Shown one piece after another: positions 1 to 64,000 of a DNA stretch of 64,000 bases. A program made the position numbers and the translations under genes. The stretch comes from Levilactobacillus brevis (lineage in GTDB: Bacteria > Bacillota > Bacilli > Lactobacillales > Lactobacillaceae). The DNA is taken from NCBI GenBank assembly GCA_021383565.1, contig CP079699.1:2480001-2544000 (forward strand), read 5' to 3'. The first letter of the stretch is position 1; the number at the start of each line of letters is the position of its first letter. A model generated the notes under the pieces. The model ran no database searches and was not told where the DNA came from. It worked only from the letters and a program-made list of their open reading frames with translations.

Positions 1-1158
1 ACTGAAGCGGGGCATACGTACCATATTTACTATACGGGCGGGAACCCGAAGCCGGATGGTCAAGGTGGGGTTTACTTTACCAACATTCAAGACCAGAAGC
101 CGGGGGCAACGAGTTTCCCAGGTGCACCGAACGTGGATGTTTTACAGGATTACTACTACCTGACCGGGTCGTATAAGCCGAGTGCCGGCGTGGTGGACTT
201 CGCCGTGGTTCAGCCTTACGTGATCTCTCACGCGGCGAACAGCGTGACGGTCCATTACAATGATCTGGATGGTAATGCGATTGCGGATGATGTGGTCCTA
301 GCGCCGGGCATGGTCGGTGAACACTACACGACGACGGCGCCTGAGATTCCGGGCTACACGTTGATGGTGACACCAGAAAATGCCAACGGAACGTACGGTG
401 ATGCGGCCATTGACGTGACTTACGTTTACACCCAGTCAGAATCCGACAGTGGTGACAGCGATGGGAACGGGGAAAATCCAGATGGTGGTGGCAACACGGA
501 AAATCCTGGCGGCGGTCACCCAGGTGAGACCCCAGATGGTGGCGGCAACACGGAAAATCCTGGCGGCGGTCACCCAGGTGAAAATCCAGATGGCGGCGGC
601 AATACGGAAAATCCTGGCGGCGGTCACCCAGGTGAGACCCCAGATGGTGGCGGCAACACGGAAAATCCTGACGATGGTCATCCGGGTGAAACGCCAGGTG
701 GTAGTGGAGAACAGCCAGGAACCGGTAACCCAGATGGCAACGGCTCTGAAGGTGACGGCGCTAATCCAGGAACGCCGGGAGGTAACCAGCCTGGCACGCA
801 ACCGGGTACGAGCCAACCGGAAGCTCCGGTGGAAGATGATGAATCGACCGAAACGGGGACTGAAGGCGATACGGCTGCGTCTGAAACTGGTACGACAGGT
901 TCAGGTAGTACGGGTGCGGCAACGACAACGACTCAGGCAACTGGTGGACATCCCGTTCAGTTGACGATGAACCACGAGGCGGCAACGGCTGCTTCCGAGT
1001 CAACAGATGGTGATCAACCAGTCAAGGTCTTGGCCAGTGGTCTGGCACCGGCTGCATTACCGCAAACCGACGAACAGATGACCTCACCGGCATTAGGCTT
1101 GGCACTGTTAGCTGGATTATTCGGACTCTTTGGCTTTAAGTTGAAACGTAAACGGTAA
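1..1158 (+). CDS. LPxTG cell-wall-anchored MucBP adhesin, 5' truncated by window edge
   Basis: The frame is open from base 1, so the gene starts upstream of the window. The visible part begins in a region that matches the pre-MucBP part of the next gene (FTGG...GGLYYT motifs). A MucBP-like domain follows (about 240-435; VTVHYNDLDGN...YVYT), then a Gly/Asn/Pro/Glu-rich stalk with four 18-residue repeats, a Thr/Ser/Gly-rich linker, and a C-terminal sorting signal (LPQTD, hydrophobic segment, KLKRKR tail). In the known family, sortase A links such proteins to peptidoglycan, and MucBP domains bind mucin or other host or food glycans. Its close likeness to the gene at 1390 points to tandem duplication. 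Ligand is unknown. Confidence 0.9.
   Translation, partial: TEAGHTYHIYYTGGNPKPDGQGGVYFTNIQDQKPGATSFPGAPNVDVLQDYYYLTGSYKPSAGVVDFAVVQPYVISHAANSVTVHYNDLDGNAIADDVVLAPGMVGEHYTTTAPEIPGYTLMVTPENANGTYGDAAIDVTYVYTQSESDSGDSDGNGENPDGGGNTENPGGGHPGETPDGGGNTENPGGGHPGENPDGGGNTENPGGGHPGETPDGGGNTENPDDGHPGETPGGSGEQPGTGNPDGNGSEGDGANPGTPGGNQPGTQPGTSQPEAPVEDDESTETGTEGDTAASETGTTGSGSTGAATTTTQATGGHPVQLTMNHEAATAASESTDGDQPVKVLASGLAPAALPQTDEQMTSPALGLALLAGLFGLFGFKLKRKR
478..693 (+). repeat. Four tandem 54-bp in-frame repeats in adhesin stalk
   Basis: Four copies of an 18-codon unit beginning PDGGGNTENP and ending GGHPGE(T/N). The last copy has diverged (DDG for GGG). Because the period is a multiple of three, other frames also stay open across it, giving spurious ORFs on both strands. 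Such repeats expand and contract and so change the stalk length at the cell surface. Confidence 0.9.
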
Positions 1159-1170
1159 TTGATACTTTGA

Positions 1171-1206
1171 AATCGCCTCTCCGGGAAACTGGAGGGGCGA
1201 TTTTTG
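1171..1206 (+). terminator. Rho-independent terminator of first adhesin gene
   Basis: 12-bp stem with one G-T pair (AATCGCC... / ...GGCGATT), loop GGGAAACT, then a T run, 12 bases after the stop codon. Confidence 0.85.
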
Positions 1207-1389
1207 TTTAGAAATCAGACAGCTAATAAAAATAATAAGATATAGAATTGAGCAAAATCAGATTTTAAACAATTAATATCGCTTTTTGACTTTTCGCCTA
1301 ATCAGTAAAGTCTTTTGCTTATACTGAATTTAGGTGGTTAACCACCTTGGATCATTTCCGAAAACAACGATAACTTGGGGAGTTTGGAT

Positions 1390-3486
1390 ATGTCAAAGAA
1401 AATGAGACACCATGTTCAGTATAAGAATGGTAAGAAATGGGTAATTGCCGGTGCCGTAGGGGGCTGTTTGGCGTTGACCTTCGATGGTTCGACGGCTCAG
1501 GCCAGTGATGATGGGGAAGCACGAGTGAAAACGGCGGTTGTGGCGAATTCATCAGTCACACCAACTAACACTGTGTCGTTATCCGGGCAATCTGATGGTG
1601 GGACTGACGATGCCAAGGTACCCGTTGAAGTGCCGCCCACAGTGGCTGAACCAGTCGACCTCACTATTCAGAATGCGGAAAAGCCAGTAGTGCCACAGTC
1701 AAATGAGCCGGTATCAACAGATACTTCGTCCCAGACCTCGGGGACGTTTTCTTCGGAGTCAGCTGAGCGACCAACCGTGGATTCGGAGTCTACAGCATCT
1801 GCCGAAGGCGTGACGGAGCAGCCTATTCGGCCAGATCACGCTAAAGAGACTACCACAATGGGCGCCAGCCATGCAGTTCCCGCCGTGGCCTTGGTCCAAA
1901 CCGAAGTGACTAAACCGATGACGGTGGCTGTCGCAACCGCACCGGTTATCTCGGATATTGACCAGTGGATGCCGAATAAACGGTTGCAGGAGGTGATGTT
2001 GCTGGCGTTACAGAGTTTTCGTTTAGAGAACTTAAGTAATGTGACAAAAAATTGGCAGAGTGTCGCGGATATCACAAAAGAAGACTTAGGTTTGCTCAGC
2101 GAAGTTATAGCAGTTAATTATAGAAAGGATACCTATATTGACGGCCACACTACTTATTCACTAGAAGGGTTGCAATACGCGGTTAACCTCGAGAAACTGA
2201 TATTGAGAACCTCGACAGATAATTTTTCACATCATACGTATGGTGATATTGTTGATATTACGCCCTTGGCCCATTTGCAGAAGTTAAATGAAGTCGACCT
2301 TACGGGTAATCGAATTGAAGACGTGACGTCCTTAGCTAATTTAAAAAATATAACGATACTGGATCTTACATCCAATTATATTCGTGATTTCTCACCACTC
2401 AAAGATTTGGAATTATCCCAAAATTATTGGACTAATCAACTAGTGATGTTGGATCCGATTATCGTTGATGTGGCTAAGCGAGAATATCATATGCAAGTTC
2501 AATGTATTAACCGGAATGGCGAAGTCCTAGACCTATGGGCTAATGATGACGATGAAGTCTCTCCGCTGGTCTATACTGAGGGTAACGAATTTAGATATCG
2601 TATCCATTTTACCGGTGGTGTTGCAAAGTCTGATGGTCATGGTGGCCTTTACTATACGCGTATTCGTGATCAGAAGGAAGGCGCCAAAACGTATCCGTGG
2701 CCGGAGGAAAATACGGTCGAGTGTTTTAAAACAATAGAACCAGAACCATATAAGTATTATTTAACTGGTATATATGGGAATAATGATGCCACCGTTCTCC
2801 AGCCCTACACACTGTCGCATACAGCCGGCCCAATCACCGTTCACTATCAAGACCAGCAGGGCAAACCGGTCGCTGACGATGTTACCTTGCCGCAAGGTTT
2901 GGTGGGGGCGCCCTACACCGCCCATGCGATCGATATTCCGGGTTATACGTTAGTCACCACGCCGAAGAACGCAACGGGAACTTACGGCGATACAGCAATT
3001 GACGTGACCTACGTCTACACGTTAACAGAAGCGCCGGGTGGTCATCAGCCCGGAAAACCTGGAACGCCAGGTAATTCTGGAAACACCAGCAATCCGGGGA
3101 ATCCCGGAAATCCTGGCACACCAGACGTTAGTAAACAAGATACGGGCTCGGATCATGCTGGCGGTAATAACACCGCGACGCCCGATGTCCCATCGACCAG
3201 CGATCAATCAGGCACGTCAGAAACGGAGGAGGGTGAACAGCCAACTGTTTCCCCTGAACTGATTGTGAGCGACACAGACGATACGGCGGTGCCCCCGACG
3301 CAGCTGACTGATGGGCAACCGGCCCAATTAGCCACTACCATTCACCCAGTTGAGGAATCCACGTCAACTACGCGGGCTAAGCGAACACTGCCACAGACCA
3401 ATGAACGGTCCACCTCATCATTATGGGGCCTGGCCTTATTAACGGGGCTGCTAGGTTGGGTAAGTATCCGAAAGAGACGTGAGTAA
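1390..3486 (+). CDS. LPxTG surface adhesin with LRR and MucBP domains
   Basis: ATG at 1390 is preferred over the TTG at 1375 because GGGGAG (1377-1382) lies 7 bases upstream of it. The product has a KxYKxGKxW-type signal peptide (HVQYKNGKKW), a Ser/Thr/Val-rich low-complexity segment, a short leucine-rich repeat block (LDLTGNxI-type, about residues 290-345), a MucBP domain (about 480-547), a Gly/Asn/Pro stalk and a sorting signal with LPQTN near residue 667, a hydrophobic segment and an RKRRE tail. It is predicted to be exported and covalently anchored by sortase. The MucBP part closely resembles the upstream gene, while the LRR part relates to the gene at 5034. Ligand is unknown. Confidence 0.92.
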   Translation: MSKKMRHHVQYKNGKKWVIAGAVGGCLALTFDGSTAQASDDGEARVKTAVVANSSVTPTNTVSLSGQSDGGTDDAKVPVEVPPTVAEPVDLTIQNAEKPVVPQSNEPVSTDTSSQTSGTFSSESAERPTVDSESTASAEGVTEQPIRPDHAKETTTMGASHAVPAVALVQTEVTKPMTVAVATAPVISDIDQWMPNKRLQEVMLLALQSFRLENLSNVTKNWQSVADITKEDLGLLSEVIAVNYRKDTYIDGHTTYSLEGLQYAVNLEKLILRTSTDNFSHHTYGDIVDITPLAHLQKLNEVDLTGNRIEDVTSLANLKNITILDLTSNYIRDFSPLKDLELSQNYWTNQLVMLDPIIVDVAKREYHMQVQCINRNGEVLDLWANDDDEVSPLVYTEGNEFRYRIHFTGGVAKSDGHGGLYYTRIRDQKEGAKTYPWPEENTVECFKTIEPEPYKYYLTGIYGNNDATVLQPYTLSHTAGPITVHYQDQQGKPVADDVTLPQGLVGAPYTAHAIDIPGYTLVTTPKNATGTYGDTAIDVTYVYTLTEAPGGHQPGKPGTPGNSGNTSNPGNPGNPGTPDVSKQDTGSDHAGGNNTATPDVPSTSDQSGTSETEEGEQPTVSPELIVSDTDDTAVPPTQLTDGQPAQLATTIHPVEESTSTTRAKRTLPQTNERSTSSLWGLALLTGLLGWVSIRKRRE

Positions 3487-3537
3487 ACGACTTGTTCGAT
3501 AGTTGCCTGAACAAACCAAAATCCTGGTAAACTAGGA

Positions 3538-3566
3538 ACGATCCGTCTTCGATGGGTCGTTTTTTA
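3538..3566 (+). terminator. Rho-independent terminator after adhesin gene
   Basis: ACGATCC / GGGTCGT stem followed by TTTTTT. It ends only 4-5 bases before the left inverted repeat of the adjoining IS30 element. Confidence 0.8.
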
Positions 3567-3569
3567 AGG

Positions 3570-4687
3570 GACGAATTGTCAAGTCAAGCGCAACTTTATT
3601 CCAAAGAAAATTTCTGATGGACTCTTCCAGCCTAAGACCTTACGTGGTCGGTTATTTAATGTTTCAATGAACTGACAAATATCTTGGTCAGTGAGTTGAT
3701 CTAAATCAGTTCCTTTTGGGAAATACTCACGAATAAGACCATTTGTATTCTCGTTAGTTCCCCGTTGCTGTGGTGCGTGTGGATCTGGAAAATAGACCGG
3801 AATACCTAGCTCTTGACTAACTTCACGATATCTTGCGAATTCAGTCCCACGATCCGGCGTAAGCGTACGAACTCGTTTGGGCGTCACAGTATGCAATAAG
3901 TCAATCATAGCTTGTGTAACGTTCTTGGCGTTTACTTTGGAAACTCGTTGAGATAGTAAGTAACGTGATTTACGGTCCACCAACGTAACTAAAGCTGAAC
4001 GTCCAGTCTTACCTCGAACGGTGTCACCTTCCCAATGGCCAAACCAGCTCCGGTTATCACACGACACTGGCCGCTCATGGACTGAAGGAACATCATTAAA
4101 CCGCCCCCGTCGTTCATTGATTGTTCCTTTGACCTTGCGAGTTTTGCCACGATGGCGGAGTTTACGGGCAAAACCACGAGCGCCACGACTCTTACGTTTA
4201 ATTCCCAAATTATCACGTTCAATTCCGCGATAAATGGTGTTGTAACTAATTCGCCATCCACTATTTTCGTGAAGTAAACGCCCTGAGATTTGTTCGGGAG
4301 ACCATTGGTATTGAACGATGCAGCGAAGGACAAAATCTCGTAATTTCAGGTCAGTTAGGAGTCTAGGACGGCGGCTCTTCAGTCGGCGCCTTTGGTAGCT
4401 CTCTTGTGCTTTGACAGCTGAGTATGCATCACGACCGCCATTGCGTGTAACTTCACGTGATACAGTGGCTTTAGAACAGCCAATTTTCTCCGCAATAACT
4501 TGATAGCTATCGTTTAAAGTGACGCCTAACAGTATGCATTCTCGGTCTTTTAAGGTAAGATGTTTGTACGAACTCATAGCCTAAAATCTCCTTTAAATGA
4601 TTGTTGTGGTGACTTCATTTTACAGGACTCAGGCTATGAGTTCCTTTTTTATCTTCTTACTTGTTGCACTTCAATTGTAAATTCGTC
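3570..4687 (-). mobile_element. IS30-family insertion sequence, copy 1 (about 1118 bp)
   Basis: One transposase gene is bracketed by 25-bp imperfect inverted repeats starting GACGAATT at 3570 and ending AATTCGTC at 4687; they differ at about 5 positions and share the GCAAC inner end with the IS30 copy at 7958. Flanks show at most a 2-bp direct repeat (GG), so the exact target duplication is unsure. The element sits in the intergenic region just past a terminator, so it breaks no gene. Confidence 0.85.
3579..4577 (-). CDS. IS30-family transposase
   Basis: 332-residue DDE transposase. The N-terminus has the IS30 helix-turn-helix (YKHLTLKDRECI, then SKATVSREVTRNGG). The catalytic core shows the HWEGDTVRGK block with the first Asp, the DRGTEF block with the second Asp, and the QQRGTNENTNGLIREYFPKG signature with the catalytic Glu. 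The start at 4577 has AAAGGAG upstream. The gene looks intact and full length, so the element could be active. It is only distantly alike to the transposase at 8067. Confidence 0.95.
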   Translation of the reverse strand: MSSYKHLTLKDRECILLGVTLNDSYQVIAEKIGCSKATVSREVTRNGGRDAYSAVKAQESYQRRRLKSRRPRLLTDLKLRDFVLRCIVQYQWSPEQISGRLLHENSGWRISYNTIYRGIERDNLGIKRKSRGARGFARKLRHRGKTRKVKGTINERRGRFNDVPSVHERPVSCDNRSWFGHWEGDTVRGKTGRSALVTLVDRKSRYLLSQRVSKVNAKNVTQAMIDLLHTVTPKRVRTLTPDRGTEFARYREVSQELGIPVYFPDPHAPQQRGTNENTNGLIREYFPKGTDLDQLTDQDICQFIETLNNRPRKVLGWKSPSEIFFGIKLRLT

Positions 4688-5033
4688 GGTCATAAAGTGA
4701 CGGATTTAGTAATGTGAAACAGTAATATTGGCATAAGTGGTAGTTAATTAATGTTTTCCCCGGTGAAATAACTGACGGGTAAAACAATATTGTGGTTATG
4801 AATAGTTGCGAATTGGCGAGGCTTACAACGTTTTACCAGAATAGACGCGCCCTAACCTTTTTAGGCACTCAACATGTTCTTTAGTCAACTGGTCAGGAAA
4901 CAACCTATCATTTCCGAATGAATCCGGTTACAATGAACTTGTATATAAATATACTCATATTAAAAGATGTGTAACATAAAAAGTAACTGATAAATAAATC
5001 AGTAAGGTTATAAAAAATTGGGGAGAAAATAGC
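4688..5033. other. AT-rich intergenic region upstream of LRR adhesin
   Basis: No gene seen. The last 130 bases are very AT-rich and probably hold the promoter of the gene at 5034, but I could not settle on one -35/-10 pair. A GGGGAG ribosome binding site lies just before the ATG at 5034. Confidence 0.5.
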
Positions 5034-7391
5034 ATGCGTAACTGGGTAGGCGACACGAAAGTTCATTACAAGAGCTATAAGGCAGGCAAGCACTGGGTCG
5101 TTGCCAGCATTACGGTGGCGACACTAGGTTTAGGCATGATGGGGGCTACCGGCACGGCGCAAGCGGATACGACAACGACCGATGCGGCAGCTGAAGAAAC
5201 ATCGTCTCAACAACCGGCAACACCGGCGGGGCAGGCGACTTTGAAGGAGCAGCCGAGTCAAGTTGAAAATGTTAAGGACGAAAAGACAACGACACCGCAG
5301 AATGATGAAAATGAATCGCCCGCTAACGGCGAAATAGAAGATTCCGAGGAACCGGGTACACCGTCTGGCGAAGAAAATACGTCTGACGTCAATGAAAACG
5401 CCGTGAATCAACCAGCATCGGACGATACGTCAGATGGCACTGGGAATACACCTCAGCCGCAAGTCCCAAGAACACCACAGACTGAAATGGAAGATCTCGG
5501 GAATGATGACACTGACACGCCAACTCCAGGACCAGAAAAAGCACCGGCACCACAGCCTTTAGTAGCACCGGCAGCAAACGTCAAGTCATCGCCGATTGAC
5601 GGGGTCGATGCTAGCGTATGGCTTCCGGATGCCTTGTTACGCACTGCGATTATCAATCAGCTCAATCGAGAAACACATGTTACGCACTATATTGCCGATG
5701 AAAGCAATCTTTACCAACATGTTGGGGACTTAACGACTCTATATGATTACAATATGTCGGGGACGGTGAATAGTCTTGAAGGCTTATCCTACTTCACGAA
5801 TCTCCATTCAATTACTTTCATGAATATGAAGGTGTCCTCTACCGGCCTCATTGATTTATCAGCGTTGCCATTGCTCCGTGACATCCAAATGAGTTTAGCC
5901 GCTGATAACGGTAATCATGACTTTGCAACAATTATGGATACCTATTTTAGTCAGAACCTGAATCTGGGGTTCATCCGGATGGGAGATAGTCATTTAACGG
6001 GGAACATTCCCGACTTGAGTAAGTATTCCAAGTTGGAAATGGTCTATTTGGCGAACAACGACTTGACCGGCAGCATTCCCGACTTGAGTAGTATTCCTGG
6101 TCTGTGGTCCCTCATGCTCAGCAATAACCAGCTGACCGGTTCACTGCCTGACCTTGCGCACTGGCCGGCTCTTAAAGATCTCGATGTCTCTCACAACCAG
6201 CTGTCCGGGAATTTACCAGATATTGGTAATTGGCCACTAATCGAAGATCTCAACGTTTCTTATAACAATTTCACTGGCGCTCTGCCCGACATGAGTCATT
6301 TCCGTGGTATATTCACCTACATGTTCAATCACTTCACCAATGGGGTAGTCACGTTACTGAATAAAGGTGACCAACCTATCGTAAATTATGGCGTCTACCA
6401 ACGTTTGAACGGTAAGACTATCAAACTCAGCAAGGACAGTCCGACCTTTGATCCCGTAAGCGGCGTGGTCATGCGGATGCAAGACATGACCACTGGCCAA
6501 CCGGATGAGAATGAAGGTGTGAAGGTAGCACAGTTAGGTGGCAACGTTTCCGTGGCTTATGGTAACCTAGATCCAAACCTGCCGACGACGGACATCCCAA
6601 CCTGGGCCGCTAACACGGCCGAAGACGCCACGGGTTGGTTTGAGATTAAGCGTTACAGTGACAAATGGGGGCTGACGTTTACGCCGAAGCAAGATGTTCC
6701 GGATGGTATGTACACCATTCAAGTGATGAACCAGAGCTTTGGGGCCAACTGGGGGTACAGTGCCTACATCACCTTCAAGATTGAAAACGAAGTGCCCGTT
6801 GATCCCGGTAATCCCGACCCTGGCAATCCGGATCCCGGCGTGACGACGGGGACCGTCACGGTTGTTAATGTCGATCAAGACGGCAACGTCATCAGTCAAT
6901 CGCAACAGACCGGGAATGTTGGCGACGCCTTCACCATCAATGCGCCAACGCTTGATGGGTATCGGCTAGTCGGCGATAGCGTAGCCAATGGTACCTACAC
7001 GGCGGCCAATCAGACGGTTACCTTCACGTACCAAGCCGTTGAATCTGGCGGTGATGGCGACGCGGTCGATCCCGATCAACCAACCGTTGATGATACGGAC
7101 AACGGTGGAAACGGTAATGTCGTTTCCGGTGGCGATGGCGACCAGATTGCGACGGGTGATACGACCGCACAGACTGGCAAGCACGTCACGGCTACACCAT
7201 TGGTAGCCAAGACGGGGACAGCTGCTAATCAGGCCAAGACTGACTCTCAGCGGACCAATGCCACTGCCAAGTCAGCGACGACCCTGCCACAGACGGACGA
7301 AGCCACGGTTGCCCCTTGGGCTGGCTTGGCCTTACTTGTTGGTAGTCTCTTAACTGGATTAGGTTTGAAACGTAAGCGCAACCATGAATAA
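5034..7391 (+). CDS. LPxTG surface protein with plant-like leucine-rich repeats and MucBP domain
   Basis: 785 residues. The ATG has GGGGAG upstream. A KxYKxGKxW-type signal peptide (HYKSYKAGKHW) is followed by a long Glu/Asp/Thr/Pro-rich segment. About residues 190-320 form an LRR-like head, and 322-425 hold four to five regular repeats of the form LTGSIPDLSSIPGLWSLML, close to the plant-type LRR consensus LxGxIP. Then come an Ig-like region, a DPGNPDPGNPDPG linker, a MucBP domain (about 605-670), and a sorting signal (LPQTD near 751, hydrophobic segment, KRKRNHE). Predicted to be sortase-anchored and to bind a protein or glycan ligand through the LRR face. The ligand is unknown. Confidence 0.92.
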   Translation: MRNWVGDTKVHYKSYKAGKHWVVASITVATLGLGMMGATGTAQADTTTTDAAAEETSSQQPATPAGQATLKEQPSQVENVKDEKTTTPQNDENESPANGEIEDSEEPGTPSGEENTSDVNENAVNQPASDDTSDGTGNTPQPQVPRTPQTEMEDLGNDDTDTPTPGPEKAPAPQPLVAPAANVKSSPIDGVDASVWLPDALLRTAIINQLNRETHVTHYIADESNLYQHVGDLTTLYDYNMSGTVNSLEGLSYFTNLHSITFMNMKVSSTGLIDLSALPLLRDIQMSLAADNGNHDFATIMDTYFSQNLNLGFIRMGDSHLTGNIPDLSKYSKLEMVYLANNDLTGSIPDLSSIPGLWSLMLSNNQLTGSLPDLAHWPALKDLDVSHNQLSGNLPDIGNWPLIEDLNVSYNNFTGALPDMSHFRGIFTYMFNHFTNGVVTLLNKGDQPIVNYGVYQRLNGKTIKLSKDSPTFDPVSGVVMRMQDMTTGQPDENEGVKVAQLGGNVSVAYGNLDPNLPTTDIPTWAANTAEDATGWFEIKRYSDKWGLTFTPKQDVPDGMYTIQVMNQSFGANWGYSAYITFKIENEVPVDPGNPDPGNPDPGVTTGTVTVVNVDQDGNVISQSQQTGNVGDAFTINAPTLDGYRLVGDSVANGTYTAANQTVTFTYQAVESGGDGDAVDPDQPTVDDTDNGGNGNVVSGGDGDQIATGDTTAQTGKHVTATPLVAKTGTAANQAKTDSQRTNATAKSATTLPQTDEATVAPWAGLALLVGSLLTGLGLKRKRNHE

Positions 7392-7405
7392 ATTAATTTA
7401 ACGCA

Positions 7406-7438
7406 GCGGTGTCGACGATCAGTCGGCACCGTTTTTTT
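7406..7438 (+). terminator. Rho-independent terminator after LRR adhesin
   Basis: CGGTGTCGAC / GTCGGCACCG stem with a short loop, followed by seven T. Confidence 0.88.
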
Positions 7439-7942
7439 GTGCTGAAATTATGGGGTGGTAGGGAAATTTTGAGGCGAGGCGTGTTGACTTTTTGACCAAA
7501 CTATTGTCGTAACTGAACGGTATCTGCGTTAATTTGTTAATTTAAAAAATAATTTCAAAATAACGTTGAATGTTGACTTCCAGAGGACGAAAATAGAGAT
7601 GGATTCTTTAGATGAAAGGTAGGGATTTAGTCGATATGGAATTGAAACGGACGCATTTTAAAATGTATAAAGTTGGGCGTAAGTGGGTCTTCGCCTGTGC
7701 GGTCGTGCTCGCCATGGGGAGCGGCGCAACGCTAACGGCTAATGCCGATGCTGCTAACAGTAGTAGTAACAGCCAGCCACGGGTTTCGCAGTCGAGTCAG
7801 AGTGGTAGCGGCAGTGAGTCGGGGCAATCCGGGAAATTAGGTTCGGATACTCAGGATTCTGTGGCAGACAAGACGATTCAGAAGACTGGAACCAGTGATA
7901 ATGGCGAATCGTCTGGTAGCAACGTAAACAGCGATTCAAATA

Positions 7943-7957
7943 GCAATTCAAACAGCG
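7943..7957 (+). repeat. Left 15-bp target duplication of IS30 copy 2
   Basis: GCAATTCAAACAGCG, identical to 9155-9169. It abuts the CCC at the left tip of the IS. Confidence 0.85.
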
Positions 7958-9154
7958 CCCGATTTAAAATTGAAGTGCAACACCCCTTAAGACATTAAGG
8001 GTAAACAAATAGGCCATGGAGACCTATACTTTTAAGCGACCAAACCAAAAAGAAAGAGGTATCTCCATGACCCAGTCAAATCATACCACTACCATTACTT
8101 ACCAACAACTCTCTGCCGAAGAGCGTGGCCAAATTGAAGCGTTCTTGAAGGACCACCAATCTGTTCGCCAAATTGCTCGTAATCTTCATCGAAATCCCAG
8201 TACTATCTCACGCGAAATCAAGCGTGGCACGGTTCGCCAGCTTAACTCCGACTATCTGCCATACTATCAATATTTTGCTGAAGCAGGACAGGCTGTCTAT
8301 GAAAAAGACCGCCTTAAATGCCATTCTAAGGGTTTACTAAAGCGTTGCTGGCTCTTCTTCAAGCTGTTAGTCCAAGCACTCAAAACCAAGATTAGAGTCG
8401 ATAGTGTCGATAGCTTCGTCCACCGATTCCATCAACTTTATCCGGACAAGCCGTGTCCATCGACCCCCACGGTTTATCGGTACATTGATTTAGGTTATCT
8501 CGACCTCTGTAACGCTGATTTACCAGTCAAGCTTCGTCGCCGAGTAAAGAGCACTCGTCGAACTCGCTCCCGAAAGAATAAGAAGATATTGGGTAGCTCA
8601 ATCGATGAGCGACCAGCTATCGTCGACCAACGCATCTTGGTGGGTGACTGGGAAGGAGACCTAGTTAAGGGCAAGCGGGTTGCTAGCGAGCCCGCACTGA
8701 TGACATTAACCGAGCGTGTCAGTCGTTTTGAAATCATCGTTAAGATTCCTGACTACCACGCTGACACTTGCCGCCAGGCACTTCAAGGGGTCATTACGGC
8801 CTATGGTCCTAAGAACTTCCAGTCAATCACATTTGACAATGGCAGTGAATTTGCCGAGCTAGATCAGGTCCAAGGAACCAAAGTTTACTTCGCTCATCCT
8901 TATACGCCCTCTGAACGAGGGTCTAATGAGAATCTCAACGGTCTCATCCGTGAGTACATTCCGAAGGGCATCTCTCTCAAGAACTTTGATCTACCAACGA
9001 TCCAAGCCATTCAAAACGCACTTAACCATCGCTTACGTAAATCCCTGGGCTATGCTAGCGCCGCCCAGGTCTTCAAAACACAGGTCTTCAAGAACATGCA
9101 TCCGGTTATGCTTACGCCTTACTGTCCTGTGTTGCACTTGATTTGACAATTGGG
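7958..9154 (+). mobile_element. IS30-family insertion sequence, copy 2 (1197 bp)
   Basis: Inverted repeats of about 26 bp start CCCGATTT at 7958 and end AATTGGG at 9154, sharing AAGTGCAACAC at their inner ends. The element is flanked by perfect 15-bp direct repeats and carries one intact transposase gene in the same orientation as the host gene. A long target duplication is unusual for the family (classic IS30 gives 2-3 bp), although IS1630 of Mycoplasma is a known long-duplication member. Confidence 0.92.
8067..9146 (+). CDS. IS30-family transposase
   Basis: ATG 8067 is chosen over the upstream ATG 8016 because AGAAAGAGG precedes it at proper spacing. The product is about 359 residues. It has an N-terminal helix-turn-helix (YQQLSAEERGQIEAFL... 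STISREIKRGT), the core VGDWEGDLVKGK with the first catalytic Asp, FDNGSEF with the second, and ERGSNENLNGLIREYIPKG with the catalytic Glu. It is intact, and its last codons run into the right inverted repeat, as is common for IS30 elements. It is the agent that disrupted the adhesin gene. Confidence 0.95.
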   Translation: MTQSNHTTTITYQQLSAEERGQIEAFLKDHQSVRQIARNLHRNPSTISREIKRGTVRQLNSDYLPYYQYFAEAGQAVYEKDRLKCHSKGLLKRCWLFFKLLVQALKTKIRVDSVDSFVHRFHQLYPDKPCPSTPTVYRYIDLGYLDLCNADLPVKLRRRVKSTRRTRSRKNKKILGSSIDERPAIVDQRILVGDWEGDLVKGKRVASEPALMTLTERVSRFEIIVKIPDYHADTCRQALQGVITAYGPKNFQSITFDNGSEFAELDQVQGTKVYFAHPYTPSERGSNENLNGLIREYIPKGISLKNFDLPTIQAIQNALNHRLRKSLGYASAAQVFKTQVFKNMHPVMLTPYCPVLHLI

Positions 9155-9169
9155 GCAATTCAAACAGCG
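9155..9169 (+). repeat. Right 15-bp target duplication of IS30 copy 2
   Basis: GCAATTCAAACAGCG, identical to 7943-7957; it directly follows the GGG at the right tip of the IS and re-enters the adhesin reading frame. Confidence 0.85.
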
Positions 9170-11019
9170 GTTCAAACAGTGATTCAAATAGTGATTCAAG
9201 CAATGAATCGACCAGCAGCGAGAATAGCAATCGCTCAGGTGATTCGAACGGCCAAAAGAAAATTGTTGCCGAAAATGAATCGCTCACGGATGATTCGTCT
9301 TCTGTCAATAACAACAAGACGAAGAAGCTGGGTAAACAGTCAATTAAGACCAAGAAGCTTGCCAAAAGCTACCGACACACACCGTCTAGCGCAGCGGCTT
9401 TGCTCGCCAACCAAGCTGCCAAGAAATTGACTAGTGAACAACTCAAGTCTAAGGTCAATGCCTTGATTGAAAAGGCCCAAGCCAAGCTACCAGCGACCAC
9501 CACGGCGCTGGAGCCACTGGCCGAAGCTGAAATCCAATCTGGCGGGACCGTTTACGATGACTTTCCAGATCTGGACAACCTACTGGGCGTCTCCTCTGTC
9601 TTCCACATCTTCGCGCGGGAAGCTGAGTTGAATGCGCATACCAACGGAAACGTTGCCGTTCAGAACCTGATTGGAAACGTGAACTTTGGGACCAATGTGA
9701 TTGAGGAACTACTGGACAAGGATATTTCTTACATACAAAATATCACCAACATTGCGGGAAGTTCCTTCGTGTCTAAGGGTGATACGCGTGAAAACAAGGT
9801 CGTCTTCGGCGATGGCATTACCATCGACATCAGCAATCCAAACCGGCCAATGGTCAATGGCGTTTACATCGACCATTTGCTGGCTTCCGAAGTCTATCAA
9901 GACCAGAATGGCCAGACGTACATCGACTTTGACGCTGAATTTGCCAAATTAAAGGCCTTAAACGAATCACTCGCGGGTAAGCCAAGCGAAGCGACCTACA
10001 GCAACAGTGACTTCGCCGACCAAAATAGTCGGGTCATTGACATCAGCGATATGACGCCGAATGCCAACAACCAGATTGTGTTGAACCTGTCGCCCGACGT
10101 TCTGAACGGCAATACACCGCTGACGATCAAGGGCTTGTCGCCTGACGCTGAGGGTACCACGGTTATCATCAATGTCGATACCGGTGGTCAAGCGGACTAC
10201 GACGTTAATTCGCAGATCAAGCTGATTTACAGTGATGGTAGCGAACGGGATAACCAAGAAACCGAACACTTCGGGGACAACCACTTGCTGTGGAACTTCT
10301 ACGACAGCACTGCCAGTGACAAGCAATACGGCGGGACCATCAACGTCAACGCGCCATTCCAAGGCAGCATGCTGGCACCGTCTGCCACGATTGTTGCTAA
10401 CCAGAATATCGATGGGAACCTGATTGCCGATAAGGTTATCGTCAAGGCCGAAACCCACCGCTGGGACCTGCAAGGCAACGGCGATGAAGACATCGAGGAA
10501 GAGGAATTCGAAAAGCCAATCCATCCCGGTATCGACGTTGAAATGCCAAACATTGAAGAGCCCGATACGGAAGAGCCCGACACGGAGAACCCCGGAACTG
10601 AAGAGCCTGGAACCGAGGAACCTGATGGGGAACTACCTGACGAGGGTGGTGACGAGGACTTGACCTACGAGCATGAACACCCGGATTATGCTGAGGATGA
10701 AGAGACCGCAGACTTGTGGGATGATCTGATTGACGCCGAATCCGAGTCACCAGCCGCAGCGCACGCCGATGAACAAGCGCTGTTGAACCGGGTTGACCAA
10801 GCGATTACCAACGCCAAGGCGCAGGGCAATACCGCTTTGGTTGCCAAGTTAGAAGCTATCCGGAGCCGCATCTTAGGTGACTTGGGTGGCCTGCCACAGA
10901 CTGGTGAAGCTCAGAATAACTGGGCACCGGCCGTGGGAGCAGCCCTCTTGGCTAGCCTATTGGGAACCTTGGGCGCGGTGAAGATTAAGAAACGCCGGAA
11001 CTAATTCTTTCTAAAATAA

Positions 11020-11058
11020 AAGCATGACTCAACCGATTGTGGTGGGTCATGCTTTTTT
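11020..11058 (+). terminator. Terminator between adhesin pseudogene and TauE gene (convergent)
   Basis: Stem AAGCATGACTCA / TGGGTCATGCTT followed by a T run on the plus strand and preceded by an A run, so it could work in both directions. Confidence 0.88.
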
Positions 11059-11078
11059 GCGGTCAGTTAGAGGGAGAC

Positions 11079-11822
11079 TTAGAGGACCATTTTTACCGCC
11101 ATCACCATGATGAGGAGCCCCATGAAAGGCTTGAGGTAGGCGTTGAGCTTCTGCGGGTCGGCATGCATCAGCAGGCGGGGCGCATAGAAAGCCCCCAGCA
11201 TGGCGCCAACCATCAGGCTGATACCGATGTTCCAGTTGACGCTGTTGGCTGACATGTGGAAGATTAGCCCGATCAGCGTGGTGCCAACCAGCACGTAGGC
11301 GGAGGTCGCCGCGGCCGGAATCATGTCCAGCCCCAGGACCAGAAGTCCCGCGATGATCGGCCCTCCGCCGGACAATCCGGCAACGCCGACCATTAGGCCG
11401 CTGATGATGCCGTAGCAGGCCGCCTGGAGTCCTTGGTGCCGAGCTGGCTTGGCTTGACGGTGGCTAAATCGTTTAACCAGGATTTGAGTGCCCAGTAAAA
11501 ATAAAATAATAGCCACCAACCAGGTGTAGATCCTGATGGGAATATACGGCGAAATCAGTGCGCCGACGATGGTTGCGGGGATGGCCGGAATCAGCATTTG
11601 ATTGCCGACCTTAAATTGAATCTGGCCGGTTCGGTAGTGGCCATAAGCCCCGACCAGTAGTGAGGGAAATGCCGTGAATAGTGACGTGGCGGCGGCCGAT
11701 CCCGGGGCGAGGTGGAAGACGGTGGTCAGCAGTCCCAGATAGATGGCGGCTCCGCCACCCCCGGTCGAAATGACCAGTAGCCCAACGATAAACCCCGTAA
11801 TTAGTAAAATTAACCATGTCAT
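11079..11822 (-). CDS. TauE/SafE-family sulfite/sulfoacetate exporter-like membrane protein
   Basis: Hydrophobic protein of about 247 residues with seven to eight predicted membrane segments. It has the family's two half-repeats, each with a Gly-rich turn: GLLVISTGGGGAAIYLGLL near the N-terminus and VGVAGLSGGGPIIAGLLVLG in the middle. The family exports small organosulfur or carboxylate anions, but substrates of Gram-positive members are mostly unknown. ATG 11822 is preferred; the ATG at 11834 would overlap the AAGGAG ribosome binding site. The gene is convergent with the adhesin gene and divergent from the short-chain dehydrogenase-like gene at 11956. Confidence 0.85.
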   Translation of the reverse strand: MTWLILLITGFIVGLLVISTGGGGAAIYLGLLTTVFHLAPGSAAATSLFTAFPSLLVGAYGHYRTGQIQFKVGNQMLIPAIPATIVGALISPYIPIRIYTWLVAIILFLLGTQILVKRFSHRQAKPARHQGLQAACYGIISGLMVGVAGLSGGGPIIAGLLVLGLDMIPAAATSAYVLVGTTLIGLIFHMSANSVNWNIGISLMVGAMLGAFYAPRLLMHADPQKLNAYLKPFMGLLIMVMAVKMVL

Positions 11823-11955
11823 TAACTGACACATCTCCTTAGCCGATAAATAGTCTGATTTCAGTGTACAAGTTGACGTTCAGGGCGTCAATTTTTCCGG
11901 CGCCGCGGCGATCTTGCGGTATGATAAGGACTAGATGAAGGTAGGAGGTCCTCAT

Positions 11956-12678
11956 ATGAAGTTAGCACAACAACGTTTGGCCATTGTCGGTGGGACATCT
12001 GGATTCGGTGCGGCGGTGGCGGCACAAGCCCTTACTCAGGGCGCCAGGGTTCACGTGATTGGCTACAGTCAGACCCACGTGGACGCCGCGGTGACGCAGC
12101 TTAGTCAAGTCAGCGATACGGTGGCTGGTACGGCGCTGGACGCCCAAGATGGTCAGCAACTCACCGACTTTTTCGCGCGGCAGGGCCAGTTCGACCATGT
12201 CCTGTCATTTCTCGGCGGGGCCATGGGTGGCGGCTTCTTAGACAACTCGGTAGCGGCAATTCGCCAAGCGGTTGAAGATAAATTCTTCGCCAATCTTCAG
12301 TTGGCCCAGATTGCAGCCAAGCAGCTGAAGCCCCATGGGTCGCTGATCTTTACGTCGGGTGCGGGTGGTCATCCCCACGATGCCTCCGGTGCCATCGTGG
12401 GCAATCAGGCGATTAATACGATGGTGGCCGGTCTGGCGGTCGAGCTGGCGCCAGATTTTCGGGTGAACGCGGTCGCCCCCACCTGGACACCCACCGGTCT
12501 CTGGCGGCATTTAACGTCCGAACAGGTCCAGCAACAAGCCGCTGACTTTGCGCAGGGTGTCCCGTTGAACCGGGTGGCCACGCGAGATGAGGTGGCCTCG
12601 GCCTACCTTTACCTGATGCAAAATGACTTTGTCACCGGACAAGTGCTACACGTGGATGGCGGCGTGGACTTGGCGTAG
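11956..12678 (+). CDS. SDR-fold oxidoreductase-like protein without the usual Tyr-Lys catalytic pair
   Basis: The ATG at 11956 follows GGAGG at good spacing (the ATG at 11935 does not). Of 240 residues, the N-terminus carries the Rossmann NAD(P) motif GGTSGFG, and the C-terminus the typical FVTGQVLHVDGGVDLA ending of classical short-chain dehydrogenases. At the position of the YxxxK catalytic motif the sequence reads GAIVGNQAIN, so the Tyr and Lys seem to be replaced by Ile and Gln. The Ser of the active site is present (FTSGAGG). It may be a catalytically altered or non-enzymatic family member. Substrate is unknown. Confidence 0.85.
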   Translation: MKLAQQRLAIVGGTSGFGAAVAAQALTQGARVHVIGYSQTHVDAAVTQLSQVSDTVAGTALDAQDGQQLTDFFARQGQFDHVLSFLGGAMGGGFLDNSVAAIRQAVEDKFFANLQLAQIAAKQLKPHGSLIFTSGAGGHPHDASGAIVGNQAINTMVAGLAVELAPDFRVNAVAPTWTPTGLWRHLTSEQVQQQAADFAQGVPLNRVATRDEVASAYLYLMQNDFVTGQVLHVDGGVDLA

Positions 12679-12702
12679 GGGTGATAAGTTAAGCGCGACG
12701 AA

Positions 12703-12746
12703 AAAGCTCCCCGCCATCAACGACACCGTTGATGGCGGGGAGCTTT
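12703..12746. terminator. Bidirectional terminator between convergent SDR genes
   Basis: Perfect stem of about 20 bp (AAAGCTCCCCGCCATCAACG and its complement) around the loop ACAC, with A-rich and T-containing flanks. It serves both converging genes. Confidence 0.88.
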
Positions 12747-12765
12747 GTCATGACAGACGAATTGT

Positions 12766-13467
12766 TTAAAATTTTACTGGAACTACCACGCCGTTGACGT
12801 AGCTGGCGGCATCGGAGCACAGGAACAGCGCTGTCTGGGCGATCTTATTGCCACTTGGTGAGGTTGGAACCGTAATGCCTAGCGGCGACTCGGTATCCTT
12901 ACTGCCGGGGGCGATGGCGTTGGTCCGAATTCCGGCGTTCTGGTACATGAAGGCCGTGTTCTTGGTCAAACCAACGACGGCATGCTTGGACGCCGCGTAG
13001 GCCGCACTGGCCCGGTCGCTGGTGTCACCTTCGACGGACGCGATGTTGAGAATAACGCCGGCATCCTGTTGGGTGAACTGCTTGAGGGCTTCTCGCGTGG
13101 CCAACATGACGCTGGTCGTATTGACCGTCATCACGCGATCCCACAGCTCATTGGTTAACGTATCGGCGGGCGCCAATTTATCCAGCATGCCGGCATTGTT
13201 GACCAGAATGTCGAGGTGGCCGAAGTGGTCAACTGCGAGTTGAACCATGGCCGTGACGTCCGCGTCCTTGGTGACGTCGGTCACGGCGGCAATGGCCGTC
13301 CCACCGGCCGTCGCGATGCCATCAACTACGGCATTTACCGCCTCGGCATTACTGTCGGCGGCGACGACTTGGGCGCCTTCCTTGGCAAACAGTTCGGCGA
13401 TGGCTTGGCCCTTACCAGATCCGGCCCCCGTGACGATTGCAACTTTTTTCGATAATTGTTGTACCAC
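12766..13467 (-). CDS. Classical short-chain dehydrogenase/reductase
   Basis: About 233 residues. It shows the glycine motif TGAGSGKGQAIA for NAD(P) binding, NNAG in the middle, and the catalytic YAASK with its partner Ser (NIASVEG). Start GTG 13467 is chosen because GAGGAG (13476-13481) lies 8 bases upstream; the GTG at 13476 overlaps that site. It likely reduces or oxidises an alcohol or ketone, but the substrate cannot be read from the sequence. Unlike its convergent neighbour at 11956, all catalytic residues are present. Confidence 0.9.
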   Translation of the reverse strand: MVQQLSKKVAIVTGAGSGKGQAIAELFAKEGAQVVAADSNAEAVNAVVDGIATAGGTAIAAVTDVTKDADVTAMVQLAVDHFGHLDILVNNAGMLDKLAPADTLTNELWDRVMTVNTTSVMLATREALKQFTQQDAGVILNIASVEGDTSDRASAAYAASKHAVVGLTKNTAFMYQNAGIRTNAIAPGSKDTESPLGITVPTSPSGNKIAQTALFLCSDAASYVNGVVVPVKF

Positions 13468-13697
13468 GTTACTCACTCCTCATAGCAACTAATTTAGGAG
13501 GTTGAAAGGTTGGTGGGTCAGCCACGATGTCGATGATTTCCGGCACGCGGGTCACCACGCCTTCCCGTCTCCTCATCTTCATTATAGGCGTTTGCCGAGC
13601 GGCCGCGGCGATTTTTTTCAAGCCGTGACGAAATGAATTGACGGGAGTCATAGCTGGTGTTACTTTTAAAGCAACAACAAATAAAGGAGTTTTTGCC

Positions 13698-14561
13698 ATG
13701 AAATATGTCGTTACCGGAGCCACGGGTCATTTAGGAACCCAAATTGTTGAGGCCTTAGCCCAATTGGTGACACCGAGCACCATCACGCTGGGCGTTCACA
13801 CGCCAGCCAAGGCTACGGCGTTTGCCCAGCAGGGGATGACCGTTCTGCCATTGGACTATCGTCAGCCGGCGACGGTGACGGCAGTGTTGGACGCGGCCGA
13901 TGTCGTGATTTACGTCCCCAGCAAGAGCCATGACAGTTTTAGTCGGGTCATGGAGTTTGAAAATGTCCTGACTGCCGCGAAACAGGCGCGGATTGGCCAT
14001 CTGGTGGTGATGGGATTTATTGCCGATCAGGTGAATAATCCGTTTGACCTATCGGCATTTTACGCCTACGTGCCGCGGCGTCTGGCGGCTAGTGGCTTGT
14101 CCTACACGATTTTACGCAATGCGTTGTATGCCGATCCATTGGTGCCTTACCTGCCAGAATTGATTGAACGGCACAACGTCATCTATCCGATGGGGGATGC
14201 CTCGCTCAGCTTCATTAGCTTAGCAGATAGTGCGGCAGCCTTTGCTAAAGTTGCGGTGAACCCGGCACTGTGGCGGCAACCCAGCTACACGTTGACCCAA
14301 GAGCACTCCTACACGATGCCAGCGCTGGCTGAGGTCTTGAGTCAGGTGTCCGGTCAGTCGATCGGGTATGCCCCGGTCACACTGAGCAAATTCGCTGAGC
14401 TGTATAACCAGGGCAATGAGGGCCACATGCTGGCGTCCATGTATGATGCCGGTGCGCGGGGATTATTGGCCACCGTGACGGACGATTACCAGACGATCAT
14501 GGGCCATCCCGCCCAGAGTCTCCCAGACTTCTTGACCGCGCAACTGGCCAGTTCAAACTAG
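13698..14561 (+). CDS. NmrA/atypical SDR family NAD(P)-binding protein
   Basis: ATG 13698 follows AAAGGAG at 8 bases. 287 residues begin with the dinucleotide-binding motif VTGATGHLG, typical of the NmrA/QOR2-like atypical SDR group that includes NADPH quinone oxidoreductase 2. The middle contains DVVIYVPSKSHDSFSR and the GLSYTILRNALYAD motif shared by this group. It probably acts on quinones or as a redox sensor. It is divergent from the SDR gene at 12766, so the two may share a control region at 13468-13697. Confidence 0.87.
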   Translation: MKYVVTGATGHLGTQIVEALAQLVTPSTITLGVHTPAKATAFAQQGMTVLPLDYRQPATVTAVLDAADVVIYVPSKSHDSFSRVMEFENVLTAAKQARIGHLVVMGFIADQVNNPFDLSAFYAYVPRRLAASGLSYTILRNALYADPLVPYLPELIERHNVIYPMGDASLSFISLADSAAAFAKVAVNPALWRQPSYTLTQEHSYTMPALAEVLSQVSGQSIGYAPVTLSKFAELYNQGNEGHMLASMYDAGARGLLATVTDDYQTIMGHPAQSLPDFLTAQLASSN

Positions 14562-14566
14562 ATTGT

Positions 14567-14610
14567 AAAAAAGCCCCTGTAGCGACCATTTGGCCGTTAC
14601 AGGGGCTTTC
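14567..14610. terminator. Bidirectional terminator between NmrA-like gene and teichoic acid operon
   Basis: Stem AAAGCCCCTGTA(G/A)CG around ACCATTTGG, with an A run on the left and TTT on the right. Both converging transcripts can use it. Confidence 0.88.
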
Positions 14611-14629
14611 ACATTGTCATTTAAATGTG

Positions 14630-16945
14630 TTACTTCAGGTCATCCTGATCGAAGAAGGCGTCGACCACCCGTTGCGTGGCGTGGCCGTCTTCCCAGGCGT
14701 TGAAGCGCTGACTGAAACGGTCGTAGGCCGCCACGTAATCCTGCGTGACCTGCGGCAGGTGATGTAGCGCGGCCAAGACATCGTCATTGGTTTTCAGTAA
14801 GGGGCCCGGCAAGTCCTTTTCCATATCGAGATAGAAGCCTCGCAGCACGCTGCCGTATTTCTCGTAATCGTAAACGAAGTATAGAATCGGCCGCTTGAGG
14901 ATGGCGTAGTCGAAGAAAACGCTGGAGTAGTCGGTAATCAGGACGTCCGAGATCAGGTATAGCTCGGCGATGTCGTCGTAGCTGGATTCGTTATAAACGA
15001 AATCGCCGAAGCCGGTAGTGTCCAGATGTTCGGTGATAAAGTAGTGGGTCCGTAAGACCAGCACGTACTCGTCGCCCAGTTCGCGTTTCAACCGGTTAAT
15101 GTCCAGCTTCAACGTGAACTTGTAATCGCCCACGCCGTAGTAGTCATCGTCTCGCCAAGTGGGGGCGTAGAGGATAATCTTCTTATCTTGGGGAATGCCC
15201 AGTTTCTCCTTAATCTGGCGGGCACGAGCATCACGGTTCGGCGCGCTGAGGATGTCGTTACGCGGATAGCCGGACTTCAACATCTTCGCGACTGGGTACA
15301 TGAAGGCGTGTTCAAACACGTCGACGGAGAACTGGTTGGCCGTGACCAAGTAGTCCCATTGCCGGGATTGTTGGAAGAAGATCTGCTTGTACAGCGGATT
15401 GGCACTGGCGACGTTGTCCATGTCGAAGACCAGGTGCTTGAGGGGGGTTCCGTGCCAGGTCGCGAGAAACTTGGTCCCCGGCCGCTTCACGAACCACTTG
15501 GGTTGCCGCATGTTAATCACTTGAAATTTCGAGGTGGCGAGGTAGTACATGTACCGCCAGCCAAACCGTTTTACCACTTTGGTATCCGGCTGGTTGGTCG
15601 GCATTCCCGTCACGCCGGGATTGGAGATCCAGACGTGTTTAAATTGTCCAGGATAGGTCGCCTGCAGGTAGTTGTAGACGGCCTTGGGACTGTCTGAAAA
15701 GTTCCGGCCAAGGAAGGATTCGTAGAGAATCGTCTTAGGCTTAATCGGCAACTTGGTGAACCACCACAGATACGAGAGACGGGTAATGCCACGACCGTGG
15801 TGCTTGATGACCCGGCCCAGCTGTCGTAAGTGAACAATTCGGTTGATCGCGCGTTGGGGACGAGTGGGATGTTGCCGGATGTGCTTGAGAATTCGCCGAC
15901 TAAGCAGTGAAATTTCACCGAGAGCCGTCTCGTCGACCTGCTGTAAGAAGACGTGGAGCTGGTCCATTAAGCTGGGAACATCGTGCACCGAGGCATCCTC
16001 GGCGGTCGCACCGGTGGCTAAGGCCATGTAAAGAAACCGGTGGAGTCGATGGAGACAGTAACGGCTGAACGCCAGATGTAGGTCGGGCGTCGTGATGGCG
16101 GTGAGACTAGTCTGCCAAGCGGCGATCCGTTGTTGCCAGCGATCGGCCACAGCCAGTTGATGTAACGACGGCTGGTTCACGGGATCGTTGTGTTTGACCC
16201 GGATGTAGGTCGGGTCGGCCAGACGTAGGTAGCGGCTGGTCCGCGCCATGACCTGCGTTAAGAACGTGTAGTCAGGATACAGTGCGTTGGTTTCGTCAAA
16301 TTTCAGCTGGTTACTTTGGACCAACTGGCGGTTAATGACCTTTCCCGTGATCTTGAGTTGGCGGTTGAATTGGTCCCAGCGCGCATCGCCCGATAGGCTA
16401 ATGTACTTGTGTTGGAGCCAGCTATCAACGGCCGGCGTTACGGTTAGTTCCGGCGATAATTGACCGAGAATTGCCGTGCTGAGATTGACTGCACGGTTCT
16501 TGGGTCGCCGTCGCTTGGCACCGCCCCATTTTGGCAGATCGTCTTGGACCACGGTCTGGGTTGCACTCGCCACAAACGAGGTGTGGGGTTCGTAGGTCGG
16601 ATACTGGTAGAGGTCTCCCAGAGTGTCGGCGGGAAACGGCGTAATCGCGGCCATATTGGCCAACGCGTCGGCGGTCAGGTAGTCGTCGCTGTCGACGAAG
16701 ACCAACCAGTCTCCGTGCGCCGCAGCCACGGCGGCGTTGCGTGCGGCACCCGCGGTACTTCCGGTAAAAGGAACTTGACGCACGGTAAAGGGGAGCTGCC
16801 AGTCGGCACTGGTGAGGTCGAGCGGTGCGTTACGGGCAATCACCCATTCGAGGTCCTGATAGCGTTGTGCTAATAGGTTGTGTCGCAGCTCTAATAGTTG
16901 CGGCAATTCTTCATTTTGACAAGGCGTAATTAAACTGTATTTCAT
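14630..16945 (-). CDS. Bifunctional GT2 glycosyltransferase / CDP-glycerol glycerophosphotransferase
   Basis: 771 residues in two parts. The N-terminal third is a GT-A fold family 2 glycosyltransferase (starts YSLITPCQNE; nucleotide/metal motif VDSDDY). The C-terminal part, from about residue 400, is a Glyphos_transf (TagF/TarF-like) domain with two likely catalytic His motifs (TWHGTPLKH and LRTHYF) and ILYAPTWRDDD plus DVLITDYSSVFFDYA for CDP-glycerol binding. It is predicted to add sugar and glycerol-phosphate units to a wall polymer at the inner membrane face. AGGAGG precedes the ATG. It lies 10 bases after the gene at 16956, so they form an operon. Confidence 0.9.
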   Translation of the reverse strand: MKYSLITPCQNEELPQLLELRHNLLAQRYQDLEWVIARNAPLDLTSADWQLPFTVRQVPFTGSTAGAARNAAVAAAHGDWLVFVDSDDYLTADALANMAAITPFPADTLGDLYQYPTYEPHTSFVASATQTVVQDDLPKWGGAKRRRPKNRAVNLSTAILGQLSPELTVTPAVDSWLQHKYISLSGDARWDQFNRQLKITGKVINRQLVQSNQLKFDETNALYPDYTFLTQVMARTSRYLRLADPTYIRVKHNDPVNQPSLHQLAVADRWQQRIAAWQTSLTAITTPDLHLAFSRYCLHRLHRFLYMALATGATAEDASVHDVPSLMDQLHVFLQQVDETALGEISLLSRRILKHIRQHPTRPQRAINRIVHLRQLGRVIKHHGRGITRLSYLWWFTKLPIKPKTILYESFLGRNFSDSPKAVYNYLQATYPGQFKHVWISNPGVTGMPTNQPDTKVVKRFGWRYMYYLATSKFQVINMRQPKWFVKRPGTKFLATWHGTPLKHLVFDMDNVASANPLYKQIFFQQSRQWDYLVTANQFSVDVFEHAFMYPVAKMLKSGYPRNDILSAPNRDARARQIKEKLGIPQDKKIILYAPTWRDDDYYGVGDYKFTLKLDINRLKRELGDEYVLVLRTHYFITEHLDTTGFGDFVYNESSYDDIAELYLISDVLITDYSSVFFDYAILKRPILYFVYDYEKYGSVLRGFYLDMEKDLPGPLLKTNDDVLAALHHLPQVTQDYVAAYDRFSQRFNAWEDGHATQRVVDAFFDQDDLK

Positions 16946-16955
16946 GGTGGGCCTC

Positions 16956-17888
16956 CTAGTAGAACAGCTGATGGGCTACGCTGGGCGACAACAGTTGCAG
17001 CAATCCAAGACGTGACCAGTGGTGGGTCGGTCGCGTCGTATTGCGCTTGATCCGGGCTAACAACTCGGTGTGGGCTTCCTTGGACAAGCGCTTGCGGTCC
17101 GCGGCCTTCAGCAAGGCGTTGAGCTGCCGTTGGAAGTAGTCTTGGTAAACGGGTTGCCACATGACGTCTAGCTGTTGAACGTCGATCTGTGTGAGTTCAT
17201 TGAGCCAGGCAAGCGGCGTGACTTCGACCCACATGGCCCGTTGCAGGGTTGGCACGTGCAGGCGAAGAATGTCTGGACTCTGTCGTAAGACAGCAAAGGC
17301 CTGCGCTGCCGAAACGAGGGGCAACGTGGTGTCTAGCAATTCAGTCGGCAAGAGCACGCCAGTCGGACGAATCCGCTGAGTCAACTGGCTAAGACTCTGC
17401 AGGTTCGTCTGGACCGAGTAACTCTGAAGACTCCAGAGGGTGCGTAACTGTTCGTTCGGGTCGTCTAGGCTGTCCGCTGCCAGCTGACGGTAAGTCTGTT
17501 GGAGCGCGGCCTCCTGATGGTCCATAACGTAGGCGGCGATCTGATCGGCTAGCGATTGGTGCAAGTCAAAAGCCGCCAAACTGATCGGACTGCCAGGGTG
17601 TTTAGCCATGACTTGGGCCCATTGCTGGAGTGCGCCGGGTAAGACGTGATCAGTTTCGCGGAGATTAATCAGATAATTGTGTGGTGCCAAGGGTGCTTGG
17701 AGCTGATTAAGGGTCAGTCCCCAGTCCTTCGCCTGTTGCTGTTGTGCTGATGTTAAAACTTGGGTCGCACTTAATTGTAAGTTAAAGGATGCGGCTGCAA
17801 AGTGTTGGCTGGTGAGCTCCCCGACGAGCGTCTCTAGACACGGCCAGTCCAACGTGGTTTGCGGCACGATATTGATGAATACGTGCAT
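16956..17888 (-). CDS. Unrecognised protein co-transcribed with wall polymer glycosyltransferase
   Basis: About 310 residues, no signal peptide or clear membrane segment, Gln/Leu-rich. ATG 17888 is chosen because GGAGAAGGG lies just upstream. The layout of short beta-like hydrophobic stretches (MHVFINIVP, HNYLINLRE, and a region around SPDILRLHVPTL) recalls the GT2 half of its operon partner, but no DxD metal motif is visible. It may be a degenerate glycosyltransferase that serves as partner of the downstream enzyme. That is inference from context; I do not recognise the family. Confidence 0.7.
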   Translation of the reverse strand: MHVFINIVPQTTLDWPCLETLVGELTSQHFAAASFNLQLSATQVLTSAQQQQAKDWGLTLNQLQAPLAPHNYLINLRETDHVLPGALQQWAQVMAKHPGSPISLAAFDLHQSLADQIAAYVMDHQEAALQQTYRQLAADSLDDPNEQLRTLWSLQSYSVQTNLQSLSQLTQRIRPTGVLLPTELLDTTLPLVSAAQAFAVLRQSPDILRLHVPTLQRAMWVEVTPLAWLNELTQIDVQQLDVMWQPVYQDYFQRQLNALLKAADRKRLSKEAHTELLARIKRNTTRPTHHWSRLGLLQLLSPSVAHQLFY

Positions 17889-17952
17889 GATTTTTCCCTT
17901 CTCCGATGAAGTATGTAGCAAATAAATGAGATGACAGAGTTATAACGAGACT

Positions 17953-17958
17953 ATTATA
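17953..17958 (-). promoter_or_regulatory. Probable -10 box of the wall polymer operon
   Basis: TATAAT on the minus strand, 65 bases upstream of the first start codon; no good -35 box at normal spacing. Confidence 0.45.
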
Positions 17959-18305
17959 CAGAGTTTGTATGTTGGGTGCACGAACTGTTTGCAAATAAGG
18001 CAAAAATTTAAGGATTCTCAACCTTTGTGGGAGTGAAACTTCAACGTGGTTTGGGGGAGATTGTCGGGGTTGACCGCGTTACCGTTCGCACCAGCTGAGC
18101 TTCTTCATAAAGGTTTAGTGCGCTTTTAAAATGGTGTGGTGTCAGCGTAGATGATGTGACGTGTCCAGCTGAATTTAGTCAATGTCGTGGGTGATATTGG
18201 ATGTAGCCGAGAGTGAAGCGAAAGATGAGCTCATCTTTCGCGAACGGCAAGGCGGCAATGTTAAACCGTGTTGCCCAAGCTACAACCAATTAAAAAGCCG
18301 GACGA
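17959..18305. other. Intergenic region with a remnant-like repeat core
   Basis: No gene seen. At 18236-18256 the sequence TTTCGCGAACGGCAAGGCGG resembles the core of the dispersed repeat found elsewhere in the window (GGCGAACGGTAAGGCGG), with a palindrome (AAAGATGAGCTCATCTTT) where other copies have CCAAATTTGG. Confidence 0.4.
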
Positions 18306-18668
18306 TTAAACATCGTCGCGGCTTAGTAAGGTAATCGCTTCTCCCGCGGCTTCCCGTCGGTCGATATTGTCCTCGCCCCAGACACAGAGTTCGTGGAGAA
18401 TCCCGGAGAGTGACTGGCCGTAGTCGGTCAGCGCGTAGTCGACCCGTGGCGGTACCTGCTGGTAGACGTGGCGGGAAACGATGTCGGCGGCTTCGAGTTC
18501 ACGTAGTTGCTGGGTCAACATCTTCTGCGAGATTTGGGGGATGGCGCGGGCGAGTTCACCCGTCCGCATGGTGTGGTGGCGTAGGTGACAGAGAATAATT
18601 GATTTCCATTTGCCGCCGATGATTTCCATCGTGGCTTCTACACCAATGTGATATGTTTTTGTGGGCAT
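18306..18668 (-). CDS. HxlR-family transcriptional regulator
   Basis: ATG 18668 has AGGAGG 7 bases upstream; the longer frame has no such site. About 120 residues with the HxlR winged helix: YHIGVEATMEIIGGKWKSIIL, then the recognition region ISQKMLTQQLRELEAADIV and the wing VPPRVDYALTDYG. This family often controls a divergent neighbour in response to small toxic compounds. Here the divergent neighbour is the MFS pump at 18792, so it most likely represses that gene. Confidence 0.9.
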   Translation of the reverse strand: MPTKTYHIGVEATMEIIGGKWKSIILCHLRHHTMRTGELARAIPQISQKMLTQQLRELEAADIVSRHVYQQVPPRVDYALTDYGQSLSGILHELCVWGEDNIDRREAAGEAITLLSRDDV

Positions 18669-18727
18669 GAAACGGCCTCCTGACTGATGGTTACTTTTTG
18701 GTGCGTAGGGCACTTTAAAGTGGGTTC

Positions 18728-18755
18728 TTGTTCTAAAGTTCTTAGCCAGTATAAT
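18728..18755 (+). promoter_or_regulatory. Promoter of MFS efflux gene
   Basis: TTGTTC, 16-base spacer, TATAAT, 36 bases before the start codon. The spacer has short AGAAC/GTTCT-like elements that may be the HxlR operator. Confidence 0.55.
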
Positions 18756-18791
18756 CAATAACTATCGCATTAGCAATTCAAGGAGGTCATT

Positions 18792-19997
18792 ATGACAAAA
18801 AAATTCTCACCAACTTTTACCTTACTCGCGTTGGCCGTGAGCGCCTTCGCCATCGGATCTACCGAATTTATTAGCGTAGGGCTGATTCCCCTGTTGATTC
18901 AAAGCTTTCACGTGAGCCTGGCGCAGGCCGGCTTGACGGTCTCGGTCTACGCGTTGGGCATCACGCTGGGAGCCCCTATCATGACGTTGTTGACCGGTCA
19001 GATTAACCGGCATACGTTGATGGTTATTATCATGCTGCTCTTTATCACGGGGAATCTCGTTGCTGCCTTTGCCCCGACGTTTACGGTCCTACTGGCCGGT
19101 CGGGTCGTGGCCGCACTGGCCCACGGCGTCTTCATGACGGTGGGGTCCGTGATTGCGGCGGACGTTGTGTCCCCGTCCAAACGGGCGTCGGCGATTGCCG
19201 TGATGTTTACCGGCCTCACGGTGGCGACGGTGACCGGCGTACCATTGGGCACGATGATTGGCCAACTGGGTGGTTGGCGGTGGTCCTTTATCTTTATCAG
19301 TCTGATTGGACTGATCGGTCTGGTCGCCGACTATATTCTAGTTCCGCGGCACTTACCTCTGCCAAGTAAGGCCACCGCACGGGGAATTCTCCGTGTTCTG
19401 GGTAATCCACAATTAGGCTTGGCCCTACTGGTCACGGCGCTGGGTTACGGCGGCACCTTCGTCGCTTACACCTACCTCTCCCCATTATTAGAGCAGCAAA
19501 TGGGCTGGTCCAGCAGCGCGGTCGTCGTCATTCTGGTAATTTACGGTTTGATGGTGGCGATCGGCAACACACTGGGCGGCCGGTGGGCCAATGCCAAGCC
19601 GTTAGCGGCGTTACTGAAGATGTTTACGGGGCTATTCGTGACCTTGCTGGTTCTAACGGTGACCACGAATAGTCAGTGGCTCGGCCTACTAACGGTGCTG
19701 GCCATGGGGTTCTTCGCGTTTATGAACGTTCCGGGGCTACAACTCTACATCGTCCAACTCGCCGAGACCTACACGCCGGCCGATATTACGATGGCTTCGG
19801 CGCTTAACATTTCGGCCTTCAACGTCGGGATTGCGTTGGGGTCTGGCATCGGTGGTCAGGTGACCCGGCAGTTGGGTCTGGCCTGGACGCCACTCTTTGG
19901 GGCCATCATGGTGGCCATCAGTATCGGGTTAACTTGGGGCCTCATTCGTTTGGCGCGGCCCTCGAAGCGGTTAGTTAATAAATTCAATCATAATTAG
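18792..19997 (+). CDS. MFS transporter, DHA1 family (AraJ/YdhP-like efflux permease)
   Basis: 401 residues, about 12 membrane segments. It starts with the family sequence FTLLALAVSAFAIGSTEFISVG, conserved in sugar/drug efflux permeases of the YdhP/AraJ group, and shows motif C-like GVPLGTMIGQ. AAGGAGG lies 7 bases before the ATG. It is divergent from the HxlR regulator and probably exports a small toxic compound. Substrate is unknown. Confidence 0.9.
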   Translation: MTKKFSPTFTLLALAVSAFAIGSTEFISVGLIPLLIQSFHVSLAQAGLTVSVYALGITLGAPIMTLLTGQINRHTLMVIIMLLFITGNLVAAFAPTFTVLLAGRVVAALAHGVFMTVGSVIAADVVSPSKRASAIAVMFTGLTVATVTGVPLGTMIGQLGGWRWSFIFISLIGLIGLVADYILVPRHLPLPSKATARGILRVLGNPQLGLALLVTALGYGGTFVAYTYLSPLLEQQMGWSSSAVVVILVIYGLMVAIGNTLGGRWANAKPLAALLKMFTGLFVTLLVLTVTTNSQWLGLLTVLAMGFFAFMNVPGLQLYIVQLAETYTPADITMASALNISAFNVGIALGSGIGGQVTRQLGLAWTPLFGAIMVAISIGLTWGLIRLARPSKRLVNKFNHN

Positions 19998-20003
19998 GCA
20001 AAA

Positions 20004-20043
20004 TGACACGGCAGGGAGGAAAACTCGCTGTCGTTTTGTTTTA
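20004..20043 (+). terminator. Possible terminator after MFS gene
   Basis: Imperfect stem ACGGCAG / CTGTCGT with G-T pairs around GGAGGAAAACTCG, followed by a T-rich stretch. Confidence 0.5.
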
Positions 20044-20172
20044 ACGCGAAATGTAATCGCTAACACATATTATGAAATAACTAATTATTTATATTAAGGA
20101 AATTACATAGGATTAACGATAAATTTCTGTATAATTTAGTATTAGTAAAAAAATATAAAGGGAGAGACCACA

Positions 20173-22299
20173 GTGAAAAGAACGGGACGATTACTGATAT
20201 TACTAGGACTAGCCTTATTTTGGTGGTCCCCAGTAGACGCACGGGCCGCGGGGGGCGACCTTGATTTGGCGCACGCCATCGCCACGGCACCACGAGGCAT
20301 TCCGTTGGAACGGGAGTTTACGACCAAAATTCCAGGTTCGGCGACGAAACTGTTGGATAGCCCCACGGTTCCTAAATCCATCGCGCAGATGACACCGGAC
20401 GCGCCTAATCAGGTGGGGGCAGTGTGGTCGCGGATGGGGAGTGGCGGTCAACAGAATCAATTTGACCTCACGCAGGATATGGAGATGGGTTTCTGGCTCT
20501 ACTTCGGAGATAAACAAGCAGACGCCGGCGAAGGACTGGCCTTTGTCGTCCAGAACTCACCGCAGGGGGACCAGGCGTTAGGAACCGGCGGGCAATCGCT
20601 GGGGGCCTGGGGTCAGGTGACCGCGCCGAAAGATGGTCATGCGGCGGAGATTGCCCAGACGGCGATTCAGAATAGCTGGGCATTGGAATTTGACACCCAC
20701 GTGAATGCCGATATCAAGGATGTGACGGGCTACTTCGATGGGGCCGAGGCCACGAATAAGCACCCCCATATTGCCTACGCTTCACCAGCCGATCCGGAAT
20801 ACTATAAATGGACGCCGGAGCTGGTCAATGGTGAGTGGCAATCGGGTTATCTCCTGCGGCATTGGCATGCGAATCCGTTGAAGCACGGTGCCGACGGAAA
20901 TTGGCACCATTTCTCGTTGTTCTGGCAGGCGCAGCGCAACCTACTGACCTACTACTATGATGACCGCGACCCGGCGACGAATCAAGAACGTGAGATCTTT
21001 GACTCCGATGAATTTGCCGTTAAGCCAGAGGACCTCGCCAACGGGGTCACGGCGCCCACCAAGGCCTACTGGGGTATCACGGGAGCCACTGGGCCGACGA
21101 ATAGTGCCAATCAACTGGTGATGATCGACCACGCCTCGTCGTTGGGGAAAGTCGCCACGAGTATTCACCTCGACAACGAGACGACCAAGCAGGCGGTTCA
21201 GCCCGATACGCCGGTGGCCGCTGGGGACCAGCTCACCTACCGGTACGAGTTTGACTACCAGCCGACCGCCGACGAACAGGCGCTGGCGCCGCTGACCATG
21301 ACCATGCCAGTGCCGGAGGGCCTCGATGTGAGTGGCGGGCGTGTGACCTACGGCGACCAGAGCCAAGACCAGATTGCCAAGCCCAAAGGTAAGCAGATCA
21401 CGTTCACCTGGTCGAAGGGGTTGACTAAGCAGCGGCACCACGCCACGGTGACCGTGACGGGCCACGCCTTGCCGTCCAAGCAGACTGTGACCCGGCCGAG
21501 CGTGACCGCTAACTTCTATGGCGCCAATTATCAGACCAGTCTTGTATCCTCTACTTATCAGGTGAAAGGTGGATTGTATCTACATCTAGCCAATCTTGGA
21601 GATGACGTGGTTATGGTGAAGCAACACGAGACGGCGACGATCAACGTGCGCCTGCAGAATGGCGACTTGCCGCTGGATGCCACCGAGATTGCCAAATATC
21701 CCTTGCGGATTCAACTGAACCAGCATGCTTATCAGTTGACCGAGCTGGATGGTCGCCTACTGGCAGACGGGACATATCAGCTTCAGATTCCCGGGAAACT
21801 GCTAGAGGTTGGCGACAATTCGCTGAAGTTGCAAGCCGAAGACGATCAGCATGCGTCCAACGTCTTGGCCATCTCGTTGGTCCGGTCGCCGGGCACTCTC
21901 AGTTTTGAAAGAATTCCGGCACAGGCGTCGTTTGAGTCGTATAGCCTCACGGGCCGACATCTTCTGTTGCATCGCAATGATGACTGGCAACTGGCGGTTC
22001 GTGATGAGCGGGGGGCGCACAAACGTTGGCGACTAGAAGTCGCGTTGCAGGGCGCTTTTCACACGGATACCGGGCGTCTTCTCAGCGGTCAGCCGTTGTT
22101 GGTTGGAACGGCCGGTCAGGCACCGATCGATGCGCACGGCGCCACCGTCGTAGATAAGGTCAGCCAGTCCGACGACGAGGTGACGGCGGTCAATCAAGCG
22201 TGGACCACGAATACGGGAATTCTCCTGGATGTCGCGCCGAGTGCGGTCGCGGGTGAGTATCACGGCACTTTGCAGTGGTCGCTGGTGAATGCCGAATAG
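20173..22299 (+). CDS. L-type lectin / WxL-domain surface protein
   Basis: 708 residues, GTG start with GGGAGAGA upstream. A signal peptide (LLILLGLALFWW, cleavage near ARA-AGG) leads to an L-type (legume) lectin-like domain, about residues 35-330, with GEGLAFVVQNSPQG and the metal-site-like WALEFDTHVN. Middle domains look like bacterial Ig-like folds (about 335-580). The C-terminus has both WxL motifs: DDWQLAVRD near 600 and the terminal YHGTLQWSLVNAE. WxL domains bind peptidoglycan without covalent links. It is predicted to be a surface lectin. Usually such genes come in WxL clusters with a transmembrane partner; none is next to it here. Confidence 0.88.
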   Translation: MKRTGRLLILLGLALFWWSPVDARAAGGDLDLAHAIATAPRGIPLEREFTTKIPGSATKLLDSPTVPKSIAQMTPDAPNQVGAVWSRMGSGGQQNQFDLTQDMEMGFWLYFGDKQADAGEGLAFVVQNSPQGDQALGTGGQSLGAWGQVTAPKDGHAAEIAQTAIQNSWALEFDTHVNADIKDVTGYFDGAEATNKHPHIAYASPADPEYYKWTPELVNGEWQSGYLLRHWHANPLKHGADGNWHHFSLFWQAQRNLLTYYYDDRDPATNQEREIFDSDEFAVKPEDLANGVTAPTKAYWGITGATGPTNSANQLVMIDHASSLGKVATSIHLDNETTKQAVQPDTPVAAGDQLTYRYEFDYQPTADEQALAPLTMTMPVPEGLDVSGGRVTYGDQSQDQIAKPKGKQITFTWSKGLTKQRHHATVTVTGHALPSKQTVTRPSVTANFYGANYQTSLVSSTYQVKGGLYLHLANLGDDVVMVKQHETATINVRLQNGDLPLDATEIAKYPLRIQLNQHAYQLTELDGRLLADGTYQLQIPGKLLEVGDNSLKLQAEDDQHASNVLAISLVRSPGTLSFERIPAQASFESYSLTGRHLLLHRNDDWQLAVRDERGAHKRWRLEVALQGAFHTDTGRLLSGQPLLVGTAGQAPIDAHGATVVDKVSQSDDEVTAVNQAWTTNTGILLDVAPSAVAGEYHGTLQWSLVNAE

Positions 22300-22305
22300 T
22301 GTACA

Positions 22306-22339
22306 CAAGAGTCTGGGACAAAACCCCGGACTCTTTTTT
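22306..22339 (+). terminator. Terminator of lectin gene, overlapping an inverted-repeat tip
   Basis: GAGTCTGGG / CCCCGGACTC hairpin with loop ACAAAA and seven T. The same bases form the outer end of the repeat listed at 22309. Confidence 0.8.
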
Positions 22340-22480
22340 TATTTCCAAACTTTTATAGTCGAAACGTGCGATAAAAGACTGCTTCCTTCGCTTAGGGACG
22401 AAATACGAACGATTGAAAGTGCACAATCATTCGTATTCCTAGGCTATGCTCGGTAGCAAACCGTCTTTTGTCCCACTCTC
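22309..22480. repeat. MITE-like 172-bp element
   Basis: Ends are inverted repeats: GAGTCTGGGACAAAAC at 22309 and the complement of GAGAGTGGGACAAAAG at 22465-22480 (13 of 16 equal). Inside is a second hairpin, AATACGAACGATTG and its complement (about 22401-22435). No coding capacity. The left tip also matches the right end of the IS1182 remnant at 26341, so it may be an IS1182-derived non-autonomous element. Confidence 0.6.
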
Positions 22481-22493
22481 GTGCGGTTGAAGG

Positions 22494-23051
22494 TCATTGC
22501 TGCGGCTTGTGGGGATGCAGCGTTGCTAGGCGTTCAATTTGTTGGCCGAGGTATGCGGGCGGTTCCACCATCCCGCGCCGCATCCAGTTAATGGCAACGT
22601 TGACGACCGCGCCGGAAAAGAATTCCACGTAGTACGGCTCGTTAAAGATGGCTAAACCACTGGCGCTACTAATTCGGTTCTGTTTAATGAGTAATTGAAA
22701 GACGGTCTGAAACGTTTGCACGAAAATATCGTACTTATCGTTTTTGATTAATAGCCGGTTGGTGTCAGCCGCTTGTTGGACGACTTGGAAGTACCGGGTC
22801 ATGAGTTCAGCAAGCCCAATTTGTGTCTGATTGGGCAGACGTCGCAAGTAGTGCAGCATGTATTGTTCTTGAAAGGCACCAATAATCTGATCAAAGTTCG
22901 CGTAATTGCGATAAAAGTAAGTTCGGGAAACACCGGCTTGTTGACAGAGTTCGGTGATGGAAATGGTGGCTAGTGGTTTTTGAGTCATCAGTTGCAGTAA
23001 GGCTTGGTAGATGGCGACTAAGTTTTGCCGTTTGCGTTCTTGTGGACTCAT
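22494..23051 (-). CDS. TetR/AcrR-family regulator
   Basis: About 185 residues from ATG 23051, which has GGAGG upstream. The N-terminal helix-turn-helix reads TISITELCQQAGVSRTYFYRNYANF, as in the TetR family; the rest is a helical ligand domain. It is divergent from the MFS pump at 23145 with a 93-base gap holding both promoters, so it most likely represses that pump and itself. The gap contains short inverted repeats (GTAT...ATAC around 23110-23124) that could be its operator. Confidence 0.88.
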   Translation of the reverse strand: MSPQERKRQNLVAIYQALLQLMTQKPLATISITELCQQAGVSRTYFYRNYANFDQIIGAFQEQYMLHYLRRLPNQTQIGLAELMTRYFQVVQQAADTNRLLIKNDKYDIFVQTFQTVFQLLIKQNRISSASGLAIFNEPYYVEFFSGAVVNVAINWMRRGMVEPPAYLGQQIERLATLHPHKPQQ

Positions 23052-23144
23052 TGGGTAACAACCTCCCATATTTTGTAACCTAAATATTTATTTGTGTACG
23101 AACGTCCCCGTATACTGTGCATACACAGATAGGGGGAGCTTAAA

Positions 23145-24857
23145 ATGCAAAAATCAACTAAGATTGTAACGACGATGGCGATGGGGACGTTTCTATGTAT
23201 GTTGGATACGACGGTCATGAATATCGCACTACCCGCAATCCAAACGGGTTTGGCGACTAACTTAGCCCAATTATCCTGGGCGCTCAATATTTATACCATA
23301 CTATTTGCTAGTTTGACCATTCCTTTGGGCCGGCTGGCGGATATTTATGGCCGGGCACGCCTGTATTTAATTGGTTTAGCCCTATTCTTAGGCGGTTCAC
23401 TGTTTTCCGGCTTAGCTGGTCATGTCAGTTGGTTAATCGTTGGTCGTGGCGTCCAAAGTCTGGGAGCGGCGATCGTTTTCCCTGCCAGCATGACGATTGG
23501 GATTCAAAGTGTCCCGGCCGCTAAACGAACGGGTGCGATTGGGATTCTTGGGACCACTCAGGGATTAGCCGCAGCGTTAGGACCGACGATTGGGGGTGCG
23601 GTGACGCAATTTTTTGGTTGGCGCGGTATTTTTTTAATCAACGTGCCGTTAGTCTTAATCATGTTAGGGCTATGCTGGTGGTTACTGGATCGCCAAACTA
23701 CTGAAACGGTGACTGAAAAGATCGATTGGGTAGGCAGTTTATGTTCGATGGGAACATTATTTAGCTTAACGCTGATGCTAGTCAAGGGGAGTGACTGGGG
23801 CTGGACGAGTTCAGTCGTCATTGGGCTCGGTGTCTTCAGTCTGGTCGCATTAGTCAGCTTTATTGTGGTGGAGGCCCACGTTGAACAGCCGATGATGCCG
23901 TTAGCGCTATTCCACAACCGTCAATTCACGGGCGCAGCGCTTATCACCATCATTTCCGGCGTATTCATGGTGGCGCTGTTAGTCCTGTTGCCGAATTTTT
24001 TCACCAAAGTCCAAGGTAAAACGGAACTTATGGCGGCGCTGATGATTTCACCGGCGTCAATGATGATTTTCCTATTTTCACCCATCAGTGGATTTGTGCT
24101 GGCCAAAGTTGGTCCCCGGGCGGTGATTCTCAGTGGCATCCTCGCAATTATTGCGGGTTACGTCGGTCTCAGTCGACTGAATCCGGATCATTATTGGCAA
24201 CTCCTGATTGTCTTGCTGTTAGTCGGTGCGGGATACGGGATGATCATTGGGCCGATTACGGTCTTAGCCGCTGGTGACTTCACGGGGAAACTGCTGACGG
24301 CCTCGCAGAGCGTGATTGGGGTTTTTCGGCAAATCGGGACGTCGCTAGCGGTCGCGATTTTTGTGTCAGCGTTATCGACTAACCTGGTTACCGCTAAGCA
24401 CCAGGTTTGGCAAACGGCGCAGGGCGCAGTGGCGAATTTGACGGTCTCAGCTAAGGTCAAGCAGGATACGTTAGCGGCGGTACGGGCGCAGCTAGCCACG
24501 AAAAAAGTCGCGTCCGGCACATCAAAGCACTTCATTACCCCGGCAAAGACCCGGCATCTGATTCGGCAAAACTATGCGCAAGTGATTAAGCAACAACGGC
24601 TTGCATTAGCGCCCGTCCCGGTTCGTAGGGTGGTTTATCGACGGGTTCAGCGGACCGTCATTGCAACGGTTGTACATGACAATCAACAGATTGCGACCGT
24701 GGTGACTAAGGTTAAGGCTACGAGCAAGACGGCGTTGACCGGAGCATTTATGCGGCCTTACCAGGTTGCGATGCCGGTTACATTCAGCATGTTGCCGTTG
24801 CTGATCAGTTTTAAACGGCGACGGGACGCCCGTCGTATCCCCCACAGTTACTCTTAA
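23145..24857 (+). CDS. MFS drug efflux transporter, DHA2 (EmrB/QacA) family, 3' end fused to IS1182 remnant
   Basis: 570 residues with 14 predicted membrane segments. Typical DHA2 blocks: MLDTTVMNIALPAIQ in TM1, PLGRLADIYGRARLYLIG (motif A), and GPTIGGAVTQFFGWRGIFLINVP (motif C). The ATG has AGGGGGAGC upstream. A large loop (about residues 415-530) lies before the last membrane segment. From about base 24815 the DNA also reads, in another frame, as an IS1182 transposase (GRPSYPP... LLKLFLFGY), so the last dozen residues after KRRRD come from the IS and the native C-terminus is lost. Function is probably kept, since all membrane segments precede the junction. Confidence 0.88.
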   Translation: MQKSTKIVTTMAMGTFLCMLDTTVMNIALPAIQTGLATNLAQLSWALNIYTILFASLTIPLGRLADIYGRARLYLIGLALFLGGSLFSGLAGHVSWLIVGRGVQSLGAAIVFPASMTIGIQSVPAAKRTGAIGILGTTQGLAAALGPTIGGAVTQFFGWRGIFLINVPLVLIMLGLCWWLLDRQTTETVTEKIDWVGSLCSMGTLFSLTLMLVKGSDWGWTSSVVIGLGVFSLVALVSFIVVEAHVEQPMMPLALFHNRQFTGAALITIISGVFMVALLVLLPNFFTKVQGKTELMAALMISPASMMIFLFSPISGFVLAKVGPRAVILSGILAIIAGYVGLSRLNPDHYWQLLIVLLLVGAGYGMIIGPITVLAAGDFTGKLLTASQSVIGVFRQIGTSLAVAIFVSALSTNLVTAKHQVWQTAQGAVANLTVSAKVKQDTLAAVRAQLATKKVASGTSKHFITPAKTRHLIRQNYAQVIKQQRLALAPVPVRRVVYRRVQRTVIATVVHDNQQIATVVTKVKATSKTALTGAFMRPYQVAMPVTFSMLPLLISFKRRRDARRIPHSYS

Positions 24858-26339
24858 AGCTTTTCTTATTTGGCTACTTGCGACGTACTTTTTCAGGCCG
24901 TAAGCTCGTCTAACTGGCCAATGAAAATCTTGTAATGCAGTGGTTTATTGGTAATCGTTATCCCATTCCGAGTTATCGGACGCTCAATCGTTTTCGGAGT
25001 AATTCTAAAACCAAGCCGCTAATTACCGGACTTTTCAAGGCCTTCCGTGATTACCTATACTATGCTTGGCCTTTTTGATGAATCCGCACTATTCATCGAT
25101 GGAACCAAAATTTTAGCTGATGCCAATAAATATACTTTTGTTTGGCGTAGAGCTGTTGAAAAGGCCGAAACTGGACTCGATGGTAAAACCGCACGGCTTT
25201 ACCATGAACTAATTGATTATCAAGTTGTTGTTCCACAGTTGTCACCTAAAGAACAAGCAATCAATGCCAAAGAATTAATTTAACTAACGACTGCTTTGAC
25301 TATCGCTATCAACGATTTAAATCAGCGGGTTAAACAAGAAAAGCCTAAACGTGGTGGTTCAGCTCTCAAACGTCGTCGCCGTAAATTGAAACACTTTCTT
25401 CATCAATTAACGACTGATTATTTACCACGTAAACAAAGATATGAGTTTGATGAAGCAACTTTTGGTGACCGCAATAGTTTCTCAAAGACTGATTTGGATG
25501 CCACTTTTATGCGAATGAAAGAAGATCCGATGCGGAATGGGCAATTAAAACCAGGCTATAACTTACAGGTCGCTAGTCAAAATCAATTTGCGCTTTATTA
25601 TCAACTGTATCAACGACCAATCGATACCCGGACCTTGGTTCCATTTGTAACTCATATCTTTAAACAAACACCTAATGCTGTCCACTGGATAGTTGCTGAT
25701 GCTGGTTATGGAAGTGAAGCTAATTATCAAAAACTCACCGATGATTTCCAATTACATTATGCAATTCCTTATGGAATGTATGAGAAAGAACAAACACGTG
25801 CGTATCATAAAGACCGACGTAAGGTCGCTAACTGGCAGTATGATGAAGTGAACGACTCTTACACAGATTTGGACGGTATCACTTTTACGTTTCACAACTA
25901 TAGTACCCGTCATGATCGCTACGGTTATAAAAAGCAGTTCAAAATCTATCGCACTGTCGAGTACTTTGAAGACCCTAAACGAGAAGCTTTTGCGACGACT
26001 AAGAAAGGTAATCGTCGTCAAATAGGCATTAATTACAATTGGTTATATTTTAAAAATAAAGCTAAAGAACAACTGACTAGTAAAATTGGGCATGATTTGT
26101 ACGCTCGCCGTAAAATTGAAATTGAACCAATCTTTGCTGACCTCAAGACTTACTTGAAGTTCAAACGCTTTTCGGTACGTGGTCTAGCTGCCGTAGATAA
26201 TGAAATGGGAATCGCTTTAATGGCTGAGAATTTATCAAAACTGTCTAAAATCATTAAACAACCAACCCTAAGACCAAAGAAAAGTGGTGTCAATCGCCAC
26301 AAACCAGCAATTGACACCACTTTTCTATTTAAGCTCTAG
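24815..26339 (+). pseudogene. IS1182-family transposase remnant, 5'-truncated and frameshifted
   Basis: Reading starts inside the end of the MFS gene (GRPSYPPQ, LLLKLFLFGYLRRTFSGRK), meets an in-frame TAA at about 24912, continues with NLVMQWFIGNRYP and SYRTLNRFRSN to a TGA near 25079, shifts frame to LFDESALFIDGTKILADANK, is stopped again at 25283, and then runs openly from 25296 to 26339 with the DDE-type core (WIVADAGYGSEAN, RRKIEIEPIFADLKTYLKF). The canonical N-terminus is missing. Not expected to be functional. The right IS end follows at 26341. Confidence 0.88.
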
Positions 26340-26340
26340 A

Positions 26341-26359
26341 GTTTTGTCCCAGACTCTTG
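26341..26359. repeat. Right terminal inverted repeat of IS1182 remnant
   Basis: Its complement, CAAGAGTCTGGGACAAAAC, is identical over 19 bases to 22306-22324, in inverted orientation 4 kb away. The TetR/MFS pair lies between the two. Confidence 0.7.
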
Positions 26360-26366
26360 CTTTGAT

Positions 26367-27020
26367 TTATTCAGGTTGTAAGACTTTTTCCAATTCGGCG
26401 ACCATGTATTTCGCCTCGTCAGCGTCCTGCCAATCGCGATGGGGGAAGAGGACGTAGCGGTCGAGAATATACCCGGCGATGATTGACGCGATGTAACGAA
26501 AGATCATGGTGAAAGGCCAGTCGATAATCAGGTGGTGCTGCTGGAGCTTGGTGACGGTCCCCTCGAAGGACCCGATGAATTGGGCGCGGGCAACCTCGAT
26601 AAATTCCTGTCGTAAGTCTTCGTTATAGAGTAGTTCGCTGAAGAAGACCTTGATGGCGTCCTGGTTCGCCGCCGCGAATGCCATGCGATTCTGCACGAAG
26701 ATAACCAGAAAGTCGTGCAGGTTAGTGAAGGGTTTACTCAGGGTATCTTTCTTGAGTTCGGCAGCGACGTCGGGAATAATCTGTTGAATCACGGGTTCCA
26801 AGGCGACCCCCAAGATATTGGCCTTGGACTTGAAATGTTTAAACATGGTGCCCTCGGATTGGTGGGCCGCAACGGCAATCTGATGGGTGCTGGTGTTGGC
26901 ATAGCCCTGCTTGGCAAAGAGCTGGATGCTGGCGATCAGCACGTCCTTTTGCTTTTGCGTGAGGTCTTTCGTCGCTTGAATTGTGGCGGGAAATTGGTCC
27001 AAAATTTTATTAATTGACAT
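26367..27020 (-). CDS. TetR/AcrR-family regulator
   Basis: 217 residues. The helix-turn-helix covers about residues 25-70 (QLFAKQGYANTSTHQIAVAA, then SEGTMFKHFKSKANIL). The C-terminal domain is long and helical, with hydrophobic stretches near IASIIAGYILDRYVLF. AAAGGTGG precedes the ATG. Its stop codon lies just 7 bases from the IS1182 right end. No divergent or co-directional partner is clear, so its target cannot be named. Confidence 0.88.
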   Translation of the reverse strand: MSINKILDQFPATIQATKDLTQKQKDVLIASIQLFAKQGYANTSTHQIAVAAHQSEGTMFKHFKSKANILGVALEPVIQQIIPDVAAELKKDTLSKPFTNLHDFLVIFVQNRMAFAAANQDAIKVFFSELLYNEDLRQEFIEVARAQFIGSFEGTVTKLQQHHLIIDWPFTMIFRYIASIIAGYILDRYVLFPHRDWQDADEAKYMVAELEKVLQPE

Positions 27021-27149
27021 GACGTGACCACCTTTATATTGGGTTAGGGATGACCGACCGCAGAGATAGCGCGGTTGGTGTGAATTTTTAGGGATAAAAC
27101 CTACTAGTCTTAATCTTACCAGCTTATGGGGGAAATGTCAGCCAAGTGA

Positions 27150-27245
27150 GGGGGACGGCATTTGGCCCGTCCTCCCCACCGCGTTCCAGACCAAATTTGG
27201 CGAACGGTAAGGCGGCCAGTAAAGAAGACAGTCGCTATCAACCTT
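27150..27245 (+). repeat. Dispersed intergenic repeat, short copy B
   Basis: Carries the 30-base core CCAGACCAAATTTGG + CGAACGGTAAGGCGG at 27186-27215, preceded by GGCCCGTCCT and followed by a CTATCAACCTTTAG end. The longer structured module of copies C, F and G is missing. Confidence 0.7.
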
Positions 27246-27266
27246 TAGCTTAAAACTGATGGCATT

Positions 27267-27303
27267 AAAAATCGGGCATGCTCGCAGTCATCCCCGGTTT
27301 TTA
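27267..27303. terminator. Terminator downstream of small membrane protein gene
   Basis: AAAAATCGGG / CCCCGGTTTTT imperfect stem. On the minus strand it follows the gene at 27327. Confidence 0.6.
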
Positions 27304-27326
27304 AGTAAAGTGCTCGTTTCATTCAA

Positions 27327-27593
27327 TTAATGTGCCTGAGCCGTCGTCTTTCTGTAAGCGAAGTAGAACTGGGTGATGGCTAAGATAACGTTGACCCAGT
27401 TGACCGCCGTGAACCAACCTGTCAGACCAGCAACACCGGCAACACCATAGAATACCCAGAAGCCGGCAATAATAGCAACCACGTTGATCCAGCCGAACCA
27501 CTTCATTAATTCCCGGTTTGTCGTTGCGGTGCAAGTCCAAATGCCGTTGATAACTAACCAAATAGCAAGAATCCAAAATGTTGTGGTAAACAT
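27327..27593 (-). CDS. Small membrane protein of unknown function
   Basis: 88 residues, mostly hydrophobic, Trp/Phe-rich, with three likely membrane segments (FWILAIWLVINGIW, INVVAIIAGFWVFYGVAGVAG, NVILAITQFYFAY) and a short charged tail (RKTTAQAH). AAAGGGGA lies 8 bases before the ATG, and a terminator follows, so it looks like a genuine one-gene unit. I do not recognise a named family. Confidence 0.7.
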   Translation of the reverse strand: MFTTTFWILAIWLVINGIWTCTATTNRELMKWFGWINVVAIIAGFWVFYGVAGVAGLTGWFTAVNWVNVILAITQFYFAYRKTTAQAH

Positions 27594-27982
27594 ATTAAAA
27601 TCCCCTTTCTAGTTATCGAGCGAGTAATCACTCGCCCTTGATTACACCTATAGTTTAACACCATCTTCGAAAAGTACAACCCCTTTATGACACTTTTTTA
27701 GCGCAGGGGAGAATGTGAAAAGTAATAGGCTATAAATCGTTGCTATAAAGGGAATCTTTGCCTCATTTACACAAACAATAAATAATGATTTTCAATGATT
27801 TTTGCCTCAACGATCCGATTGTCGTCAGCAACTTCCGCAGTGGTGCCGCTGAAGTCTTAAGTTTTTTCAGCATTTGACGATTGGATGAGATCTAAGTGGC
27901 CTGTCTTATCGGTAATTACGGATTTAAAGGTGCCTCTGCATTTCGTTTAGGGGGTGTTGCAAATAAGGATGCCACGAACCGC
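27594..27982. other. Gene-free region
   Basis: Upstream of the small membrane protein gene; the AT-rich stretch 27640-27800 probably holds its promoter. Nothing else supported. Confidence 0.4.
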
Positions 27983-28013
27983 AAAAAAAGCGCCCGAACA
28001 GGTCGAGCGCTTT
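27983..28013 (-). terminator. Terminator of aldo/keto reductase gene
   Basis: On the minus strand GAAAGCGC...GCGCTTT stem with seven T, 15 bases past the stop codon. Confidence 0.85.
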
Positions 28014-28029
28014 CGTCAGTTGTTATGCG

Positions 28030-28980
28030 TTAAGGTAAAACGTTCCCCGCAGCCAAGTAGATATCGTACCATTCCTGCTTGGTCAAGTTCACGTCGGCAC
28101 CGGCCGCGCTATCCTTGATGTGGGTCGGGTTCATGGTGCCTAGCAACACTTGGACGTTTGCCGGATGACGGAGAATCCAAGCCACGGCAATCCCGTTCTT
28201 TGATACGCCATACTTGTCGGCTAACTTCTGCAGCACCTTGTTCAGGTCGGCATACTTAGGATCGTTGATGAACATGCCGGCGAAGAGGCCGTACTGGAAT
28301 GGGGACCAGGCTTGAATCGTTACGTGCTTACGCCGGGCGAATTCAATCATCCCGAAGTCGTTGTGGGTTGGGACGTCGCCCATGTTGACGTGCAGGCCTT
28401 CCGTAATCATGCCGGCATGGGCCGCGCTGAATTGTAGCTGGTCAAACATCAGCTTCTGGTCGACGGCCTCTTGAACCAACAGGTATTGTTGGACGTTGAA
28501 GTTGGAAACCCCGAAGTGGCGAACTTTACCCTCGCGTTGCAACGTGTTGAAGGCGTCGGCGATTTCTGCCGGGTCCATCAGAGGGTCTGGCCGGTGAAGG
28601 AGGAAGGCGTCCAGGTAATCAATGCCCATCCGCGAAAGAATGCCGTCAACGGCGTCAATCAGATGTTGCTTGCCGAAGTCGTAGCGTGACCCAAAGACAA
28701 GGTCGTCGTGACTTCTGTTCGGGTCGAGGATGATGCCACCCTTGGATTGGATGTAGAAATCATCACGGGACAGGCCGGAAGCCTTCAATGCGTCGCCGAA
28801 GACTTCTTCGGACTTCCCATTGACGTAGATATCCGCGGAGTCGATGTAAGTGATGCCGGCTTCGTGGGCAGCTTGGAGCGCTTTAACGGCGTCCGCTTGG
28901 TCCAGGACACCCATCCGCATGATGCCCAGCGCAACGGCGGATGCTTGCCAGTTACTGCCACCTAATTGCAGTTGTTTCAT
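28030..28980 (-). CDS. Aldo/keto reductase (YdhF-like)
   Basis: 316 residues from ATG 28980, with AAAGGGG 9 bases upstream. The catalytic tetrad is visible: Asp and Tyr in YIDSADIYVNGKSEE, Lys in YIQSKGG, His in AFLLHRPDPLMD. The C-terminal part has the NADPH-binding stretch ILRHPANVQVLLGTMNP. It resembles the E. coli YdhF group of the AKR superfamily, which reduces aldehydes and ketones with NADPH in the cytoplasm. Substrate is not predictable. It stands alone between its own terminator and a divergent ABC transporter operon. Confidence 0.92.
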   Translation of the reverse strand: MKQLQLGGSNWQASAVALGIMRMGVLDQADAVKALQAAHEAGITYIDSADIYVNGKSEEVFGDALKASGLSRDDFYIQSKGGIILDPNRSHDDLVFGSRYDFGKQHLIDAVDGILSRMGIDYLDAFLLHRPDPLMDPAEIADAFNTLQREGKVRHFGVSNFNVQQYLLVQEAVDQKLMFDQLQFSAAHAGMITEGLHVNMGDVPTHNDFGMIEFARRKHVTIQAWSPFQYGLFAGMFINDPKYADLNKVLQKLADKYGVSKNGIAVAWILRHPANVQVLLGTMNPTHIKDSAAGADVNLTKQEWYDIYLAAGNVLP

Positions 28981-29269
28981 CAAGAAAAACCCCTTTATTT
29001 TGAGATTTAAAACTTACAAGTTTAATTGTACAACGAATAGGCTGAAATATCTCGTGACGACATCCATGAGGGGGGCATGGATGGTTTGGCTGCGCGTGGT
29101 CGGTAGGTAAAAGGTGATAGGGACGGGATCGCCATCGGGTAAGGAACTTCTGGAAGTGAACGAACCAAGCGTTGGGCGATTCGATCCGGATTAAGGGCGT
29201 GTTGCAAAATAAAATCGCTTGTTAGCCGCACGGTGGGTTCATTTCCAGCGAGTCGTCAAAATAAAACGG
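28981..29269. other. Divergent promoter region
   Basis: No gene. It separates the aldo/keto reductase from the ABC operon. Short inverted stretches around 29065-29240 are weak and could not be interpreted. Confidence 0.4.
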
Positions 29270-29297
29270 TTGACAATTCCGGCTGAACCATTATAGT
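29270..29297 (+). promoter_or_regulatory. Promoter of BceAB-like ABC operon
   Basis: TTGACA, 16-base spacer, TATAGT, about 50 bases before the ATG at 29348. Confidence 0.75.
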
Positions 29298-29347
29298 TAA
29301 TTACACAAGTAACTAACCAATACACTAAAGAGCGGGGGATTTTTAAC

Positions 29348-30106
29348 ATGACAATGAAAACTGTGGTCGACGTTCACGACCTGGAGAAAACGTACGGTAA
29401 AGCCAATGAACGTCAGTATCAAGCCTTGAAGGGACTGAACTTTACGGTGGCCGCCGGTGAGTTTGTCGGCATTATGGGGGCTTCCGGTTCCGGGAAGACC
29501 ACGCTATTGAATATGCTGTCGACGCTGGACGTGCCCACCAAGGGAGATGTCGTGGTAAACGGCCACGACGTCACCAAGATGCGGGGCAACCAGCTGGCGG
29601 ATTTTCGGGCGCAAGAGGTCGGCTTTATTTTCCAAGACTTCAACTTGTTGGAGAGCCTGACGGCCGAAGAAAATATCGGCTTACCACTGGCCTTGAAGGG
29701 GACGTCCTCCCGAGTGATGGACCAGGCCATTCATGAAGTCGCTGAGACGCTGTCGATTGCCGACCTCTTGCCGAAGTATCCTGCCGAGTTATCCGGGGGT
29801 CAAAAGCAGCGGGTCGCCGCGGCTCGGGCCATCGTTCACCATCCGTCGATTCTGATGGGGGATGAACCGACGGGGGCTTTGGATTCCACGAGTGCGCGGG
29901 AATTACTGGACCTATTGACCACGATTAATCAGAAACAGCAGATGTCGGTGTTACTGGTGACCCACGATCCTTTCTCCGCCAGCTTCTGTCAGCGGATTTT
30001 GTTTATCAAGGATGGCCAGATTGGTTCTGAGATTAAGCGCGGTGATCAGGATCGCAGTGCCTTTTACCAACAGATTTTGACTGAACTCGGCACGTTCAAC
30101 GAGTAG
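29348..30106 (+). CDS. ABC transporter ATP-binding protein (BceA/MacB-like)
   Basis: 252 residues. Walker A GASGSGKTTLLN, Q-loop FIFQDFNLLESLT, signature LSGGQKQRVA, Walker B ILMGDEPTGALD and the His switch LLVTHD are all present. The order and spacing match the subfamily that drives FtsX/MacB-type permeases, often for peptide antibiotic detoxification. GCGGGGGA lies before the ATG. The permease gene follows after 11 bases, and a GntR regulator closes the operon. Confidence 0.94.
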   Translation: MTMKTVVDVHDLEKTYGKANERQYQALKGLNFTVAAGEFVGIMGASGSGKTTLLNMLSTLDVPTKGDVVVNGHDVTKMRGNQLADFRAQEVGFIFQDFNLLESLTAEENIGLPLALKGTSSRVMDQAIHEVAETLSIADLLPKYPAELSGGQKQRVAAARAIVHHPSILMGDEPTGALDSTSARELLDLLTTINQKQQMSVLLVTHDPFSASFCQRILFIKDGQIGSEIKRGDQDRSAFYQQILTELGTFNE

Positions 30107-30117
30107 GGGGCGACGAA

Positions 30118-31938
30118 ATGTTAGGAAAATTAGCACTGGCTGGGATTAAGAACCGGCGACGAGACTACCTCGTCTTATTGGTGGGACTGACCATGTCGGC
30201 CGCCATCTTCTATATGTTTGCCAATCTCGCGACCAACCAGGCCTTCATTAAGGCCAATGCGGTCGTGAGCCAGGCGTCGTTAATCTTTGGCTTCGGCGCC
30301 GTTTTATTGATTTTGATTACGGTTGTCTACATTATGTATGCCAACAGTTTTCTCCTGAGCATGCGCCAGCACGACTACGGCTTGTTTATGATGCTGGGAG
30401 CCACCCGCAAGCGCGTGGGTGAACTGGTCTTCTTGGAAACCTTGATTCTAGGGAGTGTGGCGACCGCCGTGGGAATTGTCCTGGGGTTGGCCATGAGTCA
30501 ATTCCTCGTTGGCTTTTTGCTGGACATGCTGGGGTTACATCTGGCCCATCTATCGGCCGTGTACCTGCCAGCCATCGTGGTCACGGCGGTACTGTACGTG
30601 GGGCTGTTTATCTTAGCCTCGCTGTTTAACCTGGTGCGCTTGACCCGGACGACGGTGCTGAAACTACTTCACACCGATGAACAAGCTAACCAGCCCAAAG
30701 TGCATCCTTTCCGGCAAATGGTGGCGGCCGTCTTGGGCGTGATCTTCCTGGCGATTGGATACTGGGCGCTGGCGGCCATCATGGATCTGCAGGTGACGGC
30801 CATTCCTGTAGCCTTGGTCACCATTACCATCGGGACCTACCTTCTCTTCCGGGCAACGATTCTGGTGATTATCCAGGGGTTGCGGCGAACCAAGTGGGCT
30901 AAGAAACATCTAAATGGTTTCTTGTTGGGACAGCTGAACTTCCGGGTATACAACTACACGCGGATGTTGACCATTGTTTCCTTACTATTTGCAATGGCTC
31001 TGGGTGCGATTACGGTCGGGTCTGGCTACCACCGGCAATTGCCGATGATGGCCAACAGTCTAGGGACGTACACGGTGGCTATTCACAACAAGACCGCGCA
31101 GGAGCAGCACTTGATCGACCAGTTGAACGTCAAACACCAAACCACCTACACGCAGAAACGTCAGGGGAAAGTGGTCTACTACAAAGCCGCTGATCTACAG
31201 CGTCAACCGTTTGAGCTGAATCGTGGGACCACGGAAGCCAAGTATGCGACCCATCCGAAATACTATACGGAGTCCCTGAAGCAGTTTAAGCAAAAGGGCA
31301 GCCAGAGCCTGGACTTTCTGAGCCTGGCCATTCGTAGCGAGCAAGGCTTCTACGCACCACAATTTCTGAGTGCCCGGCAGTTTGCCCGCCAACCGGGAAA
31401 GACGGTGACGGTCACCACGGTGCGGGTCAAAGATATGATTCAAGACCGGCACGTGCTGAAGCGGTTGAACAAGCTGGAACTACAACGGTTCCCCCAGCCA
31501 GCAGCCATGACGGTCGGCAATTACCAGTCATATGAACTGATGAGTGGCTTCTTCGGTGGCCTGGAATTCATGGGCTATTTCTTAGGAATTGCCTTTCTAG
31601 CCATGTTGGCCTCGTGCCTGATGTTTAAGATTCTCTCGGGAGCACCCGGGGACAAACGGCGCTACCAGATGCTCTACAAAGTTGGGGTACGCTACCGGTT
31701 GATGCGTACCGGGATTGCGAAAGAAATCGGGATTTTATTCTTAATTCCTGGTATCATGGGAGTAATCGATGTTCTGTTCGGTCTTCAGATGTTTAAGCCG
31801 TTGATGCAGAGTCCCATGAGTCCCTATCTGGGGATTGGCGGAATCTTCGCCATCTTCATTGGACTGTACGCGATTTACTACATGATTACACTGACACTGT
31901 ATTGGCGAATCGTTTTACCGAAGGCACCGAATGATTAG
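30118..31938 (+). CDS. FtsX/BceB-like ABC permease
   Basis: 606 residues, about ten membrane segments. The first block has the FtsX-type pattern (SFLLSMRQHDYGLFMMLGATRKRVGELVFLE split over the cytoplasmic loop). About residues 310-480 form a long extracytoplasmic domain, and three membrane segments close the protein. This resembles BceB-type permeases that remove cell-wall-active peptides, but no histidine kinase/response regulator pair lies nearby. GGGGGCGACGAA precedes the ATG. It works with the ATPase at 29348. Confidence 0.9.
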   Translation: MLGKLALAGIKNRRRDYLVLLVGLTMSAAIFYMFANLATNQAFIKANAVVSQASLIFGFGAVLLILITVVYIMYANSFLLSMRQHDYGLFMMLGATRKRVGELVFLETLILGSVATAVGIVLGLAMSQFLVGFLLDMLGLHLAHLSAVYLPAIVVTAVLYVGLFILASLFNLVRLTRTTVLKLLHTDEQANQPKVHPFRQMVAAVLGVIFLAIGYWALAAIMDLQVTAIPVALVTITIGTYLLFRATILVIIQGLRRTKWAKKHLNGFLLGQLNFRVYNYTRMLTIVSLLFAMALGAITVGSGYHRQLPMMANSLGTYTVAIHNKTAQEQHLIDQLNVKHQTTYTQKRQGKVVYYKAADLQRQPFELNRGTTEAKYATHPKYYTESLKQFKQKGSQSLDFLSLAIRSEQGFYAPQFLSARQFARQPGKTVTVTTVRVKDMIQDRHVLKRLNKLELQRFPQPAAMTVGNYQSYELMSGFFGGLEFMGYFLGIAFLAMLASCLMFKILSGAPGDKRRYQMLYKVGVRYRLMRTGIAKEIGILFLIPGIMGVIDVLFGLQMFKPLMQSPMSPYLGIGGIFAIFIGLYAIYYMITLTLYWRIVLPKAPND

Positions 31939-31976
31939 TTAGCAGAACGAGTTCACAAAGAATGTGGGAAAGTAAA

Positions 31977-32348
31977 ATGAAATTTAATTTCGATAGTCCG
32001 GAGCCCATCTACCTGCAGGTGGCCGAGCAAGTGGAAGAGGCAATCTTCACGGGCATCTATCGCGCGGGAGAACAGGTACCGTCAACGACAGAAATGTCCA
32101 AAGAATTTCATATTAATCCGGCCACGGTGCTCAAAGGCATCAACCGACTCGTGGCGGCTGGCGTGATTGAGAAGCGCCGCGGCGTGGGGATGTTCGTCAC
32201 GGCCACGGCCGCCACGACGATTCGTGAGAAGCGCCGAGCGGAGTTCTACGACCGCTACGTGAGCAACTTTACCAGTGAAGCTAAGAAGCTTAACCTGTCC
32301 GAAGACGAGCTCATCGCGCTGATTAAACGGGGGTACGAGCCGGAGTGA
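31977..32348 (+). CDS. GntR-family regulator (YtrA subfamily)
   Basis: About 123 residues from ATG 31977 (in-frame ATG 31962 lacks a better ribosome binding site). Short YtrA-type layout: winged helix only (IYLQVAEQVEEAIFTGIYR, then STTEMSKEFHINPATVLKGI and EKRRGVGMFVT) plus a small helical tail. It lies 38 bases after the permease gene in the same direction, so it probably regulates the operon that carries it. Confidence 0.9.
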   Translation: MKFNFDSPEPIYLQVAEQVEEAIFTGIYRAGEQVPSTTEMSKEFHINPATVLKGINRLVAAGVIEKRRGVGMFVTATAATTIREKRRAEFYDRYVSNFTSEAKKLNLSEDELIALIKRGYEPE

Positions 32349-32514
32349 CAGCGGCCTGTGGTTACTAGTAATTCCGTCTGTTGTGAGACCGATTTGAGTT
32401 GGCAGGTGGCCTTGCTGCTTGCGGTATTTAGGCTACGGTAGCGTATATCTGTAGCGCTTGGCTGCAGGGATGCCGTCAGCTGTTTGTCGGTTTACTATTG
32501 CAAAATTTAATAGG
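32349..32514. other. Gene-free region after GntR gene
   Basis: No gene, promoter or repeat identified in it. Confidence 0.3.
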
Positions 32515-32556
32515 AGACTGGGTCTTCACCATTGATGGTGGCGATTCAGTCTTTTC
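32515..32556 (+). terminator. Terminator of ABC/GntR operon
   Basis: Nested stems AGACTG/CAGTCT and CACCAT/ATGGTG, followed by TTTT. Confidence 0.75.
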
Positions 32557-32643
32557 TGTTTGGGATAATTTGATTGAAAGGACGACCATGCCGGAGATCA
32601 TCAGGGGCACCTCTGATAGGCGTAAGCTACGAGCTAAAACTAA

Positions 32644-32728
32644 AGTTATTTTCCTTGCTTAAGGTTGAAAGTTTGCGAACACGCGCCAGTTTCTAGCTGT
32701 TAACCTTCAATTCCTTAGTAAAATAACT
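32644..32728. repeat. Minimal 85-bp hairpin repeat related to the dispersed family
   Basis: Perfect 9-bp outer inverted repeat AGTTATTTT / AAAATAACT with AAGGTT / AACCTT further in. Its left half (AAGGTTGAAAG..GCGAACACGC) matches 49865-49890 and its right half (TTTCTAGCTGTTAACCTT) resembles the right end of the copy at 39844-40326. It looks like both ends of the long repeat joined without the middle. Confidence 0.6.
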
Positions 32729-32822
32729 GTTGAGGCGAAATGTTTTACAAAAGGTGCGAATCACGTTATAGTAGGTTGTGCACAATTGAGTACGTCTGAA
32801 TTGGCAGGAAAGAAGGAAATGA

Positions 32823-33230
32823 ATGATGGAAATCACGATTAAAGATGCAGCCAAGGCTTACCTGACTGAGAACATTCAACCGGGTAGCGTTCTGTTACTG
32901 ACCACGGATGACGGGTCCAACCGGTATTCAACGGTGGGTGGCACCTGTGCTATTGGTGATAAATTTCAATTTGTCGCGCTGACCGCTGATGACCCCGACT
33001 ACGATATTTCCTTAGAAAATAACGCCGGCCTGAACATTAAGACCAATGCCGATACCGAACTCTACTTGAGTAATGGATTGGTCTTAGATCGCGTCTTCAA
33101 CCAGCTATCTCTTCGCGATGACAGTGGGATTTTGGACAGCGCAGTGGGCTTAATTACCTATACGGCCGAAGAAAAGTCCGAGTTAGACTTGAAGAAAGAA
33201 ATGCAAACACTGGGCACACGGATCTGCTAG
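32823..33230 (+). CDS. HesB/YneR-like iron-sulfur cluster biosynthesis family protein
   Basis: 135 residues. N-terminal MEITIKDAAKAYL and the middle beta-rich part fit the short HesB-like (YneR) family seen in lactobacilli. Only two Cys are present (GGTC at about residue 41 and the penultimate-type C at the very end, TRIC), fewer than in A-type scaffold proteins, so a classic cluster-carrier role is not assured. Ribosome binding site AGAAGGAAATG precedes ATG 32823 (a second ATG follows at once). It stands alone with its own terminator. Confidence 0.75.
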   Translation: MMEITIKDAAKAYLTENIQPGSVLLLTTDDGSNRYSTVGGTCAIGDKFQFVALTADDPDYDISLENNAGLNIKTNADTELYLSNGLVLDRVFNQLSLRDDSGILDSAVGLITYTAEEKSELDLKKEMQTLGTRIC

Positions 33231-33262
33231 TTAGCGGAACCACACATCACTAAAACAAGGTT

Positions 33263-33297
33263 TGAGGGTTCGGATTGTCGTCCGGACCCTTTTATTT
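33263..33297 (+). terminator. Terminator after HesB-like gene
   Basis: GGGTTCGGA / TCCGGACCC stem, loop TTGTCG, then TTTTATTTT. Confidence 0.85.
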
Positions 33298-33375
33298 TGG
33301 TCATTTGGCTGTATCCGGTTTCTTAACCAATCCTAAGGACTTTTCGCCCATTTTGAACAACTTGTCCGGGACCTA

Positions 33376-33405
33376 TTGCCAAGCGGTTGCACAGGCGCGT
33401 ATACT
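33376..33405 (+). promoter_or_regulatory. Promoter of LPxTG adhesin gene
   Basis: TTGCCA, 18-base spacer, TATACT, 33 bases before the TTG start. Confidence 0.55.
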
Positions 33406-33438
33406 TTGGATATGTAAAAGTTCTGGGAGGGGATATTT

Positions 33439-34791
33439 TTGAAAATTAACAGTAAAGTTTGGCGACTGCTGATCGGACTCTTTAGTTTAGTGTTTTTATT
33501 AGTTGTTAGCCAAATGGCCACACCGGTTAAAGCCGCAACCAACCACAACGGCGCGGACTTTACGACTTCAGCGAGTGTGACGAACGGACCGGATTTTAAG
33601 CACGCCGATACGATTGACGTGCAGTATCATCTGAACTTTGGCGATACGCCGATTCATAATGGTGATACGATTACGCTGGACTTTCCAGAGAACCTAAAGG
33701 GAAAGACGCCGGGCGATACGTTCAAGGTTTATGACGAGGACGGGACGGTGATTGGTGAGGCTGTGATCTCCGATAAGGGGGTCGTGATTACCATGAACGA
33801 CGCGTTGGAAGGCAAGACCAATGCCAAGTTAACCCTGAATATGATGACCAAGTACCGCTACGAAGATACCGGTGAAAAGGACGTCGTGTTCCCGCTGGAA
33901 AATGGCAAGACCAGCACGTCTGAAATCAACATCGTGGCCAGCGAGGCCAACCTTTCCAAGAAGGGAACCCTGCAGGATAACGGGACCATCAAGTGGACGA
34001 TCCTGGTCAACCGGCGTGAGATGACACTGAAGAACTTGGATATCAAGGATACGATTGGTGCCAATCAAGAATTGATCCACGGCTTGACCGTCAGCAATGG
34101 GCATTGGGAGAGTACCACGAGCTACAAGCGGGAAAAGCCAGCCATGACCGAGGGCACGGATTACAACGTTACATATAACAGCGATGGGTTTGATTTAACC
34201 TTTAATGATACGGTCGATAACTTAGTGGTGATTGACTACTACACCAAGGTGACCGACCCATCCCTGATTGATTCTGGCTACAAATTTAGAAATAACGCCC
34301 TCATGACTTGGGGTGGCGGGACTTCCGGTACGAAGAACTCCGAAGAGGCCAACGGTAAGGTTTCCTCCTCAAATGGGAACAGTGGCTCCGGTAGTGGTGA
34401 TACCAACGAAACCGATGAACCGGGCATTGACACGGATGGTGATACGGGCACTGGAACCACCGATGTCGATGAAGGCACTGAAACCGATGAGGAAGAGGCT
34501 GCCCGCGAAGAGGAAGAAGCCAAGAATGAGGCAGCTAAGGAAGAGGCTGCTAAGAAACAAGCCGCTAAGAAGGCCAAAGCGGCTAAGGCGGCCGCAGCCA
34601 AAGCTAAGACTGCTAAGGGCCAAACGCCTGTAGCTCAGGCCACCGCCACGGAGAATCCGGGGAGCACGACCAAGACGACCAATACCAAATTGCCACAAAC
34701 CAGCGACCAATCTGGTTTGACTGCAGTGATGGGTGGGGTCATCGCGTTAGCAACGCTGGGCCTCGGCGTGATTGGTCGGCGGCACTTTTAA
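33439..34791 (+). CDS. LPxTG adhesin with SdrG/collagen-adhesin-like Ig folds
   Basis: 450 residues from a TTG start with GGGAGGGG 7 bases upstream; no ATG fits. A signal peptide (LLIGLFSLVFLLVV, cleavage near VKA-ATN) leads to two tandem beta-sandwich domains, about residues 35-160 and 165-290, with features of the SdrG/Cna ligand-binding region (FKHADTIDVQYHLNFGDTPI, GDTITLDFPENL, GTIKWTILVNRR). A Gly/Ser/Thr/Asp linker, then a stretch of about 60 residues built from Ala, Lys and Glu that should form a long helix, then LPQTS near 416, a hydrophobic segment and RRHF. Predicted sortase-anchored adhesin. Confidence 0.9.
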   Translation: MKINSKVWRLLIGLFSLVFLLVVSQMATPVKAATNHNGADFTTSASVTNGPDFKHADTIDVQYHLNFGDTPIHNGDTITLDFPENLKGKTPGDTFKVYDEDGTVIGEAVISDKGVVITMNDALEGKTNAKLTLNMMTKYRYEDTGEKDVVFPLENGKTSTSEINIVASEANLSKKGTLQDNGTIKWTILVNRREMTLKNLDIKDTIGANQELIHGLTVSNGHWESTTSYKREKPAMTEGTDYNVTYNSDGFDLTFNDTVDNLVVIDYYTKVTDPSLIDSGYKFRNNALMTWGGGTSGTKNSEEANGKVSSSNGNSGSGSGDTNETDEPGIDTDGDTGTGTTDVDEGTETDEEEAAREEEEAKNEAAKEEAAKKQAAKKAKAAKAAAAKAKTAKGQTPVAQATATENPGSTTKTTNTKLPQTSDQSGLTAVMGGVIALATLGLGVIGRRHF

Positions 34792-34862
34792 AGCTTGATA
34801 GGTTGACGGAAAAGTTCGGCTGCGGTCGAGCTTTTTCTTGTGGAAAAGAACGTCCCTGAATG

Positions 34863-34890
34863 TGTCAAAAATCACAAGCTCTGGTATACT
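34863..34890 (+). promoter_or_regulatory. Promoter of P-type ATPase gene
   Basis: TGTCAA, 16-base spacer, TATACT, 36 bases before the ATG. Confidence 0.55.
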
Positions 34891-34926
34891 CAGGGTAACT
34901 AATCTGATTCTCGGGGAGGGACCGTG

Positions 34927-36720
34927 ATGCAACGTTTGCGGCAGTATCGACAATTCTGGTTTGTGATTATTTTAGGGGCGCTGGCCCTGTGGCTTCAATT
35001 TGTGAGTCATCAAGCGAAATGGGCACAGATTCTGATTACGGGTTTGGGCCTGTTGCTGGCAATAATTATGTTTATTGAGATGGTGCGGACCCTGCGTTCG
35101 GGGAAGTTTGGCGTTGATTTGCTAGCCATTACCGCGGTGCTAGCCACCTTGGCCGTGGGGGAATACTGGGCGGCTTTAATCGTTCTGTTGATGTTGACCG
35201 GGGGCGATGCCCTGGAAGACTTTGCGGCTAGTCGGGCCAACAGTGAACTTCAAGAACTGCTAAATAATTCTCCGCAGACGGCGCATCGAGCGGACGGTGA
35301 AACGCTGACGGATATTGCGGTGAGTCTGGTCGCGGTTGGCAATCGCTTGCTGGTCAAACCGGGTGAGGTCATGCCCGTCGATGGGACGCTACTGACGGGT
35401 CCCACCACGGTCAACGAGGCGTCGCTGACCGGTGAAGCGCGGCCCATTGAGAAACAGGTCGGGGACGCGGTCATGTCCGGGAGTGTGAACGGCGAGGCGT
35501 CCGTTTATTTACGGGCGGACCAGACGGCCGAGAACAGCCAGTACCAAAATATTGTGCGCTTGGTGAAGCAGGCCGAGGCGCAGCCGGCCAAATTTGTGCG
35601 GATGGCGGACCGCTATGCCGTCCCGTTTACGTTGCTAGCCTACGTCATCGCCGGGGTAGCCTGGTACTTCTCCGGTGACCCGGTGCGGTTGGCTGAAGTC
35701 TTGGTTGTCGCGTCGCCTTGTCCGTTGATTCTGGCGGCGCCGATTGCGTTAATCTCTGGGATGAGTCGGGCTAGTCGTAACGGGATTATCGTCAAGACGG
35801 GGACGACGCTAGAGAAGTTGGCGCAGGTCAAGACGTTTGCCTTCGATAAGACCGGGACCATCACCCAGGGGCGGTTGGTCGTGGATCAGGTGGTGCCGGT
35901 CACGGCGCTTCCTGCCGAAAAGTTACTACAGTTGGCGGCCAGTACCGAGCAACACTCCGGTCACGTGCTGGCCCAATCCCTGGTGGCGGCAACACAAGAC
36001 CCATTGCTACCGGCGACGGCCGTCAACGAGACCACCGCACAAGGGGTGGCCGCGGAAGTGGATGGTCAAGAAGTCCGCGTGGGGAAGAGTTCATTTGTGA
36101 CTACCGAACCGGTCGAAGAGTCCAATCAGACGGCGGTCTACGTGTCCGTTGCCGGTATCTATCAAGGATACATTAGCTTCAACGACCGCGTGCGGCCGGA
36201 AGCCAGTGAAACCATGAGTGCCCTGCGCGCAGCTGGTGCCCAACACCTGGTCATGATTTCCGGGGATCGGCGGCCGATTGCCGAGACCATCGCCGGAGAG
36301 GTGGGGATCGACCAGGTTCACGCCGAATGCTTACCGGCCGACAAGATTAAGGTGTTAGCGGACTTGCCCGCCGAACAGCGGCCGGTCGCAATGGTGGGGG
36401 ACGGCATTAACGATGCGCCTTCGCTGGCGACGGCTGACGTGGGAATTGCCATGGGGGCGCACGGTGCCACGGCGGCCAGCGAATCGGCCGATGCGGTGGT
36501 GCTCAAGGATGATTTAACTCGGGTGAGTGCGGCCCGGCGCATTGCCCACGATACCATGCGGGTGGCCAAGCAGGCCGTTTTGATCGGTATCTTTATCTGT
36601 ACGGGGTTGATGTTGATCGCCAGCTTTGGTGTGATTCCCGCCATCATTGGGGCGGTTTTCCAGGAAGTCGTGGACACGGTCACCATCCTCTACGCGCTGC
36701 GGGCGCGGACGGATCGCTAA
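34927..36720 (+). CDS. Heavy-metal translocating P1B-type ATPase (SPC type)
   Basis: 597 residues. GGGAGG lies 7 bases before ATG 34927. No N-terminal metal-binding domain; membrane segments begin at once. Landmarks: TGE loop (LTGEARPIEKQVGD), metal-site motif ASPCPLILAAP (SPC, not the CPC of copper pumps), phosphorylation site FDKTGTI, and GDGINDAPSLA. The usual HP dipeptide of the nucleotide domain reads HSGHV, with Val for Pro. SPC motifs occur in P1B-4 type (Co/Fe/Zn) pumps, so export of one of these metals is likely. The neighbourhood of a multicopper oxidase and a metal sensor supports a metal-homeostasis role. Confidence 0.9.
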   Translation: MQRLRQYRQFWFVIILGALALWLQFVSHQAKWAQILITGLGLLLAIIMFIEMVRTLRSGKFGVDLLAITAVLATLAVGEYWAALIVLLMLTGGDALEDFAASRANSELQELLNNSPQTAHRADGETLTDIAVSLVAVGNRLLVKPGEVMPVDGTLLTGPTTVNEASLTGEARPIEKQVGDAVMSGSVNGEASVYLRADQTAENSQYQNIVRLVKQAEAQPAKFVRMADRYAVPFTLLAYVIAGVAWYFSGDPVRLAEVLVVASPCPLILAAPIALISGMSRASRNGIIVKTGTTLEKLAQVKTFAFDKTGTITQGRLVVDQVVPVTALPAEKLLQLAASTEQHSGHVLAQSLVAATQDPLLPATAVNETTAQGVAAEVDGQEVRVGKSSFVTTEPVEESNQTAVYVSVAGIYQGYISFNDRVRPEASETMSALRAAGAQHLVMISGDRRPIAETIAGEVGIDQVHAECLPADKIKVLADLPAEQRPVAMVGDGINDAPSLATADVGIAMGAHGATAASESADAVVLKDDLTRVSAARRIAHDTMRVAKQAVLIGIFICTGLMLIASFGVIPAIIGAVFQEVVDTVTILYALRARTDR

Positions 36721-36736
36721 TCATGTTAAGACATCA

Positions 36737-36768
36737 GAGTTTGGGCGTCTTTGCCAAACTCTTTTTTT
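36737..36768 (+). terminator. Terminator after P-type ATPase gene
   Basis: AGAGTTTGG / CCAAACTCT stem, loop GCGTCTTT region, then seven T. Confidence 0.88.
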
Positions 36769-36855
36769 ACTGCGCGATACATTTCTTTCAGTTAGTGAAT
36801 GCGTTATCATGGAACTGGACAGTGTGCCCAATCTAATCGAAGAGGAGCCTGAAAA

Positions 36856-38391
36856 ATGACAAAATCAATCAACACCGATTATTTCTTTGATGAACCGGCT
36901 TTTAATACGCACGATGGGGGTTACGTTCCACTGGAGGAACCCAAGACGCCGCAACAACCGCTACGGATTCCACCGTTATTGAAACCTGATAAGGAGACCG
37001 CGACCGACACGTACTACACGGTTGAAGCGCAGGCGGGGGAGACCCAACTGTTGCCGGGAAAGAAGACCAAGACCTGGGGCTACAACGGCAGTTTATTGGG
37101 GCAAACCATTGTTTTTCCTAAGGGGAAGACCATGCATATTGACCTGAAGAATAGTTTGCCCGAGTTAACTACGTTCCACTGGCACGGGCTAAACGTCCCC
37201 GGTCCTTACACGGATGGTGGCTGTCACGCCCCCGTTTATCCCGGGCAGACGCGGCACATTGACTTTAAGGTCGACCAGCCGGCCGCAACGCTGTGGCTGC
37301 ACGCCCATCCGTGCCCATCAACGGCCGAACAGGTTTGGCGTGGCCTAGCGGGTTTGGCACTGGTCACCGACGATCAGGAGGCCCGGTTGCCATTTCCACG
37401 GAACTACGGTGTTGATGATATTCCATTAGTTCTGCAGGATCGGCGGTTCCATGAGGACAATCAGTGGGATTACGACGCTGATTACGATCCAGATGGCGTT
37501 CAGGGGCCAACACCGATGATTAACGGGACGATCAATCCGTACTTCGATGTTTCCACGCAACGGGTTCGGCTACGCATCTTAGACGGTGCGAACCGGCGCG
37601 AGTGGCGGCTTCACTTCAGTGACGACTTGCCATTTACGCAGATTGCCTCGGACGGTGGCGTGATGCCAGAGCCCGTCGAGTTCACCCACCTCATGTTGAC
37701 CTGTGCTGAACGGGCCGAAGTGATCGTGGACTTCAGCAAGGTCACGCCGGGCCGCACGGTAACGCTGTATTCGGACGATGTGCCGTTGGTCCGGTTCCGA
37801 GTTCATGATTTTCAAACGGACGAGGCGACGTTGCCCGACCATCTCGTGGATATTCCCGATCCAGAGGTTACACCGGATACGCCAATCCGTAAGGTTGTGA
37901 TGTCTGGGATGGACGAGCAGGTCATGATTGATGGCAAGAAATTCGAAATGCAGCGGATCGACGCCAAGCAAAAGGTTGGTAACGTTGAGTTGTGGGATGT
38001 AACCAACACCAACGATATGGACGGCGGCATGGTCCACCCATTCCACATGCACGGGACCCAATTCCTGGTGGTCTCGCGGAACGGTCACGCACCGTATCCT
38101 AACGAGCACGGCTTCAAGGATACGGTCGGGGTCAACCCGGGTGAAACGGTACGGTTGAAGGTTTGGTTTGACCACACAGGTGTTTACATGTACCATTGCC
38201 ACATCATCGAACACGAAGATGGCGGTATGATGGCTCAGATTGAAGCATACGACCCAGACCACCCACAAACGTACAAGCTGATGGATATGGATACACTGAT
38301 GAATGCGGTAGCTAAAGAGCGGGGAATTGATGTGAAGGACCTCCATCTCGCGGGGATGAGCTCGTATGAGAAGATGGGGATGAAGATGTAA
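36856..38391 (+). CDS. Multicopper oxidase (laccase-like), cytoplasmic
   Basis: 511 residues, three cupredoxin domains. All copper-binding blocks are visible: HWHGLN and LHAHPCPS in domain 1, HPFHMHG and HCHIIEHEDGGMM at the C-terminus (type 1 Cys, His and axial Met). There is no signal peptide, as in other lactic acid bacterial laccases studied for biogenic amine oxidation. The ATG has GAGGAG upstream. It has its own transcription unit between a terminator and the ArsR gene. Likely roles: copper(I) detoxification or oxidation of phenols and amines. Confidence 0.93.
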   Translation: MTKSINTDYFFDEPAFNTHDGGYVPLEEPKTPQQPLRIPPLLKPDKETATDTYYTVEAQAGETQLLPGKKTKTWGYNGSLLGQTIVFPKGKTMHIDLKNSLPELTTFHWHGLNVPGPYTDGGCHAPVYPGQTRHIDFKVDQPAATLWLHAHPCPSTAEQVWRGLAGLALVTDDQEARLPFPRNYGVDDIPLVLQDRRFHEDNQWDYDADYDPDGVQGPTPMINGTINPYFDVSTQRVRLRILDGANRREWRLHFSDDLPFTQIASDGGVMPEPVEFTHLMLTCAERAEVIVDFSKVTPGRTVTLYSDDVPLVRFRVHDFQTDEATLPDHLVDIPDPEVTPDTPIRKVVMSGMDEQVMIDGKKFEMQRIDAKQKVGNVELWDVTNTNDMDGGMVHPFHMHGTQFLVVSRNGHAPYPNEHGFKDTVGVNPGETVRLKVWFDHTGVYMYHCHIIEHEDGGMMAQIEAYDPDHPQTYKLMDMDTLMNAVAKERGIDVKDLHLAGMSSYEKMGMKM

Positions 38392-38623
38392 GAGAGTGGA
38401 GCAAGGCGCTTAGGTTCTAAGCGCAGGAACCTGCCTTGCGTAACTTGTTTCGGAGGCCGCCAGGACCGGGATATCCGGGATAACAACCAGTCCAAGGGTT
38501 CAAACCGATATCTTTGGCAACGGTCAACCCCGGTGCTTATCTTTGCTAAGCGGAGGGGTCTGCCTAAGCGAGGTCACCGGTCAAACCGAATCAGCTCTGC
38601 TACAATCTCCTTAATGACAAAAC
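38392..38623. other. Intergenic region with cruciform-like sequence
   Basis: A nested hairpin at 38401-38439 (inner GCGCTTAG / CTAAGCGC, outer GCAAGG / CCTTGC) follows the oxidase stop codon; no T run, so terminator function is unsure. The rest has short inverted GC-rich stretches and no gene. Confidence 0.5.
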
Positions 38624-38665
38624 AAAAATGACTTCGGAATATCCAAAATTCCGAAGTCATTTTTT
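38624..38665. terminator. Bidirectional terminator at end of ArsR gene
   Basis: Perfect stem AAAATGACTTCGGAAT and its complement with an A run before and T run after. It overlaps the ArsR stop codon. Confidence 0.88.
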
Positions 38666-39002
38666 AATGCCCGTGGGTCTGACCACGTAGCACGTGGTCG
38701 ACGTGCGCCAACGTTTCATTGACGATATCTAAAATGTGAGGATCATCCAAGCGGTAAAAGTTTTGCTTGCCAACGTGGCGAACGGCCACCAGTTGTTCCT
38801 TTTTCAACATGGCCAGTTGGTGGGAAATCACCGACTGTTCCACGGTTAGAAGCTCGCTGAGTTCACTAACGTTGAGCTCCTTTTGTTCGAGAAGATAAAG
38901 GAGCTGTAGGCGCGTGGGGTTACTCAGTAGCTTGAAGATGGCCTGAGAAGCTTCGACCATTTTGGGCGCGATTAACGTGACTTTTTCGATAGAATCCGGC
39001 AT
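38664..39002 (-). CDS. ArsR/SmtB-family metal-sensing repressor (CzrA-like)
   Basis: About 112 residues from ATG 39002, with AAAGGAG 10 bases upstream. Winged helix with [20 protein letters not shown] and recognition helix [18 protein letters not shown]. No CxC motif in the DNA-binding part, but helix alpha5 has the exact spacing D-x-H-x10-H-x2-H (DPH...AHVDH) that binds Zn or Co in CzrA/SmtB. A His-containing tail follows (QTHGH). It is divergent from cadD-like 39073 over a palindrome and is predicted to release DNA when metal is bound. Confidence 0.92.
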
Positions 39003-39031
39003 AAAAAGCTTGCTCCTTTCATATGTAGATG

Positions 39032-39045
39032 ATAACATATGTTAT
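39032..39045. promoter_or_regulatory. Palindromic ArsR operator
   Basis: Perfect 14-bp palindrome ATAACATATGTTAT midway between the two divergent starts. It resembles the AACATATGTT core of known CzrA-type operators. Confidence 0.65.
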
Positions 39046-39072
39046 AGATAACATTCATGGGGAGAGGATAAC

Positions 39073-39690
39073 GTGATCAAGACAATTTTAACGGGGGTCA
39101 CGGCGTATATTTCTACCGGGCTCGACTACTTAATTATTTTAATGGTAATCTTTGGCCGCGTAAAGCGTCAAGATAGATGGCTCGTGCTAGCAGGGGATTT
39201 TCTGGGGACGATTGTTCTGGTCGGTAGTTCATTGGCCGTGGCTTTCTTTCTGGGATTTGTGCCGGCACCGTGGCTCCTGGGATTGCTGGGGTTGATTCCC
39301 ATTTACTTAGGAATCAAGCTTTGGGTGCAGGGTGATGACGACGATACGGCCGCGATTGCCAATAAGGTCGCCAATCCCAAGGGACTGATTGGTAGCGTGG
39401 CCCTGATTACCATGGCGACTTGTGGCGCGGATAATGTGGGAATTTACGTCCCCATCTTTACTACGGTTGCGCCGAGCACGATTCCACTGATTTTGGCGAC
39501 GTTTGCCGTGATGGTCGTGATCTTCTGGGAGATTGGTTACCGGTTGGCCTGCATTCCCCGCGTGGCCGCTGTACTGGAAAAGCAGGGACGCTACATCACG
39601 ATTGGTGTGTACATCCTGATTGGCCTGTACATTATGGCTGACAGTGGGACATTTCAGCACTTACTGCAACTGACTGTGGGGCTCATTTAA
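39073..39690 (+). CDS. cadD: CadD-family cadmium resistance transporter
   Basis: 205 residues, GTG start with GGAGAGG upstream. About five to six membrane segments. Family blocks visible: AYISTGLDYLIILMVIF at the N-terminus, GLIPIYLGIKLW, and TMATCGADNVGIYVPIF in the middle. CadD proteins of staphylococci and streptococci give cadmium (and sometimes zinc) resistance. The divergent metal-sensing repressor supports this. Confidence 0.9.
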   Translation: MIKTILTGVTAYISTGLDYLIILMVIFGRVKRQDRWLVLAGDFLGTIVLVGSSLAVAFFLGFVPAPWLLGLLGLIPIYLGIKLWVQGDDDDTAAIANKVANPKGLIGSVALITMATCGADNVGIYVPIFTTVAPSTIPLILATFAVMVVIFWEIGYRLACIPRVAAVLEKQGRYITIGVYILIGLYIMADSGTFQHLLQLTVGLI

Positions 39691-39843
39691 AACACTAACG
39701 GCTAAAACGTGTGAAGAAAAATGTAATCATTGCTACTAGTGAAGCAGTCATGCCAATCTCGTAGAACCACTTGGCTGGTCTGTAAAGACAAGGCTCAACT
39801 GGTACCTAATTTGCTAACCAGAACGTTCTCTTCCCCTGAACAT
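39691..39843. other. Gene-free region
   Basis: 3' flank of cadD; no clear terminator hairpin found here. It leads into the dispersed repeat. Confidence 0.3.
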
Positions 39844-40326
39844 GGGGACCGCCTGCGGCCTGAGAAGCGGCCCTCCGGCTTGGTTTGAAGCCTAGCAAAA
39901 GTCGCCAGTCTCCAAACACATCCCGCGCTGTAAGCTGACGCAGAACTTCAGCTAACACCTCCATCTCTGACTACCTCCGGTTACGATGGTTGAAGACCAC
40001 TGAACGTGCGGTGACATCGATTGAGTGGCCACGTTCAGCCAGCTTAACTGGATACCCCCATGTAGCCGTGAGTGAGTCAAATTTGGTCTCAGCCGTGGGA
40101 TTTTCCAAGTGTTCTATCTTGGAAAATGGCGTCTTTGAGACGCGGGCTACCGGCTCAAAGTGAGGGAAAAGACCGCCTTTTGGCATGGCTCGTCCTACCC
40201 ACAGCGCTCCAGACCAAATTTGGCGAACGGTAAGGCGGCCAGTACGCGACTAGCCTATTATAGTGGATGGCGTCCTTGTCACACGACAATTTCTAGATGT
40301 TTTCTAGCTTTCAGCCTTTAGTAAAT
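39844..40326 (+). repeat. Dispersed intergenic repeat, long copy C
   Basis: About 480 bp, closely matching copy F (49864 on). Modules in order: GGGACCGCCTGCGGCCTGAG; CAGTCTCCAAACAC..TCCCGCGCTGTAAGCTGAC; CGGTTACGATGGTTGAA; the hairpin ATTTTCCAAG..CTTGGAAAAT (about 40101-40128); CTTTGAGACGCGGG; the 30-base core at 40209-40238; and a terminal TTTCAGCCTTTAG. It contains ORFs without ribosome binding sites that look spurious. It lies between convergent genes. Confidence 0.85.
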
Positions 40327-40327
40327 G

Positions 40328-40376
40328 AAAAAAGCACGGGCAACTTTCCGGAAGTGGGAAAGCTACGCGTGCTTTT
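40328..40376. terminator. Terminator of YeiH gene
   Basis: AAAAGCACG / CGTGCTTTT outer stem with an inner CTTTCC / GGAAAG hairpin; T run on the minus-strand side. Confidence 0.75.
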
Positions 40377-40391
40377 CGTTTAGCTTTAAAA

Positions 40392-41435
40392 TTAGAAGAA
40401 TAATTTGCTGGCAATCGTCACGCAGGTCATCAGGATAACTGATGAAATGGTGGCGGCGAGAAAGACGTTACCGCCTCGCTGGAAGATCACCCGGAAGTTA
40501 ACGCTCATGCCCAGAGCGGCCATGGCCATGCCGAGGAAGATGTAAGCCAATTTGACCAATCCGGCCAGAGCGACATTGCCGAGTGGTAGGAAGGTTCCGA
40601 TGATGCTGGTCAGGATGAAACCGGCCATGAACCAAGGGATCGGCAACTTAGCAGGGCCCTGATCGGTTGTGGCGGCCGAGCTGGTCTTACGGGATTGATG
40701 TTGGTACCACCAGCCAATGATGAGAGCGGCTGGGGCCAGCAATAGGACCCGCGAGAGCTTGGTGATGATGGCGGTATCCAGACTGACCGGACCGCCCGCA
40801 CTCCCGGCGGCAACGGCATGGGCGATTTCGTGGAGGGAACCACCAGTTAAGACACCGAATTGAACGGCAGTTAAATGCAGAAGGGGCTTCAGGCCAATTT
40901 CAACCAGCGTGAAGACCGTTCCGAGAATAGCGACGATGGCGACAGCCAAGACTTCGTTTTCGCGTTGCCGTTCGGCCTTGTCGGCGGGGACCTTAATCTG
41001 TGGGGAAACGCCCATCACAGCGGCAGCCCCGCAGATGCTGGTCCCGGTAGCCGTCAGAATGGCGAGTTCCTTTTCCACACCGAGCTTGCGGCTAAGGTTG
41101 TAGGTCAACAGGACCATCCCGGTCACCACGAAGGCGGCCAACGTAATCGTCTTGACCCCGGCTTGGGCCAGTTGAATCAAGTTGAGCTTGAAGCCTAAAA
41201 GAATAATGCCTAATCGTAAGAATTTATTGCTGATGAATCCAATACCGGCGCGGTTCGCGTTGATGACTTGGGGCTGTACCTGACACGCCATCCCTAGAAG
41301 TAAGGCGATGACTAAAGCGCCTACCAAGTTTAAATACGGCAGTTGCGCCAGGAAACTACCGGCAACGGCGCAGACTAAAGTTAAGAGTGACGCCAGCCAA
41401 AAGCCGCGGCTCACCACAGTGGTCCGAATATCCAA
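40392..41435 (-). CDS. YeiH-family putative sulfate/anion exporter
   Basis: 347 residues, about ten membrane segments, TTG start after AGGAGGAGATTCA. It has the conserved family blocks NLVGALVIALLLGM, LRLGIILLGFKLN, TATGTSICGAAAVMGVSP and GSLHEIAHAVAAG. In E. coli and other bacteria yeiH lies divergent from the LysR gene yeiE. The same arrangement is found here (LysR at 41549), so the LysR protein probably controls it. Substrate unproven. Confidence 0.9.
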   Translation of the reverse strand: MDIRTTVVSRGFWLASLLTLVCAVAGSFLAQLPYLNLVGALVIALLLGMACQVQPQVINANRAGIGFISNKFLRLGIILLGFKLNLIQLAQAGVKTITLAAFVVTGMVLLTYNLSRKLGVEKELAILTATGTSICGAAAVMGVSPQIKVPADKAERQRENEVLAVAIVAILGTVFTLVEIGLKPLLHLTAVQFGVLTGGSLHEIAHAVAAGSAGGPVSLDTAIITKLSRVLLLAPAALIIGWWYQHQSRKTSSAATTDQGPAKLPIPWFMAGFILTSIIGTFLPLGNVALAGLVKLAYIFLGMAMAALGMSVNFRVIFQRGGNVFLAATISSVILMTCVTIASKLFF

Positions 41436-41548
41436 ATGAATCTCCTCCTCAAAAATGTCTACGCCTAGTTTACCGGAAGTTGATTATAAGTTAAAATTGG
41501 AATGAATAATAAAACTATAATGACAGCTTATAACGAGGAGGCTCAAGT

Positions 41549-42424
41549 ATGCTCGATCACCGGTATCAAACGTTTCTGGTCTTAGCGACAACGAAGTCCT
41601 ATACGCAAACGGCGCAACAACTTTACATCAGTCAACCCGCCGTTTCCCAGCAGATTAAGAACTTGGAGGCAGAGTTGGGGTTGGAATTGGTGCACTATGA
41701 GCGGCCGCACCTCACCATCACGCCGGCGGGGCAGGAGTTGGCAGCCTTTATTCAGCGGGTGCAGGTTCAGGCGGACAAGGTCGTCACGACGCTCCAGCAT
41801 CCCCAGAAGACACGGCAGGTCACGTTTAGCACCACGTTGTCGTTGAGCGAATTTTTGGCGCCTCAGCTGATTACGTTGTTGCAGGGCCAAGATTATCGCG
41901 ACATTAATTGTCGGGTGACCAATACCCAGGCGGCGTTGCGAGCCATCGAAGCCGGCAACAGTGATTTTGCGTTGATTGAGGGCAACTTTAACAAGCAGCG
42001 GTACGGCTACGAGATTGTTCGGCAGGAGCCGTTCGTCGGTGTGGTGGCTACCGACCATCCGTTGGCGCAACAGGACGCCGTGAGTTGGGCGGATCTGACG
42101 GCTTATCCCTTAATTGTCCGAGAAATTGGGTCCGGGAGCCGCGAAATCTTGGAAAACTTGGCGCACGCGGCGAACGTGACCTTTGCGGAATTTCCTCAGG
42201 TGGTGACTGTCAATAATTTAGCCGCCATCCGTGAGGTCCTGTTGCGCGGTAGTGGCGTCAGCTTCGTCTACCGATCGGTGGTGGCGGATGCGTTGCGGGC
42301 GGGACGATTAAAGGTACTGCCGCTCCAGGCCGGCCAGCTACGGCATGATCTGGATCTGGTCTATCCCAAAGAGAGCTATTTAACGCCGATCTATCAAGAA
42401 TGGGCGGCAGCATTACGAAATTGA
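41549..42424 (+). CDS. LysR-family transcriptional regulator
   Basis: 291 residues. The N-terminal helix-turn-helix reads YQTFLVLATTKSYTQTAQQLY, then SQPAVSQQIKNLEAELG; the rest is a periplasmic-binding-like effector domain. GAGGAGG lies before the ATG, and a TATAAT is found at about 41514-41519. It is divergent from the yeiH-like gene. A 7-bp inverted repeat (TTATAAG / CTTATAA) in the gap of 113 bases is a candidate site. It resembles YeiE/CysL-type regulators by context. Confidence 0.92.
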   Translation: MLDHRYQTFLVLATTKSYTQTAQQLYISQPAVSQQIKNLEAELGLELVHYERPHLTITPAGQELAAFIQRVQVQADKVVTTLQHPQKTRQVTFSTTLSLSEFLAPQLITLLQGQDYRDINCRVTNTQAALRAIEAGNSDFALIEGNFNKQRYGYEIVRQEPFVGVVATDHPLAQQDAVSWADLTAYPLIVREIGSGSREILENLAHAANVTFAEFPQVVTVNNLAAIREVLLRGSGVSFVYRSVVADALRAGRLKVLPLQAGQLRHDLDLVYPKESYLTPIYQEWAAALRN

Positions 42425-42525
42425 TAATTTTAGTGCGTGGCTGAGCGGATGATTAGACAAACACCCCTAAATATTGATATATTTATCGTACTGTTGTAAA
42501 AAATATCGAGAAGGGGTGAGCCATC

Positions 42526-43731
42526 GTGACGAAGAAAACGAGACGGGCCATTTTTATCTTAGTGTTTAGTGAATTTTTAGTGTGTTTAGGAATTAGTTTA
42601 GTCATTCCGGTCATGCCGTTTCTGAAGAACCAATTGCATTTAACGGCGACGGATATGGGAATCATGAGTGCTTTGTTTGCCTTCGCTCAGTTTGTGGCGT
42701 CACCTCTGATTGGGCGGCTGTCCGATAAGATTGGGCGGAAGCCGGTCTTGACCGCTGGACTGTTTCTGTTCATGGCCTCCGAAGTGCTGTTTGCCCTGAC
42801 TAACCAGTTAATGGTCTTCAACATTTCACGGGTTATTGGTGGCCTGTCGGCAGCCATGGTCGTTCCCACGGCGATGGCGCTGGCAGCCGATATCACCACG
42901 AAGCGGCAGCGGGCCAGAGTCATTGGCTGGTTGTCGGCGGCCTTCAGCGGTGGGTTGATTCTGGGACCCGGTATCGGCGGAATCTTGGCCGGTATCAGCT
43001 ACAAGACGCCGTTTTGGGCGGCCGGGGCGCTGGGCTTAATCAGTGCGATTGTGCTGATTAGCCTATTACCAAGTGATGCCGAAACCAGCAAAATTCGCGA
43101 CGCCGAGGCACCATCGGACATGGTGGTCAAGCCAACGGCACATCCGATGACCCGCGAGTTCTGGACGGTGCCCATCATTATTCTGTTTACAATGATTTTG
43201 GTCTCGTCGTTTGGTCTCCAGGGCTTCGAGAGCATCTACAGTATCTACGTGAACGAGGTCTTCCACTTTAGCCTCAGCAACATCGCATTAGTGTTGACCC
43301 TCAACGGCTTAATCTCATTATTCTTGCAAGTGGCGATGTTTGATACCCTGGTCAGCAAGTGGGGCGAGCGCCGCGTCATCCGCGCCTGCTTCTTCCTGGC
43401 GGCCATCTGTGTGGTCTGGATTACCCAGGCACACGGCAAGATTGCGGTGATGATTGCCACGCTGATTATCTTCTCGGCCTTTGACCTATTGCGGCCAGCC
43501 ATCACGACGCTATTGACGAAGGCCAGCGAATCCAACCAAGGTCTGATTAACGGTCTGAACATGTCATTGACCAGTGTGGGGAACATTGTGGGGCCAATCA
43601 TGTCGGGGATGTTGCTGGATATGAATCCGCACTACCCATACTTGGTGGTCTCGGTCTTCCTGATCGTTTCCTACCTGATGGCCTTCCTGTTGAAACGCCC
43701 AGATCAATTGCAATCGGCGGCGGAAAAATAG
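42526..43731 (+). CDS. MFS multidrug efflux transporter (DHA1)
   Basis: 401 residues, 12 membrane segments, GTG start with AAGGGGTGA upstream. Motif A GRLSDKIGRKPVL and motif C GPGIGGILAG are clear; the start ILVFSEFLVCLGISLVIPVMPF is typical of NorA/Bmr/TetA-like pumps. It lies after, and in the same direction as, the LysR gene, but 101 bases apart. Drug substrate is not predictable. Confidence 0.92.
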   Translation: MTKKTRRAIFILVFSEFLVCLGISLVIPVMPFLKNQLHLTATDMGIMSALFAFAQFVASPLIGRLSDKIGRKPVLTAGLFLFMASEVLFALTNQLMVFNISRVIGGLSAAMVVPTAMALAADITTKRQRARVIGWLSAAFSGGLILGPGIGGILAGISYKTPFWAAGALGLISAIVLISLLPSDAETSKIRDAEAPSDMVVKPTAHPMTREFWTVPIIILFTMILVSSFGLQGFESIYSIYVNEVFHFSLSNIALVLTLNGLISLFLQVAMFDTLVSKWGERRVIRACFFLAAICVVWITQAHGKIAVMIATLIIFSAFDLLRPAITTLLTKASESNQGLINGLNMSLTSVGNIVGPIMSGMLLDMNPHYPYLVVSVFLIVSYLMAFLLKRPDQLQSAAEK

Positions 43732-43734
43732 TTT

Positions 43735-43872
43735 TCGTGGGACTGTCCGCCTTAGCATTCGCTTTGCCGTTCGCCAAATTTGGTCTGGATCGCGGTGGGC
43801 AGGCGCTTGGTTTCACTAAATACGGTTGTCTCGAGAAGCAACGCGTTGATTTTTACTTTCAACCTTCAGAAT
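43735..43872 (-). repeat. Dispersed intergenic repeat, short copy D (inverted)
   Basis: The core reads on the minus strand, at 43766-43788; its CCGCCTTA side is interrupted by an extra 13 or so bases. It is followed by GATCGCGGTGGGCAGG and a TTTCAACCTTCAG end. It directly follows the MFS stop codon. Confidence 0.7.
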
Positions 43873-43894
43873 TCAATTGAAAAGAGTACCAGTT

Positions 43895-43927
43895 AAGCGG
43901 TTCGGGAGAAATTCCGGCCGCTTTTTT
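43895..43927 (+). terminator. Terminator downstream of MFS gene
   Basis: AAGCGG / CCGCTT stem with an inner CGG/CCG and six T. Confidence 0.75.
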
Positions 43928-43963
43928 GGGTTCGAATTTTGGACCACGGGTGAAAATTGGCCG

Positions 43964-44265
43964 AAAAAAACAGCCAGACAAAGTCTAGCTGTCCCCCCAA
44001 AAGCCTCCGATGGCCGTTTCTGTTTGTGATTCCGCACAATATCGTGGCTGACTTCCCCCAAAGTTCAGTCGCGGGTCGAGCGCTCCCCCAAGCGGTCGAC
44101 CAGATTGTGCGGGCATCTGATTGGTCAGAATTCATCGGATTATGGATTCGACCGTTACCCCCCAGTAGCGGTGAATCCCACAGTGCCGATAACTTTCCTG
44201 AGATTATCAGTGGTTGGTGATAAGGATCATGTCCACTTACGGTGGTGCTCCTTATCGGATGATAC
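43964..44265 (-). ncRNA. Candidate structured small RNA with G-run hairpin loops
   Basis: On the minus strand a TATAAT (44272-44277) is followed by about 300 nt without a good ORF and then a terminator (ACAGCTAGAC / GTCTGGCTGT plus seven T at 43964-43992). In between are strong hairpins: GATAAGGA/TCCTTATC (44219-44257), GGATTC-ACCG/CGGT-GAATCC (about 44145-44180), and a 9-bp helix CCGCACAAT/ATTGTGCGG (44032-44112) that encloses two more hairpins. Runs of five or six G fall in or next to loops at 43993, 44055, 44085 and 44158. It matches no RNA family that I can recall (not RNase P, tmRNA, SRP or 6S by motif). Confidence 0.55.
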
Positions 44266-44271
44266 AAGTAC

Positions 44272-44277
44272 ATTATA
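44272..44277 (-). promoter_or_regulatory. -10 box of candidate ncRNA
   Basis: TATAAT on the minus strand. No convincing -35 hexamer 16-18 bases upstream. Confidence 0.45.
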
Positions 44278-44461
44278 CCGGGGATTGAGCGCTTCGATAA
44301 TCCCGTAATTTAATAATTGCGTTACTTATTTTAACCACCTTGGTTGTTTACGTGGTATGCTATTGATACGAACGATTTAGGATAATTGGTCTACACGGGG
44401 GTAATGCGTAAGAATTCGGTTTCTTTTGGGAATTGTGGTTTGTAGAAATGGGGGAACAAAT

Positions 44462-45322
44462 ATGCCACAGCCGTATCATGAACGTTTAAACTTTACCATG
44501 CAGTTGCCATTGCGCGTGATTAGTCATGGGACGGGTGGTCCAAAATTGGTATTGCCACACTGGCACCAAGCTGTCGAATTGGCCTATCCGTATTGTGGAC
44601 ATCCAGGAACCGCCCATATTGGGAGCTCAAGCTTCGAGATGACCGCGGGCCACATCTATGTGATTAATTCCGAGGTGGTTCACAGCTACGAGACCTTGTT
44701 GGACGAAGACAATCAGATTATCACGTTGCTGATGCCTTCGGCTTGGCTGCGAAATGTCGTCGATAACGAACAATTGCCGATCTGGGGCCCGGTCGATCTG
44801 GACCTTCACGATGAGGCCTACCGAGGAATTGGCCAGGCCGTCGGGACGCTGGTGGACAATGCAATTCACGAACGGGATGGTCAGGCTGACTATCTCGCCA
44901 GCCTTGGTGCGGAATATCAATTGGTGGGTCAGATGTTAAAACAGTTGAAAGTTAATGGACAGGTCGATAATGATCAGCTCCCGTTGCCGGAACCCTTGCG
45001 CCAAGCCGTTAGTGAGATTCAGAAGAACTATGGTGAGCCGATGTCGATTGCCGATTTGGCAGGTAAACTGAACTATTCTAGCGTCTATTTTTCCCGGTAC
45101 TTTAAAGAATATATGGGCATCTCGCCCAAGGCTTATCTGGGTCAGATTCGGCTAGAACGGGCGACGGAATTGTTGATGACGTCGGATGATTCTATCCAGA
45201 CGATTGCCACCAAGACGGGCTTTCGGACCGAGAAGAACTTCTTCGTCACGTTTAAGCAGCATTTCCTGATGACGCCCAAGACCTATCGTGAACGTTACGC
45301 GGCCCAGCGAGCCTGGTCATAG
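44462..45322 (+). CDS. AraC-family transcriptional regulator
   Basis: About 286 residues from ATG 44462, with TGGGGGAAC upstream. The N-terminal half is a cupin-like sensor domain (LPHWHQAVELAYPY, GHIYVINSEVVHSYE). The C-terminal half holds the two AraC helix-turn-helix motifs (MSIADLAGKLNYSSVYFSRY and SIQTIATKTGFRTEKNFF). Such regulators commonly respond to sugars or other carbon sources, but no metabolic gene is adjacent, so the target is unknown. Confidence 0.9.
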   Translation: MPQPYHERLNFTMQLPLRVISHGTGGPKLVLPHWHQAVELAYPYCGHPGTAHIGSSSFEMTAGHIYVINSEVVHSYETLLDEDNQIITLLMPSAWLRNVVDNEQLPIWGPVDLDLHDEAYRGIGQAVGTLVDNAIHERDGQADYLASLGAEYQLVGQMLKQLKVNGQVDNDQLPLPEPLRQAVSEIQKNYGEPMSIADLAGKLNYSSVYFSRYFKEYMGISPKAYLGQIRLERATELLMTSDDSIQTIATKTGFRTEKNFFVTFKQHFLMTPKTYRERYAAQRAWS

Positions 45323-45381
45323 CGTAACCGTTGCTTGTGGCGGTTATTTATGTTAGACTAAGCCAACATAACACAACGAAT

Positions 45382-45426
45382 ATGCGTGGAAACCAACGTT
45401 GCCGTTAAATGACACGTTGGTTTTTT
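45382..45426 (+). promoter_or_regulatory. Leader peptide plus attenuator hairpin of ABC-F gene
   Basis: A possible 8-codon ORF (ATG 45382 to TAA 45406; MRGNQRCR) overlaps the 5' arm of a perfect 9-bp terminator stem AACCAACGT / ACGTTGGTT (45391-45399 / 45414-45422) with T run 45421-45426, 27 bases before the ABC-F start. This is the layout of ribosome-mediated attenuation. The leader lacks a strong ribosome binding site. Confidence 0.55.
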
Positions 45427-45452
45427 ATGCCAAAATCCAGGAGGTATCGTTA

Positions 45453-47078
45453 ATGTTAACCGTCAATAATGTCAGTATGCAGTTCTCCGACCGGAAGCTC
45501 TACGACGAAGTCAATCTCAAGTTCACCCCGGGGAATTGCTACGGGGTCATTGGCGCTAACGGCGCTGGTAAGTCAACTTTTCTCAAGATTATTGAAAACA
45601 AACTCAAGCCAACGACCGGGACCGTCTCCATGGGCCCTAACGAGCGGATGTCCAGCCTGAACCAAGATCACTTTGCGTTTGAAGACGAATTGGTCTTGAA
45701 CACGGTCATTCAGGGACACAAGAAGCTGTACGATATCATGACCGAGAAGAACGCCATTTACATGAAAGCCGACTTTAGCGACGCCGATGGGATTCGCGCC
45801 GCGGAACTCGAAGGCGAATTTGGTGAAATGGGTGGTTGGGAAGCCGAAGCCGAGGCCAGCCAAATGCTCCAAGCGCTGGGGATCGACGAATCTCTCCACC
45901 AAGTTAAAATGAGTGAACTGACCGAACCTCAAAAGGTGAAAGTCTTACTGGGTCAAGCACTGTTCGGTCATCCCGACGTCTTACTACTAGACGAACCGAC
46001 CAACGGGTTGGACGTACAATCCATTAGTTGGCTGGAAAACTTCCTGGCCGATTACGAAAACACCGTCATTGTGGTTTCCCATGACCGGCATTTCTTGAAT
46101 CAGGTCTGCACGCACATGTGTGACGTGGACTTCGGTAAGATTACGCTGTTCGTTGGGAACTATGATTTCTGGATGGAATCCAGTGAGTTGGCCGCGCAGT
46201 TAAAGGCTAATGCCAACGCGAAAAAGGCCGATCAGATCAAGCAACTTCAAGAGTTCGTGGCGCGGTTCAGTGCCAACGCCTCCAAGTCCAAGCAAGCGAC
46301 TTCCCGGAAGAAGCAATTGGAGAAGATCACTTTGGACGACATCAAGCCGTCATCCCGAAAGTATCCGTTCATTAAGTTCAATCCGGAACGGGAATTAGGG
46401 AATGACTTGGTGCGGGTAGAACATCTGTCCAAGGCCATTGACGGCGTTACCATTTTAGACGATGTCAGCTTTACGTTGCGGCCCGACGAGAAGACGGCGT
46501 TTATCAGCCGTAATGACCTGACGACCACGGTCTTGATGCAGATCATCGCTGGGGAAATGGAACCGGATAGTGGAACCGTAACCTGGGGTCAAACGACCAG
46601 CACGACTTATTTGCCTAAGAACGTCAACGATTACTTTGCCAACAATGAGTTGACGGTAATCGACTGGCTGCGGCAATTCGCTTCCAAGGAAGAAAGTGAC
46701 AACACCTTCCTACGGGGCTTCTTGGGTAAGATGCTGTTCTCAGGGGATGACGTTAACCGCGAAGTCGACGTGATGTCCGGGGGCGAAAAGGTCCGGGCCA
46801 TGCTCTCTAAGATGATGTTGAGTAAGGCCAACGTGCTGTTGCTGGATGATCCGACGAATCACTTGGATCTGGAATCCATTACGGCTTTGAACGACAGTCT
46901 GGTTGGGTTCAGCGGGAGTATTCTGTTTACCTCACATGACCACGAGTTCATCCAAACGATTGCTAACCGGATCATCGAAGTGAGTTCGAACGGGATTGTT
47001 GACCGTGCGGACACCACGTACGATGAGTTCTTGAATCACGAACAGGTGCAGGCCAAGGTAGCTGCACTGTACGAATAA
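45453..47078 (+). CDS. ABC-F family ATPase (YkpA/YbiT-like)
   Basis: 541 residues from ATG 45453, with AGGAGG upstream. Two ABC domains in one chain and no membrane segment: Walker A GANGAGKSTFLK in the first half, LLLDEPTNGLD Walker B, linker of about 80 residues rich in charged residues; in the second domain the Walker A is degenerate (FISRNDLTTTVLM), while the signature MSGGEKVRAMLSK and LLLDDPTNHLD are kept. ABC-F proteins act on the ribosome, in translation control or antibiotic protection. The terminator hairpin in its leader fits translation-sensed regulation. Confidence 0.92.
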   Translation: MLTVNNVSMQFSDRKLYDEVNLKFTPGNCYGVIGANGAGKSTFLKIIENKLKPTTGTVSMGPNERMSSLNQDHFAFEDELVLNTVIQGHKKLYDIMTEKNAIYMKADFSDADGIRAAELEGEFGEMGGWEAEAEASQMLQALGIDESLHQVKMSELTEPQKVKVLLGQALFGHPDVLLLDEPTNGLDVQSISWLENFLADYENTVIVVSHDRHFLNQVCTHMCDVDFGKITLFVGNYDFWMESSELAAQLKANANAKKADQIKQLQEFVARFSANASKSKQATSRKKQLEKITLDDIKPSSRKYPFIKFNPERELGNDLVRVEHLSKAIDGVTILDDVSFTLRPDEKTAFISRNDLTTTVLMQIIAGEMEPDSGTVTWGQTTSTTYLPKNVNDYFANNELTVIDWLRQFASKEESDNTFLRGFLGKMLFSGDDVNREVDVMSGGEKVRAMLSKMMLSKANVLLLDDPTNHLDLESITALNDSLVGFSGSILFTSHDHEFIQTIANRIIEVSSNGIVDRADTTYDEFLNHEQVQAKVAALYE

Positions 47079-47097
47079 GCCTTTCCGTTAATCAATG

Positions 47098-47130
47098 AAA
47101 AGGGACGCCGATGTTGGGTGTCCCTTTTTT
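47098..47130 (+). terminator. Terminator of ABC-F gene
   Basis: AAAGGGACGCC / GGTGTCCCTTT stem (one mismatch) plus T run. Confidence 0.85.
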
Positions 47131-47156
47131 GCTATTGTGATATCATCCATCTTGCC

Positions 47157-47342
47157 AAGGGGGAAGTTCGTCCTGACCGCCTTGCCGTTCGCGAAATCTA
47201 GGCTGGAACGCAGGAGGACGGGCCGATTCAAAGGCCGGTCGCGGACTTTGCGTTGAGCCAAAAGCCCATCATCTCAAAGTCACCACTTTACCAGTAGGAC
47301 CCACTGGTAAAGTGTCCGGCTGAGTCTAGCCTTCAACCTTCA
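47157..47342 (-). repeat. Dispersed intergenic repeat, divergent copy E
   Basis: Aligned with copy G on the plus strand: ACCGCCTTGCCGTTCGCGAAAT core (from 47176), GGACGGGCC, TTGAG...CTCAAAG, and then the hairpin ACTTTACCAGT / ACTGGTAAAGT (about 47287-47317) where copies C, F and G have ATTTTCCAAG / CTTGGAAAAT. Both arms have changed in a matched way. It ends CTTCAACCTTCAA. Between convergent genes. Confidence 0.75.
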
Positions 47343-47344
47343 AT

Positions 47345-48289
47345 TTAAAAGAGGCGAATCATGACCACGCCGATAATCAGCACGAGGAGGCCGAACAGCT
47401 GGACCGGTACCACCGGTTTGCGGCGGGCACCGAGCAAACCAAATTGGTCAACCAACAATCCCCCGGTGATCTGTCCCAGAAGGGCGAAGACCACTGTCTG
47501 GCCGGTGCCGATGATGGGTGCCAGGTAGGCATTTCCCAGAACAAAGATGGCCCCCAGCATCCCGCCAATCCACAACCACCACGGCTTGCCGTGGCCAGTT
47601 GCTCGCCGAATCTCGCGGAAACTGCGATTGACGGTGAGAACAATAATGAATAGGCCAATGGTACCAATCAGAAAGGAAATGAAGGCGGCGTGAACGGCCG
47701 AGTGAAGCACCAGTCCGAGACGCCCGTTGATGGTGGTCTGGGTAGCGCCCAAAGCCCCGGTAAAGACCCCGATTAAGCGCCAGACAAGGGGATTGCCCGC
47801 TGTGGATTCGGTAGCGAGCTGACGGTGCTGCCGGCGTCGGAGAACTTCCGGGAGGGCCACCGTGATGAGGATCCCAATCAAAGCGAGCAGGAGCCCCGTC
47901 AGTTTAATTAGCGTCAGCGGTTGTTGGTCGGCATGAAACCAGCCAAAGTTGTCGATGATGGACCCCATCACCACCTGTCCCAGAATCGGCATGATCGCGG
48001 TCTGCACGGCCCCGATATGTGGGAACAACAGAATGTTGGCCGTCAGAAAGATGACCCCCAGTAATCCGCCAATCCAGATCCACCACGGTTGGGTGGCCAT
48101 GACCCGGGGCGCGACCAGCAGCGTATGTTGGTCAATCAACGTCATGACGGCGAGAAAGAGCGTTCCCACCGTAAACGAAACGAACGACGCTTGATACGGC
48201 GAGCCAATGAAATGGCGTAAGCGCGAGTTGACGGCGGTTTGGAATGAAACAATGATACCGATAACAATGCCGATGGTGATCGGAAGCAT
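47345..48289 (-). CDS. DMT-superfamily transporter with two DUF606 (YdcZ-like) halves
   Basis: 314 residues, ten membrane segments in two homologous halves. The halves start IVSFQTAVNSRLRHFIGSP and GALGATQTTINGRLGLVLHS, and each has the pattern PWW(I/L)WIGG. AAGGAG lies 10 bases before the ATG. Substrates of this family are largely unknown. Many members are single-half proteins; this one is a fused pair. Confidence 0.9.
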   Translation of the reverse strand: MLPITIGIVIGIIVSFQTAVNSRLRHFIGSPYQASFVSFTVGTLFLAVMTLIDQHTLLVAPRVMATQPWWIWIGGLLGVIFLTANILLFPHIGAVQTAIMPILGQVVMGSIIDNFGWFHADQQPLTLIKLTGLLLALIGILITVALPEVLRRRQHRQLATESTAGNPLVWRLIGVFTGALGATQTTINGRLGLVLHSAVHAAFISFLIGTIGLFIIVLTVNRSFREIRRATGHGKPWWLWIGGMLGAIFVLGNAYLAPIIGTGQTVVFALLGQITGGLLVDQFGLLGARRKPVVPVQLFGLLVLIIGVVMIRLF

Positions 48290-48390
48290 GGCGGATGACT
48301 CCTTATGGTCGAATTTTACGTGGAGAACGTAAGGGCGTGGTGGTCAGTTAGAAAAGAAAACGGTTTCCCAGACACTACCTTTAGTATAAC

Positions 48391-49332
48391 TTATTTGTCG
48401 GCTAAAATGGCGAGGTCATCCACCCGTTTGAAGAAGGCATCGTGATCGACGTGAGTGACCAGTGTGACGGGACGCCCGTCCGGCGTCTCGAAGGTGCGGC
48501 CACGACCGGGACCGCTGGTGAGAACGTCGCTACGCAGGTCACGGGTGGTCACGATGGTTGGCGTCTCACTCGCGACCGTGGTTAGGACGTCCCACAAGAA
48601 ATAGGTCGAGTTGGTCTCGAAGTGCTGCAGGGCGGGGACCAGCGCGTAGCCTTGGCCGATGAAGTCCAGAGCCGGGTGTTGCCGCAACGTCGCCCAATGC
48701 TGACGAATGGTCGGGGTTAACGGCACTTGCCGCGTGCTCTCTAAGCCCACCATTTGGATGGGAATCGTGCTGTCCCAAACGGTCTTGACGGCGGCTGGGT
48801 CCCAGAAGGCGTTCCACTCGGTGGTGCCGTCCTGTTCGGGCTCGGCCACGTTACCCCGGCCGTCGAAGGTGCCACCCATCCAGTAAAGTCGTTCAATCTT
48901 TGCGGTGAGCGTGGGGTCGACATCCAGCGCGCGGGCAAGGTCGGTTAGCGGCCCAGTCATAATCAGAGTCGTTTTGCCCGGGGTATCCTGAATCTTTTCC
49001 AGCAGGTCTAGGTGGGCCGGCTGGGGCGCGACGGGGGTCGTCACCGTTCCGGCTTCATTTAGGATCGGCAGCGCGTCCAGGCTAAAGGCGTCCAGACGCC
49101 ATTCCTTGGGAAAGGGGTGTACCCCGCGTGAATCGGAGGCGGCTACTTCTAGTTGCGCCCCATGACCGAAGCGATCGATAATCTTACGACTCGCGGACAA
49201 GGCCGGTTCCAGATAGCAATCCGCGCCAATCACGCCGACGCCGGTGAGGTGGACATCGGGCATTTGCAGCAGGAGCAATAGGGAAACGAGGTCGTCGACG
49301 CCACCATCGTGATTAAAGTAAACATTTTTCAT
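48391..49332 (-). CDS. Inosine-uridine preferring nucleoside hydrolase family protein
   Basis: 313 residues. The N-terminal metal/ribose motif DGGVDD corresponds to the family's DxDxxxDD. TLIMTGPLTDLARAL and the later Asn-containing WNAFWDPAAV block are also typical. The enzyme would split nucleosides into base and ribose in the cytoplasm, which fits purine/pyrimidine salvage. GAGGAAGAG precedes the ATG. It is transcribed toward the DUF606 gene with a gap of 101 bases. Confidence 0.9.
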   Translation of the reverse strand: MKNVYFNHDGGVDDLVSLLLLLQMPDVHLTGVGVIGADCYLEPALSASRKIIDRFGHGAQLEVAASDSRGVHPFPKEWRLDAFSLDALPILNEAGTVTTPVAPQPAHLDLLEKIQDTPGKTTLIMTGPLTDLARALDVDPTLTAKIERLYWMGGTFDGRGNVAEPEQDGTTEWNAFWDPAAVKTVWDSTIPIQMVGLESTRQVPLTPTIRQHWATLRQHPALDFIGQGYALVPALQHFETNSTYFLWDVLTTVASETPTIVTTRDLRSDVLTSGPGRGRTFETPDGRPVTLVTHVDHDAFFKRVDDLAILADK

Positions 49333-49513
49333 GAGTCTCTTCCTCCAATTTACGAACTTTTATCTATGATCTGTTCTTGATAATTCACATATTACTGAAA
49401 AGTACGACAAAACACAAGCAAAGCTTTCGGCGAGGTTTAGCCGCGGTTAAGGAAAGCCTGGTATACTCCCCTTTATGCGATTGAAAGTTGTTTTGAGAAA
49501 GGATGATCGTGTC

Positions 49514-49732
49514 ATGAAACCAACTAATTATGGTCCCAAACGGTGGCTAGCCTTAGTCGTTGCTGGCTTCATACTTTTTGCCGGCGGCGGGGGTACGGGC
49601 TATATGTTAGGCCAGCAGCAGGCCAAGTCGGCGCAGACCACGCAGATGAAGAAGGCGCCCGGTGGTCCGAAAAATCGGCCGTCGGGTAAGCCGAGTGAGC
49701 TACCGACACAGAGTAGCTCTAGTGGCAATTAA
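49514..49732 (+). CDS. Small membrane-anchored protein of unknown function
   Basis: 72 residues from ATG 49514 (AAAGGATGA upstream; the longer frame from 49475 lacks a good site). One membrane segment (LALVVAGFILFAGGGGTGYMLG) near the N-terminus is followed by a Gln/Lys/Pro/Ser-rich, probably disordered, extracellular tail ending SSSSGN. A strong terminator follows, which supports a real gene. No known family recognised. Confidence 0.65.
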   Translation: MKPTNYGPKRWLALVVAGFILFAGGGGTGYMLGQQQAKSAQTTQMKKAPGGPKNRPSGKPSELPTQSSSSGN

Positions 49733-49802
49733 CGAACATTAAGCCGATTTATTCGGAACGGGGCTGTGAACGGCTTTCGGCAGAGACGACAATGACTGAA
49801 TG

Positions 49803-49853
49803 CAAAAGGACCCGGATGAACCAGTGTTTACTGACTCATCCGGGTCCTTTTTA
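49803..49853 (+). terminator. Strong terminator after small membrane protein gene
   Basis: Perfect 16-bp stem AAAAGGACCCGGATGA and complement, then five T. Confidence 0.9.
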
Positions 49854-49863
49854 ACTGTCCGTT

Positions 49864-50338
49864 TTAAGGTTGAAAGGTTACGAACACGCTCCAGTCCCCT
49901 GCTGGCAAGGTGTGCCACCATTAAACTTGGCATCAACACCACCCCACCTGCGACTGTCAGAGATTCCGGTGCTGTAGGGACCGCCTGCGGCCTGAGAAGC
50001 GGTCCTCCGGCTCGGTTTGAAGCCTGACTAAGATCGTCAGTCTCCAAACACGTCCCGCGCTGTAAGCTGACCCAGAACGTCAGCTAACACCGCTGTCACG
50101 GCTACCTCCATCTCTGTCTGCCTCCGGTTACGATGGTTGAAAACCACTGAACGCACAACGACATCGCTGGAGTGGCAACGCTCGTCGGTTTTGGGTCCAC
50201 CTCGTTTAGCCGTAAGTGAGTCAAATTTGGTCTCAGCCGTGGGATTTTCCAAGTGGGTTGCTTGGAAAATGGCGTCTTTGAGACGCGGGTTGACGGCTCA
50301 AAGCGAGAGACAAGACCGCCCTTTGGCTTTTCCCGTCC
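49864..50338 (+). repeat. Dispersed intergenic repeat, long copy F, left part
   Basis: Matches copy C over most of its length (GGGACCGCCTGCGGCC, GTTACGATGGTTGAA, hairpin ATTTTCCAAG / CTTGGAAAAT at about 50243-50269). Its left tip AAGGTTGAAAGGTTACGAACACGC matches the minimal element at 32660. It is cut at 50338 by the IS3-family element and continues at 52032. Confidence 0.85.
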
Positions 50339-50392
50339 TGTACTAGTCCCTGTCAAGTTGTCATTCGAAATAATATAAAATGGATATTTACT

Positions 50393-51286
50393 CTAAGCGG
50401 CTTCATTCCAGTATTCTACTGGGGTGAGGCCGTTTCTTTCTGGGGAACGATCCAAGTAATTAAAGTAGTGGATGCCTTCGTTTACCAGCTCCACAAACTC
50501 TCGATACGTTTTTGGCATTGGATGACGTTCCATCCAATGCGCTTTAAATTCATTCCACCAACGCTCCATTGGCGCGTTGTCGTAAGGTGTTCCTGGTCGG
50601 GACATACTGCGCATCACTTTATGTTCTGACAGAAAGTTATTGAAAGCTTTAGCGGTGTAAGCAGCTCCACGGTCCGTATGGATCAGTGGGTGTACATCGC
50701 CAGCCTGTTCAAAAGCCTGTTTAAAAACCTGGATCTCTGCCACAGCTGTTTCTGTAGTGCTCAAAAATGAGGCGATCAGTCTCCGGCCGCATAGATCTAA
50801 AACACCACTCAGTCGGATTTTGAATTGACCCTTTGGTCCGTAAGACAACTCAGTCGAATCCGCAAGCCAAACCTGGTTGGGACCGGCGACTTTAAAGTTA
50901 CGATTCAAAACATTGTCCTGAATGTATTGTTCCTGTTCCTTGATACGTTGGCGCTTCTTAACCCGAATCTGACACTTGATATTCAAGTTACGCATAATTC
51001 GTTTAACACGCTTGATTGTTACCTTAAACGTCACCTGTTCATCATGCTGTAGATTGGACAAGATCTTGCCAGCTCCGATTGCTTGATGATGTTGATTGAA
51101 CCAATAAGTGATTCGCTTTTCTAGAAGCCGCTCTTGAGTCTCCCACGGCGTTTCTTGCCGATGAAAAGACTTGTTATAAGCTTGCCGACTAACTCCGATA
51201 TGCGTCAATAATGTCTTAATGGCGCCTCGCTTTCCTTGACTGACCTCACTGATTGCCTGATATGCCAGTCGATGTTGCTGATTCAC
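50393..51286 (-). CDS. IS3-family transposase orfB (DDE integrase domain)
   Basis: 297 residues. HTH_21-like N-terminus, then the rve core with catalytic Asp in VWLADSTELSY, second Asp in LIHTDRGAAYT, and Glu in MERWWNEFKAHW. It starts with GTG inside the end of orfA. A run of seven A at about 51309-51315 in orfA is a probable -1 slippery site that would make an OrfAB fusion, since the orfB frame is open back to it. Confidence 0.94.
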   Translation of the reverse strand: MNQQHRLAYQAISEVSQGKRGAIKTLLTHIGVSRQAYNKSFHRQETPWETQERLLEKRITYWFNQHHQAIGAGKILSNLQHDEQVTFKVTIKRVKRIMRNLNIKCQIRVKKRQRIKEQEQYIQDNVLNRNFKVAGPNQVWLADSTELSYGPKGQFKIRLSGVLDLCGRRLIASFLSTTETAVAEIQVFKQAFEQAGDVHPLIHTDRGAAYTAKAFNNFLSEHKVMRSMSRPGTPYDNAPMERWWNEFKAHWMERHPMPKTYREFVELVNEGIHYFNYLDRSPERNGLTPVEYWNEAA

Positions 51287-51960
51287 CCCTTGTGCTGAAT
51301 TTCTTGAAATTTTTTTACGAATTCTTTCAGTAATTCCATGTCGGCGACTTGACCTTCTAGTTGCTTAATCCGCAAATTGGCCTTATCTAAGTCGATTAAT
51401 TCTCGTTGTGGCTTACGGTGTCCGCGTCGATCCTCTAAGGCGTTGTAACCACCTTTCTTAGCTCTAAGCACCCACGAACGGGCTTGTTGGTAGGAGACGC
51501 TGTAATGTTCAGCTGCTTCGTTATATGAGTGGTTCTGCTTGGTAATGTACTCAACCACTTCAATACGCTCTGCCAGAGTAGTTTTTCGGCTCATCGTTGG
51601 GACCTGCTTTCTAGACGGGGTTGCCGTCACAGTTTTGTCCCTATTATACCTGGAAACCCAGTAATTTACCTGCGTAGCTGAGCGCAAACCATACTTCATT
51701 GCTACTTCTCGTTGTGAACCTTCGCCGTTCAAAAAAGCATACACGACTCTTAGCTTAAAGACCTCACTGTATCTGCGACAACCTTTAGATTCTTTAAGCC
51801 CATCAAAGCCATCTCGTTTGTACAACGCCCGCCACCGAATGACCGCCTCCTTGTCTGCCAAACCATGTTCTCTGGCAAAGCCAATATTAGTTTGACCTGA
51901 TGCTTCAAACTCATTAATCAACTCCAGCTTCTCCACGGCACTATACTTGATCTTCGACAT
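51283..51960 (-). CDS. IS3-family transposase orfA (helix-turn-helix protein)
   Basis: 225 residues with tandem helix-turn-helix units (EFEASGQTNIGFAREHGLAD, NGEGSQREVAMKYGLRSATQ, SYNEAAEHYSVSYQQARSW) and a C-terminal leucine-zipper-like helix (KANLRIKQLEGQVADMELLK). Such long OrfA proteins bind the IS ends. It overlaps orfB by four bases. Confidence 0.92.
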   Translation of the reverse strand: MSKIKYSAVEKLELINEFEASGQTNIGFAREHGLADKEAVIRWRALYKRDGFDGLKESKGCRRYSEVFKLRVVYAFLNGEGSQREVAMKYGLRSATQVNYWVSRYNRDKTVTATPSRKQVPTMSRKTTLAERIEVVEYITKQNHSYNEAAEHYSVSYQQARSWVLRAKKGGYNALEDRRGHRKPQRELIDLDKANLRIKQLEGQVADMELLKEFVKKFQEIQHKG

Positions 51961-52031
51961 GTCATATTCCCTCTGTTGATTGTCAGATGAATTATATTAT
52001 TTCATTTGACAACCCCAAAGGGATCATAACA

Positions 52032-52150
52032 TCCTGCCCACAGCGATCCAGACCAAATTTGGCGAACGGCAAGGCGGCCAACGCGACTATCATGTGATGA
52101 TGGACGTTATCCTTGTCACACTACGAATTCTGGTTTTCAATCTTCAGTCG
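52032..52150 (+). repeat. Dispersed intergenic repeat, long copy F, right part
   Basis: Continues copy F after the IS: CCTGCCCACAGCGATCC, the 30-base core at 52048-52077, CTTGTCACAC, and an end like TTTTCAATCTTCAG. It lies just past the stop codon of the sulfotransferase gene at 52166. Confidence 0.85.
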
Positions 52151-52165
52151 TTCATTCAAAGAGGG

Positions 52166-53884
52166 TTACTTCGTCTGGATAGCCTGTAAGTTCAGGTTAG
52201 CTGAGCCGGGGTATAACGTCATGCGTTGTGCCCGATAACTCCAATCTCCCGACTTGAAGCCGGTTCGGTCAACGTCGAAGACAATCTGTTTGGTCTTGCG
52301 GTTGACCTCGACAAACTCGCTGCGTTTCCCACTATCAGCGTAGCCAAAGCCAATCAGCGTGTTGCCCTTACCGACGGCGTAACTACTGCCGACAATATTG
52401 GTGAAGTTACGCTTGCCCAGCGTGCGGCCGAAGCTCCAGGTCTTGGTGACCGTCTTCTTCAGTTGGTTGATCGACACGATCTCGCCGGCTGACCACTGCT
52501 TAGACTGCTGGGTCTTGCCCCGTGTGACCGGAACGTTGTTGTCGTAGAATTCCAGTTCAATCTTATCACCGGTATTCTTCTGGGTGTTGATCAACATGAC
52601 CGCGTGTTGGCCGCCGTTGTACCGGTAATGCTTTGTCGTGGGCTTCAGTAGGTATTTGTGATAGCGCTGCGGCAGCTTCTGAGGAGCGGCCAGAATCCAC
52701 TTGAGCTTGGTGGTCTTGTAGTTAATGGCCAACATCATATCCTGATTTCTCCCGGAAATAATCAGTTCGCCGTTGTGCCGGTTATAGTACATAGAGTTTT
52801 GGTGGAACCAGTCAATCTTACCGTCAGCGCGGTGGGTGCCGTCGTATTTCTCGTACGCTGACTTGGGTAAGATACGTTTGAGGTCAATAACCTTCTTGAT
52901 CTTCCCGGAGTTGCGGTCGATTTCAATCATGGTATCCTCAACGAACTTCTTGCTCCCATCATCTACTGTCAGCAGGAGATTGTGGTTCGGTAGTTCAATG
53001 GCGTCGTGGTGAATCACGGTGTTGTTTGCGAGTTTGGACGGATCATCCTTTGAAGGGAAGAGGCCGTTCATGTTGTACTGGTGGTAAACGCGGCCGTAGA
53101 AATCGGTCTCTTGTAGGGCGTTGGATTTGGAATCACTGGTCTTAATCTTGGTGTTAATCAGCAGGTGATTGTTGGCCAACTGCTTGAAGACGTGGGAAAT
53201 GGGCTTGGTCGAGTACCAGCGAATCTGTCCGTGAGCGTCCAGCCCATAGGTGTAGCCGAGACTGCTGACGGCAAAGGTCAAGCGGGTATTGCCAGTTCCC
53301 AAGGCCATCTGTTTAGGCTTACTGGTCTTGAGCGTGTTTTTCCCGATGGCCTTCGGTGCCGCTCCCGTCTTTAAAGTGTAGGTTGTGCGGGTAGTCGTCC
53401 CATTCTTGCGGGCAAAGGTTAACGTGACGCGATTGGTCCGGTCGGCGTAAAGCCCCAGTACACCCACGGCATGTTGGGTACGATAGCCCTTGAGATGCTT
53501 GGTGATGGTCGTGGCCGGCGTATCGCCGTGGACGGTCAGGGTGACCTTAGTGGCCGCCGGTGTCTTGACCAGAATCAATCCCGTCAATGGGGAGGTCTTG
53601 TAAGGATTGACGATGACCTTGGCGTGCGTCGATCCGGGCTTGACCTGTTTAAGGTCGTGACGGTAGGTCTTGCTTAACTTGTTGGTTGTCGTCGTGTTGG
53701 CCGTTGACAGCGCCGGGCGGATGTTAAGTTTAATCTGGTTGGTCGTCAGAATATCCTTTTTGGCGTAGTGCTGGTGAACCAGCAGGTAGCGGCGAATATT
53801 GTGGCGCTCGTGATAAGCCGCGGCACCACCGACCACGATAAGCGCAAGTAACACGCCGATCGTGATTTTCCAAAACTTCTTCAT
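52166..53884 (-). CDS. Aryl-sulfate sulfotransferase (ASST family), membrane anchored
   Basis: 572 residues from ATG 53884, with AAAGGGAG upstream. An uncleaved signal anchor (ITIGVLLALIVVGGAAAY) puts the enzyme outside the membrane. The N-terminal Ig-like domain is followed by a beta-propeller. The residues that match the ASST active site appear in order: His in IHHDAIELPN, His in DWFHQNSMYY, Arg in SGRNQDMML, His in NGGQHAVM. The family moves sulfate from one phenol sulfate to another phenol without PAPS. It is about as long as, and paralogous to, the gene at 55172. Confidence 0.9.
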   Translation of the reverse strand: MKKFWKITIGVLLALIVVGGAAAYHERHNIRRYLLVHQHYAKKDILTTNQIKLNIRPALSTANTTTTNKLSKTYRHDLKQVKPGSTHAKVIVNPYKTSPLTGLILVKTPAATKVTLTVHGDTPATTITKHLKGYRTQHAVGVLGLYADRTNRVTLTFARKNGTTTRTTYTLKTGAAPKAIGKNTLKTSKPKQMALGTGNTRLTFAVSSLGYTYGLDAHGQIRWYSTKPISHVFKQLANNHLLINTKIKTSDSKSNALQETDFYGRVYHQYNMNGLFPSKDDPSKLANNTVIHHDAIELPNHNLLLTVDDGSKKFVEDTMIEIDRNSGKIKKVIDLKRILPKSAYEKYDGTHRADGKIDWFHQNSMYYNRHNGELIISGRNQDMMLAINYKTTKLKWILAAPQKLPQRYHKYLLKPTTKHYRYNGGQHAVMLINTQKNTGDKIELEFYDNNVPVTRGKTQQSKQWSAGEIVSINQLKKTVTKTWSFGRTLGKRNFTNIVGSSYAVGKGNTLIGFGYADSGKRSEFVEVNRKTKQIVFDVDRTGFKSGDWSYRAQRMTLYPGSANLNLQAIQTK

Positions 53885-53937
53885 AACTATGTAACTCCCT
53901 TTGTCTAAATTCCCGTGGTGATCAGGTATTCTCATTC

Positions 53938-53967
53938 ATTGTAGCAAGCCGTTCTGGTTGCGTGCAA
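53938..53967 (-). promoter_or_regulatory. Promoter of first sulfotransferase gene
   Basis: Minus-strand TTGCAC, 18-base spacer, TACAAT, 54 bases upstream of the ATG. Confidence 0.6.
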
Positions 53968-54112
53968 GTTAATATTTTGTGACGGAATTAGTTTATACGT
54001 CATATAGATGGTGTGGTGATGGGTTTTTGGTGATTCGATTGGCGGGAGAATCTTGCTGGAAATTGGTCACTGACAAACGTTGATGGTGGATGAAGTACGT
54101 TGGAAAAATGAA
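53968..54112. other. Gene-free region
   Basis: AT-rich spacer between the sulfotransferase promoter and the toxin-antitoxin terminator; nothing else seen. Confidence 0.3.
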
Positions 54113-54152
54113 CAAATCCCCGTAAGATTTACTGGCCAATCTTACGGGGATT
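54113..54152. terminator. Terminator of toxin-antitoxin operon
   Basis: Perfect stem AATCCCCGTAAGATT and complement around TACTGGCC. The T run is weak on both sides. Confidence 0.7.
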
Positions 54153-54203
54153 ATCTGTTTTAAGTTTTAGAGAAAGGCGTTGCGCTAATCGAAGTAGCTA
54201 CGT

Positions 54204-54479
54204 TTATGAAAACTGAAAATTAATTTTTCGTTGCGTTTTTTCTGCGATTTGGGCTAACTCTTTGACGGTTAGTTCCTTACTGCCGTCTTCCATGGCGCTA
54301 ACTTCTTGTTCAGTTTGACCGATCTTTACGGCAAAGTCTTTTACCGATAGACCCATGTCATTGCGTAGTTGCCAAACAGCATAGCCAAGTTGTTGATTGA
54401 GTTTGGCCTGTTTATAATCACTAGCGAATTCAGGATCTTGCTGACTGCGGGTTCGTAAATACTTTTCAGCGTCGTCCAT
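54204..54479 (-). CDS. HigA/RelB-type antitoxin with helix-turn-helix
   Basis: 91 residues from ATG 54479 (AGGAGG upstream); the longer frame would run through the toxin gene. C-terminal Xre-like helix-turn-helix: LRNDMGLSVKDFAVKIGQTEQEVSAMEDG. N-terminal helices DAEKYLRTRSQQDPEFASDY probably bind the toxin. The gene starts inside the end of the toxin gene (14-base overlap), so the order is toxin first, as in HigBA systems. It likely represses its own operon. Confidence 0.88.
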   Translation of the reverse strand: MDDAEKYLRTRSQQDPEFASDYKQAKLNQQLGYAVWQLRNDMGLSVKDFAVKIGQTEQEVSAMEDGSKELTVKELAQIAEKTQRKINFQFS

Positions 54480-54825
54480 GGTGGTCCCTCCTTGTGTTAT
54501 AAATTGCACGGATCTGTTTTGCGTGCTTGATTTCTTTTTTAGGGGTTTTCTGTTGCTTTTTAGTGAAGCCGTGAGTGATGACGTAATGGGAACCTTCGAC
54601 TCTAAAATAAATGGCACGCTGAATGTTGTTGGAAAACTTAGAACGGATTTCGTATAAATTATTTTCTAGTTTTTTGACCAATTGACGCTTCTCGGCTGAT
54701 GGTAATCCACGTTCCTTTATGTCATCAAGAACAGCTAAAAATTTAGCAGCATCTTTGGCCGGAAGATTGTCCAAGAATGCTGTGAATTCATTTTTATTAA
54801 AAAAATCGAACCGAATTGGTTTCAT
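54466..54825 (-). CDS. RelE/HigB-family toxin (phage Gp49-like)
   Basis: 119 residues. RelE-fold pattern: FDFFNKNEFTAFLDNLP, KLENNLYEIRSKFSNNIQRAIYF and the C-terminal HYVITHGFTKKQQKTPKKEI. This last block with KKxxKTPxxEI is the hallmark of HigB/Gp49-like toxins, which cut mRNA on the ribosome. Preceded by an AT-rich region. It sits between two sulfotransferase genes. Confidence 0.9.
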   Translation of the reverse strand: MKPIRFDFFNKNEFTAFLDNLPAKDAAKFLAVLDDIKERGLPSAEKRQLVKKLENNLYEIRSKFSNNIQRAIYFRVEGSHYVITHGFTKKQQKTPKKEIKHAKQIRAIYNTRRDHHGRR

Positions 54826-55087
54826 TTAGAGTATGGTAACGCATGCATTACCATATGTCATCTCTTTTCACACAATCAGTTGAGAAAAGCAAAATTACAG
54901 GTCCTTACTTGCACCGGACTCATCGTAGCATATTCGATTTATAAATCCAATTTAGATGCATTGTATTTGTTCTAACTGTTGGTTAGAACGGATGACTTGA
55001 GATGGATTTCAAACGCAAGCCAGCTAGTTTGAAATTGATATTCGAAAAATTTGTTGGGTCATCGTCAGCGGAAAAATAAGTATACCA
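54826..55087. other. Promoter region of toxin-antitoxin operon
   Basis: No gene. A palindrome-like TGGTAACGCATGCATTACCA (54836-54855) lies just before the toxin start and is a good candidate for the antitoxin operator. Confidence 0.55.
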
Positions 55088-55126
55088 ATAAAAAACACCC
55101 ACCCAAGCCAACACTTCGGTAGGTGC
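55088..55126 (-). terminator. Terminator of second sulfotransferase gene
   Basis: Minus strand CACCTACC / GGGTGGGTG stem followed by six T. Confidence 0.8.
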
Positions 55127-55171
55127 CTGCACGCTACAGTGAATGCAGTCGTGCACTGTTAGTTCAGTTAC

Positions 55172-56887
55172 TTAATTAAGATCAAACGTGTAGTTGCTAG
55201 GGAATAGCGGTTGCCGGTAGGCCCGGTAAACGTAGCCCTTGTCTGGAATATTATCGACATGGAGGTTGAAGACTTGTTGGTCACCAGCTACTTCGATAAT
55301 GTTACTACCCGTTCCGTTCTTGGCGTTCAGATAACCAAAGTCAATCAGGTGATTGCCGTTGGCGAGGCGTTGGCTGTTACCGATTCGGTCGGTGTAGTTA
55401 GCCTTGCCCAAACTCTTGCCGTAAGCCCAATTCTGCTTGATGGTCATATGCTTTTCGTTAACCGTATATTGAACGGCCTGCGAGAACTTGCCGCTGGTCT
55501 TCTTGTTTCCATTCGTGACAGCGTAGTTGTTGTCGTAGAGCAGAAGATCTCTCGTATTGGCATTGCCATCGTGGTCGTCTAGAAGATAGGCGGCGTGTTG
55601 ACCACCGGTGATCGTCGTGCCCTTGGCGGCTTTCAGAACGAATGGTCGGTAAGCCTTAGGCCAGCTCTTCACTTTCTTTCCGGAGAAGAGCCACTTGATA
55701 TTCCCCGTCTTGTAGTCCATCTTCATCACGAGATCTTGGTGTCGACTGGAAATGACCAAGCTCTTGTCGGACTTGTCGTAATACAGGGCGTTGTTGTGCA
55801 GCCAATCGACCTTGCCATCGGACCGCGTAGAGGAGTCGTACTTCTTCCACATGTTCTTCGGCAGAATCCGCTTCATGTCGAGAACCTTCACGACTTTCCC
55901 CGTCTTGTGGGAAAGCTCAACGATGGTGTCTTCGACGTATTTACTCCCGTCGGAAACGGTGGCCAACAGGTTGTGGTTCGGCAATTCGATGACGTCATGG
56001 TGAATAACCGTCGTCTCTTGCTTGTTTTCCGACTTGGCCGTGGCCTTGATATTCTCGGTACTCTTGGTCTTATTGCTGATGTGATATTGCTTGTAAACAC
56101 GGCCCAGATAGTCGGTCTCAATCAGGTCGTTGTAGACCATGTGGGCGTTATCTTTCTTATTCATCAGAATAATGTGACCGTTGCTGAGTTGTTTATAAAT
56201 GTGTTGCGCGTAGTTATCGGAATACCACCGGACAGCGCCATCGGCATCGACCGCGAACGGCCGCTGGGTGGAGCGAATCAGGAAGGTCATCTGGTTATTG
56301 CCCAACTTCATCTTTGTCTTATCATTCTTGGTCACGCTTAACTTCAGATGGGCGAGGTTTTTGGCCAGTGCTTTGGTCTGAATGTTGAGTGTTTTAGTCG
56401 TTACCTTGCCGGCTTTCGTGGTCAAATGAACCTTGACCGTGTTGTTATAGTCGGCGTATAGGCCAACGATTGGCAGACTGTGCTTGGTCGTATAACCAGC
56501 GATCGTGTTGGTGACTGAAGTCTTGTCGGTCTTCCCCACGACCGTGTAGCTGACCTTGACCGCCTCATCCGTCTGGAACAAGGCGATCGCCGATAGTGGG
56601 GATGTCTTGTAAGGATTAAGTTGAACGTACATGTTATCCGCGGTATATTTACCGGAGTTCAACTTGGCTTTCAGACTGGCCGTGGTTCCGGCTTGCTGAT
56701 CCTTGAGCGTCGAAACGAGATCACTGCCAATATTACTTTTAATTTTGGCGGTTGATAAGATCGCCGAATCTTTTACGCGTTGTGGTTGCTTCGGTGGATC
56801 AGCCTTAGTAGACTGGGCGCAACCAGTTAATGCGAGGACGACGAAGGCTGCCCCAATCAGCCAACCAAAGCGTCTATGTTTTATCAA
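55172..56887 (-). CDS. Aryl-sulfate sulfotransferase (ASST family), lipoprotein
   Basis: About 571 residues. The TTG at 56887 is the likely start (no ATG close by; GAAAGTGG upstream). The signal peptide ends in a lipobox (LALTGC), so the mature enzyme is a lipid-anchored surface protein, unlike its paralogue at 52166. Ig-like N-terminal domain and propeller. Active-site set: His in IHHDVIELPN, His in DWLHNNALYY, Arg in SSRHQDLVM, His in TGGQHAAYL. It probably transfers sulfate between phenolic compounds outside the cell. Confidence 0.88.
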   Translation of the reverse strand: MIKHRRFGWLIGAAFVVLALTGCAQSTKADPPKQPQRVKDSAILSTAKIKSNIGSDLVSTLKDQQAGTTASLKAKLNSGKYTADNMYVQLNPYKTSPLSAIALFQTDEAVKVSYTVVGKTDKTSVTNTIAGYTTKHSLPIVGLYADYNNTVKVHLTTKAGKVTTKTLNIQTKALAKNLAHLKLSVTKNDKTKMKLGNNQMTFLIRSTQRPFAVDADGAVRWYSDNYAQHIYKQLSNGHIILMNKKDNAHMVYNDLIETDYLGRVYKQYHISNKTKSTENIKATAKSENKQETTVIHHDVIELPNHNLLATVSDGSKYVEDTIVELSHKTGKVVKVLDMKRILPKNMWKKYDSSTRSDGKVDWLHNNALYYDKSDKSLVISSRHQDLVMKMDYKTGNIKWLFSGKKVKSWPKAYRPFVLKAAKGTTITGGQHAAYLLDDHDGNANTRDLLLYDNNYAVTNGNKKTSGKFSQAVQYTVNEKHMTIKQNWAYGKSLGKANYTDRIGNSQRLANGNHLIDFGYLNAKNGTGSNIIEVAGDQQVFNLHVDNIPDKGYVYRAYRQPLFPSNYTFDLN

Positions 56888-57126
56888 AATGACACCACTT
56901 TCTTTAAGTATTGATCCGATCGGATGATAGTCGGTTGAGACAGCCAATCGCACCTGTTTATTAATTATAGGATGCGTTTTCAATGGAACTATAAGAATTC
57001 TGTGAAGATACTATGAATTTTAAGGTAATTTAAAGGTCGGCTGGTCGTGGTTAATTTAGGACGCTATCCGCAACTATGGTACAATTAAACAATCATGGGT
57101 AGACACGATTAGAGGAGGAGTTTGAC

Positions 57127-57840
57127 ATGGATTCGCAAGATCGTATTAATTTTAAACTGGGAGCTAAACGCCAGATTCTGGACCACCTGAGCTTTTTCAT
57201 TCTGCTGTCCATTCTATGGATTGCGCTGAACGCGATTGGGGGTATGGTCTACGAACGCAGTCTCAATGGGGTTACGGATACCATGACGGGGACCGGTTGG
57301 AGTTTTGCGACCAACGTCTTTTCGTTCGGCTGGTTGCTGATCATTGCCGGTCAAATGCTGCGGGCGGGGACCCGCCTGACAATGATCGACATTGACCGGG
57401 GGAATGCCGAGCTAGACAATCCCATTCAACGGAGTTTCAAGTTGTTCGATAACGGTCGGTACTTCTTGGGATGGCTGTTCATCGGTATCTTGGTCAGCAT
57501 TTTTACGTTCTTGTGGAGCCTGTTGCTAGTGGTTCCGGGAATCATTAAAGCCTATTCCTATTCGCAGGCGTTCTTCCTTTACCGGGACGCCGTCGATAAG
57601 GGTGAACAGCTCTCACCACTACAGGCGATCACCAAGTCGCGGGAAATGATGAACGGCAACAAGAGCTTCTTATTTATCATGGATCTGAGCTTCATCGGCT
57701 GGTTCTTCCTGTCCTTTATCACGTTCGGATTGGCCGGCCTGTTCGTTCAACCATACTATGACATGGCGCGGGCGAAGTTCTTCAACCAACTGGTCGTGCG
57801 CCACGACCAGCCGCAAGCGACCGGAACACAGCAGATGTAG
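57127..57840 (+). CDS. DUF975 family membrane protein
   Basis: 237 residues with five or six membrane segments and conserved DUF975 features: GRYFLGWLFIGILVSIFTFLW, IKAYSYSQAFFLYRD and the ITKSREMMNGNK block. GAGGAGG lies before the ATG. The role is unknown; the family occurs widely in Firmicutes. A copy of the dispersed repeat starts directly at its stop codon. Confidence 0.85.
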   Translation: MDSQDRINFKLGAKRQILDHLSFFILLSILWIALNAIGGMVYERSLNGVTDTMTGTGWSFATNVFSFGWLLIIAGQMLRAGTRLTMIDIDRGNAELDNPIQRSFKLFDNGRYFLGWLFIGILVSIFTFLWSLLLVVPGIIKAYSYSQAFFLYRDAVDKGEQLSPLQAITKSREMMNGNKSFLFIMDLSFIGWFFLSFITFGLAGLFVQPYYDMARAKFFNQLVVRHDQPQATGTQQM

Positions 57841-58040
57841 GTCGCTGGCTGCCGTCTGGGCACCGCCTTACCGTTCGCCAAATTTGGTCTGGATCGCGGT
57901 GGGCAGGACGGGCCAAGCCAAAGAGCGGTCTTGTCCCTCGCTTTGAGCCGGTAGCCCGCGTCTCAAAGGCGCCATTTTCCAAGCGAACCGCTTGGAAAAT
58001 CCCACGGCTGAGACCAAATTTGACTCACTCACGGCTACGT
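57841..58040 (-). repeat. Dispersed intergenic repeat, medium copy G (inverted)
   Basis: Core on the minus strand at 57863-57892, then GGACGGGCCAAGCCAAAGA, TTTGAGCC...GTCTCAAAGG, and the hairpin ATTTTCCAAGC / GCTTGGAAAAT (57973-57998), followed by GGCTGAGACCAAATTTGACTC. The outermost module of copies C and F is missing. Confidence 0.85.
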
Positions 58041-58076
58041 GAAGGGTATTCAATTAATTAATCAGAATCAAGCTAT

Positions 58077-58112
58077 AAGACTAGTGGAGCTCAGGCTTTG
58101 CTAGTCTTTTTT
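58077..58112 (+). terminator. Terminator after DUF975 gene/repeat
   Basis: AAGACTAG / CTAGTCTT stem followed by seven T. Confidence 0.85.
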
Positions 58113-58259
58113 TAGGCTAAGGATTGGCGTGAGGGCAATCAGGTGGTGGGGTGGATTGAAATGTTGGGATTGAGGTAACTTGCTAGCGAGGTAAACGGCT
58201 GTGGATTTAACCGTTATAGCCGCAGACAACCAGTTTTTAAATAAATTACCCATCAGGGG

Positions 58260-58293
58260 TTGTCTTTCCAACTGTACTAGGTATAATAGTACA
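58260..58293 (+). promoter_or_regulatory. Promoter and palindromic operator of GntR/ABC operon
   Basis: TTGTCT, 16-base spacer, TATAAT (58282-58287). A perfect inverted repeat TGTACTA-N7-TAGTACA (58273-58293) covers the -10 box, matching the form of YtrA-type GntR operators. Confidence 0.8.
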
Positions 58294-58328
58294 CACAGAA
58301 CACGTAGCCAAATCAAGGGGTGAAGAAC

Positions 58329-58703
58329 ATGCAAGTTAACGATCAATCCAGTCTGCCCTACTACGAGCAGCTGGTTCTACGCGTCAAACAACAGATCGTT
58401 CAGGGTATCTTGCGGCCGGGTGACCGGTTGCCGTCGGTCAGAGAAATGGCCCGGCAGGAACAACTTAACCCGAACACGGTCAGCAAGGCCTACAAGCAGT
58501 TGGAAGCCCAGCAAGTCATCACTACGGTCCACGGGAAGGGCACTTACGTCCGCGAGACAACGCCACCAGCCGGCGATTCGGCCCAGGTGATTGCCTCGAA
58601 GAAACAACTCCTGACGTTACTGACGGAGATTCGGTACCTCGGTGTACCGCTGGACGAAGTGGTCGATTGGATTAAAGCGGCATATGAGGGGGTAGAACAA
58701 TGA
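58329..58703 (+). CDS. GntR-family regulator (YtrA subfamily)
   Basis: 124 residues from ATG 58329 with AAGGGGTGA upstream. Winged helix YYEQLVLRVKQQIVQGILRPGDRLPSVR interrupted here for length; recognition part EQLNPNTVSKAYKQLEAQ and wing TVHGKGTYV, then a short helical tail. It is the first gene of an operon with an ABC ATPase (4-base overlap) and a permease, and likely represses the operon through the palindrome on the -10 box. Confidence 0.93.
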   Translation: MQVNDQSSLPYYEQLVLRVKQQIVQGILRPGDRLPSVREMARQEQLNPNTVSKAYKQLEAQQVITTVHGKGTYVRETTPPAGDSAQVIASKKQLLTLLTEIRYLGVPLDEVVDWIKAAYEGVEQ

Positions 58704-59593
58704 CACTACAGGTAACGGGTTTAAGTAAACAAATTAACGGACGGCCAATCATTCAGGGCATTAATTTTGAATGGGCGCCCGGCGAAATCATCGGTTTAGT
58801 CGGTCGAAACGGCGTGGGCAAGACCACGTTATTTCGGACAATGATGAACCATTACGTCGCCGAGGCAGGACAAGTCTCGATCGACGGTGAAGCGATTCAA
58901 CAAGTACCACAACGGCAACAACAAGTCTTCTTTATTGATACGCAATACAACTTTCTCAGCACCTATCGGCTGTGGGAACTGCCCCGTTTCTTTGGGGCGG
59001 TGTATCCCCGGTTCGATGAGCAACGATTCACGGCGCTGATTCAACAATTCAAGTTGGATGCGAACAGCCAGTACCGTCGGCTTTCCAAGGGGATGCGGGC
59101 GCTGGTCAATCTGATCTTGGCCTTGACGTCGAATGCGACCTACATCATCTTGGATGAACCCTTCGACGGCTTGGACGTGATTGTACGGGAAAACATTGCC
59201 ACAATGGTGATTGACGAGATGGCCGATCAGCAGAAGGGCTTCTTGATTTCGTCTCACGACCTAAACGAGCTGGATGGTCTGAGTGACCGGGTGCTCCTGC
59301 TAAAGGACAGCCAGTTGGTTCATGACTACAATCTGGAGGAAATTCGCGCCCGGGCCAAGAAGATTCAGTTGGTTTTAAATGACAAGGTGATTCCGGATGT
59401 GATTAAGCAACAGAGTCAGTTGATTCGGGTCTCCGGACGGGTCCTCGTGGTCGTTATTCCCGATTACACGCCGGACATCGATCATAAATTAAAGGCGCTT
59501 CACCCCGTCTTATTCGAAGAGTTGCCGCTGACTCTCGAGGACCTCTTCCGGGCAAACCTCGCGCACGATACCGGCTACCAGATGATTAAGTAG
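58700..59593 (+). CDS. ABC transporter ATP-binding protein (YtrB-like)
   Basis: 297 residues. Walker A GRNGVGKTTLFR, a signature of the degenerate form RLSKGMRALVNLI, Walker B YIILDEPFDGLD and SSHDLNEL. The C-terminal 80 residues are an extra domain typical for this drug/cell-wall-stress ABC group. ATG overlaps the GntR stop codon, so translation is coupled. Partner permease follows after 15 bases. Confidence 0.93.
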   Translation: MTLQVTGLSKQINGRPIIQGINFEWAPGEIIGLVGRNGVGKTTLFRTMMNHYVAEAGQVSIDGEAIQQVPQRQQQVFFIDTQYNFLSTYRLWELPRFFGAVYPRFDEQRFTALIQQFKLDANSQYRRLSKGMRALVNLILALTSNATYIILDEPFDGLDVIVRENIATMVIDEMADQQKGFLISSHDLNELDGLSDRVLLLKDSQLVHDYNLEEIRARAKKIQLVLNDKVIPDVIKQQSQLIRVSGRVLVVVIPDYTPDIDHKLKALHPVLFEELPLTLEDLFRANLAHDTGYQMIK

Positions 59594-59608
59594 GGAGGAG
59601 AATAACGA

Positions 59609-60553
59609 ATGTTTAGACAAAAGATTGATCAATTAATTTGGCAACGGCACCGGCGTATCTTATTTGCCATCGCCATAGTGACCCTGTTTGGCATACTGAT
59701 CAGCGCGTTATTTGTGCTCCACACGGTGGTCGTGGATCATGCCACCCATCAGCTGGTTAACGTTAGTCTTATCAAGCAGTGGCGCCCCTACAACGGGGTT
59801 TACTTTCCAGCGTATTCGATGTGGTTGCCGTTGGCGGCTTGGTTGAGTGGACTCGTGGTCATGCACCTAGATTTACGCGATCATTTCAACCAATTCCTAT
59901 TTAGCAGTGGGTATAGCCGCAAGCACGTTTACTGGTCCAAGATTAAAGTTACCTGGAGTGTCCTGTTACTCCTCAACGTGGTCGGCACGGCCATGGAGTA
60001 TCTTATCTTTTGGTTGGGAACGCCGCACGGCTACACATGGACCATTGCCTGGCCGGGGGTCCTGACCTCATGGCTAGTTGGGTTAATTATGTCGTTGGGA
60101 TTATTTGCCATCACCTGGTTTGCATCGGTCATCATGGGTCAATCGGGGCCATTGGTGATCACGGTCGCAGGCTTTACAATTTCTTTAGCAGGATTTACCG
60201 GAATTGGTGGTAGTATCTTAACTAAGGAACCGTTCGCGTTGACCAGCGATCAGGCGATGTGGTTTGGACTAATCGTCTGGCTCATTGCCTCGGTGATTCT
60301 GTTCGTCTGGGGAGCGGCTCTGTATCGACATCTTTCACTGGAACACAACGGTGAGTACTTATTGTTCCCGCATTTACGGGTACCGGTATACATCGTCTTC
60401 GTCCTCTATGTGACGCTGTTATTCAGCTGGTCAGCGGATGGCGTTTCGTCAATCGTGGCCTTCGTGCTGTCGGCACTGTTTGGCTACGGTTGGCTGTGGC
60501 GGCCACGACTGGGTGAGCAGTGGCACCAGTGGCGTGAACGTAAACAAGGCTAG
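59609..60553 (+). CDS. ABC transporter permease of GntR/ABC operon
   Basis: 314 residues with six membrane segments; after TM1 comes an extracytoplasmic loop of about 45 residues. GGGAGGAG precedes the ATG. Poorly conserved hydrophobic protein whose role is given by its operon. Together with the ATPase at 58700 it should form a transporter for an unknown, perhaps cell-envelope-active, compound. Confidence 0.87.
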   Translation: MFRQKIDQLIWQRHRRILFAIAIVTLFGILISALFVLHTVVVDHATHQLVNVSLIKQWRPYNGVYFPAYSMWLPLAAWLSGLVVMHLDLRDHFNQFLFSSGYSRKHVYWSKIKVTWSVLLLLNVVGTAMEYLIFWLGTPHGYTWTIAWPGVLTSWLVGLIMSLGLFAITWFASVIMGQSGPLVITVAGFTISLAGFTGIGGSILTKEPFALTSDQAMWFGLIVWLIASVILFVWGAALYRHLSLEHNGEYLLFPHLRVPVYIVFVLYVTLLFSWSADGVSSIVAFVLSALFGYGWLWRPRLGEQWHQWRERKQG

Positions 60554-60649
60554 AGAGTAGGATTCAAATTGATTTAAGTGGTGTTTGGCGGCTTGGGGAA
60601 GTGCGCGGCGCCAAGGGGAGCGTTGATTCGTTGGGGAAACGAGTCGACG

Positions 60650-60695
60650 AAAAAACGGGCAGTCTCAGCAGTTAATGCTGGGGCTGTCCGTTTTT
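60650..60695. terminator. Bidirectional terminator after ABC operon
   Basis: AAAAACGGGCAG / CTGTCCGTTTTT stem with inner CAGCA / TGCTG; serves both converging operons. Confidence 0.88.
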
Positions 60696-60722
60696 GTGAT
60701 GAAGCGTGAACCGTAAAAGTGA

Positions 60723-62186
60723 CTAGGCGGTGTGCAGGTACCAGTCGTAAATTCGCTGGGCTTGTTTTGCTTGAAGATAGCGGAGCTCAATGCTCTGGTT
60801 CTTATTGCCATGACGGACGTTAACGACGAGGTGCATCAACTGCTTGCGCCGCATCCAAACCGAACGTTCTAATCGCATGGATTGAATCATGTCGGCGGGG
60901 ACGTAGTAGGTCTCCTTGGTCCAAACGTGACCGGTCTGGAGCACGAGCATCGTGGGGGTCAGTAGCTGACCACCCGTCTGCCGGGCCGCGAACAGTCCTT
61001 GGAAGTAGGCCAGCACGAGAACCAGAGCGAACAGCCACCACCAATGGGGCCATAGCCACGTCGCAACGGCTACCGGGATGATGGCTACCAGTAAGGCGTT
61101 ACGTATCAGGTACCATTTACGCCGATCGGCGACGTTGAGAGCACTGAGGTCCGGCATGTGGTCGGGGAGCCAGCCAAGAAAGGCCGGCGTCACATCGTAG
61201 AGTTGTGCCTGCGGAACCGCTGGTAGAATGACCAGGTCGTCATCGTCATCTTCCGAGGCGGCCTTAGAGGCCAGTAGTACTTGAACCGTTTGGATGTGAA
61301 GCCACTGCCGAAAAATATTTTGCTTGATGCGAATGGCTTGAATCCGTCGAAGTGGTGCGGTAATCGTATTGCGCTGGAAGAAGCCCTTGGCCGTCTTGAG
61401 TTGGTCGCCCTGTAACGTCACGTCGAAGTGGTAATAGCGCAAGTAGGTCCACAGAAAGGCACCAATCCAGGCAATTAGGACCACGATGAGGGCACCAGCG
61501 ATAAGCATAATCAGGGCCAGATGGGTGGCGTCGTTGATCAGCGTGTCGGTCCAGCGACGGGGAATCTTGTCGTAGAGGGCTAACAGAATCAACAGTAACG
61601 GGATGAACCCCGTGGATGTGACCGCAAACTTGAAGAGTGTTCGGTTGTTGATGCGGTAGTGTGCGGTGGTCGGGTGTTCAAGGTTCGGCGTCGTTTCCGC
61701 CATAGCAGTATTGTCGTCTGGCCTTACCGTCGTGGTCGATGCTGGTTCGGCGGCCGGTATTCCCTGTCGATAGCGGTCAATCTCACCGGCCAATGTAGTG
61801 GGAACCGCGGCGAGGCGAGCCTCGGGCTTGTTGTCATCGTGACTCGCCGTCTCAATGGACACCTCTTCCAGCTTGAACGGTGCTAGGAAGAACCACTGCT
61901 TACGCTGGACGGTTTGAATCCGGGCGTAGGGGATGTGTTCGTGATGACGGACGAAGACGCCAGAATTGATTTCCACGGCTTGTGGCGTCACGCGATAGCT
62001 CAGCGTGGCCCAGTGAACGACGGGCCAGATGAGGATGGCGATGATGAGTAAGACCCAGCCGAGAGCAAACCAGATTGGCTGATTGTAGAGTGAAATGAGT
62101 AGCAGCAATAAGTACCAGTAATCCTTGATGGAATGGGCAATATGAAGTAGTAAGCCCAGTGGATGGGTGCGTTTAGGCTTGGTCAT
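60723..62186 (-). CDS. YdbT-like membrane protein with PH-like (bPH2) domains
   Basis: 487 residues from ATG 62186 (GGGAGG upstream). Membrane segment pairs alternate with bPH2-type beta domains, each with a pattern such as YRVTPQAVEINSGVFVRHHEHIPYARIQ interrupted here; two or three such units are visible (near residues 50-120, 270-350, 400-480). It overlaps the end of the gene at 62173 by 14 bases, the usual YdbS-YdbT pair. In Bacillus the pair helps resist certain antimicrobial compounds; the function here is inference. Confidence 0.88.
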   Translation of the reverse strand: MTKPKRTHPLGLLLHIAHSIKDYWYLLLLLISLYNQPIWFALGWVLLIIAILIWPVVHWATLSYRVTPQAVEINSGVFVRHHEHIPYARIQTVQRKQWFFLAPFKLEEVSIETASHDDNKPEARLAAVPTTLAGEIDRYRQGIPAAEPASTTTVRPDDNTAMAETTPNLEHPTTAHYRINNRTLFKFAVTSTGFIPLLLILLALYDKIPRRWTDTLINDATHLALIMLIAGALIVVLIAWIGAFLWTYLRYYHFDVTLQGDQLKTAKGFFQRNTITAPLRRIQAIRIKQNIFRQWLHIQTVQVLLASKAASEDDDDDLVILPAVPQAQLYDVTPAFLGWLPDHMPDLSALNVADRRKWYLIRNALLVAIIPVAVATWLWPHWWWLFALVLVLAYFQGLFAARQTGGQLLTPTMLVLQTGHVWTKETYYVPADMIQSMRLERSVWMRRKQLMHLVVNVRHGNKNQSIELRYLQAKQAQRIYDWYLHTA

Positions 62187-62649
62187 GGCGGGCCTCCCGC
62201 GCGAGCCGCATGATTTGTTCGCGCAATGCCTCGGCCTCAGCCAATTCCAGTCCCTCAATCCCGTGATTAGTCGAGGCGGTGGCGATAGAGACCTTGGTGA
62301 GTTTCTGCCATTGCAACAGCGGACCGGCATTTAACGTCACGTTTTGCACCCGTGCGATGGGGATGGCGACGCGTTTCTTAAAGATCATGCCGGACTGCAT
62401 CTCCACGGCGACTGCCGAGATTTGGTAGCGGGTGAAACGGTAACGGTAGGGAATCAAGGCGACTTCGCCGATGAATTCAAGGATAGTAAATGCGGCGAAG
62501 AGAATAACCAGCCAGAACGGCCAGTCCCAGTAGGTGTAAGCCAGCCAGATGAGGCCGGTGATGACGCCAAAGACAACGAGGCTCCCCAACGCACTGATCC
62601 GCCAGATCAGCTTAATTCGCTGCGGTAAATGGTGATTTTCGGTTGACAT
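62173..62649 (-). CDS. YdbS-like membrane protein with PH-like (bPH2) domain
   Basis: 158 residues from ATG 62649. Two membrane segments (ISALGSLVVFGVITGLIWLA, WPFWLVILFAAFTILEFI) followed by one bPH2 domain (YRFTRYQISAVAVEMQSG, KKRVAIPIARVQNV). Upstream partner of the YdbT-like gene and co-translated with it. Confidence 0.87.
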   Translation of the reverse strand: MSTENHHLPQRIKLIWRISALGSLVVFGVITGLIWLAYTYWDWPFWLVILFAAFTILEFIGEVALIPYRYRFTRYQISAVAVEMQSGMIFKKRVAIPIARVQNVTLNAGPLLQWQKLTKVSIATASTNHGIEGLELAEAEALREQIMRLAREARHDQA

Positions 62650-62803
62650 AGATGCACATAACTCCTCTCCTGATGATTTAAGTGTAGCAAGTTGGCTGAC
62701 CACTGACAACCGGTGGTCCAAATAAGTTTAGCCAGAAATTTTTCAGCGTAGTCGTGGCGGGCGGTTTACCGTTTGACTAGGCCCAATTCTTGGAGAGTGG
62801 TGT

Positions 62804-62832
62804 TTGACGGATGACACCTCGGCCCGTATAAT
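62804..62832 (+). promoter_or_regulatory. Promoter of pyrimidine salvage operon
   Basis: TTGACG, 17-base spacer, TATAAT, 22 bases before the PyrR-type hairpin. Confidence 0.8.
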
Positions 62833-62853
62833 ACTTACAACAACCAAATAAGT

Positions 62854-62966
62854 CCTTTTAAGTTAGTCCCGTGAGGCTGATAAAGGTACGGTAGAAGTCA
62901 TTTGCGTGCGCCTAGGCGTAAGTGAACCTAGCGGCTGGAATTCTTGCGGGATTCGGCCGCTTTTTT
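62854..62966 (+). promoter_or_regulatory. PyrR-type attenuator
   Basis: The hairpin CCTTT...AAAGG (62854-62886) carries the PyrR-binding loop AGTCCCGTGAGGCTG. It is followed by a rho-independent terminator AGCGGCTGGAAT / ATTCGGCCGCT plus six T (62930-62966), 43 bases before the start of the deoxyribosyltransferase gene. With UMP/UTP, PyrR would bind the hairpin and favour termination. Confidence 0.85.
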
Positions 62967-63008
62967 CATGCCGACAGGTTGAAATCGAATCGATGGAGGA
63001 ATTTAGTT

Positions 63009-63449
63009 ATGTCACAGATTTACGTTGCGAGTCCTTTCTTTAGTCCCGAACAGGTTGACCGGGTGAAACGGGTGGAAGCCGCCTTAACGGCCAACCCCAC
63101 GGTCAAGGATTTCTACTCACCACGGCTCCATCAGGATACGGCCAACGAACAGTTCACTAAGCCGTGGGCGACAGAAATTTTCCACCGCGATATGGACCAG
63201 ATTGCGGCGGCGGAAGTCATCGTCACGGTGATTGACTTCGAGGCCAAGAACCTCGACTCCGGTACGGCCTACGAATTGGGCGTAGCCACGATGAGCAACA
63301 AGCCCATCATCGCCCTGCAGGAAAAAGACGAGGCCGTCAATCTGATGGTCACGGAGAGTATGCACTGGTACACCAAGAATGTGGCTGACCTGGAGACCTA
63401 TGATTTCACAGCGTTACCAGCCGGTGAATTTGTCGGCGAGATTCTCTAA
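63009..63449 (+). CDS. Nucleoside 2-deoxyribosyltransferase
   Basis: 146 residues from ATG 63009 with GGAGG upstream. N-terminal IYVASPFFSPEQ nucleotide fold and the catalytic DSGTAYELG block, whose Glu is the nucleophile in Lactobacillus NDT enzymes. It swaps bases between deoxynucleosides, in cytoplasmic salvage. It lies directly behind a PyrR-type attenuator, so it is probably controlled by pyrimidine supply, together with the cytosine permease gene downstream. Confidence 0.92.
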   Translation: MSQIYVASPFFSPEQVDRVKRVEAALTANPTVKDFYSPRLHQDTANEQFTKPWATEIFHRDMDQIAAAEVIVTVIDFEAKNLDSGTAYELGVATMSNKPIIALQEKDEAVNLMVTESMHWYTKNVADLETYDFTALPAGEFVGEIL

Positions 63450-63645
63450 CCTTTTAGATTGATCGGCGACTGGTCCTAACTGGGCCAAGTTCGTTGAAGA
63501 TACCTGACCACGGGCGCAAACTTAACGCGAGCCCGTGGGTACATAGGCTGCCAAATCAACTGTCGGTAGTCACCAGCAACTTAATTGAATAAGAGAGAGC
63601 AGTCACAGCAGTTCGCAGTATTCGACTAGAGAAAGGTGAGGACAT
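63450..63645. other. Spacer between deoxyribosyltransferase and permease genes
   Basis: 196 bases, no clear terminator or second PyrR-type loop, so read-through into the permease gene is plausible. Confidence 0.4.
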
Positions 63646-64000
63646 ATGGCACAAGAGATGAAAGCAAGCGCAACAAAGACACCGAAGACATTCGGACGGG
63701 TGGAGTCGATTCCGAGTGAGCATCGGCGCATGTCGAATTGGGATTTGTTTGCTACGTGGATTGGCGCAAACGCCAACAACGGGACCTGGTACATCGGCGG
63801 GGTCATTGCCGCCTGTGGCTTCCTGACGGCGTCGACCACCCTTGTGGTGGTGGGGTTGATCTCTTACGCATTACTTGCAGTGGCGAGCTACATGGGTTAT
63901 CGGACCGGCTTACCGGCAATGGCCCTGACCCGGGCGTCATTTGGCCTGCGGGGGAGCTTCATTCCCTCGGTGATCAACGTGATTCAATTCATTGGCTGGG
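63646..64000 (+). CDS. Purine-cytosine permease family protein (CodB-like, NCS1), 3' truncated by window edge
   Basis: ATG 63646 follows AAAGGTGAGG. The 118 visible residues hold a cytoplasmic N-terminus (RVESIPSEHRRMSNWDLFATW) split here for length, then GANANNGTWYIGGVIAACG and PAMALTRASFGLRGSFIPSV, blocks typical of NCS1 cytosine/purine permeases. It probably imports cytosine or a related base and pairs with the deoxyribosyltransferase in salvage. No stop codon lies in the window, so the gene continues past its edge. Confidence 0.9.
   Translation, partial: MAQEMKASATKTPKTFGRVESIPSEHRRMSNWDLFATWIGANANNGTWYIGGVIAACGFLTASTTLVVVGLISYALLAVASYMGYRTGLPAMALTRASFGLRGSFIPSVINVIQFIGW

Follow-up and report, generated by a model that had tools for sequence, protein, structure and literature searches.

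The gap between an MFS gene and a divergent AraC-type gene in Levilactobacillus brevis raises the question of whether it encodes a structured RNA, from which strand, and what such an RNA could do. The window is the whole stretch of 64,000 nucleotides that was analysed (contig CP079699.1, positions 2,480,001 to 2,544,000). An earlier note on this DNA had placed an RNA with four G-runs between a TATAAT box and a terminator at 43964-44265. These coordinates are exact, and the TATAAT box, the four runs of 5-6 G, and the terminator with its T-tract are all present. The features of the predicted RNA, referred to here as the G-loop RNA, are listed below.

43964..44265, minus strand: G-loop RNA, predicted transcript of about 302 nt, with the position of the -10 box used to estimate its 5' end
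44272..44277, minus strand: -10 box TATAAT
44144..44179, minus strand: G-loop hairpin A, with GGGGGG at 44158-44163
44074..44101, minus strand: G-loop hairpin C, with GGGGG at 44085-44089 (the orthologous hairpin was used for the covariation test)
44047..44070, minus strand: G-loop hairpin D, with GGGGG at 44055-44059
44032..44112, minus strand: helix CCGCACAAT/ATTGTGCGG around hairpins C and D (arms 44032-44040 with 44104-44112)
43993..44015, minus strand: conserved 3' module GGCCAUCGGAGGCUUUUGGGGGG, including the fourth G-run (43993-43998)
43964..43992, minus strand: intrinsic terminator CAGCTAGAC-TTT-GTCTGGCTG, then a T-tract

The G-runs are read on the minus strand at 44163-44158, 44089-44085, 44059-44055, and 43998-43993, and successive runs are separated by 25-68 nt. 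The last run is poorly exposed, with a predicted unpaired probability of 0.18. The many stable helices that had been described are borne out by the predicted fold, which has an energy of -114.1 kcal/mol (z -4.04) that none of 100 dinucleotide shuffles reached. The 9-bp helix is also present and encloses two hairpins as described, but it is lost beyond the nearest relatives (clade-specific, by eye), unlike the G-loop hairpins. A terminator-like hairpin followed by a T-run is located on the plus strand at 43893-43928 after the MFS gene, where it opposes the terminator of the RNA.

Conservation of the G-loop RNA in Levilactobacillus

A BLAST search with the RNA gave a match in 30 of the 35 genus genomes at E<=0.1, where the weakest matches are at chance level and most matches consist of the promoter or terminator block. 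The divergent AraC gene, which was found in 35/35 genomes, was used as the anchor, and the region upstream of it was taken from each genome. In this region the G-loop RNA could be defined for every one of the 35 Levilactobacillus genomes searched. The mean length of the RNA is 323 nt, and the RNA of genome G004 is short (194 nt). A search for plasmid copies of the G-loop RNA found none. Beyond the genus, the regions upstream of three distant homologues of AraC (L077, L078, and L110) contain no array of G-runs.

The window and 20 fetched loci gave no match to Rfam 15 at the gathering threshold; the earlier note, too, could name no family with this layout. The best match at a relaxed threshold (E<=10) is RefA5, which scores 18.8 bits where 91 would be needed for gathering. 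The 6S RNA was considered and rejected, as there is no Rfam match and the neighbours are the AraC and MFS genes, not rarA, which is described as the neighbour of 6S RNA (PMC8414754). A long RNA of L. salivarius, also considered, is presented as unique to that species in its description (PMC5643018).

Some genomes depart from the common arrangement. In G033, the start of the AraC gene is either broken or wrongly set. A mobile-element end seems to be inserted just before the terminator in G032 (L019, near 1846-1900), replacing it (by eye). The AraC leader is apparently several hundred bases longer in G002, G006, G008, and G013 (L007, L008, L011, and L012), which would put the promoter of the G-loop RNA in this clade about 600 nt from AraC.

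G-run loops and covariation of their hairpins

The 35 RNAs contain 162 runs of at least four G (G4+), with 3-6 runs per RNA. The observed number of G-runs per RNA is 4.63 against 2.65 in dinucleotide shuffles, and the number of predicted hairpin loops that contain GGG is 2.57 per RNA against 0.24 (40 shuffles each). Taken one by one, not all RNAs have a significant excess of G-runs or of G-loops: the loop excess was equalled in 14/40 shuffles for G004 and in 8/40 for both G026 and G008. The predicted folds of the related genomes G002, G006, G008, and G013 show just 1-2 G-loops. Bases in the G-runs have a predicted unpaired probability of 0.54, compared with 0.18 for G outside the runs and 0.34 for the remaining bases.

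The hairpin loops stay UUGGGGGA-like while their stems differ between species yet remain complementary. The usual core is U-GGGGG-A, where the preceding U is found in 123 and the following A in 122 of 156 units; these flanking bases may be partly structural. The sequence TTGGGGGA is present in 34/35 RNAs. Conservation also extends to a start that resembles GUAACAUCCGGAUGGG, a linker that resembles UUUCCAAC, and a 3' module, GGCCAUCGGAGGCUUUGGGGGA, that precedes the terminator and that lacks its G-run in G017, G018, and G023. A second conserved hairpin with the loop GCCGUAAC is seen, along with the linker, in L021, L022, L017, and L008 and occurs in many species; its stems seemingly covary, as judged by eye.

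A single MAFFT alignment of all 35 RNAs allowed RNAalifold to find 4 pairs. Since the stems diverge, an alignment of the whole RNA is useless for structure, and tests anchored on the loops were used. The first of these swapped the arms among the 156 G-run units. Fully paired 8-bp arms were found in 20.5% of the units against 0.9% after swapping, and the mean number of pairs was 6.32 against 5.21 (sd 0.06, 200 permutations). The second was carried out on hairpin C, which can be aligned without gaps in the 27 of 35 genomes that have exactly five G in the loop (24 distinct rows). Its covariation score is 0.907 against 0.206 when shuffled (0/500 as high), and slid registers reached at most 0.223. 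In the same hairpin 83.8% of cells pair compared with 45.1% when shuffled, and 102 cells are altered on both sides compared with 33. Compensatory changes were also found among the six nearest genomes, in 10 of 49 predicted pairs. The proposal of a new structured RNA with G-runs in its loops is thus upheld both by the lack of an Rfam match and by strong covariation among relatives.

Strand of the RNA

The strand had been chosen from the promoter and terminator. In the copies read from relatives, both signals are located on the minus strand, with the exception of G032; these promoter-like starts and terminators were judged by eye from the sequence. Most relatives have TATAAT or TACAAT as the -10 box. 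The terminators at L016 and L017 are fully changed in sequence and are still terminators on the minus strand. Comparison of L021 with L022 shows a terminator with a GGGG loop and compensatory stem changes on the same strand.

The fold does not set the strand, since the complementary strand, compared with its own shuffles, does no worse (z -4.90, 0/100), as is usual for complementary strands. A generic scan of the gap found no sigma-70 promoter and did not list the minus-strand terminator. The -35 sequence is poor, and we think that the scan draws the T-tract into the terminator stem by counting G-T pairs. Taken from the sequence signals, the minus strand looks right.

The RNA strand is almost free of runs of at least four C, with 4 in the 35 RNAs against 162 such runs of G. 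The suggestion that the opposite strand could present C-rich loops to ribosome binding sites found no support, and a separate C-rich RNA that fits this role is encoded elsewhere.

A conserved C-rich sRNA as candidate partner

Candidate partners were searched in the genome of the window with the pattern TCCCC N12-42 TTTTTT, which describes C-runs just 5' of T-runs. The pattern is not enriched (46 sites against 55 for the reversed control) and so says nothing by itself; conservation serves as the independent test. About a dozen candidates were read, and the one chosen has a promoter, a terminator, and two C-boxes. It lies outside the window.

G000:C1:2428332-2428479 (L142:934-1086), minus strand: C-rich sRNA, unannotated, about 145 nt

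The gene lies past the 3' end of a convergent DegV-family gene and has the -35/-10 pair TTGCAC-17-TACACT. The C-rich sRNA was detected in 33/35 genus genomes at E<=2e-16. The two other genomes both carry the G-loop RNA; G007 (72% complete) gave a chance-level match to the C-rich sRNA and G008 (100% complete) gave none. The C-boxes were read in 30 aligned copies and in G018, where both boxes are present, while G017 and G023 were left out. The loop of box 1, GCACUCCCCCAAAGU, is identical in all 30 aligned copies, and box 2 (C5-6 then UCAA) is nearly identical in them. Both boxes are predicted to be exposed, with unpaired probabilities of 0.99 for box 1 and 0.96 for box 2 compared with 0.41 for other C. 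The helices of the sRNA have 99.9% of cells paired and 5 pairs changed on both sides (29 of 30 copies, 24 distinct rows), where the structure was derived from the same alignment.

A covariance model of the C-rich sRNA was searched against a family-wide sample of 397 genomes and recovered the sRNA from 24 of the 25 listed members of the genus. Outside the genus, this sample gave no convincing match, and two weak matches share the terminator alone (by eye). Nine loci of the sRNA gave no Rfam match at the gathering threshold, and a search at E<=10 gave chance-level matches only. The C-rich sRNA is itself a candidate for a new RNA family. RsaE (RF01820) was tried as a partner and rejected, as 0/34 genus genomes exceed its cut-off. 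Sub-threshold matches to RsaE at E<=1 occur in 13/34 genomes, the best with 29.8 bits against 79, and five loci that were examined are unconvincing.

Box 1 is perfectly complementary to the G-loop RNA of the same genome over a longest stretch of 8-11 nt, with a mean of 10.17 over 30 genomes. When the flanks of the C-run of box 1 were shuffled, the mean was 6.88, and 1 of 5000 shuffles reached the observed value. In the window, ACUUUGGGGGA of hairpin D is an 11-nt perfect complement of the loop of the C-rich sRNA. Box 2 shows no extended complementarity by this measure (6.87 against 6.92). The short RNA of G004, however, matches box 2 together with the terminator arm next to it over 13 nt.

Shared promoter element and the AraC-type regulator

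The promoters of both RNAs have a sequence element in common upstream of the -10 box, and the neighbouring gene encodes a regulator.

44314..44333 (also L206), minus strand: 20-bp upstream element with the consensus TAAATTTANNAANCCAATCA, common to the promoter of the C-rich sRNA
44462..45322, plus strand: divergent AraC-type regulator (HTH_18, AraC_binding), candidate regulator of the G-loop RNA

On the same strand, the aligned promoter regions of both RNAs have TAAATTTA..AA.CCAATCA in common. When the regions were compared at a width of 20, 0/200 column permutations were as good. At widths of 16 and 24 the best alignment differs, and 29/200 and 11/200 permutations respectively were as good. 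The significance of the shared element depends on the width chosen and is reached at width 20 alone. The position of the element is constant in each family: the best match lies 36 bp from the -10 box in 35/35 G-loop promoters and 24-25 bp from it in 29/29 C-rich promoters. The copy in the window is degenerate, with 4 mismatches; among the G-loop copies, 14/35 have at least 3 mismatches and 10/35 are exact.

Exact matches in 34 whole genomes are all located at these promoters (28/28, of which 18 C-rich and 10 G-loop). Since these same sites gave rise to the pattern, what the exact matches mainly speak against is a large regulon of exact sites. With up to 2 mismatches, 122 matches were found in the same genomes compared with 32 for the reversed element. 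By our count, 46 of the 122 are at one of the two promoters, so the remaining near-matches also exceed the control. The two recurrent near-matches that were read (L210 and L226) lie within a long reading frame, and the one at L202 lies within a reading frame too.

Because of its position, the AraC-type protein is the obvious candidate to bind the element. The -35 sequence of the G-loop RNA is poor (TTATCG, spacing 17 bp), and this would be compatible with an activator-dependent promoter. Divergent pairs of a regulator and an sRNA have precedents in SgrR/SgrS and OxyR/OxyS. The protein is 92-95% identical to its orthologues in L. tujiorum, L. hammesii, L. fuyuanensis, L. parabrevis, and Lactobacillus sp. 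HBUAS51381, and 72% identical to the orthologue in L. brevis CD0817. The AraC gene has an in-frame stop in L069 (G018), is split over two frames in L073 (G020), and gives a partial match in L074 (G033).

Proposed function and alternative explanations

We consider it probable that the G-loop RNA is a sponge, similar to RosA and RsaI, that titrates a C-rich sRNA directed at Shine-Dalgarno sequences, perhaps under the control of the adjacent AraC-type regulator. RosA of Bacillus subtilis is described as a stand-alone sRNA of 225-229 nt whose G-rich regions include the single-stranded GRR1 and GRR2; it titrates the C-rich sRNAs RoxS and FsrA, is without a C-rich region of its own, and is controlled by CcpA (PMC8216469). 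RsaI (RsaOG) of Staphylococcus is described as a stand-alone RNA with two G-rich regions that binds RsaG, RsaD, and RsaE (PMC9266662, PMC8216469).

Going by these descriptions, the G-loop RNA is like RosA in being stand-alone, with G-rich regions and no C-rich region, and like RsaI in being stand-alone, with G-rich regions that face a C-rich sRNA and with conservation within one genus. Three features expected of an RNA of this type were found. A stand-alone gene is seen in the sequence by eye, with the terminator apparently lost in G032; the G-rich regions are predicted to be accessible (0.54 unpaired, and the arm-swap test); and a complementary C-rich sRNA is present in 33/35 genomes, with the 8-11 nt match in the 30 aligned. 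There are also differences. RosA has three G-rich regions as described, whereas the G-loop RNA has 3-6 G-runs that lie mostly in tight covarying hairpin loops, and the partners of RosA are RoxS and FsrA, unlike the candidate partner here. RsaI is described as repressed by CcpA and, unlike the G-loop RNA, with a C-rich region that acts on mRNAs, and its description (PMC9266662, PMC8216469) offers no counterpart to the covarying multi-hairpin display. The C-rich sRNA resembles RsaE/RoxS (RF01820) as described, being a short sRNA with C-rich regions that face Shine-Dalgarno sequences, but it differs from that family by the absence of genomes above the RF01820 cut-off (0/34) and of any Rfam match at its loci. 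CrfA of Caulobacter, from another phylum, is described as an sRNA sponge that acts on SisA-D in an RNA network associated with Hfq (PMC12559287), and the likeness by description is that of a sponge acting on an sRNA.

The proposed mechanism is as follows. The C-rich sRNA would block GGGGG ribosome binding sites. The G-loop RNA, once transcribed, would display several copies of the Shine-Dalgarno-like UUGGGGGA in its hairpin loops and so mimic those sites. We infer that in cells the G-loops pair with the C-rich sRNA at its invariant loop GCACUCCCCCAAAGU, in part through loop-loop contacts. This pairing would keep the C-rich sRNA off ribosome binding sites with GGGGG, among them the one of the divergent AraC gene. 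Both RNAs would be controlled by a regulator that binds the shared 20-bp element, most simply the AraC protein, and the circuit would feed back if translation of AraC is a target of the C-rich sRNA. The fuller version, in which the two RNAs, encoded at unlinked loci, form a genus-specific switch with a private operator, AraC as an sRNA target, and double-negative feedback through loop-loop kissing, is put forward tentatively and is clearly the less probable one.

The layout of many hairpins that repeat one purine loop motif resembles that of CsrB and RsmZ, and the repeated G-loops could instead sequester an RNA-binding protein. This protein sponge appears unlikely, as CsrA, the one such protein searched for, was found in 0/35 genus genomes (in a search whose control was positive in 3/14 known genomes) and a conserved complementary C-rich sRNA exists. 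It is equally doubtful that the G-loop RNA acts directly on mRNAs with C-rich leaders, as RsaI does for some of its targets, with sponging as a minor role. The G-loops are able to pair with any accessible C5 stretch, and RsaI is described with both roles; on the other hand, box 1 of the C-rich sRNA is matched by the bases on either side of the G-runs, and the promoter element is common to both genes.

There is very little probability that the conserved region is a leader, a small ORF, or a DNA element of the AraC or MFS genes rather than a free RNA. The region does lie between these genes in the window, and a short frame (ATG GCC ATC GGA GGC) is present at the 3' module near the 3' end in many relatives. 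This frame was rejected as a small ORF since a single-base indel breaks it between the close relatives G012 and G015. Furthermore, a terminator closes the RNA sequence, the gene on its 3' side varies among some genomes (by eye), and the covariation sits in RNA hairpins. Least probable of all is an RNA G-quadruplex with a structural or sensing role, since most of the 3-6 G4+ runs per RNA are flanked by their own pairing stem and the spacing of 25-68 nt in the window is long for quadruplex loops.

RosA and RsaI already represent the functional class, a G-rich sponge of C-rich sRNAs. This case is distinguished by its display of several covarying hairpin loops, its AraC-type neighbour, and a promoter element common to both RNAs, and no description of this RNA pair was found in open PubMed Central text among the matches listed. 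If the sponge reading is true, it joins RosA and RsaI as another G-rich sponge in Firmicutes that faces a C-rich sRNA, in a lineage for which those matches showed no such pair, and the comparative data from 35 species make a repeated origin of such sponges testable. The shared promoter element suggests joint control of sponge and target. Levilactobacillus, including L. brevis, would gain a candidate Shine-Dalgarno-targeting sRNA together with its candidate antagonist.

Candidate targets of the C-rich sRNA

In the genome of the window, the motif TGGGGGA with an ATG 2-10 nt behind it was counted 54 times, compared with 8 times for the reversed pattern. With this excess, TGGGGGA looks like a Shine-Dalgarno type that is in use and that box 1 could cover. 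Among 20 sites chosen from the 54, 12 start a frame of at least 60 codons. The AraC gene has a possible target site of its own.

44450..44454, plus strand: GGGGG in the Shine-Dalgarno position of the AraC gene, to which the C-rich sRNA could pair

The GGGGG is found in the AraC leader of 23/35 genomes and is absent in 12/35 (G033 is not interpretable). Another possible target is L240 (G000:C1:1077820-1078596), which encodes a small-alarmone-synthetase-like protein (by eye) and has TTGGGGGA as its Shine-Dalgarno sequence.
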